Shown: positions 1 to 64,000 of the stretch, one piece after another | How positions within the stretch are numbered: position 1 is the first letter of the stretch | How the letters are laid out: each line of letters begins with the position of its first letter | From: Blastococcus sp. TF02A-26 | GTDB taxonomy: Bacteria; Actinomycetota; Actinomycetes; Mycobacteriales; Geodermatophilaceae | DNA: 64,000 nucleotides | Direction: 5' to 3' | Assembly: GCF_003319125.1 (NCBI RefSeq) | Contig: NZ_QOHG01000002.1 | Span: 186,001-250,000 of the forward strand | Made by a program: the position numbers and the translations under genes | The notes under the pieces: generated by a model | The model's input: only the letters and a program-made list of their open reading frames with translations | Told to the model about the DNA's origin: nothing | The model's database searches: none

Positions 1-1148
1 AGCCGCACCCCCACGCCGATCGCCCTCTCGTCCACGTCGAAGGTGCCGCGGTGCAGGTCCAGCGGCGGGCCGCCCCCGTGGGTGCCCAACCGGGCCAGGG
101 CGATCGGCAGGACGTCGGCGAACCAGCCGAAGTCCTCCCCGCCCATGCTCTGCGGTGACAGCCGGACGCCGTCGGCACCGACGGTCTCCATCGCCGCCGA
201 GCGCAGCAGGGCCACCGCCCGCGGGTCGTTGACCACCGGGGGCACGCCGCGCACGTAGTCGACCTCGACCCCGGCGCCGGTCGGGGCCACGACCTTGCCG
301 ACCAGCGAGCGCAGCAGCTCCTCGGCCGACTGCCAGGCGTCGCGGTCCAGCACCCGTACCGTGCCGCGGAGCTGACCGCGCTGCGGGATCGCGTTGGCCG
401 CCACCCCGGCGTTGACCGCACCCCACACCACGGACATGCCGGCGCGGGGGTCGACCTGGCGGGAGAGCAGCCCGGGCAGGTCGGTGATGAGCCGGCCGAG
501 GGCGTCGACCAGGTCGACGGTCATCTGCGGTCGCGCGGTGTGCCCGCCGGGCCCGGTGAGGACGACGTCCATGCGGTCGCAGGCCGCGGTGATCGCGCCG
601 GTCCGCAGCCCGACGGTGCCCACCGGGATCGACGGGTCGCAGTGCAGCGCGAACGCGCGCGAGGCGCCGTCGAGGACGCCCGCGGCGACCACCTCGGTGG
701 CACCGCCGGGCACCGTCTCCTCGGCGGGCTGGAAGACGACGCGCACGCTGCCGGGCAGGTCGTCGAGCTCGGCGAGCGCCAGGGCCGCCCCCAGGACGAC
801 GGTCGTGTGTACGTCGTGTCCGCACGCGTGGCACATGCCCTCGCGGGTCGAGGCGTAGGGGACGTCCTTGAGGTCCGACAGCGGCAGGGCGTCGATGTCC
901 CCGCGGAGCACGACCGTCGGCCCACGACCCGAGCCGACCTCGACCACCAGGCCGGTCCCCGCGGGCAGCCGCTTGGGCGCCAGGCCCGCGTCGCGCAGCT
1001 TCTGCTCCAGGAAGGAGGTGGTCTCGAACTCGGCGTAGGCCAGCTCGGGGTGGGCGTGCAGGTGCCGGCGGACGGCGACGAGGCGGTCGGCCTTCGCCGC
1101 CGTCCACGCGTCGACCGCCGCGCCGGACCGCTCGACGAGCGAGGTCAC
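1..1148 (-). CDS. M20 family amidohydrolase (AmiA1/AmiB1-like), C-terminus outside window
   Basis: Metal-dependent hydrolase of the M20 peptidase family, of the kind that removes acyl groups from N-acyl amino acids or related amides in the cytoplasm. The frame opens with GTG at 1148, whose bases overlap the TGA of the upstream ligase gene in a GTGA junction, so the two are probably translationally coupled. About 382 codons are visible before the window edge. Family motifs include RGDIDALP near residues 82-89, the metal-binding CxACGHDxH near 106-114 and a PAEE motif further on. In M. tuberculosis amiA1/amiB1 of this family lie next to deoD, as here. The natural substrate cannot be told from sequence. 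Confidence 0.85.
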   Translation of the reverse strand, partial: MTSLVERSGAAVDAWTAAKADRLVAVRRHLHAHPELAYAEFETTSFLEQKLRDAGLAPKRLPAGTGLVVEVGSGRGPTVVLRGDIDALPLSDLKDVPYASTREGMCHACGHDVHTTVVLGAALALAELDDLPGSVRVVFQPAEETVPGGATEVVAAGVLDGASRAFALHCDPSIPVGTVGLRTGAITAACDRMDVVLTGPGGHTARPQMTVDLVDALGRLITDLPGLLSRQVDPRAGMSVVWGAVNAGVAANAIPQRGQLRGTVRVLDRDAWQSAEELLRSLVGKVVAPTGAGVEVDYVRGVPPVVNDPRAVALLRSAAMETVGADGVRLSPQSMGGEDFGWFADVLPIALARLGTHGGGPPLDLHRGTFDVDERAIGVGVR

Positions 1149-2281
1149 GGGCGCAGCCCGTCGCGGAACTCGGCCACCAGGGAGTCGACGACGGCGCGCA
1201 GGTCCCCGTCGGAGGCGGCGGCCACCGCGCGCTGGCGCTGGTAGGAGGCGCCCGCGGCGAGCACCCGCTCGACGTCGGCGAGCTGCTCGGCGCAGTCCAA
1301 CCGGCGCGCGGTCGGCTCGAGCTCCTCCGCCAGGTCGAGGAGGGCCTGGCGGACCGGCCGGACGGAGCCCTTCTCGTCCACGACGATGTCGGCGTCCAGC
1401 CCGTGGCGGGCGGCCCGCCACTTGTTCTCCCGCAGCACCCAGCTGGGCGGCGTCGGCAGGGTGTAGCCGCGGTCGAGCTGGGTGTCCAGCTGCTCGACCA
1501 GGCACTGCGAGAGGGCGGCGACGACGCCGATCTCGTCGAGGGTCGGCAGACCGTCGCAGATCCGCAGCTCCACGGTCCCGAAGTCCGGGTGCGGGCGGAT
1601 GTCCCACCACACCTCGCGGACGCTCTCGATCGCGCCGGTCGAGATGGAGGTCTCCATGTAGGCCTCGAACTCCGGCCAGCCCGAGAGCTGGTACGGCAGC
1701 CCGGCGGTGGGGAGCCCCTCGAAGACCTTGCTGCGGGCCGACGCCAGCCCGGTGTCGGCCCCCTTCCAGTACGGCGAGGAGGCCGACAGCGCGAGGAAGT
1801 GCGGCACGTACTGGGTGAGCGCGTTGACGATCGGCATCACCTTCTCCGGCGCCCGGACGCCGACGTGCACGTGGACGCCGAAGATCTGCATCCGGCGGGC
1901 CAGCCACTGCATGTTCTCGACCAGCTGGGCGTACCGCTCCTTGGGCGAGATCCGCTGCGTCTGCCAGTCGGTGAACGGGTGCGTGCCGGCGCACATGAGG
2001 TCCAGCCCGCGCCGGTCGGCGGCGGCGACGACCTCGGCGACGGTGCCGGCGAGGTCGGCCTGCGCCTCGGCGACGCTCGTGCAGACGCCGGTGATCACCT
2101 CCACGGTCGACTGGAGCAGCTCGTGCTTGGCCTTGGCCGGCTCCTCGGCCCCCTCGGGCGTCAGCTCCTGGAGGATCTCGATCGCGCCGGCGGTCAGCTC
2201 GCGGGTGTCGCGGTCGATCAGTTGCAGCTCCCACTCGACGCCCAGGCTGGCGCGCTCGGAGGAGTTGAAGGGGATCTGCAC
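1145..2281 (-). CDS. GCS2/YbdK-type carboxylate-amine (glutamate-cysteine) ligase
   Basis: A 378-residue member of the GCS2 family, ATP-grasp-like carboxylate-amine ligases that join glutamate to cysteine or another amine. Visible family motifs are LGVEWELQLID near the N-terminus, CAGTHPF, HVHVGV, and WWDIRPHPDFGTVELRICD in the second half. Size is normal for the YbdK branch (about 370 residues). The GTG start is supported by a TAGGCT -10 box at 2288-2293, only 6 bases upstream, which suggests a leaderless transcript. It overlaps the downstream M20 gene by 4 bases. Geodermatophilaceae-type bacteria usually make mycothiol rather than glutathione, so the true product may not be gamma-glutamylcysteine; that is inference. 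Confidence 0.85.
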   Translation of the reverse strand: MQIPFNSSERASLGVEWELQLIDRDTRELTAGAIEILQELTPEGAEEPAKAKHELLQSTVEVITGVCTSVAEAQADLAGTVAEVVAAADRRGLDLMCAGTHPFTDWQTQRISPKERYAQLVENMQWLARRMQIFGVHVHVGVRAPEKVMPIVNALTQYVPHFLALSASSPYWKGADTGLASARSKVFEGLPTAGLPYQLSGWPEFEAYMETSISTGAIESVREVWWDIRPHPDFGTVELRICDGLPTLDEIGVVAALSQCLVEQLDTQLDRGYTLPTPPSWVLRENKWRAARHGLDADIVVDEKGSVRPVRQALLDLAEELEPTARRLDCAEQLADVERVLAAGASYQRQRAVAAASDGDLRAVVDSLVAEFRDGLRP

Positions 2282-2324
2282 CCCGGAAGCCTACGAACGA
2301 TCACGCTCCCCCACCTTCCGAGCC

Positions 2325-2690
2325 TCAGGCGGGGGCCTCCTGGAAGGCGCGCACCTCGATCCGGGCCCCGAGGGCCTTCGACGCCTTCGCCGCCCAGTCG
2401 ACCGCGGCCGCGCTGTCCGGGGCCTCGATCACCCACAGGCCGCCGAGGTACTCCGGCGCCCGCGTGTACGGCTCGTCGCGCAGCACCAGCTCACCGCCGG
2501 TGTGGTCGACCGTGACCGCCGTCGACGGCGGGTGCAGCCCGCCCGCGAAGACCAGCGCGCCGGAGGCGGTCAGCTCCTCGATGAAGGCGCCGGCCGCCGC
2601 CATGGCGGCCTCCAGCTCCGCGGGGTCCATCGTCGCCATCGTGGGCTCCTCCGCCGAGTCGTGCGGCATGGAGAGCAGGTACTGGGTCAT
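2325..2690 (-). CDS. YCII-domain protein (DGPF-type)
   Basis: A 121-residue single-domain protein of the YCII-related (DGPF) family, common in actinobacteria and often linked to ECF sigma factors. It begins MTQYLLSMPHD, has the central GALVFAGGLHPP segment and ends WVIEAPDSAAAVDWAAKA, the usual YCII fold landmarks. The ATG at 2690 follows a strong GGGAGG ribosome site. Open frame continues upstream without a start that has a better site. Function of this family is largely unknown; a role in small-molecule binding or catalysis has been proposed. The gene sits alone, 43 bases from the next minus-strand gene downstream. Confidence 0.8.
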   Translation of the reverse strand: MTQYLLSMPHDSAEEPTMATMDPAELEAAMAAAGAFIEELTASGALVFAGGLHPPSTAVTVDHTGGELVLRDEPYTRAPEYLGGLWVIEAPDSAAAVDWAAKASKALGARIEVRAFQEAPA

Positions 2691-2873
2691 GGGTCCTCCC
2701 GGGTCGTCGCGGCACCGTCCGGCCGCAGTCGGAGTGGAGACGAACGGGGTCGCCGGATCTGATCGGTGATCAGGGGCCATGCTCCGCGTCAACCGGCGAG
2801 CGAGACCTGTGGACAGGCGCCTGAGCTGGGGATTCGCCGCCGTACTCGGGACTTGCGGCGGTAGAAATCGCAC

Positions 2874-3877
2874 ATGTGTTCGAGTTGTGCCGGTGGTGAT
2901 CCGCACGCGCTGAGCGACGTCGCGCTGCTGGCCGAGGTCGCGGAGCTGGTGGCGGAGCGGAACCGGGTCGAGGCTCGGCTGACCGCTGCCGTGCGGGCCG
3001 CGGATGCGCGGTCGGCGTGCGAGGCCGACGGGCTGAAGACGATGCAGTCGTGGCTGCGCACCCACGGCGGACTGCGGCCGTCCTCGGCGGCGGCGCCGGT
3101 GCACCGCGGGCGGGCGCTGGACCTGCTGCCGGCCACCGCGGCGGCGTTCGCCGCCGGCGCGATCGGGGTCGACCACGTGACCGAGATCGGCAAGGTCGCC
3201 GCCCCGCACCGGGTCGCGGCCGCGGCCGACCAGCGTCGACCTGAGCCAGGTCGACACGGCGCTGGCCACCATCGCCGCCGCACACACCTTCCAGCGCCTG
3301 GCCGAGGCGGTGCAGCACTACTTCGCCCGGCTCGACCCCGACGGCCGCGAACCGGCACCGACCGACCAGCGGTCGCTGACCATCACCACCCACCCCGACG
3401 GCACGGTGACCGTCCGCGCCGAACTGGACGCCGTGGGCGGGGAGAAGGTCAAAGCCGTGCTCGAGCCGATCGCCGCCACATCGCGCACCGCCGGTGACGA
3501 GCACAGCCCCGCCCACATCCGCGGGGATGCGCTGGTGCAGTGGGCCGACAACACCCTCGCCGCCGGGGCGGTGCCGGTCCAGCGGACCCGCGAGCCCGGC
3601 ATCGCCGCCGTGATCGACGTCGCCGCTGGCCCCGTCCAGGGCACCGCCCTGAGCGTGCGAAGGGTGGGGAGGACGGGGTTCTTCAACCGCCGCCCGCGCC
3701 CGGTGGCTGGCCTGCGACGCCACCGTCGCCCGCATCGTGATCGGCCCCGACGGGCAGCCGATCGACCGCGGCCGCGAGGTCCGCATCGTGCCGCCGGCGC
3801 TGCGACACCTGCTGGACCTGCGCGACGGCGGCACCGAGATCCTCCTGACCCGACCCGACCTCCTCGTCCCCGTCTGA
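2874..3877 (+). pseudogene. Broken DUF222/HNH endonuclease (13E12-type) gene
   Basis: Remnant of a DUF222 protein, a multicopy family in actinobacteria that normally ends in an HNH nuclease domain. Frame one runs from ATG 2874 (MCSSCAGGDPH) to about 3230; the homology then continues in a second frame from about 3235 ([17 protein letters not shown]); a third frame carries [17 protein letters not shown] from about 3701 to a TGA at 3875-3877. Two frame changes are therefore needed. The HNH core normally following PPALR is missing, leaving a short [10 protein letters not shown] tail. Between the second and third frames lies a 61-base repeat (3628-3688) also found intergenically at 16707-16766, so insertion of that element probably contributed to decay. 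The following deoD frame is fortuitously open back into this remnant. Confidence 0.85.
3628..3688 (+). repeat. 61-base palindromic repeat, copy inside the DUF222 pseudogene
   Basis: Starts GGCCCCGTCCAG and ends GGACGGGGTTCTTCAACC, so the ends can pair (CCCCGTCC with GGACGGGG). Hand alignment with 16707-16766 gives about 80 percent identity with three single-base gaps. The other copy lies between genes, so this looks like a small non-coding repeat that landed in a coding sequence. Number of genomic copies unknown. Confidence 0.6.
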
Positions 3878-3950
3878 CGGTCGGCCCGGACCGCACCCCG
3901 CCCTCCCGGAGCGGGGTGGTTCGGCGTGCTTGTGACGCGGCGCGCTGCGT

Positions 3951-3956
3951 TACCGT
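3951..3956 (+). promoter_or_regulatory. -10 box of leaderless deoD transcript
   Basis: TACCGT lies 7 bases before the GTG of deoD at 3964, with a TTGTGA at 3930-3935 as a weak -35 (15-base spacer). No ribosome binding site is seen, so transcription probably starts at or next to the GTG. Confidence 0.4.
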
Positions 3957-3963
3957 CGCGCGG

Positions 3964-4776
3964 GTGAGCGACGTGTCCACCGGTCCTGATCCCGCAACCC
4001 TGGCCCGGCTGGCCGCCGAGGACCTCGACGCTGCGTTCGGCGGGTCCCACGACGTCGCCGTCGTCATGGGCTCCGGCTGGGCGCCCGCCGGGGAGGCCTT
4101 CGGGCGCCCCGAGTCCACCGTCGCCATCGAGGAGCTGCGGGGCTTCGCCGCGCCGACCGTCGCCGGGCACGGCGGCGAGGTGCGCTCGGTGCGCGTCGGC
4201 TCCCGCCGCGTGCTGGTCTTCCTGGGCCGCACCCACCTCTACGAGGGCCGTGGCGTCGCCTCCGTCGTCCACGGCGTGCGGGCCGCGGCCGCGCTGGGCG
4301 TCCGCACCGTGGTCCTCACCAACGCCGCCGGCGGGCTGGCGCCCGAGCACCGCGTCGGCCAGCCGGTGCTGATCAGCGACCACATCAACCTGACCGCGCG
4401 GTCGCCACTGGTCGGCCCGACGTTCGTGGACCTCACCGACCTGTACTCGGCGCGGCTGCGCGAGCTCGCCCGGCAGATCGACCCCTCGCTGACCGAGGGC
4501 GTCTACGCAGCGCTGCCCGGTCCGCACTTCGAGACGCCCGCCGAGATCCGCATGCTGCGCACGCTGGGCGCCGACCTCGTCGGCATGTCCACCGCGCTGG
4601 AGGCGATCGCCGCGCGGGCGGCCGGCATGGAGGTGTTCGGCCTGTCGCTGGTGACCAACGCCGCGGCCGGGATCACCGGCGAGGCCCTGAACCACCAGGA
4701 GGTGCTCGCCGCCGGCCGGGAGGCCGCCGGTCGGATGGGCCACTTCCTGGTCGAGCTGGTGAGCCGGCTGCCGTGA
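3964..4776 (+). CDS. deoD: Purine-nucleoside phosphorylase (trimeric, NP-II type)
   Basis: A 270-residue cytoplasmic enzyme that splits inosine, guanosine and their deoxy forms with phosphate into base and (deoxy)ribose-1-phosphate. Motifs of the trimeric PNP family are all present: GSGW for phosphate binding, [41 protein letters not shown] and the base-binding VTNAAAG. The gene is called deoD in M. tuberculosis (Rv3307) and punA elsewhere. Start chosen at GTG 3964 because residues upstream show no PNP homology and a -10 box lies 7 bases before it. The stop overlaps the next gene's GTG in GTGA, so it forms an operon with the phosphomutase, as in M. tuberculosis. Confidence 0.92.
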
Positions 4777-6398
4777 GCCTGCTGGACGACGCGCGGGCCT
4801 GGGCAGCGGCCGACCCGCACCCGGGCGACCGCGCCGAGATCGAGGCCCTGGTCGCCGCGGACGACGGCGTCGAGCTCGCCCGCCGCTTCGCCGGCCCGCT
4901 CACCTTCGGCACCGCCGGGCTCCGCGGCCCGCTGCGCGCCGGACCGGCCGGGATGAACGCCGCCGTCGTCACCCGCGCCGCCGCGGGGCTCGGCCGGTAC
5001 CTGCGCGACGCCGGCTCCTCCGGCGGCGGGATCGTGATCGGCTTCGACGCCCGCCGCCGCTCCGACGAGTTCGCCCGCATCTCGGCGGCGGTGCTCTCCG
5101 GCGCCGGGTTCGCGGTCCAGGTGCTGCCGCGGCCGCTGCCCACGCCGGTGCTGGCCTTCGCGGTCCGGCACCTCGGGTGCGTCGCCGGGATCATGGTGAC
5201 CGCCAGCCACAACCCGCCCGACGACAACGGCTACAAGGTCTACCTGGGCGACGGCGCCCAGCTGGTCCCGCCGGCCGACCGGCAGATCGAGGCCGCGATC
5301 ACCGCGGTGGGCGCCGCGAACGAGGTCCCGCTCTCCGACGACTGGCTCACCTTGGACGACGACGTCGAGGCCGACTACGTCACCGCCCTGCTGGGTGCCC
5401 TCCGGCCCGACCGCGTGCCCGCCGCCGACCGCGCCGCACTGCGGATCGCCTACACGGCCATGCACGGCGTCGGCTCGGCCACCACCCGCACCCTCTTCGC
5501 CGCAGCCGGGTTCGCCCCTGCCGCCGCCGTGCCCGAGCAGGACAGGCCGGACCCGCGCTTCCCGACCGTCGCCTTCCCCAACCCCGAGGAACCCGGCGCC
5601 GTCGACCTCCTGCTCGCCCTCGCCGAGCGCACCGACGCCGACGTCGCCATCGCGCAGGACCCCGACGCCGACCGCTGCTCGGTGGTCTGCGGCGGCCGGC
5701 AGCTGACCGGCGACGAGGTGGGCGGACTGCTCGCCGACTGGCTGCTGCGCCGCGGCGTGCGGGGCACCTACGCCGCCTCGCTGGTCAGCGGCTCCCTGCT
5801 GCACGCGCTGGCCACCGCCCACGGGGTCCCCGTGGCCGAGACCCCCACCGGCTTCAAGTGGATCATCCGGGCCGGCGACGCCGGGGCTCCGCTGGTCTTC
5901 GGCTACGAGGAGGCGCTGGGGTACGCGGTCGCCCCGGACGTCGTCCGCGACAAGGACGGCATCTCCGCCGCCCTCGCGGTGGCGCTGCTGGCCGCCGAGC
6001 TGAAGGCCTCGGGACGCACCCTGCTCGACCGGCTCGACGAGCTGGCCCGCGAGCACGGGCTGTTCGCCACCGGCCAGTTGTCGGTGCGGGTGGAGGACCT
6101 CACGCTCATCTCCGACGCGATGGCCCGGCTGCGCGCCCGACCCCCGGCCACGCTCCTCGGCCGCCCGGTCACCGCGACCGACCTCGCGCACGAGGACCCG
6201 CCGGTCGACGCGGTCCGGCTGCTCGGCGACGGCGTCCGCGTGGTGGTCCGGCCCAGCGGGACCGAGCCGAAGCTCAAGGCCTACCTGGAGACCGTCGTCC
6301 CCGTGCACGACGACGCCGGGGTGATCGCCGCCCGCGGCCGGGGTGCCGACGAGCTCGACGCGCTGCGTGCGGAGATGTCCGCCGCACTGGACCTGTGA
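4773..6398 (+). CDS. pmmB: Alpha-phosphohexomutase family enzyme (PmmB; probable phosphopentomutase role)
   Basis: A 541-residue phosphosugar mutase of the alpha-D-phosphohexomutase superfamily. Landmarks: FGTAGLR at about 45-51, the phosphoserine loop TASHNP at about 143-148, metal-binding DPDADR at about 296-301 and the phosphate-binding RPSGTEPK at about 493-500. Orthologues beside deoD are named pmmB (phosphomannomutase). However FGTAGLR and the DNGYKVY stretch resemble the PGM2 branch, whose human member is a phosphopentomutase, and the neighbours make ribose-1-phosphate and deoxyribose-1-phosphate. No deoB-type gene is visible here, so acting as phosphopentomutase that feeds DeoC is a reasonable inference. 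GTG start overlaps deoD by 4 bases. Confidence 0.88.
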
Positions 6399-7096
6399 TG
6401 GAGGACGTCGCAGCGCTGGTGTTCGACGTCTTCGGCACGGTCGTCGACTGGCGCTCCGGCGTCGCGCGCGAGGTGACCCGGCTGCTCGGCGACCGCGTGG
6501 ACGCCGAGCGGTTCGCCGACGACTGGCGCAGCCGCTACTCACCCTCGATGGACGAGGTGCGCAGCGGGCGCCGTCCCTACGTGACGCTCGACGTGCTGCA
6601 CCGCGAGTCGGTCGACGACGTGCTCGCCGCGCAGGGCGCCGACGACGTCCCGGCGGAGCTGCGCGACGAGCTGGTGCTGGCCTGGCACCGGCTCGACCCC
6701 TGGCCCGACGTCGTCCCCGGGCTGCGGCGGCTGTCGGCGCGGTACGTGCTCGCCCCGCTCTCCAACGGCGGCGTCGCGCTGCAGGTCGCGCTGGCGCGGC
6801 GGTCGGGGCTGCCGTGGGACGCCGTGCTGGGCGCCGAGGTCGTCGGCCACTACAAACCCGACGCCGAGGTGTACGACTCCGCGCCGCGGCTGCTCGGGCT
6901 GGAGCCGGCGCAGGTGCTCATGGTCGCGGCGCACACCTCCGACCTCGCCGCGGCCCGCCAGCGCGGGCTGCGCACCGCCTACGTGCACCGGCCGGCGGAG
7001 TCCGGCGGTCGCCGCACGCCGCCGGCCACCGATCCGGCCGCGGACCTGACCGTGACCTCGTTCGGCGAGCTGGCCGACCGGCTGGGCGCGACGTGA
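6398..7096 (+). CDS. HAD-superfamily hydrolase, haloacid dehalogenase type II-like
   Basis: A 232-residue HAD phosphatase/dehalogenase-fold protein. Motif I is FDVFGTVVDW near residues 9-18 (nucleophile Asp10); motif II is the Ser of PLSNGG; motif III is the Lys of GHYKPD; the final acidic motif appears as VAAHTSDLAAA. The FGTVVDWR start and VGHYKPDAEVY pattern are typical of the haloacid dehalogenase type II subgroup rather than sugar phosphatases. ATG at 6398 shares one base with the phosphomutase stop (TGATG), so it is translated from the same operon. The substrate is unknown; a role in clearing a phosphorylated or halogenated side product is only speculation. Confidence 0.85.
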   Translation: MEDVAALVFDVFGTVVDWRSGVAREVTRLLGDRVDAERFADDWRSRYSPSMDEVRSGRRPYVTLDVLHRESVDDVLAAQGADDVPAELRDELVLAWHRLDPWPDVVPGLRRLSARYVLAPLSNGGVALQVALARRSGLPWDAVLGAEVVGHYKPDAEVYDSAPRLLGLEPAQVLMVAAHTSDLAAARQRGLRTAYVHRPAESGGRRTPPATDPAADLTVTSFGELADRLGAT

Positions 7097-7503
7097 CGGC
7101 ACCGGAGGCGGCCGGCGGCCGGCGGGGGCTCGTCCAGCAGCTGGTGCGCTTCGCCGCGGTCGGCCTCGTCGGCGCGGTCGTGGACCTGAGCGTCTACAGC
7201 CTGGCCCTGCACCTCGGCGGAGGGACGACGGCCTCCCGGGCGCTCAGCTTCATCGCCGGCACCACGACGGCCTACGTCCTCAACCGCCGGTGGGCGTTCC
7301 AGGTGGAGGGTGGCGCGCGGCGGGCGACCGGCTTCGCGCTGCTCTACGGGACGACGTTCTTCGTGATCCTCGGCGTCAACGCCCTCGCCCTGGCCGTGCT
7401 GCCCGAGAGCAGCTGGCGGGTGACGCTGGCGTGGGCGGTGTCCCAGGGCTTCGGCACCGCCGTGAACTTCGTGATGCTGCGGCTCGTCGTCTTCCGATCG
7501 TGA
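7093..7503 (+). CDS. GtrA-family membrane protein
   Basis: A 136-residue polytopic protein of the GtrA/DPMS family, predicted to have four membrane spans. The family moves or helps flip polyprenyl-linked sugars across the membrane in cell-envelope polysaccharide synthesis. Family features include LVRFAAVGLVGAVVDL at the N-terminus, the conserved FIAGTTTAYVLNRRWAF segment after the second helix, and a C-terminal NFVMLRLVVF. The GTG start overlaps the HAD gene's stop (GTGA), and its own stop overlaps the next gene in the same way, placing it fourth in a five-gene operon. What it has to do with nucleoside breakdown is not evident. Confidence 0.85.
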   Translation: MTAPEAAGGRRGLVQQLVRFAAVGLVGAVVDLSVYSLALHLGGGTTASRALSFIAGTTTAYVLNRRWAFQVEGGARRATGFALLYGTTFFVILGVNALALAVLPESSWRVTLAWAVSQGFGTAVNFVMLRLVVFRS

Positions 7504-8153
7504 GGGAGCGCGGGACGTGGTTCCGCGCCGCCGTCCTGGCGGTCCTCCTGGGGATCGGCGTGGTGCTCGTCGCGACGGTGGACCTGCCCGCCGTCGACTC
7601 GGCCCGGGACTGGCTCGACCGCAGTGGGCCGGCCGGGCCGGTACTGCTCTCCGTCGGGATCGGGGTCGCCCTGCTCGGGCCGGTCCCCCGCACCGCCCTG
7701 TCGGTGCTGGCCGGACTCGTCGCCGGCTTCTGGGGCGGCCTGGTGGTCTCGCTGGCCGGCGGGCTGCTCGGCGGGATCGGTGCGTTCGCCCTGGGGAGGG
7801 CGCTGGGACGTCCGGCGGTCGCCGCGCTGGCCGGGCCGCGGATCGCGGCGGCCGACCGGGTCCTGGATGCCCGCGGCTTCGGTGCCGTGCTCGCCCTGCG
7901 GCTCTTCCCGGCCGCGCCGTTCGCGGTGGTCAGCTACGGCGCGGGGCTGTCCGCCGTCCGTCCGGGCCCGTACCTGGCCGCGACGGCGCTGGGGCTGGTG
8001 CCCAGCACCGTGCTGCAGGTGGGGGCCGGGGCGTCGGTGGAGCACCTCGACCGCTGGGCCGAGCTGCTGACCACACCGGCGGCGACAGCGGTCGCGGTCG
8101 TCGTCCTGCTGGCGGCCGGTGGGCTGGCGCTGGCGTGGCGCCGGCGCCGCTGA
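7500..8153 (+). CDS. TVP38/TMEM64 (VTT-domain) membrane protein
   Basis: A 217-residue integral membrane protein with the VTT (DedA-like) core. The stretch from about residue 55 to 150 carries the family pattern: GPVPRTALSVLAGLVAGF, a small-residue-rich helix with GGIGAFALGRALGR, then an amphipathic segment and ALRLFPAAPFAVVSYGAG, where the FRLxPxxPF motif is seen as LRLFPAAPF. Such proteins are thought to scramble or transport lipids. The last helix ends in RRRR. It is the last gene of the deoD operon, with a 4-base overlap on the GtrA gene, and is followed by convergent minus-strand genes after only 4 bases. Confidence 0.82.
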   Translation: MRERGTWFRAAVLAVLLGIGVVLVATVDLPAVDSARDWLDRSGPAGPVLLSVGIGVALLGPVPRTALSVLAGLVAGFWGGLVVSLAGGLLGGIGAFALGRALGRPAVAALAGPRIAAADRVLDARGFGAVLALRLFPAAPFAVVSYGAGLSAVRPGPYLAATALGLVPSTVLQVGAGASVEHLDRWAELLTTPAATAVAVVVLLAAGGLALAWRRRR

Positions 8154-8157
8154 CCGG

Positions 8158-9048
8158 TCAGCTCCCGACGGTCTCCCGGCACCCGGTCGCCAGGGACCGC
8201 TCCGCAGCGGCGAGGACGGCGACGACGTCGCGCCCGAAGTGGACGTCGAGCGGGTGGTCCGCGCCGGTCAGCGCGGCGGCTCGCAGCTCGTCGACGGCGA
8301 CCCCGAAGGCCTCGACCCCGGTCCCCCGCTCGGGCAGCAGCACCAGCCGGCCCGCGTCGCCGTGCACGAAGAACTCCACGCCGGCCGACAACTCCGCCAC
8401 GGTGTGCGAGACGGTGACCGTGCTGGCGACCCCGCCGCCGTGGTGGAGCACCAGGTGCACGGTGTCCTTGAGGCCCGCGCCCGCCTGCACGGCCACCACC
8501 GGTCCGAGCGCGGGCACGAGCAGGGAGAGGGGGTGGGGCCCGACGTCCCACAGCGCTCCGTGCTCCTGCCGCCAGGGCGAGGCGGCCAGGACCGAGGGCG
8601 AGGCCGAGCCCAGCCAGCTGCCCGCGCCGCCCGCGAGGCGCATGCGGGCGGCCTGGGTCAGCCAGGTCGCCGTCCCGTCGGTGAAGCGGAAGACGAAGAA
8701 GACGACCGAGGCGACCCCGGCCTGGCGCACCACCGCGGCCAGCCGGTCGGCGACGGGGAGGCTCAACCCGGTCGGCTTCTCCAGGAGCAGGTGCTTGCCC
8801 GCAGCGGCAGCGCGCTCGGCGAGCGGCGCCTGCACGTCGGGCGGCAGCGCGATCGAGACCGCGTCGACGTCGTCGAGCACCGCGTCGAGGTCGTCGGTGC
8901 CCGGCACCTCGAACTCGGCGCCGACCTCGGCGGCCTTGCGACGGTCCCGCCCCCAGACGGCGACCAGCTCGGCGTCGGGGTGTGCGGCCAGCGCGGTGGC
9001 GTGCACGCTGCGAGCCCAGGGACCGGTGCCGAGGACGGCGAAACGCAC
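8158..9048 (-). CDS. Gfo/Idh/MocA family oxidoreductase
   Basis: A 296-residue NAD(P)-dependent oxidoreductase. The N-terminal Rossmann fold shows VLGTGPWARSVHATA, followed by the conserved LLEKPTGLS motif near residues 90-98, where the Lys of EKP is catalytic in the family. The second half carries the alpha/beta substrate domain, with DVGPHPLSLL containing the usual catalytic-region His. The GTG start lies 2 bases after the upp stop, so the two are co-transcribed. Members oxidise or reduce sugars, inositols and related compounds; the substrate cannot be called. Linkage to a salvage gene suggests a ribose- or nucleoside-derived compound, but this is inference. Confidence 0.82.
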   Translation of the reverse strand: MRFAVLGTGPWARSVHATALAAHPDAELVAVWGRDRRKAAEVGAEFEVPGTDDLDAVLDDVDAVSIALPPDVQAPLAERAAAAGKHLLLEKPTGLSLPVADRLAAVVRQAGVASVVFFVFRFTDGTATWLTQAARMRLAGGAGSWLGSASPSVLAASPWRQEHGALWDVGPHPLSLLVPALGPVVAVQAGAGLKDTVHLVLHHGGGVASTVTVSHTVAELSAGVEFFVHGDAGRLVLLPERGTGVEAFGVAVDELRAAALTGADHPLDVHFGRDVVAVLAAAERSLATGCRETVGS

Positions 9049-9050
9049 GG

Positions 9051-9674
9051 TCAGACCGCCCCGAACTGGCGATCCCCGGCGTCGCCGAGCCCCGGCACGA
9101 TGTAGGCGTGCTCGTTGAGCCCCTCGTCGACGCTGGTGGTGAACACCCGCAGCGGCAGCCCGCTCTCCTCGAGCCGGCGGATGCCCTCGGGGGCGGCCAG
9201 CACGCACAGCACCGTGATCTCGGTGGCGCCGCGCTCGGTGAGCAGGCCGCAGCAGTGCACCAGCGAGCCGCCGGTGGCCAGCATCGGGTCGAGCACGAAC
9301 ACGTGCCGGTCGACCAGCGTCTCCGGCAGCGAGGCCATGTACGCCTCGGGCTGGAAGGTCGTCTCGTTGCGGGCCAGGCCGACGAAGCCCATCTGCGACT
9401 CGGGCAGCATCCGGTGCGCCTCGTCGGCCATGCCGAGACCCGCACGCAGGACCGGCACGATCAGCGGCGGCGCGGCGATCCGGTAGCCGGTCGTCTCCGT
9501 GACAGGGGTCCGGATCGGCTCCTCGGCGACGGCGAGGTCGCGGGTGGCCTCGTAGACCAGGATCTGCGTGAGGTCCTGCAGCGCCGCCCGGAAAGCCGCG
9601 TTGTCGGTGCGCTCGTCCCGCATGCGGGAGAGGCGGGCGCGGGCGAGCGGGTGGTCGACGACGGTCAGCTGCAC
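9051..9674 (-). CDS. upp: Uracil phosphoribosyltransferase
   Basis: A 207-residue enzyme that converts uracil and PRPP to UMP in pyrimidine salvage. Motifs: PVLRAGLGM for subunit and ligand contact, the PRPP loop [12 protein letters not shown], and the uracil-binding [15 protein letters not shown] at the C-terminus. The start is set at GTG 9674 ([11 protein letters not shown]), because a TACGGT -10 box (9682-9687) sits 7 bases before it and the resulting length equals the M. tuberculosis protein. An alternative GTG at 9683 would overlap the -10 box itself. It shares the divergent interval 9675-9793 with deoC and is followed at 2 bases by an oxidoreductase gene. Confidence 0.93.
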
Positions 9675-9681
9675 GGCCGCC

Positions 9682-9687
9682 ACCGTA
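9682..9687 (-). promoter_or_regulatory. -10 box of leaderless upp transcript
   Basis: TACGGT on the minus strand, followed by 7 bases and then the GTG at 9674. It lies inside the three-codon extension that a longer start would need, which argues for the shorter protein. Confidence 0.45.
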
Positions 9688-9793
9688 GCGGCCCGGTCCG
9701 CCGCGTGATCCCGGCCGCAGGACGGCCCTGCGGCCTGACCCGGTCGGGTGGGCGCGGTCCGGTCGCACCGCCCGCGCAGGGGATGATGACCGC

Positions 9794-10789
9794 ATGACGC
9801 ACGTGCTCGACCCGGACGCCCTGACGGCGGACACCCCGCCGCGGCGCGAACCGCCGTCGCCGTACGCGGACGTGACCCGTTCCGAGTCGGCCTTCCGCGC
9901 CTTCCTGCACGGCCTCCCCGGGGTCGACCAGGTCGGCGCCTCGTCCCGCGTCGCGATGCTCGGCACGCGGTCGATCAAGACGACGTCGAAGGCGTGGGCG
10001 ATCGACACGGCCATCTCGATGGTCGACCTGACCACGCTCGAGGGCGCCGACACCCCCGGCAAGGTGCGGTCGCTGGCCGCCAAGGCCCGCCGTCCCGACC
10101 CCAGCGACCCCGGCTGCCCGCCGGTCGCGGCGGTCTGCGTGTACGGCGACCTCGCCGGCATCGCGAAGGAGGCCCTGACCGGCACCGGCATCAACGTCGC
10201 CGCCGTCGCCACCGCGTTCCCGAGCGGCCGGGCGAGCCTGGCCGTCAAGCTGGCCGACGTCCGCGAGGCCGTCGCCAACGGCGCCGACGAGATCGACATG
10301 GTCATCGACCGCGGCGCGTTCCTCTCCGGCCGCTACCTCGACGTCTACGACGAGATCGTCGCGGTCAAGGAGGCCTGCGGGGACGCGCACCTCAAGGTCA
10401 TCCTCGAGACCGGCGAACTGGTCACCCTCGACGCCGTCCGCCGCGCCTCCTGGCTGGCGATGCTGGCCGGCGGCGACTTCATCAAGACCTCCACCGGCAA
10501 GGTCTCCCCCGCCGCCACGCTGCCCGTCTGCCTGGTGATGCTCGAGGCGGTCCGCGACTTCCGCGCCGCCACCGGCCGCCAGGTGGGCGTGAAGCCCGCC
10601 GGCGGCATCCGGACGACGAAGGACGCGATCAAGCACCTCGTGCTGGTCAACGAGACCGCCGGCCCGGACTGGCTGACCCCCGACTGGTTCCGGCTCGGCG
10701 CCTCCAGCCTGCTCAACGACCTGCTCCTGCAGCGCCAGAAGCTCCGCACCGGCCACTACTCCGGCCCCGACCACGTCTCGGTGGACTGA
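9794..10789 (+). CDS. deoC: Deoxyribose-phosphate aldolase
   Basis: A 331-residue class I aldolase of the long actinobacterial type. It cleaves 2-deoxyribose-5-phosphate to glyceraldehyde-3-phosphate and acetaldehyde. Core motifs are VAVCVYGDL, the FPSGRA stretch, [17 protein letters not shown], and the Schiff-base region FIKTSTGK near residue 230, followed by [11 protein letters not shown] with the second catalytic Lys. The N-terminal 60 residues are an extension seen in this subgroup. ATG 9794 follows a GATGAT -10-like box by 6 bases. It is followed after 2 bases by an aldehyde dehydrogenase that could consume its acetaldehyde. Confidence 0.93.
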
Positions 10790-10791
10790 CG

Positions 10792-12267
10792 ATGACCCTC
10801 ACTCCGCCCAGCCCGGCCCAGCCCGCCGCTGTCTTCGAATACGCCCCCGCCCCCGAGTCGCGGTCCATCGTCGACATCGCGCCCAGCTACGGCCTGTTCA
10901 TCGACGGCGAGTTCGTCGACGGGTCCGGCGAGGCCATGAAGACGGTCAACCCGGCGACCGAGGAGGTCCTCAGCGAGGTCGCGGTCGGGACCGACGCCGA
11001 CGTCGACCGCGCCGTGAAGGCCGCCCGCCGCGCGTTCACCCGCGTCTGGGGCCCGATGCGCCCGGCCGACCGCGGCAAGTACCTGTTCCGCATCGCCCGG
11101 CTGCTGCAGGAGCGCGCGCGGGAGTTCGCCGTCCTGGAGTCGCTGGACAACGGCAAGCCGATCCGGGAGTCCCGCGACGTCGACGTCCCGCTGGCCGCGG
11201 CGCACTTCTTCTACCACGCGGGCTGGGCCGACAAGCTGGAGCATGCGGGCCTCGGTCCGGCCCCCCGGCCCCTCGGCGTGGCCGGCCAGGTCATCCCGTG
11301 GAACTTCCCGCTGCTGATGCTGGCGTGGAAGGTCGCGCCGGCGCTCGCCACCGGCAACACCGTCGTCCTCAAGCCGGCCGAGACGACCCCCCTGACGGCG
11401 CTGCTGTTCGCCGAGGTCTGCCGGCAGGCCGACCTCCCGCCGGGCGTGGTGAACATCGTGACCGGCGCCGGCGACACCGGGCGCGCGGTCGTCGAGCACG
11501 ACGACGTCGACAAGGTGGCCTTCACCGGCTCCACCGAGGTCGGCCGGTCCATCGCCCGCGCGGTGGCCGGCACCCGGAAGAAGCTGACCCTGGAGCTGGG
11601 CGGCAAGGCCGCGAACATCGTCTTCGACGACGCCCCGATCGACCAGGCCGTCGAGGGGATCGTGCAGGGCATCTTCTTCAACCAGGGCCACGTCTGCTGC
11701 GCGGGTTCCCGGCTGCTGGTGCAGGAGAACGTCCACGACGAGGTGATCGCGGCCCTGCAGCGCCGGTTGGGCACGCTGCGCGTCGGCGACCCGCTGGACA
11801 AGAACACCGACCTCGGCGCGATCAACTCCGCCGAGCAGTTGGCCCGCATCCGCGAGCTCTCCGACATCGGCGAGGCCGAGGGCGCGACCCGGTGGCAGCC
11901 GTCGTGCGAGCTGCCCGACCGCGGCTTCTGGTTCCCGCCGACGGTCTTCACCGGCGTCTCCGCCGCCCACCGCATCGCCCGCGACGAGGTCTTCGGCCCG
12001 GTGCTGTCGGTGCTCACCTTCCGCACCCCGGACGAGGCGATCGCCAAGGCGAACAACTCCACGTACGGGCTGTCGGCCGGCATCTGGTCGGAGAAGGGTT
12101 CCCGGATCCTGGCCATCGCCGACAAGCTGCGCGCCGGCGTGGTGTGGGCCAACACCTTCAACCAGTTCGACCCGACGTCGCCGTTCGGCGGCTACAAGCA
12201 GTCCGGCTACGGCCGTGAGGGCGGCCGGCACGGGCTGGCGGCGTACCTGAGGAGCGAGGACCAGTGA
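10792..12267 (+). CDS. Aldehyde dehydrogenase, full-length (ALDH16-like N-terminal half)
   Basis: A 491-residue NAD(P)-dependent aldehyde dehydrogenase. All catalytic positions are present: PWNFP with Asn near 171, the FTGSTEVG coenzyme loop, catalytic Glu at about 268 in LELGGKA, catalytic Cys at 302 or 303 in GHVCCAGS, and EVFGPV. Placed 2 bases after deoC and overlapping a second, truncated aldehyde dehydrogenase gene by 4 bases, it most likely oxidises acetaldehyde from deoxyribose breakdown to acetate. The deoC-ALDH-short ALDH order is also known from other actinobacteria. Together the pair matches the domain plan of two-domain ALDH16 enzymes, in which a complete ALDH unit is followed by a shortened one. 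Confidence 0.88.
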   Translation: MTLTPPSPAQPAAVFEYAPAPESRSIVDIAPSYGLFIDGEFVDGSGEAMKTVNPATEEVLSEVAVGTDADVDRAVKAARRAFTRVWGPMRPADRGKYLFRIARLLQERAREFAVLESLDNGKPIRESRDVDVPLAAAHFFYHAGWADKLEHAGLGPAPRPLGVAGQVIPWNFPLLMLAWKVAPALATGNTVVLKPAETTPLTALLFAEVCRQADLPPGVVNIVTGAGDTGRAVVEHDDVDKVAFTGSTEVGRSIARAVAGTRKKLTLELGGKAANIVFDDAPIDQAVEGIVQGIFFNQGHVCCAGSRLLVQENVHDEVIAALQRRLGTLRVGDPLDKNTDLGAINSAEQLARIRELSDIGEAEGATRWQPSCELPDRGFWFPPTVFTGVSAAHRIARDEVFGPVLSVLTFRTPDEAIAKANNSTYGLSAGIWSEKGSRILAIADKLRAGVVWANTFNQFDPTSPFGGYKQSGYGREGGRHGLAAYLRSEDQ

Positions 12268-13136
12268 TCGGCAACGAGCGGCTCGCGGTCCGCAAGACCT
12301 ACAAGCTGTACCTGGGCGGGGCGTTCCCCCGCTCGGAGTCCGGGCGCACCTACGAGGTGACCGACAGCAAGGGCGCCTTCCTCGCCAACGCCGCGTGGGC
12401 CTCCCGCAAGGACGCCCGGGACGCCGTCGTCGCCGCCCGTGGCGCGTTCGCGAAGTGGTCGGGCGCCACCGCCTACAACCGCGGCCAGGTGCTCTACCGG
12501 GTCGCCGAGGTGATGGAGGGCCGGCACGTCCAGTTCTGCGAGGAGGTCGCCGCCGGCGAGGGCCTGTCGCAGTCGAAGGCCCGGGCCGCCGTCGACGCCG
12601 CCATCGACCGCTGGGTCTGGTACGCGGGGTGGACCGACAAGCTGGCCGCCGTCCTCGGCAGCGCCAACCCGGTCGCCGGTCCGTACTTCGACTTCTCGCT
12701 GCCGGAGCCGACGGGCGTCGTCGCGGTGCTCGCGCCGCAGCGCTCGTCGCTGCTCGGCCTGGTGAGCGTGCTGGCGCCGGTGCTCGCGAGCGGCAACACC
12801 GCCGTCGTCGTCACCTCCAAGGAGCGGCCGCTGCCGGCGGTGACCCTGGGCGAGGTGCTGGCCACGAGCGACGTCCCCGGCGGCGTGGTCAACCTGCTCA
12901 CCGGCGACGCCGGCGAGCTCGGGCCGTGGCTGGCCGAGCACGACGACGTCGACGCCATCGACCTGACCGGCGCCCCGCCGGCGCGGGCCATGGAGTTCGA
13001 GCGCGAGGCCGCCGGCAGCATCAAGCGGGTCCTCCGCCCGCCGGCCACCGAGCCCGACTGGTCCGCCGACCCCGGTCTCACCCGGATGCGGGCGTTCCTC
13101 GAGACCAAGACGGTGTGGCACCCGAAGGGGTTCTAG
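12264..13136 (+). CDS. Short aldehyde dehydrogenase-fold protein lacking the catalytic domain
   Basis: A 290-residue protein that aligns with only the coenzyme-binding half of aldehyde dehydrogenases: YKLYLGGAFPRSESG, RGQVLYRVAEVME, the equivalent of PWNFP degraded to APQRSS, and PGGVVNLLTGD. It stops shortly after the Rossmann region. The LELGGK glutamate and the catalytic-cysteine segment are absent; instead there is a short tail ending FLETKTVWHPKG that is recurrent in actinobacterial homologues. It is therefore unlikely to be an enzyme on its own and more likely a subunit of the preceding ALDH, like the second domain of ALDH16. ATG overlaps the upstream stop by 4 bases, consistent with fixed stoichiometry. 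Confidence 0.82.
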   Translation: MIGNERLAVRKTYKLYLGGAFPRSESGRTYEVTDSKGAFLANAAWASRKDARDAVVAARGAFAKWSGATAYNRGQVLYRVAEVMEGRHVQFCEEVAAGEGLSQSKARAAVDAAIDRWVWYAGWTDKLAAVLGSANPVAGPYFDFSLPEPTGVVAVLAPQRSSLLGLVSVLAPVLASGNTAVVVTSKERPLPAVTLGEVLATSDVPGGVVNLLTGDAGELGPWLAEHDDVDAIDLTGAPPARAMEFEREAAGSIKRVLRPPATEPDWSADPGLTRMRAFLETKTVWHPKGF

Positions 13137-13179
13137 AACCGGGCAGCGGGCTCCCAGGCGCACCGGGCAGGATGGGCGC

Positions 13180-14628
13180 GTGGCCAGGCCAAGCATCGTG
13201 CCCATCGCGCTCACCCTCGACGACCGGACGGGCTACACCCTCTGGGCTCCTCCGTGGGAGGAGGACGGCGAGGAGTGGCAGGCGTTCCTCGGCACCACGG
13301 AGGGCGACACGGCCCGCGTGCACCTCTTCCCCACCCCCGCCGCCCTCGCCTCGTTCTGCCGCACCGCCACCGACCACGACCTGGCCGACCACCCGGTCTG
13401 GCCGGTCGTCACCGGGCTCGGCCCGGCCGACCTGACGCCGGACGACGACCACCGCTACGACCTCGACGGCGTGTACGACATCGCCGCGGAGAACCCGGAC
13501 CGCTGGGCCGTCGAGGAGCTCGCCGCGACGATCGACATCGTCAGCCGGCTGGCCGAGTGCCTGGACACCGCGGACGAGGACGACGACCTCGACGACGACC
13601 TGGCCGCCGACGACGAGGACGACGACCGCGGTGTCGACCCGGACGTGGAGCTCGAGACCCGCTCGTCCGGCGCCGACGCCGACCGCGGTGGCGAGTTCGA
13701 GGCGCTGGCCGAGCTGGTCGCCCGCCCCGAGGTCGGCTCCCTGGGACTCGGCGTCGACGCGTTCGCCGGCCGGGCCGGTGAGGACGCCTGGGTCGGCATG
13801 GGTTCGGCCCTGGACGAGCTGTGGGAGGACGTCGTCGAGGAGCTGTCGGCCCACCTCGACTGGACCGGCGCGGGCACCGTCCGCATCGAGGACTACCCCT
13901 CGGCCGCCGAGTCGGTCGAGGAGGACGACCTGATCGACGACGGGGACGACGAACCGGAGGACGAGGACGCCGACGAGGCCCCGGCCGCGGTCGCCGCCGT
14001 CCCCGCCACCACCCCCGGCACCAGCACCATCCGCGGCGGCACGCGCGTGGCGGCCGGCCCCGCCGCGGTGGCCGCGGCGGCGGAGTTCTGGGAGGCCGTC
14101 GGCATCCTCCCGGTGGAGCTCGTCGTGCCCGAGGGCGCGGGGCTCACCCTGCGCTGCTACGTCGAGGACGAGGCGCGCTTCCTCGGCCGCGACGGGGAGG
14201 TCTACCTGTTCCCCAGCCCCGCGGAGCTGTCCCGCTACTGCGCCGGCGACGAGGAGCACGACCTGACCGGGATCGCCTCCTGGCCCGAGGTCGCGGCCAC
14301 CGACACGGAGCCGCTGCCGGCCGAGCAGGACCGCTACGACCTCACCGAGCTGGCCGAGGTCCTCGCCGAGGTCGCCGACGGCGCCGCCGGCCTGGTGACC
14401 CACGAGGCGCTGCTGCAGCCGGTGAAGGGCGTGCGCGACGTCGCCGAGTACGCCGGCCTCACCCGGGTCGCCGAGCTGCTCGCGCCGACGGCACCGCTGG
14501 GCCGCGCGGTGGCCCGGGCCGACCGCGAGCCCGCGGCGACGCTGCGCGCCGAGGACGCCGCCGCGCTGCGGACCGACTGGGACGAGGTCGTCCGCCAGGT
14601 CGGCGGAGCCCTGGTCTTCCGCGACTGA
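13180..14628 (+). CDS. Uncharacterised acidic protein with two related domains
   Basis: A 482-residue soluble protein of no recognised function. Two related units are visible. The first (about 15-125) reads RVHLFPTPAALASFC, HDLADHPVWPVV and RYDLDGVYDIAAE; the second (about 325-420) reads EVYLFPSPAELSRYC, HDLTGIASWPEV and RYDLTELAEVLAE. Between them lie a region with DAWVGMGSALDELWEDV and very acidic stretches, one around 128-146 and one around 246-268, rich in Asp and Glu. No signal peptide or membrane span is seen. GTG 13180 follows a CAGGAT -10-like box by 6 bases, suggesting a leaderless message. A binding or chaperone-like role for a basic partner is conceivable but unproven. Confidence 0.75.
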   Translation: MARPSIVPIALTLDDRTGYTLWAPPWEEDGEEWQAFLGTTEGDTARVHLFPTPAALASFCRTATDHDLADHPVWPVVTGLGPADLTPDDDHRYDLDGVYDIAAENPDRWAVEELAATIDIVSRLAECLDTADEDDDLDDDLAADDEDDDRGVDPDVELETRSSGADADRGGEFEALAELVARPEVGSLGLGVDAFAGRAGEDAWVGMGSALDELWEDVVEELSAHLDWTGAGTVRIEDYPSAAESVEEDDLIDDGDDEPEDEDADEAPAAVAAVPATTPGTSTIRGGTRVAAGPAAVAAAAEFWEAVGILPVELVVPEGAGLTLRCYVEDEARFLGRDGEVYLFPSPAELSRYCAGDEEHDLTGIASWPEVAATDTEPLPAEQDRYDLTELAEVLAEVADGAAGLVTHEALLQPVKGVRDVAEYAGLTRVAELLAPTAPLGRAVARADREPAATLRAEDAAALRTDWDEVVRQVGGALVFRD

Positions 14629-14677
14629 GCCGACCCGGCGCGGACGCCGGCCGGCCATCTCGGCCCGACCGCGGCCG

Positions 14678-14701
14678 ATAGTGGAGCGTCTGCTCTACTA
14701 T
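14678..14701. promoter_or_regulatory. Palindromic operator candidate overlapping the -10 box of the TetR gene
   Basis: Imperfect inverted repeat: ATAGTGGAGC, 4-base spacer, GCTCTACTAT, with one mismatch. The right arm supplies a TACTAT -10 box at 14696-14701, so binding would block transcription. It lies 35 bases before the TetR gene, the usual place for an autoregulatory site. Confidence 0.65.
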
Positions 14702-14736
14702 GGGCCGCAGTCGACGAGTGGTGGAGGACGACGGCC

Positions 14737-15345
14737 ATGCCGCGACCACGCGTGCACGACCCGGACGCGATCCTCGCTGCGGCGGAGGAGCTGCTGGTCG
14801 AGCGCGGCCGCGGCCCGCTGACGGTCCGGGCCCTCACCGAGCGGTCCGGCGCCTCGAACGGCACCGTCTACCACGCGTTCGGCTCGCTGGAGACGGTCGT
14901 CGCGACCGCCTGGCTGCGCCGCGCACGGCAGTTCCTGACCCTCCAGCGCGACGCCGTGGAGCAGGCGATGGCCGCCGGTGGGCCCCGGCGCGCGGTGCAG
15001 GCCGCGGCCGACGCGCCGGCCCGGCTGGCGGAGGCCGACCTGCCCGCGGCCCGGTTGCTGGTCTCCCTGCAGCGCGACGACGTGCTCGGCGACGCCGTCG
15101 CCCCCGCCGTCGCCGTGGACCTGCGTGCCCTCGATGCCGCCCTCGCCGGCACGCTCCGCGACCTCGCCCAGGCCCTGTGGGACCGCGGCGACGCCGCCGC
15201 GGTCGACGTCGTCACCCTCTGCGTGGTGCGCCTGCCGGCCGCCCTGCTGTTCGACGCGATCCGCGCCGGGCAGGTGCCCGCGCATCCCCGCGCCCAGCTC
15301 GCCGCCGCCGTCGGCGCCGTCCTCGACTGCGGCCCGACGCCCTGA
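14737..15345 (+). CDS. TetR/AcrR family transcriptional regulator
   Basis: A 202-residue repressor-type protein. The N-terminal helix-turn-helix is clear: ILAAAEELLVERG, then LTVRALTERSGASNGTVYHAFGSLETVVATAW, matching the TetR DNA-binding signature. The rest is helical and divergent, as expected for the ligand-binding half. ATG 14737 follows a GGAGGA ribosome site. A near-perfect palindrome at 14678-14701 overlaps its -10 box and is the probable autoregulatory operator. The next gene in the same direction, 28 bases downstream, encodes an enoyl-CoA hydratase-like protein, so fatty acyl or related CoA metabolism is a plausible signal, though this is only inferred from adjacency. Confidence 0.88.
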   Translation: MPRPRVHDPDAILAAAEELLVERGRGPLTVRALTERSGASNGTVYHAFGSLETVVATAWLRRARQFLTLQRDAVEQAMAAGGPRRAVQAAADAPARLAEADLPAARLLVSLQRDDVLGDAVAPAVAVDLRALDAALAGTLRDLAQALWDRGDAAAVDVVTLCVVRLPAALLFDAIRAGQVPAHPRAQLAAAVGAVLDCGPTP

Positions 15346-15373
15346 ACCCCGTCCCACCACCCGGAGGAGCCCC

Positions 15374-16045
15374 ATGCCCACCCTCGAGCGTTCCGGCGAC
15401 GTCTTCGTCCTCGACCTCGGCGACACCGAGAACCGTTTCTCCCCCGACTGGCTGGCCGCGGTCGGCGCGGCCCTCGACGAGGTGGAGAGCGCCGACGGCC
15501 CCCGCGCCCTCGTCACCACCGCCACCGGGAAGTTCTTCTCCAACGGCCTGGACCTGGACTGGCTGGGCGCCCACCCGGACCGGCACGAGGGCTACGTGGC
15601 CGACGTCCACGGGCTGTTCGCCCGCGTGCTGGCGCTCCCGCTGATCACCGTGGCCGCGCTCCAGGGCCACACCTTCGCCGCCGGCGCCATGCTCTCCCTC
15701 GCCCACGACTTCCGGGTGATGCGCGCCGACCGCGGCTTCTGGTGCCTGCCCGAGGCCGACATCGGCATCCCCTTCACCCGGGGCATGTCCGCGCTGATCC
15801 AGGCCCGGCTGGCCCCGCAGACAGCTCACGAGGCGATGACCACCGCCCGGCGCTACGGCGGCGAGGACGCGAGGGCCGCCGGGATCGTCGGCTCCGCGGT
15901 CGGCGAGGACGCCGTCCGCTCCACCGCGCAGGACCTCGCGGCCGGGCTGGTCGGCAAGGCCGGCCCCACGCTCGGCACCATCAAGACCCGCATGTACGCG
16001 CCGGTCCTCGACCTGCTCGCCGACCGGACCGATCCGCGCGGCTGA
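15374..16045 (+). CDS. Enoyl-CoA hydratase/isomerase family protein
   Basis: A 223-residue crotonase-fold protein, a little shorter than classical enoyl-CoA hydratases (about 260). The segment KFFSNGLDLDWL corresponds to the first oxyanion-hole region and resembles the peroxisomal delta3,delta2-enoyl-CoA isomerase type more than hydratases. AALQGHTFAAGAMLSLAHDFRVM is interrupted family consensus for the second oxyanion-hole element, and ADIGIPF follows. The classical hydratase Glu pair is not evident, so isomerase activity is at least as likely. ATG is preceded by GGAGGAG. It is probably co-transcribed with the upstream TetR gene. Confidence 0.82.
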   Translation: MPTLERSGDVFVLDLGDTENRFSPDWLAAVGAALDEVESADGPRALVTTATGKFFSNGLDLDWLGAHPDRHEGYVADVHGLFARVLALPLITVAALQGHTFAAGAMLSLAHDFRVMRADRGFWCLPEADIGIPFTRGMSALIQARLAPQTAHEAMTTARRYGGEDARAAGIVGSAVGEDAVRSTAQDLAAGLVGKAGPTLGTIKTRMYAPVLDLLADRTDPRG

Positions 16046-16051
16046 GGTCCC

Positions 16052-16651
16052 TCAGGCCCGAGCGGCGAGCGCCAGGTAGGGACGCCTGTCCCCCTCCTGC
16101 GCCCGCTGCAGGCGGTCGACCTCGGCGAGGCCCGTCCGCGCCAGCCGGCGGGCCACCTCCTCCACTGGCCACCGGTACGCCGTCAGCACCTTGTGCTCGA
16201 ACGGCTCGACCGCGGCGCCCTCGAACATCCCGACCACGAGGACGCCGCCCGGCGTCAGGAGCCGCCGGACCGCGGCCAGGGCGTCGTCCAGCGCGTCGGG
16301 CTCGAGGTGGATGAGGGAGAACCAGGCCAGGACCCCGGCCACCGACGCGTCCGGCCGGTCGACGTCCAGCAGGGAGCCGACCTCGAAGCGGGGACCGGGG
16401 TGCGTGGCGCGGGCGTGCGCGACGAACTCCGGCACGAGGTCGATCCCGGCGACGTCGACGCCCCGGGAGTGCAGGAAGGCCGTCAGGTGCCCCGGGCCGC
16501 AACCCAGGTCGAGCACCGGTCCCGGCACCCCGCCGAGGTGCCCCTCCACGAACGCCAGGTCGCCCGGGTGCACGGCCCCCAGCGAGCCGAGCACCTCGAT
16601 GTAGACGTCCGCGAGCCCTGAATAGGCACCGCGCACCTTGTCCGACGTCAC
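16052..16651 (-). CDS. Class I SAM-dependent methyltransferase
   Basis: A 199-residue methyltransferase-domain protein. The SAM-binding motif I is VLDLGCGPGHLTAFL near residues 46-60; the acidic residue at the end of strand 2 is in GVDVAGIDLVP; motif IV-like sequence is VAGVLAWFSLIHLEPD; and LLTPGGVLVVGMF is the post-motif strand. The substrate is unknown; small-molecule methylation is usual for proteins of this size. GTG start at 16651 lies 6 bases after a TAGGCT -10 box (16658-16663), suggesting a leaderless transcript. It converges on the enoyl-CoA hydratase gene with 6 bases between stops. Confidence 0.85.
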   Translation of the reverse strand: MTSDKVRGAYSGLADVYIEVLGSLGAVHPGDLAFVEGHLGGVPGPVLDLGCGPGHLTAFLHSRGVDVAGIDLVPEFVAHARATHPGPRFEVGSLLDVDRPDASVAGVLAWFSLIHLEPDALDDALAAVRRLLTPGGVLVVGMFEGAAVEPFEHKVLTAYRWPVEEVARRLARTGLAEVDRLQRAQEGDRRPYLALAARA

Positions 16652-16672
16652 GCCCGGAGCCTAGGGAACGCC

Positions 16673-16704
16673 GAACGGCCGGCCCCCGAGGGGACCGGCC
16701 GTTC
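16673..16704 (-). terminator. Stem-loop after the DEAD-box helicase gene
   Basis: GAACGGCCGG pairs perfectly with CCGGCCGTTC; the stem extends inward with one mismatch. No clear T-run follows on the minus strand. It separates the helicase gene from the methyltransferase gene downstream. Confidence 0.5.
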
Positions 16705-16706
16705 GC

Positions 16707-16766
16707 GGCCCCGTCCAGAGGCTCGCGCTGAGCCTGCGAGGCGTGAGGGGGACGGGGTCCTTCACC
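16707..16766. repeat. 60-base palindromic repeat, intergenic copy
   Basis: Starts GGCCCCGTCCAG and ends GGACGGGGTCCTTCACC; the ends are inverted repeats and an inner CTCGC/GCGAG pair can extend the fold. About 80 percent identical to 3628-3688. The last base touches the stop codon of the helicase gene. Confidence 0.6.
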
Positions 16767-18319
16767 TACTCCGCGACGTGCGAGCCGGGGCGGCGGCCCT
16801 GGCCGCGGTAGGAGCTCGACCGGCGCTCGCCGCCGTACGGGCGGTCACCCGAGGGGCGCTCGCCGTAGGGGCGCTCGGAGCGCTGGCCGTAGGGCCGCTC
16901 CGACCGCTCGCCCGACGACCGCTCGCCGTAGGGACGACGGGGACGGTCACCGTCGCGACGGGGACGGTCGCCGTCCCGGCGCGGACGACGGCCACCGGGG
17001 CCACCGTGCCCGCCGGCGGGCCGGCGGGACTCGCGGACCGGACGCTCGACGGGCTCGACGTGCACGCCCGTGGCGACCAGCTCGGCGATCGGCTCGTCAC
17101 CGGGGCGGACCCGGCTGACGACCGGGTCGACCTTGGCCGACCGGAAGCGACGCTTGGACTGGCCGACCTGGTCGGGCAGCAGCAGCGAGACCACGACGCC
17201 CGCGGCACCGGCGCGCGCGGTGCGGCCGGAGCGGTGCAGGTAGGTCTTGTGGTCGGCCGGCGGGTCGTAGTGGATGACCAGCGAGACGTCGTCGACGTGG
17301 ATGCCGCGGGCGGCGACGTCGGTGGCGACCAGCACCGGGCTGCGGGCATCGGTGAACGCCTCCAGCGCGCGGCGGCGGGCCGACTGCGGCAGACCACCGT
17401 GGATGGCCTCGGCCTTGATGCCGACGGCCTGGAGGTTCTCCGCCAGCCGGTCGGCGCCGAGCTGGGTGCGGACGAACACGATCGTCCGGCCCGGACGGGC
17501 GGCCAGCTCCTGGGTCACCGGCACCTTGTCGCGGAACGCGACGCTGTAGGCCAGGTGCTCGGCCGGCGGCGCGTCGTCGCCGGCCCGCTGGACCTCGTGC
17601 CGGGCCGGGTCCTTGAGGTAGCGGCGGATCAGCGAGTCGACCTCGCCGTCCAGCGTCGCCGAGAACAGCAGCCGCTGGGCGTCGGGGCGGGTCTGGTCGA
17701 GCAGCTCCTTGACCACCGGCAGGAAGCCGAGGTCGGACATGAAGTCGGCCTCGTCGACGATGGAGACCTCGATCTCCTCGAGGGTCACCTCGCCCTGGCT
17801 GATCAGGTCCTGCAGGCGGCCCGGGGTCGCGATGACGACGTCGACTCCGCGGCGCATCTGCTGGATCTGCCGGTACATCGACGCACCGCCGTAGACCGCG
17901 GCGATCTGCACGCCGACGGCCTGGCCCAGCGGGGCGAGGTTGTCGTGCACCTGCTGGGCGAGCTCGCGGGTCGGCACGAGCACCAGCCCGCGCGGCGACC
18001 GGCGGCCCTGGCCGGGCTGCGCACCGAGACGGGCCAGCATGGGCAGGCCGAAGGCCAGCGTCTTGCCGGAGCCGGTGGCGGCCTTGCCGAGCACGTCGCG
18101 GCCGGCGAGGGCGTCCGGCAGGGCGGAGGCCTGGATGGCGAACGGGTGGCGGATGCCGCGCCGCTCCAGCGCGGTCACCAGCTGCTGGGGAAGGCCCAGC
18201 TGGCCGAAGGTCGGGCCGGTCGGCTCCGCCTCGGCCTCGGGGGTGGTCTCGAGGACGGCCTCGGGAGCGGGGGTGGTGTCAGGGGTGTTCTGGACGTCGA
18301 CAGAGTCGAACGAGGACAA
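16766..18319 (-). CDS. DEAD-box RNA helicase
   Basis: ATP-dependent RNA helicase of the RhlE/DeaD type, about 517 residues from the TTG at 18319. Motifs appear in order: the Q-motif region with GIRHPFAIQ, ATGSGKT (Walker A), PTRELA, TPGR, DEAD, SAT, then in the second RecA domain ATDVAARG and HRSGRTAR. The C-terminal 90 residues are Arg/Gly-rich with repeated RPYGER units, typical of RNA-binding tails. The reading frame stays open to ATG 18439, but the extra 40 codons use unusual third bases (TAT, CAA, TCA, CCA), and that ATG abuts a perfect hairpin, whereas the TTG has GGAG 8 bases upstream. The start is therefore uncertain. A long structured leader would suit cold or self-regulation. Confidence 0.85.
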   Translation of the reverse strand: MSSFDSVDVQNTPDTTPAPEAVLETTPEAEAEPTGPTFGQLGLPQQLVTALERRGIRHPFAIQASALPDALAGRDVLGKAATGSGKTLAFGLPMLARLGAQPGQGRRSPRGLVLVPTRELAQQVHDNLAPLGQAVGVQIAAVYGGASMYRQIQQMRRGVDVVIATPGRLQDLISQGEVTLEEIEVSIVDEADFMSDLGFLPVVKELLDQTRPDAQRLLFSATLDGEVDSLIRRYLKDPARHEVQRAGDDAPPAEHLAYSVAFRDKVPVTQELAARPGRTIVFVRTQLGADRLAENLQAVGIKAEAIHGGLPQSARRRALEAFTDARSPVLVATDVAARGIHVDDVSLVIHYDPPADHKTYLHRSGRTARAGAAGVVVSLLLPDQVGQSKRRFRSAKVDPVVSRVRPGDEPIAELVATGVHVEPVERPVRESRRPAGGHGGPGGRRPRRDGDRPRRDGDRPRRPYGERSSGERSERPYGQRSERPYGERPSGDRPYGGERRSSSYRGQGRRPGSHVAE

Positions 18320-18440
18320 GCGGGGACTCCGATACAGCTCGGGCGCGTCCCGTGGTGATTGCGCGGACACCGGACCGGCGTCCTCACTGGCGATCGCTCG
18401 CGTCGCAGGGGACGACCGGATCTGCACGGATGCGCTCATG

Positions 18441-18459
18441 CCCGGACGGACCGTCCGGG
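18441..18459 (-). promoter_or_regulatory. Perfect 9-base-pair stem upstream of the helicase gene
   Basis: CCCGGACGG and CCGTCCGGG flank a single base. In RNA the centre must open slightly to form a loop. It would lie in the 5' leader if translation starts at 18319, or directly abut the alternative ATG at 18439. Confidence 0.4.
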
Positions 18460-18552
18460 AGGATGACCGGCTCCTGCCGGTGCACCCAGGTTAGCAGCGG
18501 GAACGGCCCGTCTGTTCCCCCGGCCGGGGGTGGCCGTGGTCACCGCCGCAGG

Positions 18553-19626
18553 TCAGGGAGCCAGTTCCGCGTACCCGGGCCGGACGACGTCGGTCAGCAG
18601 CCGGGCCCGCTCGGCCTCGTCGAGGAACGCCGCGGCCAGCGCGCGCTCCGTCACCGTCTGCACGTCCGACCACCCCCACCCGAAGGCGGCGGCGACGTCG
18701 GCCAGCTCGCTGGTCACGCTCACGCCGCTCATCAGCCGGTTGTCGGTGTTGACCGTGACGGCGAAGCCCGCGCGGTGCAGCCGGTCCACCGGGTGGTCGG
18801 CGAGCGAGGGGTACGCGCCGGTCTGCACGTTGGACGACGGCGCGATCTCCAGCGGGACCTGCTCGTCGCGCACCCGCCGTGCCAGGGGCCCGAGGGTGCC
18901 GTCGGCGGCGACCTCGTCGGCGATCCGCACCCCGTGCCCGAGCCGCTCGGCGCGGGCACCGTCGAGGGCAGCGCGGATGCTGTCGACGCCGGCCGCCTCG
19001 CCCGCGTGGATGGTGCGGTGCGCCCCGGCGCGGTCGAGCAGGGCGATCGCCGAGGGGAGCCGGTCGGGCGGGAAGCCGATCTCGGGGCCGGCCAGGTCGA
19101 AGCCGACCACCCCGGCGTCGCGGTAGCGGACGACGAGGCCGGCCACCTCGTCCCACCGGTCGGCCTGGCGCATGGCGCACAGCAGCGCCCCGACCCGGAT
19201 CGGCGTCCCGGCCGCGGCGGCCTCGGCGCTGCCTGCGGCGAAGCCGTCGAGGATCGCCTCCACGACCTCCTCGATCGGCGTGCCCTCCGCGGTCCCGAGC
19301 TCCGGCGCCATGCGCACCTCGGCGTAGACGACACCGTCGGCGGCGAGATCCAGCGCGCACTCGCGGGCGACCCGCTGCACCGCCTCGGGCCGCTGCATCA
19401 CCCCGACGGTGTGGGCGAACGTCTCCAGGTAGCGCACCAGCGAGCCCGAGTCGGCGGCCTCGCGGAACCAGGTGCCCAGCGTCTCGGCGTCGCCGGCGGG
19501 CAGGTCGCGGTAGCCGGTCTCGTCGGCGAGCTCGAGCACCGTCTGGGGCCGCAGCCCGCCGTCCAGGTGGTCGTGCAGCAGCACCTTGGGCGCGCGGCGC
19601 AGCTGCTCGGCGGAGAGCGCGGCCAT
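18553..19626 (-). CDS. add: Adenosine deaminase
   Basis: A 357-residue zinc hydrolase that deaminates adenosine and deoxyadenosine to the inosine forms used by the purine phosphorylase. Zinc and catalytic motifs: HDHLDG near residues 18-23, AEVRMAP, the GPEIGFP substrate region, the catalytic HAGE, RLGHGV, PLEIAPSSN and VNTDN. In M. tuberculosis and Streptomyces add follows deoA directly; here an ABC-2 exporter pair lies between them, and the add ATG shares one base with the permease stop (TGATG), so translation is coupled. Gene length is normal for the family. Confidence 0.93.
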   Translation of the reverse strand: MAALSAEQLRRAPKVLLHDHLDGGLRPQTVLELADETGYRDLPAGDAETLGTWFREAADSGSLVRYLETFAHTVGVMQRPEAVQRVARECALDLAADGVVYAEVRMAPELGTAEGTPIEEVVEAILDGFAAGSAEAAAAGTPIRVGALLCAMRQADRWDEVAGLVVRYRDAGVVGFDLAGPEIGFPPDRLPSAIALLDRAGAHRTIHAGEAAGVDSIRAALDGARAERLGHGVRIADEVAADGTLGPLARRVRDEQVPLEIAPSSNVQTGAYPSLADHPVDRLHRAGFAVTVNTDNRLMSGVSVTSELADVAAAFGWGWSDVQTVTERALAAAFLDEAERARLLTDVVRPGYAELAP

Positions 19627-20444
19627 CAGTCGGTCCCCCGGTCCTGCCAGCGGAAGGTCAGGACGCACAGGACCAGCCCGGCGACGCACCACAACCCCAG
19701 CACGATCGCGACGCGGCCCAGCTCCCAGGAGCCGGCCGGCTCGTCGGCGGCGAGGGCGTCGGGCAGGTAGACCGAGCGGAAGCCCTGCGCCATCCACTTC
19801 AGCGGGAAGACCGACGCGACCGTCTGCATCCAGGTCGGGATCTGGCTGAACTGGAAGAAGACCCCGGAGATGAACTGCAGCACCAGCGCGATCGGCGTGA
19901 TCATCGCCGAGGCCGAGCGGCCGGTGCGGGCGAGGCTGGAGACCGCGATGCCCAGCAGCGTGCACGCCGCCGCACCGAGCAGCGCGACCCAGGCGAAGGT
20001 CAGCCAGTCGGTGCCGCTGGGCAGCCCCACGCCGTAGAAGACCCGGCCGACCAGCAGCAGGATCACCAGGATGGCGACCGTCGTCGCCAGGACCTGCACG
20101 ACCTTGCCGACGAAGTAGGCGCTGCGCGGCATCGGCGTGCCCGCGAGGTGCTTCAGCGTCCCGTCGGAGCGTTCGGTGGCGATGCTGATCGCCATGTTCT
20201 GCAGGCTGACGCCGAGGATGCCCGCCGCGAGGATCCCGGGCAGGAAGTACTGGGTGAACGGGATCCCGAGACCGATGTCGTAGTCCAGGACCGCCCCGAA
20301 GACGACGAGCAGGATCACCGGCAGGGCGAGGCTGAACACCACCGACTCGCGCTGGCGGAAGAACTCCTTGAGCTCGACGCCGGCACGGGTCCGGTAGACC
20401 GCGCCCAGCGGGGGGAGGCTCGGCTGCTGCTGCACGGCGGTCAC
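19626..20444 (-). CDS. ABC-2 type transporter permease
   Basis: A 272-residue inner-membrane protein with six predicted spans and the ABC-2 layout: a cytoplasmic N-terminus (ELKEFFRQRESVVF), a first helix LALPVILLVVFGAVL, and the conserved late segment FISGVFFQFSQIPTWMQ before the last helices. It forms the channel of an exporter with the ATPase encoded just upstream, overlapping it by 4 bases. Such pairs export drugs, lipids or polysaccharide. Its stop overlaps the start of add. Position inside a salvage operon suggests it may protect against toxic nucleoside analogues, or may merely be a recent insertion; both are inference. Confidence 0.85.
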   Translation of the reverse strand: MTAVQQQPSLPPLGAVYRTRAGVELKEFFRQRESVVFSLALPVILLVVFGAVLDYDIGLGIPFTQYFLPGILAAGILGVSLQNMAISIATERSDGTLKHLAGTPMPRSAYFVGKVVQVLATTVAILVILLLVGRVFYGVGLPSGTDWLTFAWVALLGAAACTLLGIAVSSLARTGRSASAMITPIALVLQFISGVFFQFSQIPTWMQTVASVFPLKWMAQGFRSVYLPDALAADEPAGSWELGRVAIVLGLWCVAGLVLCVLTFRWQDRGTD

Positions 20445-21364
20445 GCGGTGCGCTCCTCGGGGGTCGGCTGGCCGATCATCCGCAGGTACACGTCCTCGAG
20501 GGTGGGCCGGGCGACGGCCAGGTCGGGCACCTCGCCGCCGAAGCGGGCGGCCAGCTCCGCGACCAGCGCGGTCGGCGCGTGGGTGTCGTGGGTGCGCCGG
20601 ACGCCGTCCTCGGTCCAGCTGACCACGGCCGGCGCGCTCCCCCGGCCGCCGAGCGCGGAGGGGACGGCGACCTCGACCAGCCGGCCGCGGGCGATGACCC
20701 CCACCCGGTCGGCCAGCGCCTCGGCCTCGTCCAGGTAGTGGGTGGTCAGCAGCATGGTCGTGCCCAGGTCGCGCAGCGAGCGGATGAGCGACCAGAACTG
20801 GCGCCGCGCCTCCGGGTCGAAGCCGGTGGTCGGCTCGTCGAGGAAGAGCAGGGTGGGCCGCCCGACGATGCCCAGCGCGACGTCCAGACGGCGCCGCTGA
20901 CCACCGGACAGCGCCCGGCCGCGGACGCCGGCCTTCTCGGTCAGCCCGACGAGCTCGAGCACCTCGTCCGGGTCGCGCGGGTCCGAGTAGTACGACGCCT
21001 GCGAGCGCACCAGCTCCCGGCAGGTCAGCTGGCTGTCCCCGGCGCCGGACTGCAGCACGATGCCCAGCTGCGCCTTCCAGCGCCGGCCACCGGTGGCGGG
21101 GTCCTGACCGAGGACCCGCACCTCACCGGCGTCGCGCCGCCGGAAGCCCTCGCAGATCTCCACCGTCGTCGTCTTGCCGGCGCCGTTCGGGCCGAGCAGC
21201 GCGAAGATCTCGCCACGGTGGATGTCGAGGTCCAGGCCGTCCACCGCGGTGGACGAGCCGTAGCGGCGCACCAGCCCGCGGACGGAGATGGCGGCCTCGG
21301 GGTCCAGCGGGAGGTCGGGACGGGGCGCGGCGCTCGCCGTCGGTACCGCGGTCGGACTGCTCAC
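20441..21364 (-). CDS. ABC-2 type transporter ATP-binding protein
   Basis: A 307-residue ABC ATPase of the DrrA/daunorubicin-resistance group. Walker A is GPNGAGKTTT near residues 54-63; the Q-loop is at GIVLQSG; the signature is LSGGQRRRLDVALGIVG; Walker B is LLFLDEPTTGFDP; and the H-loop is LLTTHYLDEAE. The C-terminal 80 residues form the small accessory domain ending with TLEDVYLRMIG. GTG start at 21364 lies 28 bases after the deoA stop, so it may be expressed from the same transcript. It overlaps the permease gene by 4 bases. Substrate unknown. Confidence 0.88.
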   Translation of the reverse strand: MSSPTAVPTASAAPRPDLPLDPEAAISVRGLVRRYGSSTAVDGLDLDIHRGEIFALLGPNGAGKTTTVEICEGFRRRDAGEVRVLGQDPATGGRRWKAQLGIVLQSGAGDSQLTCRELVRSQASYYSDPRDPDEVLELVGLTEKAGVRGRALSGGQRRRLDVALGIVGRPTLLFLDEPTTGFDPEARRQFWSLIRSLRDLGTTMLLTTHYLDEAEALADRVGVIARGRLVEVAVPSALGGRGSAPAVVSWTEDGVRRTHDTHAPTALVAELAARFGGEVPDLAVARPTLEDVYLRMIGQPTPEERTA

Positions 21365-21392
21365 GAGAGGACAGTCTCCCCCTGGTCCCCGG

Positions 21393-22673
21393 TCACCCGG
21401 TGATGCGGTCCAGGACCAGCGGCAGCGGACGGTCGTCGGTGTCGACGCCGATCGCTCCCTCGAGCGCCTCCAGCGCGCGCGGGATCCGGGCGGCGTCGTC
21501 GGTCTGCAGCTCCAGCAGCGGCTGGCCGGCGGTCACCGTCTCCCCCACCGTCGCCGTCCAGGTCACGCCCGCGGCGGCCGACACCGGGTCCTCCTTGCGC
21601 GCCCGGCCGGCGCCCAGCCGCCACGCGGCGACGCCGAGGGCGTAGGCGTCCAGGCGGGTGAGGGTGCCGGTGGCCGGCGCGGTCACCACGTGCCGCTCGG
21701 CGGGCTGCGGCAACGGCGCGTCCGGGTCCCCGCCCTGGGCGGCGATCATCCGGCGCCACACGTCCATGGCGCGGCCGTCGCGCAGCGCGTCGGCCGGGTC
21801 CACCTCGTCCCGTCCGGCGCCGGCGAGCATCTCCCGAGCCAGGGCGAGGGTCAGCTCGACGACGTCGGCCGGCCCGCCCCCGGCGAGCACCTCGACCGAC
21901 TCGGCCACCTCGACGGCGTTGCCCGCGGCGCGGCCCAGCGGGCGGTCCATCGCGGTCACCAGCGCCACGGTGCGCACCCCGGCGGCCTCCCCCAGCCCGA
22001 CCATCGTGCGGGCCAGCTCGCGGGAGGCGTCGGGGTCCTTCATGAACGCGCCGGAGCCGGTCTTCACGTCCAGCACCAGCGCGTCGGCGCCCTCGGCGAT
22101 CTTCTTGCTCATGATCGAGCTGGCGATCAGCGGGATCGACTCCACCGTGCCGGTGACGTCGCGCAGCGCGTACAGCTTCTTGTCCGCCGGGGCGAGGTCG
22201 TTGCCCGCCGCGCAGACGACGGCGCCGACGTCGCGCAGCTGCCGGAGGTAGGCCTCCTCGTGCACGTCGGCCCGCCAGCCGGGGATCGCCTCGAGCTTGT
22301 CCAGCGTGCCGCCGGTGTGCCCGAGCCCGCGGCCGGACAGCTGGGGCACCGCCACCCCGCAGGCCGCGACCAGCGGCGCGAGCGGCAGAGTGATCTTGTC
22401 GCCGACGCCGCCGGTGGAGTGCTTGTCGGCGGTCGGCCGGCCCAGCGAGGACAGGTCCTTGCGCTCGCCGGAGTCGATCATCGCCTGGGTCCAGGCGGCC
22501 AGCTCCGCGGGCGTCATGCCGCGGAAGAACACCGCCATCAGCAGCGCGCTGATCTGCTCGTCGGGCACCTGCCCGGCGGTGTAGGCACCGATGACCCAGC
22601 GGATCTGGTCCCCGGTGAGCTCGACGCCGTCCCGCTTGGCGCGGATGACGTCGATGGCGTCGAAGGCGCTCAC
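21393..22673 (-). CDS. deoA: Thymidine phosphorylase
   Basis: A 426-residue enzyme converting thymidine or deoxyuridine and phosphate to the base and deoxyribose-1-phosphate. The family signature GRGLGHTGGTLDKLE and the phosphate-binding KHSTGGVGDK are both present, with SSIMSKKIAEG and VLDVKTGSGAFMKD following, and the C-terminal all-beta domain carries LGAGRARKEDPV. GTG 22673 overlaps the cdd stop in a GTGA junction. The preceding genes import and deaminate nucleosides, so this is the phosphorolysis step of one operon. Product deoxyribose-1-phosphate would need the phosphomutase at 4773 before DeoC can use it. Confidence 0.93.
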   Translation of the reverse strand: MSAFDAIDVIRAKRDGVELTGDQIRWVIGAYTAGQVPDEQISALLMAVFFRGMTPAELAAWTQAMIDSGERKDLSSLGRPTADKHSTGGVGDKITLPLAPLVAACGVAVPQLSGRGLGHTGGTLDKLEAIPGWRADVHEEAYLRQLRDVGAVVCAAGNDLAPADKKLYALRDVTGTVESIPLIASSIMSKKIAEGADALVLDVKTGSGAFMKDPDASRELARTMVGLGEAAGVRTVALVTAMDRPLGRAAGNAVEVAESVEVLAGGGPADVVELTLALAREMLAGAGRDEVDPADALRDGRAMDVWRRMIAAQGGDPDAPLPQPAERHVVTAPATGTLTRLDAYALGVAAWRLGAGRARKEDPVSAAAGVTWTATVGETVTAGQPLLELQTDDAARIPRALEALEGAIGVDTDDRPLPLVLDRITG

Positions 22674-23086
22674 GAGCCCTGTCCCCGCGCCTCGGCCGCG
22701 AGCAGGTCGTCCGGCCCGAAGGCATCGGGCAGCACCTCGCGCATCGGCACGATGCCCAGCGAGACGGTCTCGATGAGCATGTCGGCGCCGCCGTGCTCCC
22801 ACAGCAGCTGCCGGCAGCGCCCGCACGGCATGAGGGGCTGCCCGTCCCCGCCGACGCAGGCCACGGCGACCAGCCGGCCGCCGCCGGTGCGGGCGAGGTC
22901 GCTGACCATCCCGCACTCGGCGCACAGCCCCAGGCCGTACGAGGCGTTCTCCACGTTGCAGCCGGTGACCACGCGGCCGTCCTGCACCAGGCCCGCGACC
23001 CCCACCGGGAAACGCGAGTACGGGGCGTAGGCGTGGGTCATCGCCTCGCGCGCCGCGCTGCGCAGCGCGTCCCAGTCGATCTCCAC
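22670..23086 (-). CDS. cdd: Cytidine deaminase
   Basis: A 138-residue zinc enzyme that converts cytidine and deoxycytidine to uridine forms. The signature is clear: YAPYSRFPVG, CNVENASYG, the zinc and catalytic CAE in GLCAECGM, and the zinc pair PCGRC. The small tetrameric Cys-Cys-Cys zinc type is expected. Start chosen at GTG 23086, which shares a base with the TAG stop of the upstream permease (TAGTG). Its stop overlaps deoA by 4 bases, so permease, cdd and deoA are translated as one unit. Confidence 0.93.
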   Translation of the reverse strand: MEIDWDALRSAAREAMTHAYAPYSRFPVGVAGLVQDGRVVTGCNVENASYGLGLCAECGMVSDLARTGGGRLVAVACVGGDGQPLMPCGRCRQLLWEHGGADMLIETVSLGIVPMREVLPDAFGPDDLLAAEARGQGS

Positions 23087-24363
23087 TAGTGCTCCCCTCG
23101 GCGGTAGACCAGTCCGTCGGCCTTGGGCATGCGTAGTCGCTGGGAGGCCAGCGAGAGCACCAGCAGCGTGATCAGGTGCGGGGTGAACGAGACCAGGCCG
23201 GGCGCGAGCTCGTCGATGGTCAGGAAGCCCCACAGCGCCGCCGCGGCGACGACGAGCGCCGCGCCCGCCTGCCAGTACCGAGCCCGCCGCAGCTGCACGA
23301 CCGCGACGACCGCGAGGCCGATCGCGACCAGCAGGAACAGCGCGACGACGGCGCTGCGGCTGCGCAGCTGCAGGGCGTCGGCGAAGCCGAACAGGCCGGC
23401 GCCGGCCGCCAGGCCGCCGGGCCGCCAGTTGCCGAAGATCAGCGCCGCCAGGCCGATGAAGCCACGGCCACCGGTCTGGCCCTCGCGGTAGATCCCGGCG
23501 ATGAAGACCAGGAACACACCGCCGAGGCCGGCCAGCGCGCCGGAGATGATCACCGCGATGTACTTCAGCCGGTAGACCGGCACCCCGAGGGAGTCCGCCG
23601 CGGCCGGGTTCTCGCCGCAGGAGCGCAGCCGCAGACCGAACGCCGTCCGCCACAGGACGACGTAGGAGATCGGCACGAGCAGCACCGCCAGCAGCGTGAG
23701 CAGGCCGATGCCGCTGGTGAGTCCGCGCAGCAGGCCGGCCACGTCGCTGACCAGGAACCAGTGCTTGCCCTCCACGTCGCCCAGCCAGTCCGGGCCGGAC
23801 GACAGCCCGGGCACCGAGAACGTGGGCGGGCCGCCGTCCAGCGACGGCGACTGGGTCGGGCCGCCGCCGGTGTCCTCGGTGTAGATCAGCTCGGAGAGGA
23901 AGCGAGCGACGCCGTCGGCCAGCAGGTTGATCGCGACGCCGGAGACCACGTGGTCGACGCCGAAGGTCACGGTGGCCACGGCGTGCAGCAGGCCGCCGAG
24001 GGCACCGAACAGCACGCCGCCGATCAGGGCGCCGCCCCAGCCCCAGTGCCAGCCGCCGTAGCCGGCTCCCCAGGTGCCGAGGATCATCATCCCCTCGAGG
24101 CCGATGTTCACCACGCCCGCGCGCTCGGAGAACAGGCCGCCCAGGGCGGCGAGCCCGATCGGCACGGCGAGCAGCAGCGCGGCGCCGATCGTCGACGACG
24201 AGGTGAGCGCCTCCTCCCCGGAGACGACCCGGACGATCGAGAAGAGCACCACCAGGGCGACCGCCGCCCACAGGAAGCGCCGCTGGCGGCCACCGCCGGT
24301 CAGCAGGTCGGTCAGCGGGCCACGGCTGAGCCGCGTCCCCTCCGGTGCCGTCGTCGCGCTCAC
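23086..24363 (-). CDS. Nucleoside ABC transporter permease (BmpA-type system, second permease)
   Basis: A 425-residue permease of the branched-chain amino acid/BMP group (Pfam BPD_transp_2), with about ten membrane spans. Typical stretches include ERAGVVNIGLEGMMILG, VDHVVSGVAINLLADG, GLRLRSCGENPAAADSLGVPVYRLKY (the EAA-like coupling loop), and GRGFIGLAALIFGNWRPGG. Homologues in B. subtilis (NupQ-like) and Streptomyces move nucleosides. A hydrophilic insert of about 60 residues around 130-195, with KHWFLVSDV, is longer than in short family members. It overlaps the first permease gene by 4 bases and shares a base with cdd. Confidence 0.87.
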   Translation of the reverse strand: MSATTAPEGTRLSRGPLTDLLTGGGRQRRFLWAAVALVVLFSIVRVVSGEEALTSSSTIGAALLLAVPIGLAALGGLFSERAGVVNIGLEGMMILGTWGAGYGGWHWGWGGALIGGVLFGALGGLLHAVATVTFGVDHVVSGVAINLLADGVARFLSELIYTEDTGGGPTQSPSLDGGPPTFSVPGLSSGPDWLGDVEGKHWFLVSDVAGLLRGLTSGIGLLTLLAVLLVPISYVVLWRTAFGLRLRSCGENPAAADSLGVPVYRLKYIAVIISGALAGLGGVFLVFIAGIYREGQTGGRGFIGLAALIFGNWRPGGLAAGAGLFGFADALQLRSRSAVVALFLLVAIGLAVVAVVQLRRARYWQAGAALVVAAAALWGFLTIDELAPGLVSFTPHLITLLVLSLASQRLRMPKADGLVYRRGEH

Positions 24364-25604
24364 GGGCGGACCCCCTCGGGCTGACCGGGCACGCCGGTGT
24401 AGGTGCGCTGTCCACCGTCGGGGCCGCCCGGGAGGTCCGGTCCGCCACCCCCGCCGCCGTCCCCGGCGTCCGGCGGCGCGCCCGTGGCGGCGGCACCGGC
24501 GCGCTCGGCGGAGCGGCGGGCCAGCCGGCGGGCGATCTCATTGCCGACGACGACGGCGAGCACGATGGTCCCCTGGATGATCGTGACCACCGAGGCGGGG
24601 ATGTCCTCGAACTGCAGCAGCGGCGCGGCCCGGTCCAGGACGCCGAACAGCAGGGCGGCCAGCGCGATGCCGATCGGCGAGTTCCGGCCGAGCAGCGCCA
24701 CCGCGATGCCCAGGAAGCCCAGCCCGGCGGTGAACTCGGTGCCGTACTCGTAGTCCGAGCCGAGGAGGTCGGGCAGGCCGATCAGGCCGGCGACCGCGCC
24801 CGAGATCAGCATGGTGGTGATCACCATGCGGCGGGTGTCGACGCCGCTGGCGGTCGCCGCCGAGGGCGACAGGCCGGTCGCGCGCAGGTCGAAGCCGAAC
24901 CGGGTCCGCGACAGCAGCACCGAGATCGCGATCCCCACGACCACGGCCACGACGAGGAACCCGAACAGCTCGCTGCGCGGCTCCTCCAGCCCCAGCCCGG
25001 TGAGGACGCCGGTGAGGTCGGGGAAGCGGCCCGACTCGGGGATCTCGGCCGTGGTGACGATGCCCGCGCCCTCGGGGCTGCCCTTGAGCGGCCCGGTGAG
25101 CAGGTAGCCGGCCAGCCCGAGCGCGACGAAGTTCAGCATGATCGAGCTGATGACCTCGCTGACGCCGCGGGTCACCTTGAGCACCGCGACGATGCCGGCC
25201 CAGAAGGCACCGACGAGCATCGCCACGACGATGATGAACAGCACGTGGACCGGCGCCGGCAGGTTGACCGCCGCGCCGACCGCGGCGGACAGGATCGTCG
25301 CCAGCCGGTACTGGCCCTCGACGCCGATGTTGAACAGGCCCATCCGGAACGCGACCGAGACCGCCAGACCGGCCAGGAACAGCGGCACGGCCCGGTTGAG
25401 GATCACGACGATCGACTGCACCTGCGCGGCCGGGGTGTCCCCGAGGTTCGTGATGACCTCGAGCGCCGCGAACGGGTTCTCGCCGATCGCGGCGATGACC
25501 AGGCCCGAGATGACCAGGGCCACCACCAGCGCCAGCGCCGGCCCGAGCAGGGCCAGCCCGATACGTCGCGCTCTCCCCACTCCGCCGGGTCCTGCGGGGC
25601 TCAT
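24360..25604 (-). CDS. Nucleoside ABC transporter permease (BmpA-type system, first permease)
   Basis: A 414-residue permease paired with the next gene. Conserved BPD_transp_2 features: VSVAFRMGLFNIGVEGQY, VSEVISSIMLNFVALGL, GFDLRATGLSPSAATASGV (coupling loop) and TAGLGFLGIAVALLGRNSP. The C-terminal 50 residues are a Gly/Pro/Asp-rich cytoplasmic tail with GDGGGGGG, not needed for transport in homologues. The ATG at 25604 overlaps the ATPase stop (ATGA), which fixes this start although the frame is open far upstream. It forms the membrane channel with the 23086-24363 protein. Confidence 0.87.
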   Translation of the reverse strand: MSPAGPGGVGRARRIGLALLGPALALVVALVISGLVIAAIGENPFAALEVITNLGDTPAAQVQSIVVILNRAVPLFLAGLAVSVAFRMGLFNIGVEGQYRLATILSAAVGAAVNLPAPVHVLFIIVVAMLVGAFWAGIVAVLKVTRGVSEVISSIMLNFVALGLAGYLLTGPLKGSPEGAGIVTTAEIPESGRFPDLTGVLTGLGLEEPRSELFGFLVVAVVVGIAISVLLSRTRFGFDLRATGLSPSAATASGVDTRRMVITTMLISGAVAGLIGLPDLLGSDYEYGTEFTAGLGFLGIAVALLGRNSPIGIALAALLFGVLDRAAPLLQFEDIPASVVTIIQGTIVLAVVVGNEIARRLARRSAERAGAAATGAPPDAGDGGGGGGPDLPGGPDGGQRTYTGVPGQPEGVRP

Positions 25605-27196
25605 GCCGCACCCGCCGCGGTCCGCGCACCGGTCATGTAGCCACCGAGTTCCTCGGGCGTCACGGCGCCCGGGTCGACCGTCGCGACCAGCCGGCCGCGC
25701 AGCATCACGTGCAGGGTGTCCGACAGCCCGATGAGCTCGTCGAGGTCGGCGGAGACCAGCACGATCCCCAGCCCCTCGGCGCGGGCGTCCTTGAGCAGCT
25801 CCCAGATGACCGCCTGCGCGCCGACGTCGACGCCGCGGGTCGGGTGGGCGGCCAGCAGCAGCCGCGGCGAGGCGCTCATCTCGCGGCCCACGATCAGCTT
25901 CTGCTGGTTGCCGCCGGACAGCGCGACGGCGAGCGTGTCCGGCCCGGGGGCGCGGACGTCGTACTCGCTCATGATCCGCTGCGTGTCGGCGCGGGCGCCC
26001 CGGCGGTCGATGAACGGCCCCTTCACCGCCGGCGGGCGGGTCTGGTGGCCGAGGATGCGGTTCTCCCACAGCGGGGCCTCGAGCAGCATGCCCTGGCGGT
26101 GCCGGTCCTCCGGGATGAGGCCGATGCCGGCCTCCCGGCGGGCGCGGGTGCTCCAGGCGCTGATGTCGTCGTCGCCGAGGGTGAGCGTGCCGGACGACAG
26201 CGGGCGCAGACCCATGATCGCGTCGACCAGCTCGGCCTGGCCGTTGCCCTCGACACCGGCGATGCCGACGACCTCGCCCTCGCGGACGGTCAGGTGCACG
26301 TCGTCGACCAGGGCGCGACCGTCGGCGTTGCGCACGGTCGCGCCCTCCATGCGCAGCACCACGGTGGACCGGACGGTGGACTCCCGGGTGGCCGGGGTGG
26401 GGAGCTGGGTACCGACCATCAGCTCGGCGAGCTGCTTGACCGTCGTGGTCTTCGGGTCTGCCGTACCGACGGTGGTGCCGCGGCGGATGACGGTGATCGA
26501 GTCGGCGACCCGCCGGACCTCGTCGAGCTTGTGCGAGATGAAGATGACCGTCAGGCCCTCGCGCTTGAGCTCGGCGAGGTTGCGGAAGAGCTCGTCGACC
26601 TCCTGCGGCACCAGGACCGCGGTGGGCTCGTCGAGGATCAGCGTGCGGGCGCCCCGGTAGAGCACCTTCGCGATCTCGACCCGCTGCCGGTCGCCGACGC
26701 CGAGCTCCTCGACCAGCGCGTCGGGCTCCAGGCCGAGGCTGTAGCGCGCGGAGATGCCGTTGATCCGGCGGCGCGCCTCGACCATGTCCAGCCGGCCGCC
26801 CCGGGTGGGCTCGCTGCCGAGGACGATGTTCTCCAGGACGGTGAAGTTGTCGGCCAGCATGAAGTGCTGGTGGACCATGCCGATGCCGGCGGCGATCGCA
26901 TCGGCGGGGCTGCGGAACACCGTCTCGCGGCCGTCGACGACGATCGTCCCCTCGTCGGGGCGGTGCATGCCGTACAGCGTCTTCATCAGCGTCGACTTGC
27001 CGGCGCCGTTCTCGCCCACGATGGCGTGCACCTCGCCGCGGCGGACGCTCAGCTCGATGTCGCGGTTGGCCACCACGCCGGGGAAGCGCTTGGTGATCCC
27101 GCGCAGCTCCACGGCGAGCTCGCTGCCGGGATGCCCGCCGTCGCCGTCCGCGCCGCCCTGGAGCGGCCGGTCCGACGGCCCGCCTGCTGTGGCCAT
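25601..27196 (-). CDS. Nucleoside ABC transporter ATP-binding protein (double ABC domain)
   Basis: A 531-residue protein with two ABC domains. The first has Walker A GENGAGKST, signature LGVGDRQRVEIAKVL and Walker B LILDEPTA. The second has the usual degenerate P-loop GVEGNGQ, signature LSGGNQQK and a Walker B of LLLAAHPTRG, in which the catalytic Glu is His (Gln is more usual in sugar and nucleoside importers). Thus only one site should be fully hydrolytic. The ATG at 27196 follows GAGGGAG; the frame is open upstream but without a comparable site. A strong stem-loop at 27361-27396 separates it from the binding-protein gene, so expression is probably lower than that of the lipoprotein. Confidence 0.87.
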   Translation of the reverse strand: MATAGGPSDRPLQGGADGDGGHPGSELAVELRGITKRFPGVVANRDIELSVRRGEVHAIVGENGAGKSTLMKTLYGMHRPDEGTIVVDGRETVFRSPADAIAAGIGMVHQHFMLADNFTVLENIVLGSEPTRGGRLDMVEARRRINGISARYSLGLEPDALVEELGVGDRQRVEIAKVLYRGARTLILDEPTAVLVPQEVDELFRNLAELKREGLTVIFISHKLDEVRRVADSITVIRRGTTVGTADPKTTTVKQLAELMVGTQLPTPATRESTVRSTVVLRMEGATVRNADGRALVDDVHLTVREGEVVGIAGVEGNGQAELVDAIMGLRPLSSGTLTLGDDDISAWSTRARREAGIGLIPEDRHRQGMLLEAPLWENRILGHQTRPPAVKGPFIDRRGARADTQRIMSEYDVRAPGPDTLAVALSGGNQQKLIVGREMSASPRLLLAAHPTRGVDVGAQAVIWELLKDARAEGLGIVLVSADLDELIGLSDTLHVMLRGRLVATVDPGAVTPEELGGYMTGARTAAGAA

Positions 27197-27360
27197 GGGA
27201 CGTCTCCCTCGCTGCGGCCCCGCAGGTGTCGGGGCCGGTCGTTCCTGGTCGTCCGGCGTGGGGTCTGCCACGCCGTCGGCGACGGTCCGCCGGTGGCGGC
27301 ACCGCCGCATGATGTCTCACCCGTGCCCGTCCGCGCCCCACGGGTGCCGCCCGGACACGG

Positions 27361-27396
27361 CGGCGGGCCCGGGGGTCGTGCTCCCCGGGCCCGCCG
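27361..27396 (-). terminator. Strong stem-loop between bmp lipoprotein gene and ABC ATPase gene
   Basis: A perfect 14-base-pair stem, CGGCGGGCCCGGGG with CCCCGGGCCCGCCG, and an 8-base loop, 32 bases after the stop of the binding-protein gene. It may act as a partial terminator or protect the 3' end, giving more binding protein than transporter. Confidence 0.7.
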
Positions 27397-27427
27397 TCGG
27401 TGCTGTCCCTACCGTGCGAGCGTCAGC

Positions 27428-28510
27428 TCACGGGGTGGTCGGGACGGTGATCTCACCGCTGATGATGCGGTCGCGGTACTCGCCGATCTGGGTCAGGACG
27501 TCGTCGATCTGGCCGCCGCTCTCCGACAGGCCCACGCCCTCGCTCTCGAGGTCGTAGCGCACGTCCGTGCCGCCCTCGATGTCGCCGGCCACGAAGTCGT
27601 CCAGGAACGCCTTCACGCCGTTGTCGACCCGCTTGAGCATCGAGGTCATGATCACGGCCTTCTGCGCCGGGTCGTCGACCGTCTCGTACTGGTCGGAGTC
27701 GACGCCGATGGCCAGCTGCCCGGCGGCGACCGCCGCCTGGAACACGCCGGTGCCCGAGCCGCCCGCCGCGTGGTAGACGATGTCCGCGCCGCCGTCGTAC
27801 ATGCCCTGGGCCAGGATCTGGCCGCGCGCCGGGTCGTTGAAGCCGGAGAAGTCACCGGCCGGCGAGATGTACTGGCTGTTGATCGCGATGTCCGGGTTGA
27901 CCGCGCGGGCCCCGGCCTCGAAGCCGGCCTGGAACTTCTGGATCAGCGGCGACTCGACGCCACCGACGAAGCCGATGGACTGGGTCTCGCTCTTCAGCGC
28001 GGCGGCGACGCCGGCGAGGAAGGAGCCCTGCTCCTCGGCGAACACGATGCCGGTCAGGTTGTCGATCCCGAGCTCGGTGACCTCGGAGTCGATGATCGCG
28101 AAGGTGGTGTCCGGGAAGTCCTCGGCCACCTCGCCGATCGAGTCGCCGTAGGCGAAGCCGACCGCGATGACCGGGTTGTAGCCCTGCTCGGCGAGGGTGG
28201 CCAGACCCTCGACGCGGTCGGAACCGCCGTCGTTCGGGCTGAACTCCTGCACCTCGCCGCCGTGCTCGTCGATCGCCGCCTGGACGCCCGCGTAGGCGGA
28301 GTCGTTGAACGAGCGGTCGCCGCGGCCGCCGGTGTCGTAGGCGAGGCCGATCTTCAGCTCGTCGCCACCGCCGCCACCGCCACCGCTGCCGCCACTGCTG
28401 CCGCCGTCGCCGCCGTCGTCGTCACTGGCACAACCGGCCAGCGCCAGTCCGCCGGCCAGCACGAGCGCCGTGGCTCGGACACCGGCCTTCCTGATCCGCG
28501 CTCCGCGCAC
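27428..28510 (-). CDS. BMP-family nucleoside-binding lipoprotein
   Basis: A 360-residue lipoprotein of the BMP/Med family, the extracytoplasmic receptor for purine and pyrimidine nucleosides. The signal peptide ends in the lipobox LALAGC with Cys27, followed by a Ser/Gly linker with runs of glycine. The binding domain shows IGLAYDTGGRGDRSFNDSA, the sequence marking the family, then GFAYGDSIGEVA, FVGGVESPLIQKFQAGF and DIVYHAAGGSGTGVF. The GTG at 28510 follows AGGAGAG. It heads the importer and salvage gene cluster, with a strong stem-loop after its stop. Nucleoside preference cannot be told from sequence alone. Confidence 0.9.
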   Translation of the reverse strand: MRGARIRKAGVRATALVLAGGLALAGCASDDDGGDGGSSGGSGGGGGGGDELKIGLAYDTGGRGDRSFNDSAYAGVQAAIDEHGGEVQEFSPNDGGSDRVEGLATLAEQGYNPVIAVGFAYGDSIGEVAEDFPDTTFAIIDSEVTELGIDNLTGIVFAEEQGSFLAGVAAALKSETQSIGFVGGVESPLIQKFQAGFEAGARAVNPDIAINSQYISPAGDFSGFNDPARGQILAQGMYDGGADIVYHAAGGSGTGVFQAAVAAGQLAIGVDSDQYETVDDPAQKAVIMTSMLKRVDNGVKAFLDDFVAGDIEGGTDVRYDLESEGVGLSESGGQIDDVLTQIGEYRDRIISGEITVPTTP

Positions 28511-28560
28511 GCCGTCTCTCCTCTTCCTGGGGGGCCGCTCCGGTGTCGCCGGACCGGCCC

Positions 28561-28589
28561 GGTGGACTGCCCGCCGCGCGGCGTCCACC
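28561..28589 (-). promoter_or_regulatory. Dyad in the 5' leader of the nucleoside-binding lipoprotein gene
   Basis: GGTGGAC and GTCCACC flank an inner CGCCGCGCGGCG palindrome, so the untranslated leader could fold into a stable stem about 50 bases before the GTG. It could be an operator or mRNA structure; no known riboswitch was recognised. Confidence 0.35.
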
Positions 28590-28761
28590 CGGCGGTGAGC
28601 CGGGTCGGCCACGGACGGCGACTCAGGAAAGCTACTCGCGGGTACCCGGACCGTTTCCCGTCGTCCCCTGGATAGAGACGTATTCGTTGCCAACCGGCGC
28701 CCGCGGGGTGGGTTGCGTCACCCCACCGTTCCGGTCGGCGCAGGGGCTAGCGTCGGCGTCC

Positions 28762-30051
28762 GTGCGACGGGGGACGGGCCGGCGACCGGCCGGCGGAGCG
28801 TGCGCGGCGGCGCTGGCGGCGGTGCTGGTGCTGCTGGGCGCGGCCGGCCCCGCGCTCGCGGCGCCGGCCCGGCCCACCGCCGATCCCACGGCGCCGACGC
28901 CCACCGCGCCGTACCCGGGCGGCCCGCCGCAGGGCAGCGCCCCGGACGGCAGCACGGTCGGGGGCGAGGGCCTCGACACCCGCGGGCTCGTCGTCGGCGA
29001 CGGGACACCGCCGCTGCCGGACGGGATCGCCGCGCAGGGCTGGCTGGTCGCCGACGCGCTCTCCGGCGAGATCCTGGCGGCGCGGGACCCGCACGGCCGC
29101 TACTACCCGGCCAGCACCCTCAAGACGCTGACCCTGCTGACGCTCGCGCCGCGGCTGGACCCCGCCCAGGTGGTGGAGGGCACCGTCGAGGACGAGCAGG
29201 TGGAGGGCAGCCGGGTCGGGCTCGTCGCCGGGGGGCGGTACCCGGTGTCGCTGCTGTTCCAGGCCCTGGTCCTGCAGTCGGGCAACGACGCGGCCAACGC
29301 GCTGGCCCGCGCCGGCGGCGGTCTGGAGGCGACCGTGGCCGCAATGAATGCGACGGCGGCCGAGATCGGCGCCTTCGACACCGTCGCCGGCACGCCGTCG
29401 GGCCTGGACGTCGCCGGCCAGTCCTCGTCCCCCTACGACCTGGCGCTGGTGTTCCGCCGGCTCGTCGCCGACCCGGGGACGGCGGCCGTGCTGGCGACGC
29501 CGACCGCGCAGATGCCGCCGGTGGAGGGCCGCTCCCCCGGCTACCAGATCCAGAACCAGAACCCCCTGGCCGGCTACCCCGGGGGCCTCGGCGGCAAGAC
29601 CGGGTTCACCGACGCCGCCCGGCACACCTTCGTCACCGCGGCCGAGCGGGACGGCCGTCGCCTGGTCGTCAGCGTGATGGACACCGAGAACGTGCCGCTG
29701 CGCGCCGCCGACCAGGCCGGGCTGCTGCTCGACTGGGGCTTCGCCACAGACCCGTCCACCGAGGGCGTGGGCCGGCTGGTCGCCTCCGGCGCCGAGGCCC
29801 TCGCCGCTCCCGACCCGACGACCACACCGACGACCACACCGACGACCGCACCGCCGAGCGCGGCTCCCCCGGCCGGGCACACCGCACCGGTGGCCGCGCC
29901 CCGGGAGGAGGCCTCCGGGTCGGCGGTCGCCGGCGTCGTGCTGGCGGTGCTCGCCGGGATCGTCGTCGTCGCCACCGTCGTCGGCCGGCGGCGCGCGGTC
30001 ATCCGTCCGCCGGGGCGAAGCGACGCAGGGTCGCCGTCCACGCCGCCGTGA
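28762..30051 (+). CDS. D-alanyl-D-alanine carboxypeptidase (DacB1-like)
   Basis: A 429-residue penicillin-binding carboxypeptidase (S11) that trims the terminal D-Ala of peptidoglycan stems outside the membrane. After a signal peptide (residues about 1-34, ending GPALAAPA) and a Pro-rich spacer come the active-site motifs SxxK at 118-121 (PASTLK), SGN at 173-175 and KTG at 279-281. A Thr/Pro-rich region with TTTPTTTPTT precedes a C-terminal membrane helix and RRR. The order dacB1-yihY-trpS is conserved in mycobacteria. GTG 28762 is 8 bases after a TAGCGT -10 box. Its last 53 bases overlap the convergent yihY gene. Confidence 0.88.
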   Translation: MRRGTGRRPAGGACAAALAAVLVLLGAAGPALAAPARPTADPTAPTPTAPYPGGPPQGSAPDGSTVGGEGLDTRGLVVGDGTPPLPDGIAAQGWLVADALSGEILAARDPHGRYYPASTLKTLTLLTLAPRLDPAQVVEGTVEDEQVEGSRVGLVAGGRYPVSLLFQALVLQSGNDAANALARAGGGLEATVAAMNATAAEIGAFDTVAGTPSGLDVAGQSSSPYDLALVFRRLVADPGTAAVLATPTAQMPPVEGRSPGYQIQNQNPLAGYPGGLGGKTGFTDAARHTFVTAAERDGRRLVVSVMDTENVPLRAADQAGLLLDWGFATDPSTEGVGRLVASGAEALAAPDPTTTPTTTPTTAPPSAAPPAGHTAPVAAPREEASGSAVAGVVLAVLAGIVVVATVVGRRRAVIRPPGRSDAGSPSTPP

Positions 30052-30955
30052 AGAAGGCGAACCGGAAGACGACGTTGATCCAGACCAGGATGCCGACGGC
30101 GCCGCCCAGGGCCGACGACGTCACGCTGTCGTCGATCAGCGAGAGGTAGTAGCTGCCCACCACCTTCATGACCTCGAAGCCGACCGCACCGAACAGCGCG
30201 CCGAGCCACAGGTCGCGCAGCCGGTGCCGGTTGCCGGGGACCACCCGCAGCAGCCACAGGAAGACGACGACGTCGGTGGCCAGCGCCAGCAGCAGGCCCA
30301 GGAGCGTCATCAGCAGGGACATCCCGGCGACGTCGTCGAGCCCGAGCAGCTCCAGGGTCCAGGAGGTGGCCGTGGTCGCGGCGCCGGTGAGGGCGAGGCT
30401 CACGAGCCCCACGGCGCCGAGCAGCACGAGCGCCAGGAGGTCCTGGAGGTTGTCCCGCCAGAACTCCGGCTCGTCGACGCGGCCCTTCCAGATCTGCTCC
30501 ATGCCGACGCGGAGCTTGTCCATCGCCCGGAGCCCGGCGTACAGGAAGCCGACCAGGCCGATCAGCCCGGTGAGGCCCGCCGCGCCGACGGCGCCGCGCA
30601 GTTCGTCGACGATGCCGCGGCCGGTCGCCCCGGGGAACGCCTCGCGGACCGTGTCGTACAGCTCCCGCTGCAGGAGCGCGTCACCGGCCAGCACCAGGCC
30701 GATCACCGACGCCGCGAGCAGCAGGACGGGGAACAGTCCGAGGAACGCGAAGTAGGTGACGCCCGCGGCCAGCAGGTCACCCTGGTTGCGCTGGTAGCGG
30801 CCGCCGGCGCGGGCCAGGTGGTCGAACCAGCGCCAGCGGCGCCGCAGGGCGGCGATCCTCTCGGTGCCCCGCTGCCAGGTGCGGTCGACCCACGCCAGAC
30901 GTCCCGCTCCCCCGGCCGGAGCGGCCTCCTCGGGACGGGCACGGGTGGCGCTCAT
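29999..30955 (-). CDS. YihY/BrkB family inner-membrane protein
   Basis: A 318-residue polytopic protein of the YihY (UPF0761) family, with six predicted membrane spans. Family stretches: GDLLAAGVTYFAFLGLFPVLLL (first helix), the loop GFLYAGLRAMDKLRVGMEQIW, DNLQDLLALVLLGAV and GALFGAVGFEVMKVVGSYY. The protein was once thought to be RNase BN; that name is wrong and the function is not known. The 3' end overlaps the convergent carboxypeptidase gene by 53 bases, so the two messages are complementary there. Upstream neighbours on the same strand are a 2'-5' RNA ligase-like gene and trpS. Confidence 0.87.
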   Translation of the reverse strand: MSATRARPEEAAPAGGAGRLAWVDRTWQRGTERIAALRRRWRWFDHLARAGGRYQRNQGDLLAAGVTYFAFLGLFPVLLLAASVIGLVLAGDALLQRELYDTVREAFPGATGRGIVDELRGAVGAAGLTGLIGLVGFLYAGLRAMDKLRVGMEQIWKGRVDEPEFWRDNLQDLLALVLLGAVGLVSLALTGAATTATSWTLELLGLDDVAGMSLLMTLLGLLLALATDVVVFLWLLRVVPGNRHRLRDLWLGALFGAVGFEVMKVVGSYYLSLIDDSVTSSALGGAVGILVWINVVFRFAFFTAAWTATLRRFAPADG

Positions 30956-30973
30956 CGGACGGTGGTCCCTCGG

Positions 30974-33772
<2,799 letters not shown>

Positions 33773-33835
33773 GTCGTCGTCCTCCCCGGGGCCGCCTGCC
33801 CGCGAGGCCCCCGGGTCGATCCCGGCGGACGTCCC

Positions 33836-33841
33836 TAGGGT
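33836..33841 (+). promoter_or_regulatory. -10 box of leaderless galE transcript
   Basis: TAGGGT ends 6 bases before the ATG of galE, and no ribosome site lies between, so transcription probably starts at the A of the ATG. Confidence 0.5.
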
Positions 33842-33847
33842 GGGCCC

Positions 33848-34804
33848 ATGCGCGTTCTCGTCGCCGGCGGCGCCGGCTACATCGGCAGCGTAGTCACGGC
33901 CGCCCTGGTGGAGGCCGGGCACGAGGTGACGGTCCTCGACGACCTGTCCACCGGGCACGCCGACGCCGTCAGCGAGGGCGCCCGGTTCGTGCAGACGTCG
34001 CTGCAGGAGTCCGCGCCGGTGCTGGCGGAGGTGCGGCCGGAGGCGGTGCTGCACTTCGCCGCGAAGAGCCTGGTCGGCGAGTCCCAGGTCGAGCCGGAGC
34101 TGTACTGGGAGCACAACGTCGGCGGCTCGCTGGCGCTCCTGGAGGCCATGCGGGCGGTGGACTGCCGGCGGATCGTCTTCTCCTCCACCGCCGCCACCTA
34201 CGGCGAGCCGGAGCAGGTGCCGATCCGCGAGGACGCGCCCACGAAGCCGACTAACACCTACGGCGCCACCAAGCTCGCCGTCGACGCGATGCTCACCTCG
34301 TACGCGACCGCGTACGACTTCGCCGCGGTCAGCCTGCGGTACTTCAACGTCGCCGGCGCCGCCTACGGCCTGGGCGAGCGGCACACCACCGAGACGCACC
34401 TCATCCCGATCGCGCTGCAGGTCGCGGCCGGGCAGCGCGAGGCGATGACCGTGTACGGCGAGGACTACCCGACGCCCGACGGCACCTGCATCCGCGACTA
34501 CATCCACGTGCAGGACCTCTCCGACGCCCACCTGCTGGCGTTGGACGCGCCGCGGCCCGGTGAGCACCGGATCTACAACCTGGGCAACGGCACCGGGTTC
34601 TCGGTGCAGCAGGTGGTCGACGCCGTCCGGGAGGTCACCGGGCACCCGGTGCCGGTGGAGGTCGGTCAGCGGCGGGCAGGCGACCCGGCGCAGCTGGTGG
34701 CTGCCAGCGACCGCATCCGGGCCGACCTGGGGTGGACGCCGCGGCACACCGACCTGGCCGGCATCGTGCGCGACGCCTGGGAGACCGCGCAGAGGCGCGC
34801 CTGA
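33848..34804 (+). CDS. galE: UDP-glucose 4-epimerase
   Basis: A 318-residue short-chain dehydrogenase/reductase of the extended type that interconverts UDP-glucose and UDP-galactose. The NAD-binding motif is [10 protein letters not shown] at residues 4-13; DDLSTGH follows; HFAAKSLV, the catalytic Ser region [10 protein letters not shown] and YxxxK as YGATK are all present; then [23 protein letters not shown] is the usual substrate-side motif. It supplies UDP-galactose for cell-wall polysaccharides. It is monocistronic, bounded by a bidirectional stem-loop at 34807-34867. Confidence 0.92.
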
Positions 34805-34806
34805 CG

Positions 34807-34867
34807 AGGCATGGGAAGCGACACCCCCGTGTAGCGCCACAGGACGTGGGGTTCGCTTCCCATGCCT
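34807..34867. terminator. Bidirectional stem-loop between galE and the CNNM-type gene
   Basis: AGGCATGGGAAGCG (34807-34820) pairs perfectly with CGCTTCCCATGCCT (34854-34867); inner bases ACCCC/GGGGT can extend the stem. It ends 3 bases before the stop of the convergent gene, so it could end both transcripts. The long arms are unusual for a simple terminator. Confidence 0.6.
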
Positions 34868-34870
34868 GGA

Positions 34871-36211
34871 CTACGACGAGCCGATCGTGGGGGTCGAGAT
34901 GTCCGCCGGGTCGGCCTCCGGCGGTGGCTCGGGGCGGGTGACCGCCAGCCGCGCGATCCGCCGGCCGTCCAGCTCCAGCACGGTCAGCCGGCGACCCTCC
35001 ACCACCACGACGTCCCCCACCTGTGGCAGCCGGCCGAGCTCGGCGAGGACATACCCGGCGACGGTCTCGTAGGGCCCCTCAGGCAGGTGGAGGCCGGTCA
35101 CCTCGGCGAAGTCGTCGAGGTTGAGCAGTCCGTCGACGTCCTGCGGGCCGCCGGGCACGTCCTCCGGCTCGGGCGTGACGTCGTCGTCGTACTCGTCGTA
35201 GATCTCGCCGATGACCTCCTCGATGAGGTCCTCGAGCGTGACGATCCCGTCGGTGCCGCCGTACTCGTCGACGACGATCGCCAGGTGCTGGTTCTCCCGG
35301 CGCATCTCCGACAGGGCGGTGAGCACGCCCGCGGTGCCGGGCAGCCGCTTCACCTCGCGGGCCAGGTCGCCGACGGTCGCGGCGCGGCCGGCCGGGTGGT
35401 TGGGCAGCAGCAGGTCGCGGATGTGCACGAAGCCGATGACGTCGTCCTGGTCGCGCCCGACGACCGGGTAGCGGGAGCGGCTGGAGTCGGCCACCTGGCG
35501 GGCGGCTCGGCTGGCGGTCAGGGAGGCGTCGAGGAAGTCGACCTCCGTGCGTGGTGTCATCACCTCGCGGACCTCGCGGTCACCGGCGCGGAAGACCTCC
35601 CCGATGAGCTGGCGCTCGTCGCTGCTCAGGGACTCGTGCGCGGCGACCAGGTCGCGCAGCTCCTCCTGGCTGATCTGCTCGCCGCTGGCCTTGGGGTCAC
35701 CGCCCAGCAGCCGGACCAGGATGTTGGTCGACCGCGACAGCAGCCAGATGACCGGGCGGGCGGCCTTGGCGATGCCGTTGAGCGGTGCGGCGACCAGCAG
35801 CGAGAACCCCTCCGCCCGCTGCAGCGCCAGCCGCTTGGGCGTCAGCTCGCCGACCACGAGGGACAGGTAGCTGATCGCGATCGTGACCAGGACCAGGGCC
35901 AGCGTGGAGGCCAGCCCCTCCGACATGCCGCGCTCGGCGAACACGTCGGCGAGCGGGGCCGACAGCGTGCTGGCGCCGAAGGCGGCGGAGAAGAACCCGG
36001 CGAGCGTGACGCCGACCTGCACGGCGGCGAGGAAGCGGTTGGGGTCGCTGAGCAGCTTGGACACCGCACGGCCGCGGCGTCCCTCGTTCTCGGCCATCGC
36101 GCGGACCTGCGACTCGCGCAGGGACACCAGGGCGATCTCCGCTCCCGAGAAGGCGCCGCCGATCAGGACGAAGACGACGACCATGACGATGTTGAGCCAG
36201 ACGTCGCTCAC
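34871..36211 (-). CDS. CNNM/CorC-type (hemolysin family) membrane protein with CBS domains
   Basis: A 446-residue membrane protein: an N-terminal DUF21/CNNM domain with four helices (FVLIGGAFSGAEIALVSL, VQVGVTLAGFFSAAFGAST, VVGELTPKRLAL), then paired CBS domains (VMTPRTEVDFLD, IVVDEYGGTDGIVTLEDLIEEVIGEI abbreviated here to its family core VDEYGG), then a CorC-HlyC domain near the C-terminus. Such proteins take part in magnesium or other divalent cation export and homeostasis. Start chosen at GTG 36211 (VSDVWLNIV) with AGGAG upstream; the frame is open for 37 more codons of low-quality sequence. It stands alone, convergent with galE. Confidence 0.85.
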   Translation of the reverse strand: MSDVWLNIVMVVVFVLIGGAFSGAEIALVSLRESQVRAMAENEGRRGRAVSKLLSDPNRFLAAVQVGVTLAGFFSAAFGASTLSAPLADVFAERGMSEGLASTLALVLVTIAISYLSLVVGELTPKRLALQRAEGFSLLVAAPLNGIAKAARPVIWLLSRSTNILVRLLGGDPKASGEQISQEELRDLVAAHESLSSDERQLIGEVFRAGDREVREVMTPRTEVDFLDASLTASRAARQVADSSRSRYPVVGRDQDDVIGFVHIRDLLLPNHPAGRAATVGDLAREVKRLPGTAGVLTALSEMRRENQHLAIVVDEYGGTDGIVTLEDLIEEVIGEIYDEYDDDVTPEPEDVPGGPQDVDGLLNLDDFAEVTGLHLPEGPYETVAGYVLAELGRLPQVGDVVVVEGRRLTVLELDGRRIARLAVTRPEPPPEADPADISTPTIGSS

Positions 36212-36364
36212 CGGCGGCGTGCTCCTGTCGGTTCGGGTGCAGGGGGTCGAGGGCTGGGGCCTGTGACCATGCTGCCCGTCGCGCGGCCCGCTGCCCACCG
36301 GGCGGTCCCTCGAACTGATCACAGGCGGGACACCCCGGCGACGCTCTGCTGCCGGTAGCCTGGT

Positions 36365-36380
36365 GTGACGGATCGGTCAC
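36365..36380 (+). promoter_or_regulatory. GTNAC-N6-GTNAC box upstream of the CAP-domain gene (MtrA-like)
   Basis: GTGAC, 6 bases, GTCAC. This fits the direct-repeat form described for the response regulator MtrA, which controls many cell-wall genes in actinobacteria. It is also a perfect inverted repeat, so another dimeric regulator is possible. Confidence 0.4.
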
Positions 36381-36422
36381 GGCCGGTTCGGACTCTTCCC
36401 CGTTCCTCTGCGAGGTCCCCGC

Positions 36423-37259
36423 GTGCACCACCTCCCGGTCGGCCCCTCCCCGATCGCCCGCCTGGCCGCCGCCCTGCGCCGGAGGTCGGGGCTCCTGACG
36501 GCCGCCGCCGCGTGCGCCGTCGTCGCCGCCCTCGTGCTGACGGCCGTGCTGCTGACCGGAGGAGCCGGGTCCCCCGAGGACCCGGCGACCGCGGGTGCGT
36601 CGTCCCCCGCGCCGTCCCCGGAGGGTGCCGAGACGGCGCCGGCCGCCCCGCCGTCGACCGCTGCCGGGGCTCCGGACACGAGCACGGCGCCGCCGCCCCC
36701 GGATCCCGCACCGGCCAGCACCGTCGCCGAAGCGCCTCCGGCGGCCTCCACGGCCGGCACCCCGGAGGCCGGTCCCGCCGACCCGGTGCCGCCGCGACCG
36801 GCACCGCGCCCCGCCCCGCAGGCCGCCCCGGCGCCGCCGCCGGTGGCCGCCCGGCCCGCTCCGGCGGCTCCGGCCGCGGCGCCGCCGAACGGACCGGTGG
36901 AGGCGCAGGTGCTGGCACTGGTCAACCAGCAGCGGGCCGCCGCCGGGTGCGCGGCCGTCACCGCCGACGCCGGGCTCGCCGCCGTCGCGCGGGCACACAG
37001 CGCCGACATGCGCGACCGCGGCTTCTTCGACCACACCAACCCCGACCGGCAGGACCCGTTCGACCGGGCCGCCGCGGCCGGGTCCTCCGCCCGGGCGGAG
37101 AACATCGCCCGCGGCCAGGCCGACGCCGCCGCCGTCATGCAGGCCTGGATGACCAGCCCGGGACACCGGGCCAACATCCTGAACTGCGGGCTCACCCGGC
37201 TCGGGGTTGGCGTCGCCGACGGCCCGGGCGGCCCGTGGTGGACCCAGCTCTTCGGCTGA
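36423..37259 (+). CDS. CAP (SCP/PR-1) domain protein, membrane-anchored or secreted
   Basis: A 278-residue protein with an N-terminal membrane helix (about 24-46, LLTAAAACAVVAALVLTAVL), a long Pro/Ala-rich linker (50-158) and a C-terminal CAP domain. The domain shows VLALVNQQRAAAGCAAV, ARAHSADMRDRGFFDHTNP, SARAENIA and MTSPGHRANILNCG, the usual cysteine-containing CAP signature. Bacterial CAP proteins are often seen near envelope genes; no enzyme activity is established for most. GTG 36423 was chosen because it precedes the membrane helix. An MtrA-like box lies 43 bases upstream, in keeping with a cell-wall role. Confidence 0.86.
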   Translation: MHHLPVGPSPIARLAAALRRRSGLLTAAAACAVVAALVLTAVLLTGGAGSPEDPATAGASSPAPSPEGAETAPAAPPSTAAGAPDTSTAPPPPDPAPASTVAEAPPAASTAGTPEAGPADPVPPRPAPRPAPQAAPAPPPVAARPAPAAPAAAPPNGPVEAQVLALVNQQRAAAGCAAVTADAGLAAVARAHSADMRDRGFFDHTNPDRQDPFDRAAAAGSSARAENIARGQADAAAVMQAWMTSPGHRANILNCGLTRLGVGVADGPGGPWWTQLFG

Positions 37260-37273
37260 CCACCCCCGGACAC

Positions 37274-37311
37274 ACGTCGGCCCCCTCACCCACAGGCGAG
37301 GGGGCCGACGT
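37274..37311. terminator. Bidirectional stem-loop between the CAP gene and icd
   Basis: A perfect 14-base-pair stem, ACGTCGGCCCCCTC with GAGGGGGCCGACGT, and a 10-base loop, located between convergent stops at 37259 and 37329. Confidence 0.75.
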
Positions 37312-37328
37312 CAGGACGGGGTCCTCTT

Positions 37329-38543
37329 TCAGGCCATGGCCTTCTGCAGGTTGGTGTCGATGGCCGCCAGGAAGTCCTGGGTGGTCAGCCACGGCTGGTC
37401 CTTGGAGATCAGCAGCGCGAGGTCCTTGGTCATCTGGCCGCTCTCGACGGTGTCGATGCAGACCTTCTCCAGGGTCTCCGCGAAGCGGGTCACCTCGGGG
37501 GTGTTGTCCAGCTTGCCGCGGTGGGCCAGGCCCCGGGTCCAGGCGAAGATCGACGCGATCGGGTTGGTCGAGGTCTCCTTGCCCTGCTGGTGCTGGCGGT
37601 AGTGCCGGGTCACCGTGCCGTGGGCGGCCTCGGCCTCGACCGTGCGGCCGTCCGGGGTGGCGAGCACCGAGGTCATGAGGCCGAGCGAGCCGAAGCCCTG
37701 GGCCACGGTGTCGGACTGCACGTCACCGTCGTAGTTCTTGCAGGCCCAGACGTAGCCGCCCTCCCACTTGAGCGAGGCGGCGACCATGTCGTCGATGAGC
37801 CGGTGCTCGTAGGTGATGCCGGCCTCGGCGAACTTGTCCTTGAACTCGGCCTCGAACGTCTCCTCGAAGATGTCCTTGAACCGGCCGTCGTAGGCCTTGA
37901 GGATCGTGTTCTTCGTGGACAGGTAGACCGGGTACTTGCGGGCCAGGCCGTAGTTCAGCGACGCGCGGGCGAAGTCGCGGATCGAGTCGTCGAGGTTGTA
38001 CATCGACAGCGAGACGCCGGCGCCGGGCGCCTGGAAGACCTCGTGCTCGATGGGCTGCGAGCCGTCGTCCGGGGTGAACGTGACGGTGAGCCTGCCCGCC
38101 GACGGGAACTTGAAGTCGGTGGCGCGGTACTGGTCGCCGTAGGCGTGACGGCCGACGATGATCGGCTTCGTCCAGCCCGGCACCAGGCGCGGCACGTTCT
38201 GCATGATGATCGGCTCGCGGAAGATGACGCCGCCGAGGATGTTGCGGATGGTCCCGTTCGGGGAGCGCCACATCTTCTTGAGGCCGAACTCCTCGACCCG
38301 CGCCTCGTCCGGCGTGATGGTGGCGCACTTGACGCCGACGCCGTGCTTCTTGATGGCGTTGGCGGAGTCGACGGTCACCTGGTCGTCGGTGGCGTCCCGG
38401 TGCTCGATGCCCAGGTCGTAGTACTCGAGGTTCACGTCGAGGTACGGGAGGATCAGCTGGTCCTTGATGAACTGCCAGATGATCCGGGTCATCTCGTCGC
38501 CGTCGAGCTCGACGACGGTGCCCTCGACCTTGATCTTGCTCAT
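37329..38543 (-). CDS. icd: NADP-dependent isocitrate dehydrogenase (homodimeric type)
   Basis: A 404-residue TCA-cycle enzyme converting isocitrate to 2-oxoglutarate with NADP. The eukaryote-like homodimeric subfamily is shown by [38 protein letters not shown]-like [14 protein letters not shown], and [31 protein letters not shown], whose key parts are [10 protein letters not shown] and TNPIASI. ATG 38543 follows GAGAGGGA and starts with the conserved MSKIKVEG. It is separated from mdh, transcribed in the same direction upstream, by 58 bases, and ends at a strong bidirectional stem-loop. Confidence 0.94.
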
Positions 38544-38601
38544 GGTTCCCTCTCTACAGCTCCGACCGGTGATGGTCGGAGGTCGGTTCACGGATCAGCT
38601 G

Positions 38602-39555
38602 TCACAGATCGGCGACGTCCGCCTGCTTGGCGCGCACGGCCTCGGCCGCCTCGCGCAACCCGGACAGCTCGCTCTCGGTCAGATCCCCCTGGACGACGCG
38701 CCGCACACCCTCGCGCCCGATCTCGGCCTCCACGCCGAGGTAGACGCCGGAGATGCCGTACTCGCCGTCCACCCAGGCACACACCGGCATGACGGCGCCG
38801 GAGTCCTCGATCACGGCCTTGGCCATCCGGGCCGCGGCCGCCGAGGGGGCGTAGTAGGCCGAACCGGTCTTCAGCAGCGCGACCACCTCGGCCCCGCCGT
38901 TGCGGGTGCGGGTCACGAGCTCCTCGATGCGCCCGGCGGGCAGCACGTCGGCGAGCGGCTTGCCGTCGACGGTGCACCGCGAGGGCACCGGCACCATCGT
39001 GTCGCCGTGCGAGCCCAGCGTCAGGGTCTGCACGGAGGCGACCGGGACGCCGCACTCCTCGGCCACGAAGTGGCTGAAGCGGGCGGTGTCGAGCATCCCG
39101 GCCTGGCCCATGACCCGGCCCTTCGGGAAGCCCGTGGCGATCTGGGCGAGCGCGGTCATCTCGTCGAGCGGGTTGGACACGACGATCACCACCGCGTCGG
39201 GCGAGGTGCGGGCGATGTTCTCGGCGACCTGCCGGACGATCCCGGCGTTGGTCTCGATGAGGTCCATCCGGCTCATGCCGGGCTTGCGCGGCAGACCGGC
39301 GGTGACGACGACGACGTCGGACCCCTCGGTGCCCTCGTAGGAGCCGCCCCCCACTCCGACGACCTTCGTCTCGAAGCCCTCGATCGGGCGGGACTGGTTG
39401 ATGTCGAGGGCCAGGCCCTCGGGCTTGCCCTCGACGATGTCGGTGAGGACGACGGTCTCGAAGACGTCGTACTCCGCGAGACGCAGGGCGGTGGTCGAGC
39501 CGTAGAAGCCGGCACCGACGACGGTGACCTTGCCGTTCCGAGGCTGCTCTGCCAT
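38602..39555 (-). CDS. mdh: Malate dehydrogenase (LDH-like type)
   Basis: A 317-residue NAD-dependent dehydrogenase of the lactate/malate family. VVGAGFYGSTTA is the dinucleotide loop; LTDIV has the Asp that favours NAD; the substrate loop GLPRKPGMSR has the two Arg of malate dehydrogenases rather than the Gln of lactate dehydrogenases; VVSNPLDEMT and the catalytic His in GSHGDTMVP follow. ATG 39555 lies 7 bases after a TAGGTT -10 box (39563-39568) with no ribosome site, so the message is probably leaderless. With icd downstream and sucCD elsewhere in the window, several TCA-cycle steps are covered here. Confidence 0.92.
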   Translation of the reverse strand: MAEQPRNGKVTVVGAGFYGSTTALRLAEYDVFETVVLTDIVEGKPEGLALDINQSRPIEGFETKVVGVGGGSYEGTEGSDVVVVTAGLPRKPGMSRMDLIETNAGIVRQVAENIARTSPDAVVIVVSNPLDEMTALAQIATGFPKGRVMGQAGMLDTARFSHFVAEECGVPVASVQTLTLGSHGDTMVPVPSRCTVDGKPLADVLPAGRIEELVTRTRNGGAEVVALLKTGSAYYAPSAAAARMAKAVIEDSGAVMPVCAWVDGEYGISGVYLGVEAEIGREGVRRVVQGDLTESELSGLREAAEAVRAKQADVADL

Positions 39556-39591
39556 GGCGGCCAACCTAGCGTCAGAACGCACCCGCGCGCC

Positions 39592-39924
39592 TCAGCGGGT
39601 GCCGGGCTGGATCACGGGCACCTCGGCCTCGGCGGGGACGGCGAGCGCGACGGCGACGAGCACCATCCCCATCCCGGCCAGCAGGACGACGTCCACCGTC
39701 CGGCTCCGGACGGCGAGGAGCCCCACCCGGCGGACCGGCAGCAGCAGCCGCAGCAGCGCCGCGGCCACCAGGGCGCACCCGATGACCACCAGCCCGGAGC
39801 GCCACCGCTCGAGCGCGACCATGCCCAGCCCCACCGCGACCGCGACCAGCACCGCCAGCAGCGGCAACTGACGCAGCAGCCCGGCCAGGAACGGTCGGCG
39901 GGTGTAGAGCGGCGGGCGGGCCAT
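39592..39924 (-). CDS. DUF3017 membrane protein
   Basis: A 110-residue protein with three predicted membrane helices (FLAGLLRQLPLLAVLVAVAV, SGLVVIGCALVAAALLRLL, VDVVLLAGMGMVLVAVAL). It matches the DUF3017 family, whose members sit directly after folD in many actinobacteria, including M. tuberculosis. Its ATG shares one base with the folD stop (TGATG). Function unknown; constant linkage to folD suggests a role tied to one-carbon supply or simply operon conservation. The stop lies 37 bases before the mdh start. Confidence 0.8.
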   Translation of the reverse strand: MARPPLYTRRPFLAGLLRQLPLLAVLVAVAVGLGMVALERWRSGLVVIGCALVAAALLRLLLPVRRVGLLAVRSRTVDVVLLAGMGMVLVAVALAVPAEAEVPVIQPGTR

Positions 39925-40793
39925 CAGGCGGTCAGCACCTCGACCCCGGCCGCCCGCTCGGCCGCGAGCACCACGTTCTGCAGCAGCATCGCCCGGGTCA
40001 TCGGCCCGACGCCGCCCGGGTTGGGCGCGACGTGGCCGGCGACCTCGACGACGTCCTTGGCGACGTCGCCGGCGATCTTGCCGTCGACGCGGCTCACGCC
40101 GACGTCGAGGACCGCCGCCCCCGGCTTGACCAGCTCCTTCGTGACCAGGCCCGGTACGCCGGCGGCGGCCACGACGACATCGGCGGCGCGCAGGTGCGTG
40201 GCCAGGTCACGGGTGCCGGTGTGGCACAGGGTCACGGTGGCGTTCTCGGTGCGCCGGGTGAGCAGCAGCCCCAGCGGGCGGCCCACGGTGATCCCGCGGC
40301 CGACGACGACGACCTCGGCGCCGGCGATCGGCACGTCGTGGCGGCGCAGCAGCTCGACGATCCCGACGGGCGTGCAGGGCAGCGGGCCGTCGACCCCGAG
40401 CACCAGCCGGCCGAGGTTCGTCGGGTGCAGGCCGTCGGCGTCCTTGGCGGGGTCCATCGCCTCGAGGACGGCGTACTCGTCGACCTGGCGGGGCAGCGGG
40501 AGCTGGACGATGTAGCCGGTGCACGCCGGGTCGGCGTTGAGCTCCGCCACGACCGCGAGCACGTCGGTCAGCGTGGCGGTGGCCGGCAGCTCGCGCTGGA
40601 TGCTGGCGATCCCGACCTGGGCGCAGTCGGAGTGCTTGGCGTTGACGTACCAGCGGCTACCCGGGTCGTCGCCGACCAGGAGCGTGCCGAGTCCGGGACG
40701 GTGGCCGGCGGCGGTCAGCGCGGCCACCCGCGTGGTCAGTTCGGTCCGGATGGCGGCGGCGGTGGCCTTGCCGTCGAGGGTCTGCGCGGGCAC
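39924..40793 (-). CDS. folD: Bifunctional methylenetetrahydrofolate dehydrogenase/cyclohydrolase
   Basis: A 289-residue enzyme interconverting 5,10-methylene-, methenyl- and 10-formyltetrahydrofolate, the formyl donor for purine synthesis (purN and purH are about 2 kb away). Motifs: the catalytic YVNAKHSDC segment with Lys, [31 protein letters not shown] shown by its core QLPLPRQ and [34 protein letters not shown] and the closing [16 protein letters not shown] 40793 lies 7 bases after a CACACT -10-like box. It is coupled to the DUF3017 gene. Confidence 0.94.
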
Positions 40794-40863
40794 GGCCGAG
40801 AGTGTGCCTGATCGCGGTCGAGCCCATCGACCGACTGCCCGAGGGGGCTGCGGTCGGGCCGCC

Positions 40864-40896
40864 GTGGCCCCGGAGTGGCCCTAGGGTGGCCCGGAG
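40864..40896 (+). repeat. Three tandem 11-base repeats upstream of a membrane protein gene
   Basis: GTGGCCCCGGA, GTGGCCCTAGG and GTGGCCCGGAG lie head to tail. The second and third together contain a TAGGGT -10 box at 40882-40887, so they could serve as operator repeats for the gene at 40937. Confidence 0.35.
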
Positions 40897-40936
40897 CGGG
40901 CGTCTCCCCGCGCCCGTGCGACCCGCGAGGAGAGCC

Positions 40937-41707
40937 ATGACCGAGCGCGACCCGTCCTCCGCAGGCCCGCGACCGGAGCCGACGCCCCAGCCGCACCCGC
41001 AGTGGGAGAGCGACACGACGCCCGGCGTGCACGCGGCGGGTCGCGACCCCCACGCCGCCACGGCGGGCCACCCGGGCACCGCGGCCCCGGGCGCAGGCGC
41101 CTGGTCCGGGACCGGGGCCAGCGCGGTCGGCGCCGGCTGGGCGGGCGGTTCCGGCACCGGCTACAGCTCCGACTCCGGCTACGGCTACGGCTCCGACTCC
41201 GGCGACACCCGCACCTACCCCCGGCACGGTCAGCACGAACAGGTCGACGACGGCGACCGGCACACCGCGCCGGAGTACTCGACCGCGCCGGTCCGCGTGC
41301 GCCGCCCCGACGTCCTGGCGGGCCTGCTGCTGCTCCTGGCCGGCATCGCCGCCGGGATCAGCCTCCTGCTGGACTGGGCGAGCGGCATCCGCGGCTGGGA
41401 CTTCGTGGAGGACGGCCTGCGCGACTTCGACACCGGCTCGTGGCAGCCGCCGGTGACCGTCCTCGCCGGCGGGGTGCTCCTGGTGCTCGGTCTGCTGGTG
41501 CTCCTGCCGGCGCGGACCCACCGGACCCTCGGCGTCCTGGCGCTGCTGGCCAGCATCGCGGCCCTGGTCGCCGTCGTCGTCGTGCTGAACGAGTCGCGCT
41601 GGACCTGGGACTTCTTCGAGGTCGGCTTCTGGGTCGCCGCCGCGGTGCCCGTCCTGGGCCTGCTGGGCAGCCTGAAGGCGATGCTGACCGGCCCCCGGGA
41701 GCGGTGA
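40937..41707 (+). CDS. Uncharacterised membrane protein with long disordered N-terminus
   Basis: A 256-residue protein of unknown function. Residues 1-120 are hydrophilic, rich in Pro, Gly, Ser and Tyr, with a SDSGYGYGSDSG low-complexity stretch. Residues about 128-255 form four membrane helices: VLAGLLLLLAGIAAGISLLL, PVTVLAGGVLLVLGLLVLL, TLGVLALLASIAALVAVVVVL and VGFWVAAAVPVLGLLGSL. ATG 40937 follows GAGGAGAG. The pattern, a disordered tail and a small four-helix unit, recurs in the DUF5336-like proteins at 46277 and 47315 but no clear sequence similarity is seen. It converges on a minus-strand small gene with 1 base between stops. Confidence 0.72.
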   Translation: MTERDPSSAGPRPEPTPQPHPQWESDTTPGVHAAGRDPHAATAGHPGTAAPGAGAWSGTGASAVGAGWAGGSGTGYSSDSGYGYGSDSGDTRTYPRHGQHEQVDDGDRHTAPEYSTAPVRVRRPDVLAGLLLLLAGIAAGISLLLDWASGIRGWDFVEDGLRDFDTGSWQPPVTVLAGGVLLVLGLLVLLPARTHRTLGVLALLASIAALVAVVVVLNESRWTWDFFEVGFWVAAAVPVLGLLGSLKAMLTGPRER

Positions 41708-41708
41708 G

Positions 41709-42071
41709 TCAGGCGGCGCGGCGCCGGCGGTCGGCCTGCATGAGGTGGACGACGATCCCCTGGTAGCCGCCGGCCACGTAGTCGGAGATGTCGGAGCAGG
41801 TGATGCGGCCGGCCAGCGGGGCGCGGTCCTCCCGGGGCAGGACCGGCTTGCGCGACCGCGGCAGGAACGACCGCAGGGTGCGCCGGGTGGCCGCCGTCGC
41901 CTCGCGGGCGTACTCGGCCCGGCCGACCGAGCCGTCGCTGCGCTGGGCGACCAGGTCCTTCCAGACGGCGAGGGAGCAACCGATCATCAGGACGAGGACG
42001 AGACCCGCGAGCATGCCCACATCATCGGCATCCGAAACCCGTGACGGAAGGGTCCGGTCCTCACCGGTCAC
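41709..42071 (-). CDS. Small membrane-anchored protein of unknown function
   Basis: Up to 120 residues: one membrane helix near the N-terminus (MLAGLVLVLMIGCSLAVW) and a basic cytoplasmic part with RRTLRSFLPRSRKP and a C-terminal DISDYVAGGYQGIVVHLMQADRRRR. The start is uncertain: ATG 42071 is 7 bases after the pentapeptide-repeat gene's stop, while GTG 42020 or ATG 42014 would start directly at the helix. No family recognised. It is the last gene of the purN-purH unit on the minus strand. Confidence 0.55.
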   Translation of the reverse strand: MTGEDRTLPSRVSDADDVGMLAGLVLVLMIGCSLAVWKDLVAQRSDGSVGRAEYAREATAATRRTLRSFLPRSRKPVLPREDRAPLAGRITCSDISDYVAGGYQGIVVHLMQADRRRRAA

Positions 42072-42078
42072 AGCAGTC

Positions 42079-42711
42079 TCAGTCGGCCACCAGCGCCCCG
42101 TGGGCCCGCGCGAACTGCACCGCCTGCGTCAGGTCCAGGCGCACCCCGGTGAGGTCCAGCGCACGCCAGTTGACCGCTGAGGTGTCGGCGCCCCGCAGGT
42201 CGCTGCCGCGCAGCTGGGTGCCCTGCATCCGCGCGTGGGCGAGGTGCGCGCCGCTCAGGTCGCACTCGCGCAGGTCGGCGTCGGTCAGGTCGGCCTCGGT
42301 GAACCGCTGCCCCGACAGGTCCGACCCCGACAGGTCGACGCCGCGCAACGAGGTCCAGCTCCAGTCGCTGTCGGTCGAGGTCAGCGGTCGCAGCGTCGCG
42401 CCGAGGAAGTGCGAGCCGGTGAGCTTGCAGCCGTCCCACACCGCGTCGAACAACCGCGCCCGGTCGAAGCGGCAGGAGAGGAACGCCGTCCCGGAGTGCC
42501 GCGACCCGGCCATGCGCGCGCCGGTCAGCACGCAGTCGGTGAAGACGCAGCGCCGGGTGACGAGCTCGGTCAGGTCGGCGTCCTCGAAGCGGCAGCGCGT
42601 GAAGGTGACCTCCGCCAGCTCCGCGCCCCACCAGTCGACGCGGGCCAGGTCGGCGTCCTCCAGGACCTCCCCCGGCCCCGGCGGCTGGACGTGTGGCCGG
42701 GTCCCCCGCAT
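42079..42711 (-). CDS. Pentapeptide-repeat protein
   Basis: A 210-residue protein built almost entirely of A(D/N)LxX pentapeptides, for example ADLTDADLRECDLSGAHL and LRGSDLRGADTSA, predicted to form a right-handed square beta-helix. Some proteins of this class (MfpA, Qnr) mimic DNA and protect gyrase; most have no known role. Its ATG shares a base with the purH stop (TGATG), so it is translated from the purine operon. That coupling is unusual for a gyrase-protection protein and may indicate a structural partner of purine enzymes; both are guesses. Confidence 0.83.
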   Translation of the reverse strand: MRGTRPHVQPPGPGEVLEDADLARVDWWGAELAEVTFTRCRFEDADLTELVTRRCVFTDCVLTGARMAGSRHSGTAFLSCRFDRARLFDAVWDGCKLTGSHFLGATLRPLTSTDSDWSWTSLRGVDLSGSDLSGQRFTEADLTDADLRECDLSGAHLAHARMQGTQLRGSDLRGADTSAVNWRALDLTGVRLDLTQAVQFARAHGALVAD

Positions 42712-44261
42712 CAGTGGGCGAAGTGCCGGGTCCCGGTGAGGTACATGGCGACCCCGGCCGCGGCGGCGGCCACGACGACCTCCTCGTCACGGACGGAACC
42801 GCCCGGCTGCACGATCGCGCGCACGCCGGCGTCGACGAGGACCTGCAGGCCGTCGGCGAAGGGGAAGAACGCGTCGGAGGCGGCGACCGAGCCCGCCGCC
42901 CGCTCCCCCGCCCGGGCGACGGCCAGCCGTGCGGAGTCGACCCGGTTGACCTGGCCCATGCCGACCCCGACCGTCGCCTTGTCGTGGGCGAGCAGGATCG
43001 CGTTGCTCTTCACCGCGCGCACGCTGCGCCAGGCGAACACCAGGTTGTCCAGCTCCGCGGCGTCCAGCGGCTCGCCGGTGGCCAGCGTCCAGGTGGTCGG
43101 GTCGTCGCCGGCCGCGTCGATGCGGTCCACCGACTGCAGCAGCACGCCGCCGCTGATCGGCCGGAACTCCACGCCACCGCGGGCGTCGGCGGGCAGCCGC
43201 AGCAGCCGGATGTTCTTCTTCCCGGTCAGGACCTGGATCGCGTCCTCGGTGAACGACGGCGCGGCCACCACCTCGGTGAAGACGTCGGCCACCTGCTCGG
43301 CCATCGCCAGGTCGACCTCGCGGTTGGCCGCGATCACGCCGCCGAAGGCCGACACCGGGTCGCAGGCGTGCGCCTTGCGGTGGGCCGACGCGATGTCGGG
43401 GCCGACGGCGATCCCGCACGGGTTGGCGTGCTTGATGATGGCCACGCAGGGGTCGCGGTGGTCGTGCGCGGCCCGCCAGGCGGCGTCGGTGTCGACGTAG
43501 TTGTTGTAGGACATCTGCTTGCCGTGCAGCTGCTCGGCGTGGGCCAGGCCCGGCTGGCCGCCGCGGTACAGCGCGGCGCCCTGGTGCGGGTTCTCGCCGT
43601 AGCGCAGGACGTCGGCCCGCTCCCAGCCGGCGCCGACCCACGCGGGGAACACCGACTCCTCGTCGGGGGCGAGCACGCTGCCCATCCAGGAGGCGACGGC
43701 GATGTCGTACGAGGCCGTGTGCCGGAACGCCGCGGCGGCCAGCCGCTGGCGCTCGGCGAGGGTGAACCCCCCGGCCCGGACGGCGGCGAGGACGTCGTCG
43801 TAGCGCGCCGGGTCGACGACGACGGCGACCGACGGGTGGTTCTTCGCCGACGCGCGCACCATCGCGGGGCCGCCGATGTCGATCTGCTCGACGCACTCGT
43901 CAGGAGCCGCGCCGGAGGCCACGGTCTCGGTGAACGGGTAGAGGTTGACCACGACGAGGTCGAAGGCCGCGATGCCGAGGTCCTCGAGCTGGGCGACGTG
44001 CTCGGGCCTGCGCCGGTCGGCCAGGATCCCGGCGTGCACCGCGGGGTGCAGCGTCTTCACCCGGCCGTCGAGGCACTCGGGGAAGCCGGTGACCTCCTCG
44101 ACCGGCGTGACCGGCACACCCGCGTCGGCGATCCGGCGGGCGGTGGCGCCGGTGCTGACCAGCTCGACCCCGGCGTCGGCGAGGCCGCGGGCCAGCTCCT
44201 CGATCCCCGACTTGTCGTACACCCCGAGCAGGGCCCGGCGGATGGGGGTGCGGTCGCTCAT
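42711..44261 (-). CDS. purH: Bifunctional AICAR formyltransferase/IMP cyclohydrolase
   Basis: A 516-residue enzyme for the last two steps of IMP synthesis. The N-terminal MGS-like cyclohydrolase domain begins [16 protein letters not shown] and contains VSTGATA and [15 protein letters not shown]. The formyltransferase domain has [35 protein letters not shown] and the closing [19 protein letters not shown] and [11 protein letters not shown] 44261 overlaps the purN stop by 4 bases. It needs the 10-formyltetrahydrofolate that FolD can provide. Confidence 0.95.
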
Positions 44262-44881
44262 CGGGGGTTCTCCTCCGGGGTGGGTCGGGTCGGCGGAGCG
44301 GCGGCGACCCGCGCCACCGTCTCCACCAGGAGCGTCCGCTCCACGGCCTTGATCCGTTCGTGCAGCTCGTCCTCGTCGTCGCCGGGCAGCACCGGCACCT
44401 CGCGCTGCGCGATCACCGGACCGGTGTCGACACCCGCGTCGACCCAGTGGACGGTGCTCCCGGTGACCTCCACCCCGGCCGCCAGGGCGTCGCGGACCGC
44501 GTGCGCCCCGGGGAAGGCGGGCAGCAGCGCCGGGTGGGTGTTGAGCAGGCGCCCGCCGAAGGCCGCCAGCACCGACGGGCCGACGATCTTCATGAACCCG
44601 GCCGACACCACCAGGTCCGGGCGGTGCTCGGTGATCGCGTCGGCCAGCGCGCGGTCCCAGTCGGCCCGGTCCGCGTGGTCGCCGAGCCGGCAGACGAACG
44701 TGGGCAGGTCGCGGCGGCGCGCGTGCTCGAGCCCGGGGGCGTCCCGGTCGGCGCCGACCGCGACGACGTCCGCGGGGTAGGTCGGGTCGTCCGCGGCGTC
44801 CAGCAGCGCCGCGCAGAGCGATCCGGTGCCGGAGACCAGCACGACGACCCGGGCGCGCCGGGTCGGTTCGGCGGTCGGCAC
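44258..44881 (-). CDS. purN: Phosphoribosylglycinamide formyltransferase
   Basis: A 207-residue enzyme transferring a formyl group to GAR in purine synthesis. [18 protein letters not shown] is the phosphate-binding loop (the usual GxGSN has Leu in place of Asn); catalytic residues lie in [14 protein letters not shown] (Asn-His pair reading NTHP) and in [19 protein letters not shown], which carries the His and Asp. GTG 44881 is selected because a TAGGAT -10 box (44889-44894) is 7 bases upstream, indicating a leaderless message; the open frame before it is not purN-like. It overlaps purH by 4 bases. Confidence 0.92.
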
Positions 44882-44933
44882 ACCGGTGATCCTAGAAGGA
44901 CCCCGGCGCCCCCCTTCGCTCGCACGCTCGCGA

Positions 44934-44955
44934 CCGGCCCCTGCACCGGGGCCGG
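44934..44955 (-). terminator. Stem-loop after the perM-like gene
   Basis: CCGGCCCC pairs with GGGGCCGG around a 6-base loop, 2 bases past the stop of the perM-like gene on the minus strand and before the purN promoter. Confidence 0.55.
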
Positions 44956-44957
44956 GT

Positions 44958-46142
44958 TCAGCCGCGGACTCGCCAACGCGTGAGAGCGGCACCCACGGCC
45001 CCGGCGATGCCGGCCTGGGCGGCCACGGCGATCCCGGTGGCCAGCGGCGGCGCGCCGACCTCGGCCAGCCCGCCGTCCCCGAGGACGCCGCCGCCGGCCC
45101 AGGCCACCACGGCGGCGCCCACGCCCACCAGCAGCCCCGAGCCCAGGCCGGCGAGACCGGCGACGACCGAACCGCCGCCGCTGCCCAGCCGCCGGCCGAC
45201 GGCGGTGCCGGCGACGAGCCCGGCGACCACCGGGATTGCCTGGGACACCCAGGCGATCAGCGGCACGGCCTGGGTGTCGGGCAGTGCGGCGAGCAGCGGC
45301 AGCGCGGGCAGGGGCCCCAGGGAGACGCCGTGCACGGAGACCAGCGTGCCGGCGCCGACGGAGAACCCGGGCCCGGCGGCCAGGCCCAGGACGGCGGCCG
45401 CGGCGTTGGGCAGGAGCAGCAGGGCGAGACCCAGGGAGCCGACGGTCCCGGCGCCCGAACCGCCGAGGTCGGCCGACAACCGGGCGTACCCCTGCGCGTC
45501 GGCGGCGACGGCGATCGCGACCACGGCGGTGCACAGGGCCAGCGCGGTGAGCAGACCCGCGGCCGCACCGCGCAGCGCCGGGCGCACGGGGGCCGGCAGC
45601 CGGTCCAGGACGTCGTCCAGCAGGCCGCTCTCCCGCGCCGCACCCCAGCCGGTGGTCAGGACCGCCAGGACGGCGGCGCCCGCGACGGCCTGCAGCAGCC
45701 CGCGGCCCGGGGCACCGATCGCGACGGCCACCAGCAGCACCAGCAGCGTGTGCACGGCGACGACGACGGCGACGACCTCGGCGACGACCTCGGCGGCCGC
45801 CCGCCCGGCCGTGATCCCACCGACGGCCACGACCCCGCGGCCCAGCCGGCTCAGGGCCCAGCCGACGCCGATCGTGAGCAGCAGCGGCGCCACCGCCAGC
45901 GGACCCGAGTCGAGCTCGAGGCGGCCGCCGTGGGCCAGCAGCCACAGCCGCCCGGCCAGAGACGCGGACCCGCTCACGGGCAGGCCGCCGGTGGGGTCGA
46001 GCGTCTGGACCACGACGAGGGCGAGCCCGAGCCCGACGAGACCGAGGGCGGACAGTGCGCCGGCCGCGGCGGCGGCCCACCAGACGGGGTGTCCCGGGGT
46101 CCGGCGTCCGGGCGACGTCAGACGGGAGAGCAGCGGGACCAC
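44958..46142 (-). CDS. DUF6350 membrane protein, PerM-like (cell division)
   Basis: A 394-residue polytopic protein with about ten predicted membrane helices and almost no long loops. It lies between purN and the DUF5336 genes, exactly where Rv0955 (PerM) lies in M. tuberculosis; PerM is a divisome-associated membrane protein needed for persistence. Stretches such as GLALVVVQTLDPTGG, LARLSADLGG-like RLSADLGGSG, and GPGFSVGAGTLVSVHGVSLGPLPALPLLAALP (core GPGFSVG and GPLPALPLLAALP) are typical of the family. GTG 46142 follows a GACAGT -10-like box by 6 bases. Function is transferred by synteny and family, so it is moderately certain. Confidence 0.8.
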   Translation of the reverse strand: MVPLLSRLTSPGRRTPGHPVWWAAAAAGALSALGLVGLGLALVVVQTLDPTGGLPVSGSASLAGRLWLLAHGGRLELDSGPLAVAPLLLTIGVGWALSRLGRGVVAVGGITAGRAAAEVVAEVVAVVVAVHTLLVLLVAVAIGAPGRGLLQAVAGAAVLAVLTTGWGAARESGLLDDVLDRLPAPVRPALRGAAAGLLTALALCTAVVAIAVAADAQGYARLSADLGGSGAGTVGSLGLALLLLPNAAAAVLGLAAGPGFSVGAGTLVSVHGVSLGPLPALPLLAALPDTQAVPLIAWVSQAIPVVAGLVAGTAVGRRLGSGGGSVVAGLAGLGSGLLVGVGAAVVAWAGGGVLGDGGLAEVGAPPLATGIAVAAQAGIAGAVGAALTRWRVRG

Positions 46143-46197
46143 GCCCCCACTGTCCCAAGTGCGGCGCCCGCGCGGGGTGCGCACGCGCCGGAGAACG

Positions 46198-46236
46198 CCA
46201 CGAGGGCCGGCGACGGGGAGTCGCCGGCCCTCGTGG
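46198..46236 (-). terminator. Perfect stem-loop after the DUF5336 genes
   Basis: A 17-base-pair perfect stem, CCACGAGGGCCGGCGAC with GTCGCCGGCCCTCGTGG, and a 5-base loop, 40 bases beyond the stop of the gene at 46277. A smaller stem (GGCGTCCC/GGGACGCC, 46252-46271) lies between. Confidence 0.75.
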
Positions 46237-46276
46237 GGCGTGCCGGGTGCTGGCGTCCCTGAGGGGACGCCGGCGG

Positions 46277-47236
46277 TCAGAAGCCGCCGGAGGGCTGCCC
46301 CGGGTTGGTGCCCTGACCGGGCTGGGCCGGCGGCGGGGGCGGCGGGAAGGACTGCTGCTGCGTCTGCTGGCCGTACTGCGGCTGCTGCGGGGGCTGCGGC
46401 TGCCCGTACTGCTGCTGCGGGGGCTGCGGCTGGCCGTACTGCTGCTGCGGCACCTGCGGCTGCCCGTACTGCTGCTGGGGCTGGCCGTACTGCTGCTGCG
46501 GCTGGCCGTAGCCACCGCCGAAGCCCCCACCGGAGCCGGCGCCGTGGCCGGCGGCCTTGCGGGCCTTGAGCTCCGGCAGCAGCCGGAGGACGGCGAACGC
46601 CGTGATCGCCAGCGCGGTGAGCAGCGCGAGGAAGGCGATGAGGCTGAACGGGGCGTCGTCGATCGTCAGGACCTGGATCCAGGCGATCAGCATGAACAGC
46701 AGACCGAGGCCGGCCAGGCCGACCGTGACGAAGCTGCGCGGGAAGGGCAGCTTCAGCTGCACGAACGCGGGCAGGATCGCCCAGACCGCGGCGGCCAGGA
46801 AGAGGATCCACGACAGGATCGACAGCGCCGAGGAGTAGTCGAGGTCGAAGCTGCCGAACGGGGTGTCGACCGAGTTGCTGAAGCCGTTGACCGAGTCGTC
46901 GATCCCGTCCTCGTCCTCGGAGAACCCGAACCAGGGCAGGATCATGAACAGGGTCAGCAGCGCCCAGCCGCCGACCATCAGCCAGTCGAAGAGGTGGACC
47001 CGCTTCATGTCCACCGAACTGCCGCCCTGGCTGCCGCCGAACGCGGGCTGCTGGCCGTAGCCGTGCTGCGGCTGGCCGTACTGGTGCGGAGCCGGGGGCT
47101 GCTGGCCGTAGGCCGGCTGCTGCTGCGGCTGACCGTAGGGCGAGGAGCCGGCCGGCTGCTGGCCGTAGCCCGGCTGCTGGCCCGGTGCGGGCTGCCCGAA
47201 CCCTCCGGGCTGCTGGGGCGGCTGACTGCTGGTCAT
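46277..47236 (-). CDS. DUF5336 (34 kDa antigen-like) membrane protein, copy 2
   Basis: A 319-residue protein: residues 1-75 are Gln/Gly/Pro/Tyr-rich, 76-225 hold four membrane helices, and the last 90 residues are tandem YGQPQQQ-type repeats with a PPPPPP run. The helices contain FPRSFVTVGLAGLGLLFML and ITAFAVLRLLPELKA, shared almost exactly with the next gene. The family includes Rv0954 of M. tuberculosis (34 kDa antigenic protein, linked to cell division), which also sits next to perM. The ribosome site AGGAGAACCGACC and first residues MTSSQPPQQ are nearly identical to the upstream paralogue, so this is a tandem duplication. Cytoplasmic tails could mediate condensation or partner binding; that is speculation. 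Confidence 0.8.
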   Translation of the reverse strand: MTSSQPPQQPGGFGQPAPGQQPGYGQQPAGSSPYGQPQQQPAYGQQPPAPHQYGQPQHGYGQQPAFGGSQGGSSVDMKRVHLFDWLMVGGWALLTLFMILPWFGFSEDEDGIDDSVNGFSNSVDTPFGSFDLDYSSALSILSWILFLAAAVWAILPAFVQLKLPFPRSFVTVGLAGLGLLFMLIAWIQVLTIDDAPFSLIAFLALLTALAITAFAVLRLLPELKARKAAGHGAGSGGGFGGGYGQPQQQYGQPQQQYGQPQVPQQQYGQPQPPQQQYGQPQPPQQPQYGQQTQQQSFPPPPPPAQPGQGTNPGQPSGGF

Positions 47237-47314
47237 CTGGTCGGTTCTCCTCTGTGGTGGCGACTGGCGGGCGTCGGCCCGCCGGTGGTGCGGAGCGCGC
47301 GGAGGCGCGCCGGC

Positions 47315-48043
47315 TCAGAACCCGCCGGTCGGCTGACCGGGGGTGGGACCGGAGCCGGGCGGTGCCGGCGGCGGCGAGGACGGCTGCTGCGGCGCGCCGT
47401 ACTGCTGCTGCCCGTAGGGCTGGTGCGGAGCCTGCGGGTGGGACCCGAAGCCGGGCGCCTGCTGGTTGGCCCACTGCGCGGCGTTGGCGATGCCGCCGGG
47501 CAGGCCCGGGCGGTTCTTCAGCTCGGGCAGCAGCCGGAGGACCGCGAAGGCCGTGATGGCGACGGCGGTCAGGAAGGTCAGCAGCGCGAAGAAGCTGAAG
47601 TCGGGCAGGTCGAACGAGTCGATCCAGCCGATGAGGGTGAGCAGCAGGCCCAGGCCGGCCAGGCCGACGGTGACCAGGCTCCGCGGGAACGGCAGCTTCA
47701 CGTCGGTGACCGCGGGGAGCAGCGCCCACGCCCCGGCGAGCAGGAAGAGGATGAACGCCGTCGTGATGGTGCCGAGGTCGAAGCCGTTCACCGAGACGCT
47801 GGCGCCGAAGCCGAAGTCCTCGGAGTACCAGGGGATGATCGCGAAGACCAGGAAGAGGATCGCTCCGGCCGCGACGGCGTAGTCGGCCATCTTCAGCCGC
47901 TTGACGTCGAAGGACACGCTGCCGCCGCTACCGGCCGGCTGCGTGTACGGGTTGTGACCGGGGCCGGGCTGCTGGCCGTACGGCTGACCGGCAGGCGGCT
48001 GCTGGCCGTAGTGCGACTGCTGGGGCGGCTGACTGCTGGTCAT
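47315..48043 (-). CDS. DUF5336 (34 kDa antigen-like) membrane protein, copy 1
   Basis: A 242-residue paralogue of the gene just downstream. It has a shorter Gln/Gly/Pro/Tyr-rich N-terminus, four membrane helices with FPRSLVTVGLAGLGLLLTL and ITAFAVLRLLPELKN, and a short PQQPSSPPPAPPG tail that lacks the long YGQ repeats. The extracytoplasmic loop between the first two helices (EDFGFGASVSVNGF) is acidic and differs from copy 2, which has SEDEDGIDDSVNGF. ATG follows AGGAGAACCGACC. As with copy 2, position beside perM and sucCD matches mycobacterial Rv0954. Divergence of the tails and loops suggests that the copies have different partners. Confidence 0.8.
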   Translation of the reverse strand: MTSSQPPQQSHYGQQPPAGQPYGQQPGPGHNPYTQPAGSGGSVSFDVKRLKMADYAVAAGAILFLVFAIIPWYSEDFGFGASVSVNGFDLGTITTAFILFLLAGAWALLPAVTDVKLPFPRSLVTVGLAGLGLLLTLIGWIDSFDLPDFSFFALLTFLTAVAITAFAVLRLLPELKNRPGLPGGIANAAQWANQQAPGFGSHPQAPHQPYGQQQYGAPQQPSSPPPAPPGSGPTPGQPTGGF

Positions 48044-48174
48044 CGGTCGGTTCTCCTCGGTGAGGGCGCTGGCTCAGGCGATGCTGGCGCGTTGATGTTG
48101 ACGCATGCAACCGCGCCACGCCTAGGGGTCCCCCGACCGGGTCGTTTTCGTGACCGCCCCGCAACCTGCCCCGA

Positions 48175-49197
48175 TCAGTCGAACTCGTCCGCGCAGGTGC
48201 CGTAGTACTCCTCGGACGTCCGTCCGCCGCAGGTGCTCCCGTACTCCTCGTACTCGCTGTCGATGGGCGTCCCGTAGTAGAGCGTGTCGCACGCGTCGAG
48301 GTCGCCCGCCCGGCACTCCTCGGCCTGCTCGTCGAAGGACCGGTCGTACTCGGGATCCGACTCGTCCACCGGGACGGGCTCACCCGGGACCGCGGTGTCG
48401 ATGCCGGGCCCGGAGTCCGGGTCCGGGCCGAAGGGGTCGTCGGGCTCGAACGGGTCGTCCGGCCCGGCCCCCGGGGAGTACCCCGCGGGGCCGAAGACGC
48501 CGCCGTCGTCGTCGCCGTCCGCGGAGACCCCGCCGGCGACGAGCGCCGCCGCTCCCACGGTCGCCACCGCGAACAGCGCGGCGCCGATCGCCCAGCCGGG
48601 GCCGCGGCCGGCGACCTGGTCCCGGCCGGGCCCCGTGCCGGCCAGCACGCCGGCGACCACCCGCTCGGCGGCCCGCCGCTCCCCCGTCCGGTACCAGGCC
48701 GTCGAGGGCGCGAGCACGGCCAGGACCGCGAGGGCGATCCCGACCAGCGCCGTCGCCACGGCCAGGCCGAAGCGCACGCCCTCCTCGCCGACGCCGTCGA
48801 CGACCGCGGTACCGACGGCCACGGCGCCGGCGACGACCGCGAGCGCGGCGCCCGCGGTGAGCAGCAGCCCACCGCCGCGGCCGGCCAGCGCACCGACCGT
48901 CCCGCCGACCAGCGCGGCCACCAGGGCCACGGCGAGCAGCGCCGCGACGGCGTCCGCGTCGGTGGTGAGCCAGTCGGTGCCGGTCAGCACCGCCGCCGCG
49001 CCCCCGGTGGCGGCCCCGACGACGACGGCCACGACGCCGAGCAGCGCCAGGACCGCCGCGACGACGAGCGGAGCGGGCGGGGTGGGCGGCGGAGACGTGG
49101 CCGGCGGGGACGCGGGCGGCGGTCCGGGCGGGCTCGCGCCCCAGCCGGCGGCCGGCGACGGCCAGCCCGGGGCGGCGGGCTCGTTCGGCGCGGTCAC
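48175..49197 (-). CDS. Uncharacterised membrane protein with Cys-rich acidic C-terminal domain
   Basis: A 340-residue protein. A Pro-rich N-terminus (about 1-45) is followed by six or so membrane helices to about residue 245. The rest is a very acidic linker (DDPFEPDDPFGPDPD) and a small domain with four cysteines: EECRAGDLDACDTLYY, then YGSTCGGRTSEEY and CADEF. This four-Cys module (C, CD-LY, YG-TCGGR, C) recurs at the C-terminus of many actinobacterial membrane proteins and probably makes two disulphides outside the cell. Function unknown. GTG 49197 overlaps the preceding gene by 4 bases, making it third in a three-gene operon. Confidence 0.75.
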   Translation of the reverse strand: MTAPNEPAAPGWPSPAAGWGASPPGPPPASPPATSPPPTPPAPLVVAAVLALLGVVAVVVGAATGGAAAVLTGTDWLTTDADAVAALLAVALVAALVGGTVGALAGRGGGLLLTAGAALAVVAGAVAVGTAVVDGVGEEGVRFGLAVATALVGIALAVLAVLAPSTAWYRTGERRAAERVVAGVLAGTGPGRDQVAGRGPGWAIGAALFAVATVGAAALVAGGVSADGDDDGGVFGPAGYSPGAGPDDPFEPDDPFGPDPDSGPGIDTAVPGEPVPVDESDPEYDRSFDEQAEECRAGDLDACDTLYYGTPIDSEYEEYGSTCGGRTSEEYYGTCADEFD

Positions 49198-49889
49198 CGG
49201 ACACCTCCGAGCGCGGCACGGGCGCGGGCGGCGTCGAGCACCGGCGCGAGGACGAGGGGGACGACGGCGGCCAGCGCCGTCCACAGCGCGATCTGCAGCA
49301 GCACGGTGCCCCCACCGGTGCGGAGGACCTCGGGGAAGCCCTCCACGGCCGAGCCGTTCTCGCGCAGCGTCGCGTCGAGGTCGGCGACGTAGTCGCCGAC
49401 CATCCAGCCGACGGCGAGGGCGCCACCGGCGGCGGCCGCGGCCATCGCCGCGGCCGCACCGCGCACCCGGGCCGACCAGCGGGAGACGACGACGAGGACG
49501 CCGCCGACGAGCAGGACCACCGCGACGGCGGCCATCGGGATGCCCCAGCGGACCGGGGTGGGGTAGCGCTCCCCGCTGTCGCTCCAGGCCGTCGCCTCGA
49601 AGGGCGGATCGCCGAAGTCGTTCTCGATCTCGAAGACCGTCAGGGTGCAGGCGATCGCCACGAGCAGGCCCGCGGCGACCAGCAGGGCACCGGCCACCAG
49701 GCGCAGCACCGCGCCGACGTCCACCGGGGCGCGGGGCGGGCCGGGCAGCGGCGGCGGGGCCACGCCGCCGGCCCACGCGACCGGTCCCCCGGACGTGGGG
49801 AACGGCGGGGCCGGGGGGTGGAAGCCCTGCGGGGCCGGCTGCGGGAACGCCTGCGGGGACGGCGACCAGGGCGCCGAGGGGCCGGTCAC
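49194..49889 (-). CDS. Uncharacterised membrane protein, middle gene of a three-gene operon
   Basis: A 231-residue protein of unknown function with a Pro-rich N-terminal 45 residues and four to five membrane helices: VLRLVAGALLVAAGLLVAIA, MAAVAVVLLVGGVLVVV, an Ala/Gly-rich helix and LLQIALWTALAAVVPLVLAPVL. The loop after the first helix, FEIENDFGDPPFEATAWSDSGERYPT, is acidic and probably external (core: EIENDFGDPP). GTG at 49889 overlaps the upstream gene and its stop overlaps the downstream one, each by 4 bases. No homologue recognised. Confidence 0.7.
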   Translation of the reverse strand: MTGPSAPWSPSPQAFPQPAPQGFHPPAPPFPTSGGPVAWAGGVAPPPLPGPPRAPVDVGAVLRLVAGALLVAAGLLVAIACTLTVFEIENDFGDPPFEATAWSDSGERYPTPVRWGIPMAAVAVVLLVGGVLVVVSRWSARVRGAAAAMAAAAAGGALAVGWMVGDYVADLDATLRENGSAVEGFPEVLRTGGGTVLLQIALWTALAAVVPLVLAPVLDAARARAALGGVR

Positions 49890-50467
49890 GACGCCTCCCC
49901 GGCGCCGATGGTGGCGAGCACGGTGGCGGAGCCGCGCCGGGCCGTGAGCGTCGCGGCGAGGGCGAGCACGGCGGCGATCGCGAGGGCCAGCGGTGCGGGC
50001 CCCCAGCGGGTGACCACTCCCTCGCCGACGCGGTACGCCGACACGTCGGAGACGCCGAAGACCACGACGACCCCGGTGACACCCGCGAGGAGCCCCGTCG
50101 CACCGGCGGCCAGCTGCTGCGCGGCGGCGCCCCACGGGCCGGGCCGGTCGGACCGCGCGGCGAGCACGGCGCCGACGGCGGCACCCCCGAGCAGCACGAC
50201 GGCCAGGACGGTGGGACCGGCCCAGGCCAGGGTGTCGAGGCTGAAGCCGCCCTCCCCGAGCACCTCGCCCGAGGCGATGCGGGTGACGACCTCGAGCTCC
50301 TCGCCCTCGTAGAAGAACCGCGTGGTGTCCAGGCTGAGCGCCAGGGAGAGCAGTCCGGCGACCGCGGCGGCCACCGCGAGCCCGGCCGACACCTGCCGCA
50401 CGCGTACGGGCCGCAGCACCCGCACCTGTCCCGGGCCCGGTGGCCGTGCCGTGGTCGTCGCGCTCAC
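49886..50467 (-). CDS. Uncharacterised membrane protein, first gene of a three-gene operon
   Basis: A 193-residue protein with four predicted membrane helices (VSAGLAVAAAVAGLLSLAL, LAWAGPTVLAVVLLGGAAVG, LAAGATGLLAGVTGVVVVFG, ALAIAAVLALAATLTA). The first external loop has TTRFFYEGEELEVV; a second loop has DVSAYRVGEGVVTRWGP. Start chosen at GTG 50467, which has GGGAG upstream; an ATG at 50512 would add 15 codons. No family recognised. The three genes are co-translated and lie between sucD and the DUF5336 pair, a position not occupied in mycobacteria. Confidence 0.68.
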   Translation of the reverse strand: MSATTTARPPGPGQVRVLRPVRVRQVSAGLAVAAAVAGLLSLALSLDTTRFFYEGEELEVVTRIASGEVLGEGGFSLDTLAWAGPTVLAVVLLGGAAVGAVLAARSDRPGPWGAAAQQLAAGATGLLAGVTGVVVVFGVSDVSAYRVGEGVVTRWGPAPLALAIAAVLALAATLTARRGSATVLATIGAGEAS

Positions 50468-50560
50468 TGGTGGTGCTCCCCCGTCCGCCGCGCCGGTGCG
50501 CGGGCGCGACATTCCTACGCGAACGGGCCGCCGCTGTGCCGGTGGCTCGCCGCGGGACGC

Positions 50561-50597
50561 CGCTGCCCCGGCCCTCCGGAGAGGAGCCGGGGCAGCG
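50561..50597 (-). terminator. Stem-loop after sucD
   Basis: CGCTGCCCCGGC pairs perfectly with GCCGGGGCAGCG (12 base pairs, 13-base loop), 24 bases past the sucD stop. Confidence 0.7.
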
Positions 50598-50620
50598 GGT
50601 GGGACGGGGTGCGCGGTGCC

Positions 50621-51499
50621 TTACGCGCCGACGAGCTCCCGCATGAGGCGCGCGGTCTCCGACGGGGTCTTGCCGACCCGCACACCGGCGGCCTCGAGGG
50701 CCTCCTTCTTTGCCTGGGCGGTGCCGGCCGAGCCGGACACGATGGCGCCGGCGTGGCCCATCGTCTTGCCCTCGGGGGCGGTGAAGCCGGCGACGTAGCC
50801 GACGACCGGCTTGGTGACGTTGGCCTTGATGAAGTCGGCCGCGCGCTCCTCGGCGTCGCCACCGATCTCACCGATCATCACGATGGCCTCGGTCTCCGGG
50901 TCGTCCTGGAAGGCCTGCAGGCAGTCGATGTGCGTGGTGCCGATGACCGGGTCGCCACCGATGCCGACGCAGGTGGAGAAACCGATGTCCCGGAGCTCGT
51001 ACATCATCTGGTAGGTCAGGGTGCCCGACTTGCTGACCAGGCCGATCTTGCCCTGCTTGGTGATGTTGGCCGGGATGATGCCGGCGTTCGAGCGCCCGGG
51101 GCTGATCAGGCCGGGGCAGTTCGGGCCGATGATCCGGGTCGCGCCGCCCTGGGCGTGCGCCCACACGTAGGTGGAGTCGTGCACCGGGATGCCCTCGGTG
51201 ATCACGACCGCCAGCCCGATCTGGGCGTCGACGGCCTCGATGGCGGCGGCCTTGGCGAACGGCGGCGGCACGAAGATGACGCTGACGTCGGCGCCGGTCT
51301 CCTTCATGGCGTCGGCGACCGAGCCGAACACCGGCACGGTGGCACCGTCGAAGTCGACGCTGGTGCCGGCCTTGCGCGGGTTCACGCCGCCCACGATCGC
51401 GGTGCCCGAGGCCAGCATGCGCTGGGTGTGCTTGCTGCCCTCGGAGCCGGTCATGCCCTGGACGATGACCTTGCTGTTCTCGTTGAGGAAGATCGACAT
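50621..51499 (-). CDS. sucD: Succinate-CoA ligase, alpha subunit
   Basis: A 292-residue subunit that carries the phosphorylated histidine. CoA-binding [14 protein letters not shown] lies near residues 15-28; the region [11 protein letters not shown] and the active-site segment with [15 protein letters not shown] follow, the His of GHAGAI being the phosphoryl acceptor. ATG 51499 opens [15 protein letters not shown]. It pairs with SucC, 29 bases upstream, to form succinate and nucleoside triphosphate from succinyl-CoA. The two genes end at a 12-base-pair stem-loop. Confidence 0.95.
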
Positions 51500-51528
51500 C
51501 TCTGAGTCCTGTCTGGTGTTCGGGGCGA

Positions 51529-52692
51529 TCAGGCGGCGGCGAGCTCGGCGGCCCGGCGCGCGGCGCCGTCCATCGTGTCCACCACGGTCACCAGGGGGTG
51601 GTCGGCCTCGGCGAGGATCCGCCGGCCCTCGTCCACGTTGTTGCCGTCCAGCCGGACGACCAGCGGCTTGGTCGCCTCGTCGCCCAGGATGCCGAGGGCG
51701 CTGACGATGCCGTTCGCGACGGCGTCGCAGGCGGTGATCCCGCCGAAGACGTTGACGAAGACGCTCTTCACGGCCGGGTCGGAGAGGATGATCTCCAGGC
51801 CGTTGGCCATGACCTCCGCCGAGGCGCCACCGCCGATGTCGAGGAAGTTGGCCGGCTTGACGCCGCCGAACTCCTCGCCGGCGTAGGCGACGACGTCCAG
51901 GGTGCTCATCACGAGCCCGGCGCCGTTGCCGATGATGCCGACCTCGCCCTCGAGCTTGACGTAGTTGAGGTCCTTCTCCTTGGCGCGCGCCTCGAGCGGG
52001 TCGGCCGCGGCCTTGTCCTCCAGGGCGGCGTGGCCCTCCTGACGGAAGGAGGCGTTCTCGTCGAGCGTGATCTTCGCGTCCAGGGCCAGGACGGTGCCGT
52101 CCGGCGCCTTGGCCAGCGGGTTCACCTCGACCAGGGTGGCGTCCTCCTTGCTGAAGACGTCCCACAGCTGGACGGCGATCGCGATGACCTGGTCGCGCAC
52201 CTCGGCGGGGAAGTTCGCGGCGTCCACGATCTCGGCCGCCTTCTGGGCGTCCACGCCGACGGAGGCGTCGACCGGGATGCGGGCCAGCGCCTCGGGGCGC
52301 TCGACGGCGAGCTGCTCGATCTCCATGCCGCCCTCCTTCGAGGCCATCGCCAGGAAGGTGCGGTTGGAGCGGTCGAGGAGGTAGGAGAAGTAGTACTCCT
52401 CGGCGATGTCGGACGCCTGGGCGACCATCACCTTGTGCGTGATGTGCCCCTTGATGTCCAGGCCGAGGATGTCCTGGGCGCGGGCGCGCGCCTCGTCGGC
52501 GTCGGCGGCCAGCTTGACGCCGCCGGCCTTGCCGCGGCCGCCCACCTTCACCTGTGCCTTGACGACGACCTGCTGCCCGATCTCGCGGGCGATCGCCTCC
52601 GCCTGCTCGGGCGTCTCCGCCACACCACCGGGGAGCACGGGGACGCCGTGCGAGGCCAACAGGTCACGGGCCTGGTACTCGAAGAGATCCAC
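51529..52692 (-). CDS. sucC: Succinate-CoA ligase, beta subunit
   Basis: A 387-residue ATP-grasp subunit that binds nucleotide and succinate. [16 protein letters not shown] starts the protein; [20 protein letters not shown] is the ATP-grasp lysine region (core [13 protein letters not shown]); EVNPLA and [21 protein letters not shown] follow, all family hallmarks. Length is normal. GTG 52692 is 8 bases after a TACGGT -10 box at 52701-52706, another leaderless-looking start. Divergent from the S15-like peptidase gene across 137 bases. Confidence 0.95.
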
Positions 52693-52782
52693 GAGCAGGC
52701 ACCGTAGCCCGCCCGTAACCCCGTCGTCTCGTCGGCGTTGGAGGGGGTGGGCGGCATCACAGGCCCTCTCCCCCCTTCGAGG

Positions 52783-52818
52783 TCCCCGACGACATCCCCG
52801 ACGACATCCCCGACGACG
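52783..52818 (+). repeat. Three 12-base tandem repeats before the S15-like peptidase gene
   Basis: The unit TCCCCGACGACA is repeated three times (the last copy diverges at its final base), ending 12 bases before the GTG at 52830. It could be in the 5' leader. No function known. Confidence 0.35.
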
Positions 52819-52829
52819 AGGAGCCCGGC

Positions 52830-54680
52830 GTGCGCCGTCCTGCCACCGTCCTGCTGACCGCCCTGCTCACGGCGGGGGCCGGCACCGCGCTGGCCTCCCC
52901 CGCCGCCGCGACCGGCATCACCCCGCGCGACCTGACCATCACCGTCACGGGTCTCGGGACCGAGCAGCGCACCTGCACGATCGACGCCGACCTGTACCTG
53001 CCGCCGGGCGCCTCGCACGCCCGGCCGGTCCCGGCGGTCCTGGCCACCAACGGCTTCGGCGGCACCAAGGCCGACCAGGCCGACCTGGCGCTGGGCATGG
53101 CCGAGCAGGGGTACGCGACGCTCTCCTACACCGGCCTGGGGTTCGTCGACGGCGACCTGTGCCCGATCACCCTCGACGACCGGGAGCACGACGGGGAGGC
53201 CGCCAGCCAGCTGCTGCGCTTCCTCGGCGGCGACCCGTCGATCACCGCGGTGGACGACGCGACCGGCGAGACCGTCGTCGTCGACCAGGTCGTCCGCGAG
53301 GACTCCCGCACCGGGACCCCGCACGACCCGGCGGTGGGCATGGTGGGCGGGAGCTACGGCGGCCAGATCCAGTTCGCGGCGGCGGCCGTGGAGCACGCCG
53401 CCGGCACCGACCGGCTGGACGCCATCGTCCCGATGATCACGTGGAACGACCTCTCGTACTCGCTGAACCCGGACAACAGCGCCCTGCCCGGCGGGACGGC
53501 GGCCAGCGGCTCGGTGAGCTCGACGCAGTCGGGTGTCTTCAAGTACCAGTGGGCGGCGCTGTTCACCGTCCTCGGCGTCGCCTCGGGTCTGCAGGACCTG
53601 CAGGCGCTGGCCGACCCCGTGCAGTGGCGCACCGTCGTCCAGGACAACTGCGCGAACTTCGACCCCGGCGTCTGCGCGGCCCTCCTCGAGGTCGGCACCC
53701 AGGGGTTCGCCAGCGCCGCCTCCGTCGAGTTCCTCCGCTCGAACTCGGTGGCGAGCTACATCGAGGACGTCCGGGTCCCCACCCTGCTGGCGCAGGGCCA
53801 GGCCGACACGCTGTTCAACCTGCAGGAGTCGGTCGCCACCTACACGGCGCTGCGCGCGCAGGGAACGCCGGTCTCGCTGGTGTGGCACTCCTGGGGCCAC
53901 AGCGGCCTGGACCCGCTACCCGGCGAGTGGGACCCCCGCCACCCGGCCGACACCTACCAGGGCCGGCAGGTCCTGCAGTGGTTCGACGCCCACGTGCGGG
54001 ACCGGGGCCGGGCTCCCGAGGGCTTCGCGTACTTCCGCGACTGGGTGTACGAGGCCACCGGCGACGTCGAGGCGGCGTACGCCGAGCAGCGGTCCTTCCC
54101 GGTCGGCGGCGAGCGGACGCTGTACCTGTCCGGCGGCGGCCCGGCCGGGGGCGACCTCGTGGCCGACCCGGCCGCGGTGGTCCCCGGCCTGTCGGCCTAC
54201 GGCAGCGTCGCGCCGGTCGGCCCCAACTACACCGAGACCTCGTTCCTCGACCAGTCGCTGCCGGTGACCGACCCGCCCGGCACCGCGGTCCGGTTCAGCA
54301 CCGCCCCGCTGACCGCTCCGCTGGACGTCGTCGGCTCCGCGCAGCTGACCGTGCAGCTCGACGCGCCGGCCGTGGCGGGCACCCAGCTGCTGGGCACCGG
54401 CGGTCAGCTGGTCGTCGTCGCCAAGCTGTACGACGTCGGCCCCGACGGCGCCGTCGAGCTCCCGTCGCGGCTCGTCTCCCCCGCGCGGATCGCCGACGTC
54501 ACGCAGCCGGTGACGATCGAGCTGCCGGGGATCGTGCACCGCTTCCAGCCGGGCCACCGGCTGGCGGTCGTGCTGGCCGGCGGGGACACCGCCTACCGCG
54601 GGTCCACCGTCCCGCAGCAGGTGGCGCTGGCCACCGGCGGCGGGCACGTGCAGCAGCTGGTCCTGCCGGTCACTCCCTGA
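52830..54680 (+). CDS. Secreted S15-type (X-Pro dipeptidyl peptidase/CocE) hydrolase
   Basis: A 616-residue exported serine hydrolase. A signal peptide (about 1-27, [20 protein letters not shown]) is followed by an alpha/beta hydrolase domain with nucleophile motif GGSYGG near residues 172-177, an Asp in [12 protein letters not shown] and the His in WHSWGHSG. The C-terminal 180 residues form the jelly-roll beta domain typical of the PepX C-terminal/CocE group, with [21 protein letters not shown] 52830 is preceded by GAGGAG. It may trim peptides or hydrolyse esters outside the cell. No operon partner on the plus strand. Confidence 0.85.
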
Positions 54681-55074
54681 CCGGGGGCTGCGGGCCGCCG
54701 CCGGCGGTCCGCAGCCAGGCGACCACCTCGTCCGGCGGCGTGCCGGGGCCGAAGGCGCGAGCGCCGTCGGGCAGCCCGTCGTCGGCCGCCGACCCGAGCA
54801 GGAACCCGGCGACGTCGTCGGCGCCCTGCTCGGCCGCGCGGGCGAGCACCTCGCCGAGGAGGTCCGCGGACCCGCCCGCGAGACCGAGGGCGTCGGCGTC
54901 CTCCTGCACCAGCGTGGCCGCGAGCTGCGCCGGGGAACCCCCTCCCCCGGTGTGCACGACCTCTGCACCGGCGTCGCGCAGCGCCCGTGCCAGCGCGACC
55001 CCCTCCGGCGCCTCGCCCGCCGGTGCGCCGGCGTCGGGTTCGGCGACCACCACCCGCAGCCGTTCCACGTCCAC
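54670..55074 (-). CDS. B12-binding-fold protein lacking the cobalt-ligand histidine
   Basis: A 134-residue protein that aligns along its length with the cobalamin-binding domain of methylmalonyl-CoA mutase: LRVVVAEPDAG, then ALARALRDAGAEVVHTGGGGSPAQLAATLVQEDADALGLAGG, shown by the cores ARALRDAGAEVV and QEDADALGL, and FGPGTPPDEVVAWL at the end. The DxHxxG motif that supplies the lower axial histidine is replaced by DAGAPAGEAPEG, and the downstream SxL and GG motifs are also changed. It should therefore not bind B12 in the usual base-off mode. GTG 55074 chosen as the nearest start to the first strand. Its 3' end overlaps the S15-like gene's end by 11 bases. Confidence 0.72.
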   Translation of the reverse strand: MDVERLRVVVAEPDAGAPAGEAPEGVALARALRDAGAEVVHTGGGGSPAQLAATLVQEDADALGLAGGSADLLGEVLARAAEQGADDVAGFLLGSAADDGLPDGARAFGPGTPPDEVVAWLRTAGGGPQPPVRE

Positions 55075-55097
55075 GACCGGCAGCGTAGGAGCAGGGG

Positions 55098-56195
55098 TCA
55101 GCCGGGGGGCACCGGCCGCCGGCGCACCCGCCAGACCAGCAGGGTCAGTCCGGCGTAGGCCACCCCCGTGACGAGCAGGCCGGCACCGGGCAGGGACCAC
55201 TCGAGCTCGGGCGTGCCGGCCGCCCGGACCCCGGTCAGCGCGGCCGACAGGACGACGGCGGTGATGGCCAGCAGCCCGCCGACGGCGGCCAGCCTCGGGC
55301 GCAGCGAGGGCGCCAGGACCGAGCACAGCAGCAGCGCCCCGGCGAGGAGCAGACCGCCGAGCAGCGCCCAGCCGGGCCGCTCGTACAGCGCCTGCGGCCC
55401 CTGCTGCTCGACGACGATCTGCTCCAGCGTGCGGGGGTTGGTGACCAGCAGCTCCGGCAGGTCGGCCGCGGGCTGCGCCAGGCACAGCACGGTGCCCGCG
55501 CCGAGCAGCACCGCCAGGCCGGCGAGGCCCGGGCGCGCCGGGTCGAGGGCGCCGTCGTCCTCCATGACCGTGCGGCCCCACGCGGCGACCGCGCAGACCG
55601 CCGCGAGCACGAGACAACCGAGGGACGCGACGTTCAGCCACCACCCCGCGCCCCGGTCCACCGACGTGGTGAGCAGCCACTGACCGCCCAGCACCTCGCG
55701 GCCGGCGCGCTGCACGGACTGGCTGCCGTTGTGCAGCTCGATGAGCAACGAGCCCAGCGCCAGGGCGCCGGCCACGCCCGCGTGGGCGAGGCCGAACTTC
55801 GGAAGCCGCCCGGCCACCAGGGACGCGCCGACGGCGAGCGAGGTCAGCGGCACCAGCAGCGCGGCCAGCACACCGACCGGGCCGTCGGCCAGGCCGACCG
55901 GCCGCCCGGTCAGGACGAGGTAGGTGGGTACCAGCGCCGCGACGCCCAGCAGCCCGGCCAGCACGAGCAGCCCGCCGGTGATCCGTGCGGCGAGCGGCGT
56001 CGTCCCGACGACGACGGAGTACCCGACCGTCGGCTCCGGAGCGCGGCGTCCACTCCCGGGTCGGGACGTCCGCGACGTCGCCGCCGTCCGGCCCCGGACC
56101 GGGGGCTCACCCCTCCGGCCGGCGGCCGGACGGGCACCCGACCGGCGGGCAGCGGCGGTCCCGGTCTCGCGGGCCGGGCGTTGGCGGGCGGACAC
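55098..56195 (-). CDS. Uncharacterised polytopic membrane protein
   Basis: A 365-residue protein of unknown function. The first 60 residues are Arg/Gly/Pro-rich and presumably cytoplasmic; then seven to eight membrane helices, among them ITGGLLVLAGLLGVAALVPTY, VLAALLVPLTSLAVGASLVAG and LLITAVVL-like LLAITAVVLSAALTG. External segments between helices include IELHNGSQSVQRAGREV and LVTNPRTLEQIVVEQQGPQ (core NPRTLEQIVVEQQ). GTG 56195 has AAGGGGGAA upstream. It is followed by the B12-like gene after 23 bases and may be co-transcribed with it. Confidence 0.72.
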   Translation of the reverse strand: MSARQRPARETGTAAARRSGARPAAGRRGEPPVRGRTAATSRTSRPGSGRRAPEPTVGYSVVVGTTPLAARITGGLLVLAGLLGVAALVPTYLVLTGRPVGLADGPVGVLAALLVPLTSLAVGASLVAGRLPKFGLAHAGVAGALALGSLLIELHNGSQSVQRAGREVLGGQWLLTTSVDRGAGWWLNVASLGCLVLAAVCAVAAWGRTVMEDDGALDPARPGLAGLAVLLGAGTVLCLAQPAADLPELLVTNPRTLEQIVVEQQGPQALYERPGWALLGGLLLAGALLLCSVLAPSLRPRLAAVGGLLAITAVVLSAALTGVRAAGTPELEWSLPGAGLLVTGVAYAGLTLLVWRVRRRPVPPG

Positions 56196-56371
56196 GGTTC
56201 CCCCTTCGTCCGGATGTCACGAACCGGTGTCGATCGCGGCCGGCCCGGCGTCCGATGTGTGACGTGCAACACGCGGCGGTATTACCGTCGGGTGAACGGA
56301 GCACATGAGGTGCTCGGTCCGCACACGAGCAGGTAGCCGGTCCCGCGGGACCCACGGGGGAGGGAGTGCCG

Positions 56372-57262
56372 ATGCGGCCGTCCACCGACCCGGGGTCGGA
56401 CCCAGCGTCGCACACGGCGGCCGCCGCGGCGGGAGCGCCACGGGGTGTCCTGCGCGCCTTGGCCCGCCCCGCCACGCTGACCGGCGGCATCACCGAGCTC
56501 GCTCTCGTCGGCGCCCACGTCCTCATGTACCCGCTGGGCGCCCGCACGGAGATCCTGCGCCCGGACGCCAGCCGCCGCCCGGCGCCCGCCCCGCCCAGCG
56601 CGCGGGCCCTCTTCGCCGCCGATCCGCTCGCCGCGCGCGTCCCGGTACTGCTCGTGCACGGCCTGGTGGACAACCGGTCGATCTTCACGGCGATGCGTCG
56701 CGGGCTCCGCCGGCGGGGCTTCGCCTCGGTCTGCACCTGGAACTACAGCCCCATGCTGGGCGACGCGGCCCGCGGCGCGGCCGAGCTGGGGCAGGAGATC
56801 GACCGGATCTGCGCGCAGACCGGGCACGACCGGATCCACGTCGTCGGGCACAGCCTGGGCGGCCTCATCGCCCGGTACCACCTGCAGCGGCAGGACGGCG
56901 CCCGCCGCATCCAGAGCCTCGTCACCCTCGGCACCCCGCACCAGGGGTCGGTGCTGGCCCACCTGCTGCCGACGCCGCTGGTCAAGCAGCTGCGTCCCGG
57001 TTCCCCGCTGCTGCAGGAGCTCGACGAGCCCGCGCCGGGCTTCGACACCCCGGTCACCGCGGTGTACAGCGACCTCGACCAGCTGGTGCTGCCCACCAAC
57101 GCGGCACGGTGCGAGCACCCCGACATCAACGCCCGCAACGTCCTCGTCCGGGGCGTGGGCCACATGTCGCTGCCCTTCTCGCGGTCGGTGGTCGACGAGG
57201 TCGCCGCCACCCTGGCGGGCCTGCGCGGCGCGCCCGCGGCTCCTGCCGCCGCCGTCGCCTGA
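56372..57262 (+). CDS. Lipase/esterase (alpha/beta hydrolase, EstA-like)
   Basis: A 296-residue alpha/beta hydrolase. VPVLLVHGLVDNRSIF is the oxyanion-loop region; the nucleophile elbow is GHSLGG near residues 163-168; the acid is probably Asp in VYSDLDQLVLP and the base His in GVGHMSLPFS. The sequence TLGTPHQGS after the elbow is typical of PGAP1-like and class 2 lipases. A helix near residues 35-55 (GGITELALVGAHVLMYPLG) could be a membrane anchor. ATG 56372 is preferred over GTG 56366 because GGGGGAGGGA at 56355-56364 is then properly spaced. Substrate unknown. Confidence 0.83.
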   Translation: MRPSTDPGSDPASHTAAAAAGAPRGVLRALARPATLTGGITELALVGAHVLMYPLGARTEILRPDASRRPAPAPPSARALFAADPLAARVPVLLVHGLVDNRSIFTAMRRGLRRRGFASVCTWNYSPMLGDAARGAAELGQEIDRICAQTGHDRIHVVGHSLGGLIARYHLQRQDGARRIQSLVTLGTPHQGSVLAHLLPTPLVKQLRPGSPLLQELDEPAPGFDTPVTAVYSDLDQLVLPTNAARCEHPDINARNVLVRGVGHMSLPFSRSVVDEVAATLAGLRGAPAAPAAAVA

Positions 57263-57346
57263 CGCAGCCTCCGACGGGCCCGCACGTCGTCGCGTCTCGA
57301 CATGGCGACACGCAGGGTCGCCTCCGTGGTCGCGGCCTGACTGAGG

Positions 57347-57362
57347 GTTACGGTCCGATCAC
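57347..57362 (+). promoter_or_regulatory. GTTAC-N6-ATCAC box upstream of the M23 peptidase gene (weak MtrA-like)
   Basis: One half matches GTNAC exactly and the other has A in place of G. It lies 114 bases before the gene, comparable to the exact box before the CAP-domain gene. MtrA control is an inference from these two sites. Confidence 0.3.
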
Positions 57363-57476
57363 GGCACCGGGACCTTCCCCGGGCGGGCGTCGCAACCGGA
57401 TGCCTCCGCCGTCGTCGCTCCCCCGACGGGTGTCCTCCGGGCGCTCCGCCGGAGGTGCCCTCCGGGAAGGTGCCAC

Positions 57477-58406
57477 GTGTCTCGCTCAGCCGGTCCCGAG
57501 CTCCTGGAGCGTTCGGAGACCCCGCGCGAGCTTGCCGAGCCCGCCCAGGTGCCCGGACGCTTCGCCCGCCGCTCCGGCGCCGCGCGCCGCACCGCCGCCG
57601 GCGACGCCACGACGAGCACCGAGCTCCCCGGAGCCGCCGCCGCGGACGGCGACCCCGACGCCACGACGGACGCGCCGCAGACCTCCGCCCCCACGGACCC
57701 GCAGACCGACGCCGCCCCCGCGGCGGGTCGCGCCGCCGGCCTGCGCCGTCGCCTCCGCCGTCCTCCCGGCCGTCGCGCGCCGCTGTGGCTGGCCGCCCTC
57801 GTCGTCGGCGCCCTGGCCGCGGGCACCCCCGGGCTGCTCGGCGGGGAGACCGCCGCGCCGCAGGCCGTCAGCGCCGCCGACTACGGCCTCGGCGACGCCG
57901 AGACGAACTACACCGGGGACCTGGAGGACGCCGGCGTCCGTCAGGGCATCAGCGCCGCGGAGGCCGAGGCCCGCCTCACCGAGCTCGCCGCCTCCCGGGC
58001 GGCGCGGACGCCGACCACGGCCAACCCCGTCCCCGGCGCCCGCATGACCACCTGCTTCTGCATGCGCTGGGGCTCCATGCACTGGGGCGTCGACCTCGCC
58101 GCCCCGCTCGGCACCCCGATCTACGCCACCACCGACGGGGTCGTGCTCCGCGCCGGCCGCGCCTCCGGCTACGGCAACGCGATCTACATCCAGGACGCCG
58201 ACGGCGACGTGCACGTCTACGGCCACATGCGCTACTACGACGTCGACGAGGGCCAGATCGTGCACGCCGGCGACGAGATCGCCCAGGTCGGCAGCGAGGG
58301 CCAGTCCACCGGTCCGCACCTGCACTACGAGGTGCACCGCGGCGGCGAGGACGGCCGGCGGATCGACCCCGAGGACTACCTCGCCGAGCGCGGCGTCGAG
58401 ATCTAG
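57477..58406 (+). CDS. M23 family peptidoglycan endopeptidase
   Basis: A 309-residue membrane-anchored LytM-type metallopeptidase. Residues 1-100 are disordered (Ala/Thr/Pro-rich) and followed by one membrane helix near 102-122 (LWLAALVVGALAAGTPGLLG). The catalytic domain from about 190 shows zinc ligands in HWGVDLAAP (HxxxD) and PHLHYEVH (HxH). CFCMRWGSMHWG is a variant of the usual GFGxR-G-HxGxD run, with two cysteines. Rv0950c, the equivalent, is also next to uvrD1 and sucC in M. tuberculosis. GTG 57477 follows GGGAAGG; a CCTCCGG/CCGGAGG stem lies in the leader at 57434-57455. Confidence 0.87.
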   Translation: MSRSAGPELLERSETPRELAEPAQVPGRFARRSGAARRTAAGDATTSTELPGAAAADGDPDATTDAPQTSAPTDPQTDAAPAAGRAAGLRRRLRRPPGRRAPLWLAALVVGALAAGTPGLLGGETAAPQAVSAADYGLGDAETNYTGDLEDAGVRQGISAAEAEARLTELAASRAARTPTTANPVPGARMTTCFCMRWGSMHWGVDLAAPLGTPIYATTDGVVLRAGRASGYGNAIYIQDADGDVHVYGHMRYYDVDEGQIVHAGDEIAQVGSEGQSTGPHLHYEVHRGGEDGRRIDPEDYLAERGVEI

Positions 58407-58514
58407 GAGCGGCGAGCCGCCCTGCGAGGGTCGTGCCCGAGTGGGGCCCGGAGGGCTCCGCGATGGGTGCGACGGACCGGCTCATCGAGAGCCGGGACGG
58501 CACGTGGTCGAGGT

Positions 58515-58532
58515 GTCGTCCGGTAGGACGAC
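58515..58532. terminator. Stem-loop between the M23 gene and pcrA
   Basis: GTCGTCC and GGACGAC flank a GGTA loop, 4 bases before the pcrA stop on the convergent strand. A second stem, CCGGCTC/GAGCCGG, lies at 58477-58495. Together they may end both transcripts. Confidence 0.5.
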
Positions 58533-58536
58533 GGTG

Positions 58537-60846
58537 TCACAGCTTGACGAGCGGCGCGTAGCGCAGGACGAGGCGCTTGGTCCCGCCGCTGCCGAAGTCG
58601 ACCGTCGCCTGGGCCTTGTCGCCCACGCCGTTGACCTCGACGACGGTCCCCATGCCGAACGCGTCGTGGCTGACCCGGTCCCCCACCTCCACGGAGATGA
58701 CCGCCCGGTTGCCCGCGCCGCCGCGCAGCCCGCCGGTCGCGAGCCCGGTGGCCGCCACGCGCGTCTGCGCCGACGAGTAGCCCCTGCTGTAGCCGGTGCT
58801 CGGCGCGGGCGTCGGGGTGAGGTTCGCCCAGTGCACGGTGTCGGCGGGCAGCTCGTCGAGGAACCGCGACGGCGGGTTGTACGCCGGCTGCCCCCAGCTG
58901 GTGCGCACCGTGGCCCGCGACAGGAACAGCCGCTGCTGCGCCCGCGTGATGCCGACGTAGGCCAGCCGCCGCTCCTCCTCCAGCTCCTTGGGGTCACCCA
59001 GCGCGCGCAGGTGCGGGAAGACGCCGTCCTCCAGCGCGGTGAGGAACACGACCGGGAACTCCAGGCCCTTGGCCGTGTGCAGGGTCATCAGCGTGACGAC
59101 GCCGGCCTCGTCACCGGCCACCGGGATCTGGTCGGCGTCGGCGACCAGCGACACCTGCTCGAGGAAGTCGGTGACCGTGCCCTCGGGGTGGGCGGCCTCG
59201 AACTCCGCCGCGACCGAGATGAGCTCGTTGAGGTTGTCGACCCGCCCCTCGTCCTGCGGGTCGGTGCTGGCCGACAGCTCGGTCAGGTAGCCGGTCCGGT
59301 CGAGGATGCTCTCCAGCAGCGCCGCCGGCCCGGAGCCGGTCTCCACCAGCTGCTCGAACTCCTCCAGCAGCGCCACGAACTCCTGGATCGCCTTGAGCGA
59401 CCGGGGCGCCAGCGTGGTGACCTCCGAGCACAGCCGCAGCGCCGAGGCGAACGGGATCCGCTCACGGTCGGCGTACTGCTCGATGCAGGCCTCGGCGCGC
59501 TCGCCGATGCCGCGCTTGGGGGTGTTGAGGACCCGCCGCAGGCTCACCACGTCGGCCGGGTTGGCGACCACCTTGAGGTAGGCCAGCGCGTCCCGGACCT
59601 CCTTGCGCTCGTAGAAGCGCACCCCGCCGACGACCTTGTAGGGCATGCCGACGCGGATGAACACCTCCTCGAACACACGGGAGGCGTTGTTGGTCCGGTA
59701 GAAGACCGCGATCTCCTTGGGCTGCGCCGCGCCCTCGTCGACGAGCGCATCGATCTGCTCGGCCACCCAGGCGGCCTCGTCGTGCTCGTTCTCCGCGACG
59801 TAGCCCTGGATCAGCTCGCCGTCGCCGGCGTCGGTCCACAGGTTCTTCGGCCGGCGGGAGGTGTTCTTGGCGATCACCGTGTTGGCCGCCCGCAGGATGC
59901 GCTGCGTCGAGCGGTAGTTCTGCTCGAGCAGGATCGTCGTCGCCTGCGGGTAGTCCCGCTCAAACTCGTCGATGTTGCGGATGGTGGCGCCGCGGAACGC
60001 GTAGATCGACTGGTCCGCGTCGCCGACGACGCACAGCTCGGCCGGCGGGACCGGGCCACCCTCGGTGCCCACCAGCTCCCGGACCAGCACGTACTGGGCG
60101 TGGTTGGTGTCCTGGTACTCGTCGACCAGCACGTGCCGGAAGCGCCGGCGGTAGTGCTCGGCGACGTCCGGGAACGCCTGCAGCAGGTGCACCGTGGTCA
60201 TGATCAGGTCGTCGAAGTCCAGCGCGTGCGCCTGGCGCAGCCGCTGCTGGTAGAGCGTGTAGGCGTCGGCGAGGACCTTCTCCGGCGCCGTCTGCGGGGT
60301 GAAGCTCTCCTCGTCGACCAGCTCGTTCTTCAGGTTCGACACCTGGTTCGCGAGACTGCGACCGGGATAGCGCTTGGCGTCGAGGTCCAGGTCGCGGGCC
60401 ACCATCGACATCAGGCGCACCGAGTCGCCCTGGTCGTAGATCGTGAACGACGACTTCAGGCCGAGCTTCGCCGCCTCCGCGCGCAGGATGCGCACGCACA
60501 TGGAGTGGAAGGTCGACACCCACATGGCCCGGGCGCGCGGGCCGACGAGGGCGGCGACGCGCTCCTTCATCTCGCCCGCGGCCTTGTTGGTGAACGTGAT
60601 CGCGAGGATCTCGCCGGGCTGCACGTCCCGGGCGCCCAGCAGGTAGGCGATGCGGTGGGTGAGCACGCGGGTCTTGCCCGACCCGGCACCGGCGACGATG
60701 AGCAGCGGACCGCCCTCGTGGACCGTCGCGTCGCGCTGCGGGCCGTTCAGCCCGGCGAGCATGCGGTCGAGCTCCCGACCCGTCTGACCGCGGGCGTGCC
60801 GCTGGAGGGTGGCCGTACCGGGGAGGGCCTGCTGGACGCTGCTCAT
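58537..60846 (-). CDS. pcrA: ATP-dependent DNA helicase PcrA/UvrD1
   Basis: A 769-residue superfamily 1A 3'-5' helicase for DNA repair. LLAGLNGPQRDAT is the Q-motif; AGAGSGKT is Walker A; TFHSMCVRILR is motif Ia/Ib; VDEYQDTN is Walker B; GDADQSIYAFRGA is motif III; LEQNYRS is motif IV; VTLMTLHTAKGLEFPVVFL and YVGITRAQ are motifs V and VI. The last 50 residues form the Tudor-like RNA polymerase- or Ku-interacting domain (VGDRVSHDAFGMGTVV). ATG 60846 is the first Met of the conserved region. Divergent from the leader peptide and chorismate mutase gene. Confidence 0.94.
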   Translation of the reverse strand: MSSVQQALPGTATLQRHARGQTGRELDRMLAGLNGPQRDATVHEGGPLLIVAGAGSGKTRVLTHRIAYLLGARDVQPGEILAITFTNKAAGEMKERVAALVGPRARAMWVSTFHSMCVRILRAEAAKLGLKSSFTIYDQGDSVRLMSMVARDLDLDAKRYPGRSLANQVSNLKNELVDEESFTPQTAPEKVLADAYTLYQQRLRQAHALDFDDLIMTTVHLLQAFPDVAEHYRRRFRHVLVDEYQDTNHAQYVLVRELVGTEGGPVPPAELCVVGDADQSIYAFRGATIRNIDEFERDYPQATTILLEQNYRSTQRILRAANTVIAKNTSRRPKNLWTDAGDGELIQGYVAENEHDEAAWVAEQIDALVDEGAAQPKEIAVFYRTNNASRVFEEVFIRVGMPYKVVGGVRFYERKEVRDALAYLKVVANPADVVSLRRVLNTPKRGIGERAEACIEQYADRERIPFASALRLCSEVTTLAPRSLKAIQEFVALLEEFEQLVETGSGPAALLESILDRTGYLTELSASTDPQDEGRVDNLNELISVAAEFEAAHPEGTVTDFLEQVSLVADADQIPVAGDEAGVVTLMTLHTAKGLEFPVVFLTALEDGVFPHLRALGDPKELEEERRLAYVGITRAQQRLFLSRATVRTSWGQPAYNPPSRFLDELPADTVHWANLTPTPAPSTGYSRGYSSAQTRVAATGLATGGLRGGAGNRAVISVEVGDRVSHDAFGMGTVVEVNGVGDKAQATVDFGSGGTKRLVLRYAPLVKL

Positions 60847-60915
60847 AGCCACACCACTGTAGTTCGGACGGGTGACACTCCCGCCGCCGTCGGCACCTGT
60901 GGCAGACTCCTCCCC

Positions 60916-60978
60916 GTGCTCGCCACGGTCGGCTTTTACTACGGCCACCGGGATCCGGTGTCCGTCACCGCTGGCTGA
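60916..60978 (+). CDS. Putative leader peptide with Phe-Tyr-Tyr for chorismate mutase attenuation
   Basis: A 20-residue reading frame, VLATVGFYYGHRDPVSVTAG, with three consecutive aromatic codons (TTT TAC TAC at 60934-60942). GTG is 7 bases after a CAGACT -10-like box (60903-60908) and lacks a ribosome site, so it may be read as a leaderless message. The stop is followed at 17 bases by a terminator stem. The downstream gene makes prephenate, the precursor of exactly Phe and Tyr, so attenuation by charged tRNA supply is the natural reading. Not shown experimentally here. Confidence 0.6.
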   Translation: MLATVGFYYGHRDPVSVTAG

Positions 60979-61023
60979 GCAACCGCCGCAACAGACGCCC
61001 CGGGCCCGAGGAGCCCGGGGCGT
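60946..61023 (+). promoter_or_regulatory. Attenuator: alternative stems and intrinsic terminator before chorismate mutase
   Basis: Stem 1:2 is CACCGG (60946-60951) with CCGGTG (60955-60960), just after the FYY codons. The terminator is ACGCCCCGGGC (60995-61005) with GCCCGGGGCGT (61013-61023), followed by TTCTCGTT. A weaker antiterminator, GGTGTC (60957-60962) with GACGCC (60994-60999, one wobble), excludes both. A ribosome stalled on FYY would block stem 1:2 and favour it. Confidence 0.6.
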
Positions 61024-61074
61024 TTCTCGTTCCCGGGGTCCGACGGCCGAGAGCCCGACCCGCAGGAGGACCCG

Positions 61075-61350
61075 ATGAGCACCACCGCCGCCACCACCGC
61101 CGACGCCGACGTCGACCGCATCGGCGAGCTGCGCCAGGAGATCGATGCCTGCGACGCGCAGATCATCGAGCTGGTGCAGCGCCGCCTCGCCGTCTCGCAC
61201 GAGATCGGCGCCCTGCGGGCCGCCTCCGGCGGCACCCGGCTCTCCCTCTCCCGGGAGTCGCAGGTCCTGACCCGCTTCCGCTCCGCCCTGGGGGACGACG
61301 GCGCGACGCTGGCGCTCATGCTGCTCCGGCAGGGCCGCGGCCGCCTCTGA
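61075..61350 (+). CDS. Chorismate mutase (AroQ class)
   Basis: A 91-residue all-helical chorismate mutase, which turns chorismate into prephenate for Phe and Tyr synthesis. IGELRQEIDACDAQIIELVQRR is the first helix with the catalytic Arg and the LRxxIDxxD pattern (core ELRQEIDACDAQ); VSHEIGALRAASG holds the second Arg region; helix three is SRESQVLTRFRSALG. Its short form and place beside the uvrD-type helicase gene match M. tuberculosis Rv0948c, which needs DAHP synthase for full activity. ATG 61075 follows AGGAGGA. A Phe/Tyr leader and attenuator precede it. Confidence 0.9.
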   Translation: MSTTAATTADADVDRIGELRQEIDACDAQIIELVQRRLAVSHEIGALRAASGGTRLSLSRESQVLTRFRSALGDDGATLALMLLRQGRGRL

Positions 61351-61368
61351 GCCTGGGACGGCCGGGGC

Positions 61369-61396
61369 TCAAGAGCCGGCCGGGTGGAGTCGATAC
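61369..61396 (+). promoter_or_regulatory. Sigma28 (FliA/WhiG)-like promoter of the diguanylate cyclase gene
   Basis: TCAA (61369-61372), a 16-base spacer, and GTCGATAC (61389-61396). The consensus for FliA/WhiG sigma factors is TAAA-N16-GCCGATAA. The box ends 7 bases before the GTG at 61404, so the message would also be leaderless. Confidence 0.5.
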
Positions 61397-61403
61397 ACCT
61401 CGT

Positions 61404-62492
61404 GTGTCCGCGTCCCCGCCCGTGCGTGGCACCGCCCTGCTGCGGTGGCTGTGCGGCGGTCCCACCGACCGGCTGCGCTACGCGGACATGGCACGACGCT
61501 TCCGCAGCGCCCCCTGGTTCGGTGCGGCCATCGGCAGCGCCAAGGTCCTGGCGTCCCTCTGGTACGGCCCCGTGCTGCTCGTCATGCTCGCCCTCGCCGT
61601 CGCCACGATGCACGTCGCCGTCCGCCGGCACCCGCGGAGCAGGAACCCCGAGGTGGTCGGCGCGGTCGCGTTCACCGCGCTGCAGGTCAACCTCGCGGTC
61701 TGCGTCGCCCTCACCGGCGGTGCCGGGAGCGTGCTGCTCCCGCTGATGTGCGTGCCGGTCTTCAGCCAGGCCGTGTGCTTCCGCCCGCCCGTCTTCCGCG
61801 CCGGCGTGGTCGGCTCCGCGGTGCTCGCCGCGGGCGCGGTGCTGGCCGGCGAGCTGCTGCCCCCGGTCGACCGCCCGCCGGCGGTCGTCGGGCTGGTCAC
61901 CGTGCTGGCCCTGCTGGGCTGCCTCGGACTGGCCGCCCACTTCCTCGCCGCCGCCGACCTGCACTCCCGCGACGAGGCCGTCGTCGACCCCATGACCGGG
62001 CTGTACAACCGCCTGACGCTCGCCGCGCGCTTCGCCGAGGTGCGCCGCGAGGCCGCGCAGGACGGCGGCACGGTCGCCGTCGTCATGTGCGACGTCGACC
62101 ACTTCAAGCGGGTCAACGACACCCACGGCCACGACCGGGGCGACGAGGTGCTCGTCGAGCTGGCCGTGCGGCTGCGCGCCACGCTGCGCGCGTCCGACCT
62201 CGCCTTCCGGGTGGGCGGCGAGGAGTTCGTGCTGCTCCTCCCCGGCCGGGACGGCGACGAGGCGGTCTCGGTCGCCGAGCGCGTCCGGCGCGTCGTCGCG
62301 GCCTCGCCGGTCGCCGGGCTCCCGCTCACCGTCTCCGCCGGCGTGAGCTGCCGCCCGGCCGACGGGGCGACGCTGCCCGACCTGCTCCGGGAGGCCGACC
62401 GCGCGCTGTACGCCGCCAAGGCCGCCGGGCGGAACCGGGTCCTGGCACATGGCGCCGTCCCGCGCGTCGGTGAGGTCCCCCTCCCCCGCTGA
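61404..62492 (+). CDS. Membrane-bound diguanylate cyclase (GGDEF)
   Basis: A 362-residue protein: about six membrane helices in residues 45-190, then a GGDEF domain that makes cyclic di-GMP. DPMTGLYNRL starts the domain; CDVDHFKRVNDTHGHDRGDEVL has the metal-binding Asp (core DVDHFKRVNDTHGHDRGD); the active site is RVGGEEF, an accepted GGEEF form; and RASD, five residues before it, forms the inhibitory I-site RxxD, so the enzyme is probably active and product-inhibited. ADRALYAAKAAGRNRV closes the domain. GTG 61404 is 7 bases after a sigma28-like -10 box, which suggests expression with motility or development genes. Confidence 0.88.
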   Translation: MSASPPVRGTALLRWLCGGPTDRLRYADMARRFRSAPWFGAAIGSAKVLASLWYGPVLLVMLALAVATMHVAVRRHPRSRNPEVVGAVAFTALQVNLAVCVALTGGAGSVLLPLMCVPVFSQAVCFRPPVFRAGVVGSAVLAAGAVLAGELLPPVDRPPAVVGLVTVLALLGCLGLAAHFLAAADLHSRDEAVVDPMTGLYNRLTLAARFAEVRREAAQDGGTVAVVMCDVDHFKRVNDTHGHDRGDEVLVELAVRLRATLRASDLAFRVGGEEFVLLLPGRDGDEAVSVAERVRRVVAASPVAGLPLTVSAGVSCRPADGATLPDLLREADRALYAAKAAGRNRVLAHGAVPRVGEVPLPR

Positions 62493-62497
62493 GGACG

Positions 62498-62524
62498 TGT
62501 CACGTCCGGCGCCGCCGCACCGTC
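62498..62524 (+). promoter_or_regulatory. ECF41-type promoter upstream of the decarboxylase-sigma factor operon
   Basis: TGTCACG (62498-62504), a 16-base spacer and CGTC (62521-62524). ECF41 sigma factors are described as reading TGTCACA-N16-CGTC promoters before their own partner genes, so this site is probably read by the sigma factor encoded at 63108. Confidence 0.65.
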
Positions 62525-62559
62525 TCCATGGGCACCACCCCACGGAGAGGACGTCCGAC

Positions 62560-63111
62560 ATGGCCCGCATCCCGCTCGACCCGCCGCGCACGATCGTGAA
62601 CCGCGTGGCCCGGTGGTACTCGCGTCGCAGCTACGGCGCCGAGCTCGACCCGGCCGCGGCGATGGGGCACCACCCCGGGATCCTGCTGAGCTCGGCGCTC
62701 CAGGAGGGCGTCCTGGCCCGGTGCCACCGCCTCGACCCGACGCTCGAGGCGCTGGCCGTGATGTCGTCGGCGGTCGCGATCGGCTGCTCCTGGTGCGTGG
62801 ACTTCGGCCACTGGACCAGCACCGAGGAGGGCATCGACCCGGCGAAGCTGCGGGCGGTGCCGCGGTGGCGGGACAGCGACGTCTTCACCGACCTGGAGCG
62901 GCGGGTGCTCGAGTACGCCGAGGCCATGAGCGCCACCCCGCCGGCGGTGACCGACGAGATGGTCGCCGGCCTGCGGCGCGATCTCGACGACGCGGGGCTC
63001 GTGGAGCTCACCATGATGGTCGCCGTGGAGAACTCCCGGTCGCGCTTCAACGCCGCCCTGGGGCTGACCAGCCAGGGCTTCCGCGACCGCTGCGAGGTGC
63101 CGGCGGCATGA
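62560..63111 (+). CDS. Carboxymuconolactone decarboxylase family (AhpD-like) protein
   Basis: A 183-residue protein with the AhpD-like fold. The CxxC redox motif is CSWC at residues 76-79, followed by VDFGH, the typical CxxCxxxH arrangement. The region AVENSRSRFNAALGL near the C-terminus is common in the family. Members are peroxidase helpers or decarboxylases; the redox type is likelier here. ATG 62560 follows GGAGAGG. It is the classic partner of ECF41 sigma factors, whose neighbours are carboxymuconolactone decarboxylases, oxidoreductases or epimerases; its stop overlaps the sigma gene by 4 bases. Confidence 0.88.
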   Translation: MARIPLDPPRTIVNRVARWYSRRSYGAELDPAAAMGHHPGILLSSALQEGVLARCHRLDPTLEALAVMSSAVAIGCSWCVDFGHWTSTEEGIDPAKLRAVPRWRDSDVFTDLERRVLEYAEAMSATPPAVTDEMVAGLRRDLDDAGLVELTMMVAVENSRSRFNAALGLTSQGFRDRCEVPAA

Positions 63112-63989
63112 CCGGGGTGCTGGAGGCCTTCGACGGGCACCGGCGGCTGCTGTTCACCGTGGCCTACCAGATGCTCGGCAGCGTCGCCGACGCCGAGGAC
63201 GTCGTCCAGGACGCCTGGCTGCGCTGGTCGGCGGCCGACCGCGAGGACGTCGCCGATCCGCGCGCCTACCTGGTCCGGATCACCACGCGGCTGGCCCTGG
63301 ACCGGCTGCGGGCCGCCCGCACCCGCCGGGAGACCTACGTCGGCCCGTGGCTGCCCGAGCCGCTGCTCACCGGGACCGCACCGGACCCGGCCGAGGAGGT
63401 CGAGGTCGGCGAGCAGGTGTCGCTGGCGCTGCTCGTCGTCCTCGAGACCCTCTCCCCGCTGGAGCGCGCGGTCTTCGTGCTGCGCGAGGTGTTCGGCGTC
63501 CCGGCCGCGGAGGTGGCCTCGGTCCTCGGGCGCTCGGAGGCCGCCGTCCGCCAGGTGGCCCACCGGGCCCGCGAGCACGTGGCCGCGCGACGTCCCCGGT
63601 TCGACGCCGACCGCGCCGCGCAGCGGGAGGTGACCGAGCGGTTCCTGGCCGCGGCCGTCGGCGGGGACGTCGACGCGCTGCTCGACGTCCTGGCGCCCGG
63701 GGCCGTGCTGCTCACCGACGGGGGCGGCAGGGCCAAGGCCGCGCTGCGCCCGATCACGAGTGCGGGCAAGGTGGCCCGGTTCCTGGCCGCCGTCGGCCCC
63801 GGGGGAGCCGCCATGCCGGGGGTCCGGCTGGAGTTCGCCGAGGTCAACGGGGAGCCCGGCATCGTGGCGTGGACCGCCGAGGGGCCCCTCATGGCGACGA
63901 CCCTGGTCGTCTCCGGCGGCCGGGTGGAGCAGGTGCTCGTCTTCCGCAACCCGGACAAGCTGGCCGGCCTCCGCACGGCCGCCTCCTAG
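63108..63989 (+). CDS. ECF41-type RNA polymerase sigma factor (SigJ-like)
   Basis: A 293-residue sigma factor with region 2 (FTVAYQMLGSVADAEDVVQDAWLRW, core QMLGSVADAEDVVQD), region 4 (LSPLERAVFVLREVFGVPAAEVASVLGRSEAAVRQ, core LSPLERAVFVLREVF) and a C-terminal SnoaL-like domain from about 178. The C-terminal domain has the LTDGGGRAKAALRPI segment (DGGG) and ends in RNPDKL, both marks of ECF41; this domain replaces a separate anti-sigma factor, and controls activity. The stop is 11 bases from the window end. ATG overlaps the upstream gene, and an ECF41-type promoter precedes the pair. Confidence 0.92.
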   Translation: MTGVLEAFDGHRRLLFTVAYQMLGSVADAEDVVQDAWLRWSAADREDVADPRAYLVRITTRLALDRLRAARTRRETYVGPWLPEPLLTGTAPDPAEEVEVGEQVSLALLVVLETLSPLERAVFVLREVFGVPAAEVASVLGRSEAAVRQVAHRAREHVAARRPRFDADRAAQREVTERFLAAAVGGDVDALLDVLAPGAVLLTDGGGRAKAALRPITSAGKVARFLAAVGPGGAAMPGVRLEFAEVNGEPGIVAWTAEGPLMATTLVVSGGRVEQVLVFRNPDKLAGLRTAAS

Positions 63990-64000
63990 GCTCGCGGGGT

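Follow-up and report, generated by a model that had tools for sequence, protein, structure and literature searches.

Upstream of the chorismate mutase gene in the window (the whole 64,000-nucleotide stretch of DNA that was analysed), a short open reading frame and a series of alternative hairpins very probably act as a classical ribosome-mediated transcription attenuator, with charged tRNA-Phe and tRNA-Tyr as its signal and chorismate mutase (CM) as its target. Judged by the available sequence tests, the attenuator is real and widespread, and related switches appear to lie in front of the gene for this enzyme in many further actinobacteria, mycobacteria among them. The kind of switch is already known; this member and its breadth apparently are not. 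The features of the locus, with the evidence used for each, are as follows.

60898..60908, plus strand: −10-like element TGTGGCAGACT (extended −10 type), ending 7 nt before the leader start; best match in 49 leaders.
60916..60978, plus strand: leader open reading frame (ORF) VLATVGFYYGHRDPVSVTAG, including the stop codon; position and core sequence kept before CM.
60934..60942, plus strand: putative regulatory codons TTT TAC TAC (Phe-Tyr-Tyr); codon counts in 49 leaders of the order.
60916..60934, plus strand: predicted outer helix, 5' strand, at the leader 5' end; co-evolves in the family of the window.
60963..60982, plus strand: predicted outer helix, 3' strand, around the leader stop codon; folding and permutation test.
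60943..60951, plus strand: predicted hairpin 1, 5' arm GGCCACCGG; covariation over 36 distinct rows.
60955..60963, plus strand: predicted hairpin 1, 3' arm CCGGTGTCC, which also starts the antiterminator 5' arm; covariation and duplex pairing.
60955..60977, plus strand: predicted antiterminator, 5' arm (CCGG, CGTC and stop-proximal pairs); own partner beats all 20,000 permutations.
60984..61005, plus strand: predicted antiterminator, 3' arm, overlapping the terminator 5' arm; duplex tests and modelling.
60994..61025, plus strand: predicted terminator hairpin with a 12-pair main stem including one G-U, a 7-nt loop and a short T tract; hairpin finder and folding.
61064..61069, plus strand: Shine-Dalgarno sequence AGGAGG of CM; by eye.
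61075..61350, plus strand: chorismate mutase, type II, 91 aa, ATG at 61075; Pfam CM_2.

The frame of 20 residues with consecutive Phe, Tyr and Tyr codons that the earlier note had described was read directly in the sequence at 60916-60978, with TTT TAC TAC at 60934-60942. The leader reads GTG CTC GCC ACG GTC GGC TTT TAC TAC GGC CAC CGG GAT CCG, followed by GTG TCC GTC ACC GCT GGC and the stop codon TGA, which lies 96 nt before the CM start. That the gene behind it is a chorismate mutase, as the same note had stated, was borne out by a Pfam CM_2 match of 45 bits against a cut-off of 27, which places the protein in type II. On its other side the leader is flanked by a divergent gene for a UvrD/PcrA helicase, and a gene for a GGDEF protein lies downstream of CM. 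Rfam families yielded nothing at gathering scores within the window, and the fold of a 191-nt stretch of the region was of ordinary stability when compared with shuffled sequences (z −0.70). Because of this value, folding energy alone is insufficient, and it is conservation that singles out the region. A search of the same genome for further copies of the leader returned four other matches, all with E values of at least 0.37, as against 3.6e-8 for the copy at CM; one weak extra match is the same palindromic hairpin on the opposite strand. The bare pattern TAYGGNNACCGG was rejected as a search probe, being uninformative (26 matches vs 64 for its reversed control). A simple scan saw no leader with Phe/Tyr codons before the DAHP synthase or prephenate dehydratase genes of this genome. 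By eye, the DAHP synthase gene may itself be leaderless, with a GTG six bases behind TACCCT.

Among 59 related genomes of the order, CM was matched in 57, and the upstream stretch was read for all of these: 50 loci from 12 families, then the seven lowest-scoring loci (families f2, f6, f7, f9 and f10). A leader with Phe/Tyr codons was found upstream of CM in 56 of the 57 genomes (49/50 and 7/7). Among the seven lowest-scoring loci, VHTTQRFFYGYRSSVSSVV is an example and MTHQRRYFAETRDGSGS, in L278, the loosest leader; all statistics rest on the 49 leaders, without these seven. The one exception among the 57, L039, keeps the promoter-like element and lacks the F-x-Y core. The 49 leaders are 18 to 25 codons long and start with GTG (42/49) or ATG (7/49). 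The earlier note had proposed comparing the interval among relatives, and the codons proved to be retained, Phe being present in 49/49 and Tyr in 48/49, with the exact F-x-Y arrangement in 44, and a permissive finder placed a terminator-like hairpin behind 49/49. The last codon before hairpin 1 is Tyr in 46 leaders and Phe in three, and the residues upstream of the aromatic codons are without conservation across families. Phe is mostly encoded by the rare codon TTT (53 of 80 Phe codons), which accounts for 0/44 Phe codons in the CM stretches of the same loci and 1/37 in three genes of the window, both small backgrounds; Tyr is mostly encoded by the common TAC (75 of 86 codons). The leaders of L275 and L277 (VQTTGREFFYGFRYAFFGAAAHFATG and VTGRAYPRFVFAYAYAFAGTGPVFAR) contain unusually many Phe and Tyr residues, which suggests that ribosomes could stall at more than one place.

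In 49/49 leaders an element near TGTGGCA[GCT]ACT precedes the start codon by 6 or 7 nt, gaps of 3-10 nt having been scored. Start codons were chosen by best promoter match from the ORFs containing an aromatic pair, which means that this gap is not wholly selection-free. The match to the consensus is just 6 of 11 in L035 and L036. Since the −10 hexamer ends at about −7, transcription is predicted to start on or next to the start codon, leaving no space for a Shine-Dalgarno sequence in the leader. The leader mRNA is, judging from this spacing, probably leaderless.

The earlier note had placed a CACCGG/CCGGTG stem directly behind the aromatic codons. This stem is present, and it extends to GG.CACCGG / CCGGTG.CC, pairing 60943-60951 with 60955-60963 at −10.7 kcal/mol. 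Covariation was examined in a gapless alignment of 37 of the 49 leaders (36 distinct rows), near-identical ones having been removed; the rows are related, hence not independent. The helix GGNYACCGG/CCGGTRNCC was paired in 88.3% of cells vs 80.1% after shuffling, and its covariation score was 0.250 vs 0.105 for shuffled alignments, none of 500 of which reached it, with slid versions of the helix scoring 0.022 to 0.146. Two-sided changes occurred in 5 of the 9 pairs, a count that was equalled by 8/500 shuffles and by the +3 slide control. One leader, L041, is without a stable hairpin 1, without Tyr and without the switch.

A GGTGTC/GACGCC antiterminator, as the earlier note had suggested, can form, but the best-scoring duplex is longer and partly different, joining CCGG and CGTC of the leader to CCGG and GACG of the terminator arm, with additional pairs near the stop codon. 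Pairing was tested between the leader from behind hairpin 1 to the stop codon and the spacer plus terminator 5' arm, with only distinct sequences admitted to the duplex tests (37, 47 and 44 of 49). For 37 distinct loci the native duplex averaged −19.85 kcal/mol, vs −16.33 (sd 0.43) when partners were swapped among loci and −14.46 (sd 0.52) when the 5' arm was shuffled; none of 20,000 permutations did as well as the native partners. Pairing outside the terminator arm gave the same native-over-swapped result. The pairs differ between loci, e.g., GUGGGUC/GACCUAC in L034 and GGUGGU/ACCACC in L047. In the leaders from the pattern scan described below (91 distinct, from species partly shared with the order set), 2/20,000 permutations were as good, and a weaker effect was seen outside the order (263/20,000, 15 loci).

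The predicted terminator of the window has the form GACGCCCCGGGC-ccgagga-GCCCGGGGCGTT(T), with a folding energy of −27.8 kcal/mol. The hairpin with a short T-run reported in the earlier note is recovered, its main stem being of 12 pairs if one G-U is counted and its T tract (TTTCTCGTT) imperfect. A permissive finder, in which a T run was preferred and not required, placed a terminator-like hairpin behind 49/49 leaders, usually around GCCCCGGG/CCCGGGGC, with poor bounds in L038 and L044. The finder missed L204, L218 and L233; with a looser version, hairpins turned up in 64/64 distinct Mycobacteriaceae-type loci. T tracts vary from TTTTTT to short, interrupted runs; they are short in the family of the window and poor in mycobacteria, where GTCTCTTGT is typical of the examples. 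Apart from the leader, the plus strand upstream has no gene that could end at this hairpin, a position that points to premature termination of transcription from the leader promoter. In one mycobacterial locus, L095 (f8, g19), the leader is intact and the terminator stretch looks, by eye, shortened or lost.

We modelled sequestration of the terminator 5' arm for RNA transcribed up to the terminator loop. The mean over 49 leaders was 0.32 in free RNA, 0.70 with a ribosome stalled on Tyr, 0.77 with a ribosome stalled on Phe and 0.10 with a ribosome at the stop codon. A switch, defined by values below 0.5 in free RNA, above 0.5 in the Tyr stall and below 0.5 at the stop codon, was found in 38/49 loci vs 8% of 490 shuffles, and was absent in 11/49. 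Among 64 distinct Mycobacteriaceae-type leaders, the arm was sequestered above 0.5 in both stall states in all 64, in free RNA in nine and in the stop state in one. When the whole terminator was present with the ribosome on Tyr, equilibrium preferred the terminator (mean P 0.88, above 0.5 in 46/49). Because equilibrium favours the terminator once its 3' arm has been made, the switch must be kinetic, the antiterminator forming first. Taken together, the compensatory changes, the preference for native over swapped partners and the modelling with its shuffle control support the geometry of classical ribosome stalling that the earlier note had proposed.

A further helix was predicted between the 5' end of the leader and the region of its stop codon. 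In the free leader of the window, all start-codon bases but the first are paired, and the ORF is closed into a long imperfect hairpin in which the aromatic codons lie largely within an internal loop. Across the 49 free leaders the start codon was paired above 0.5 in 40, yet this was also true of 135/245 shuffles. Permutations matched the native co-evolution of the outer helix in 0/20,000 cases both in the family of the window (31 leaders) and in other families of the order (16 leaders), and in 18/20,000 cases outside the order (16 loci). Mycobacteriaceae-type leaders gave it no support (10571/20,000 permutations as good), and it was weak across the pattern-scan set (755/20,000). From these permutation tests, the outer helix probably holds in the family of the window and in other non-Mycobacteriaceae families and is not general. 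It would hold an untranslated or finished leader in the terminating state.

CM is the first enzyme of the Phe/Tyr branch. With conservation, co-evolving pairing and modelled mutual exclusion as the observations, we infer the transcription start, the stalling, the termination and the physiological signal in the following scheme. Transcription would start at or next to the leader GTG, as the promoter spacing implies. With ample Phe and Tyr, the translating ribosome would reach the stop codon and cover the antiterminator 5' arm; the terminator would then form, and transcription would end before CM. If Phe or Tyr were scarce, the ribosome would stall on TTT-TAC-TAC and cover the 5' arm of hairpin 1, and the freed 3' arm CCGGTG...GTC could pair with the emerging 5' arm of the terminator. 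Once this antiterminator had formed, RNA polymerase would continue into CM.

The leader core was also scanned as a pattern over genome contigs, independently of CM. At least 118 stretches matched, and 115 of the 118 listed have CM close downstream, the CM match starting 131-254 nt behind the pattern start on the same strand. Of the other three, L162 and L191 have no CM in their stretch, which ends soon behind the leader, and L205 (Nocardioides) is an apparent chance match inside a gene. Genera among the listed matches are Mycobacterium, Mycolicibacterium, Mycolicibacter, Mycobacteroides, Rhodococcus, Pseudonocardia, Actinomycetospora, Nakamurella, Jatrophihabitans, Blastococcus, Geodermatophilus, Modestobacter and Trujillonella. 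L205 was excluded from the pattern-scan set, and 4 of the 117 others (L128, L181, L185, L230) were without a start codon fitting the rule; TTT made up 137 of the 216 Phe codons in the 113 leaders of this set. The rule for that set admitted no gap other than 6 or 7 nt, so the set is uninformative on the spacing from the promoter. One matching stretch with CM behind it, L125 (SPQJ01000012.1), is labelled UNVERIFIED_ORG Bacillus sp. AZ43; because it carries both, it has probably been assigned to the wrong organism.

A covariance model of the 33-nt core matched in 167 of 199 sampled genomes of the order and in 43 of 53 genera (E up to 0.05), a count that contains at least two matches not at CM, since two of the 16 chance-like loci described here (G054 and G112) are genomes of the order. 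CM lay downstream in 30/30 loci taken from those 167 genomes. A different 30 loci from the core model (L060, L094-L122) included 14 with a CM match, of which only L094 is outside the order; the remaining 16 appear, by eye, to be chance matches, most of them within coding sequence. In L100 and L104, both mycobacterial, about nine or ten extra codons are inserted in frame ahead of the Phe-Tyr codons.

In a sample of the class, 38 of 118 genomes gave a CM match with the query; 27 of the 38 lie outside the order, and the best-scoring 19 of these 27 were read. By eye, a GC-rich hairpin is immediately preceded in all 19 by Phe and Tyr codons that are neighbours or separated by a single codon; in 16 an ORF starting with ATG or GTG could be assigned as the leader. 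Ten loci of family f31 read F-T-Y-G-x-R-P-x-G-C-H-G-R or similar, three of seven loci of family f30 read F-Y-G-x-R-A-R-S-P, and L268 and L258 read F-Y-P-D-R-P-P and F-F-Y-G-Y-R-P-P-V-A-V, respectively. Among five loci of family f8 read with this sample, no leader was seen in L242, L246 and L249. L245, which is the same locus as L039, and L248 (both genus g31) still have the promoter-like element, followed after 6 nt by an ATG, but have lost the Phe-x-Tyr core (by eye); these loci are possibly decaying attenuators, or attenuators with another signal.

We considered whether the leader could work otherwise. The peptide core G-[HY]-R-x-P-V-x-V is strongly conserved across many families, as would be expected of a nascent-chain arrest peptide that stalls by its sequence, perhaps sensing a ligand, and not via uncharged tRNA. 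However, the conserved residues are those whose codons build hairpin 1, the pairs of which change on both sides, and the hairpin is still predicted where the residues differ (GTGSPAAV in L034, GSGHPAAV in L037, GNRPTGCH and GDRARSP outside the order), so that the helix explains the conserved core. The motif also lies behind the aromatic codons and would therefore be unmade when a ribosome stalls there. Arrest by the peptide is thus quite improbable. Somewhat less so, but still unlikely, is a leader acting mainly on translation, by coupling or reinitiation at CM, or through Rho-dependent termination, with a hairpin that is no effective terminator. The short or imperfect T tracts of many members would fit such a role; against it stand the 96 nt between leader stop and CM start in the window, the AGGAGG that CM has of its own, the placement of a hairpin behind every one of the 49 leaders by the permissive finder, and the co-evolution of the hairpin 5' arm with the leader.

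The ordinary folding energy of the region would be compatible with a gene for a small conserved protein beside an incidental hairpin, or with a chance arrangement. Given that 115 of the 118 listed pattern matches precede CM, that the pairings co-evolve and that conservation across families is absent upstream of the aromatic codons, either is scarcely credible. Ribosome-mediated attenuation remains the preferred reading. A broader version of it, in which one ancestral attenuator has governed entry into Phe and Tyr synthesis across much of the class Actinomycetes, with one stall site reading both Phe and Tyr through a retained codon for each and, in many non-Mycobacteriaceae families, an entire leader ORF, its leaderless start codon too, folding onto its stop region and thereby counting just the first ribosome per transcript, is offered tentatively and is itself rather doubtful.

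As regards novelty, a 2005 survey states, in the part of its text available, that no RNA regulation is conserved before Phe/Tyr operons in Actinobacteria. No attenuator before an actinobacterial monofunctional CM was found in the titles and abstract openings searched. A CM attenuator may have been described elsewhere already; the accessible portion of PMC1173090 cites a web database of putative attenuators. If confirmed, the switch would give a phylum that includes mycobacteria and antibiotic producers a point at which Phe/Tyr synthesis is controlled in transcription, and it offers defined codon and hairpin changes for testing. The 49 leaders have just 7 to 13 codons ahead of their last aromatic codon, which would also make the switch well suited to the study of classical attenuation in an mRNA lacking a 5' untranslated region. 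It could be proposed as an Rfam family.

Among known systems, the E. coli pheL leader carries Phe codons only and has its own ribosome-binding site. At pheL-pheA, a Phe-dependent leader and terminator follow the same alternative-hairpin logic before an enzyme with CM activity. Unlike the CM of the window, this enzyme is proteobacterial and a bifunctional CM-prephenate dehydratase (PMC11802643). The closest reported case in the excerpts available is C. glutamicum AroR before aroF, with adjacent Phe/Tyr codons (F-Y-F) and a gene of the aromatic pathway (PMC11802643, PMC4046766). As described in those excerpts, AroR controls DAHP synthase, whereas the attenuator of the window precedes CM, and the F-Y-F leader is reported to respond to Phe, not Tyr (PMC11802643). 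Dual sensing of Phe and Tyr is therefore not to be assumed. The earlier note had regarded a leaderless start as an uncommon design for an attenuator, which does not hold in Actinobacteria going by the accessible parts of the literature: several attenuator leaders of S. lividans are reported to be leaderless, with regulatory codons followed by hairpins, and the start site of C. glutamicum ilvL is one nucleotide from the start codon, close to the arrangement predicted here. In 2014, Neshat et al. reportedly described the C. glutamicum AroR leader as leaderless too. The eight leader peptides named for S. lividans in the source text available include none for Phe/Tyr. The mycobacterial polycysteine leaders are reportedly also leaderless or near-leaderless, with regulatory codons followed by hairpins, a design predicted for the leader of the window; like those of S. 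lividans and ilvL, they concern other amino acids and other target genes.
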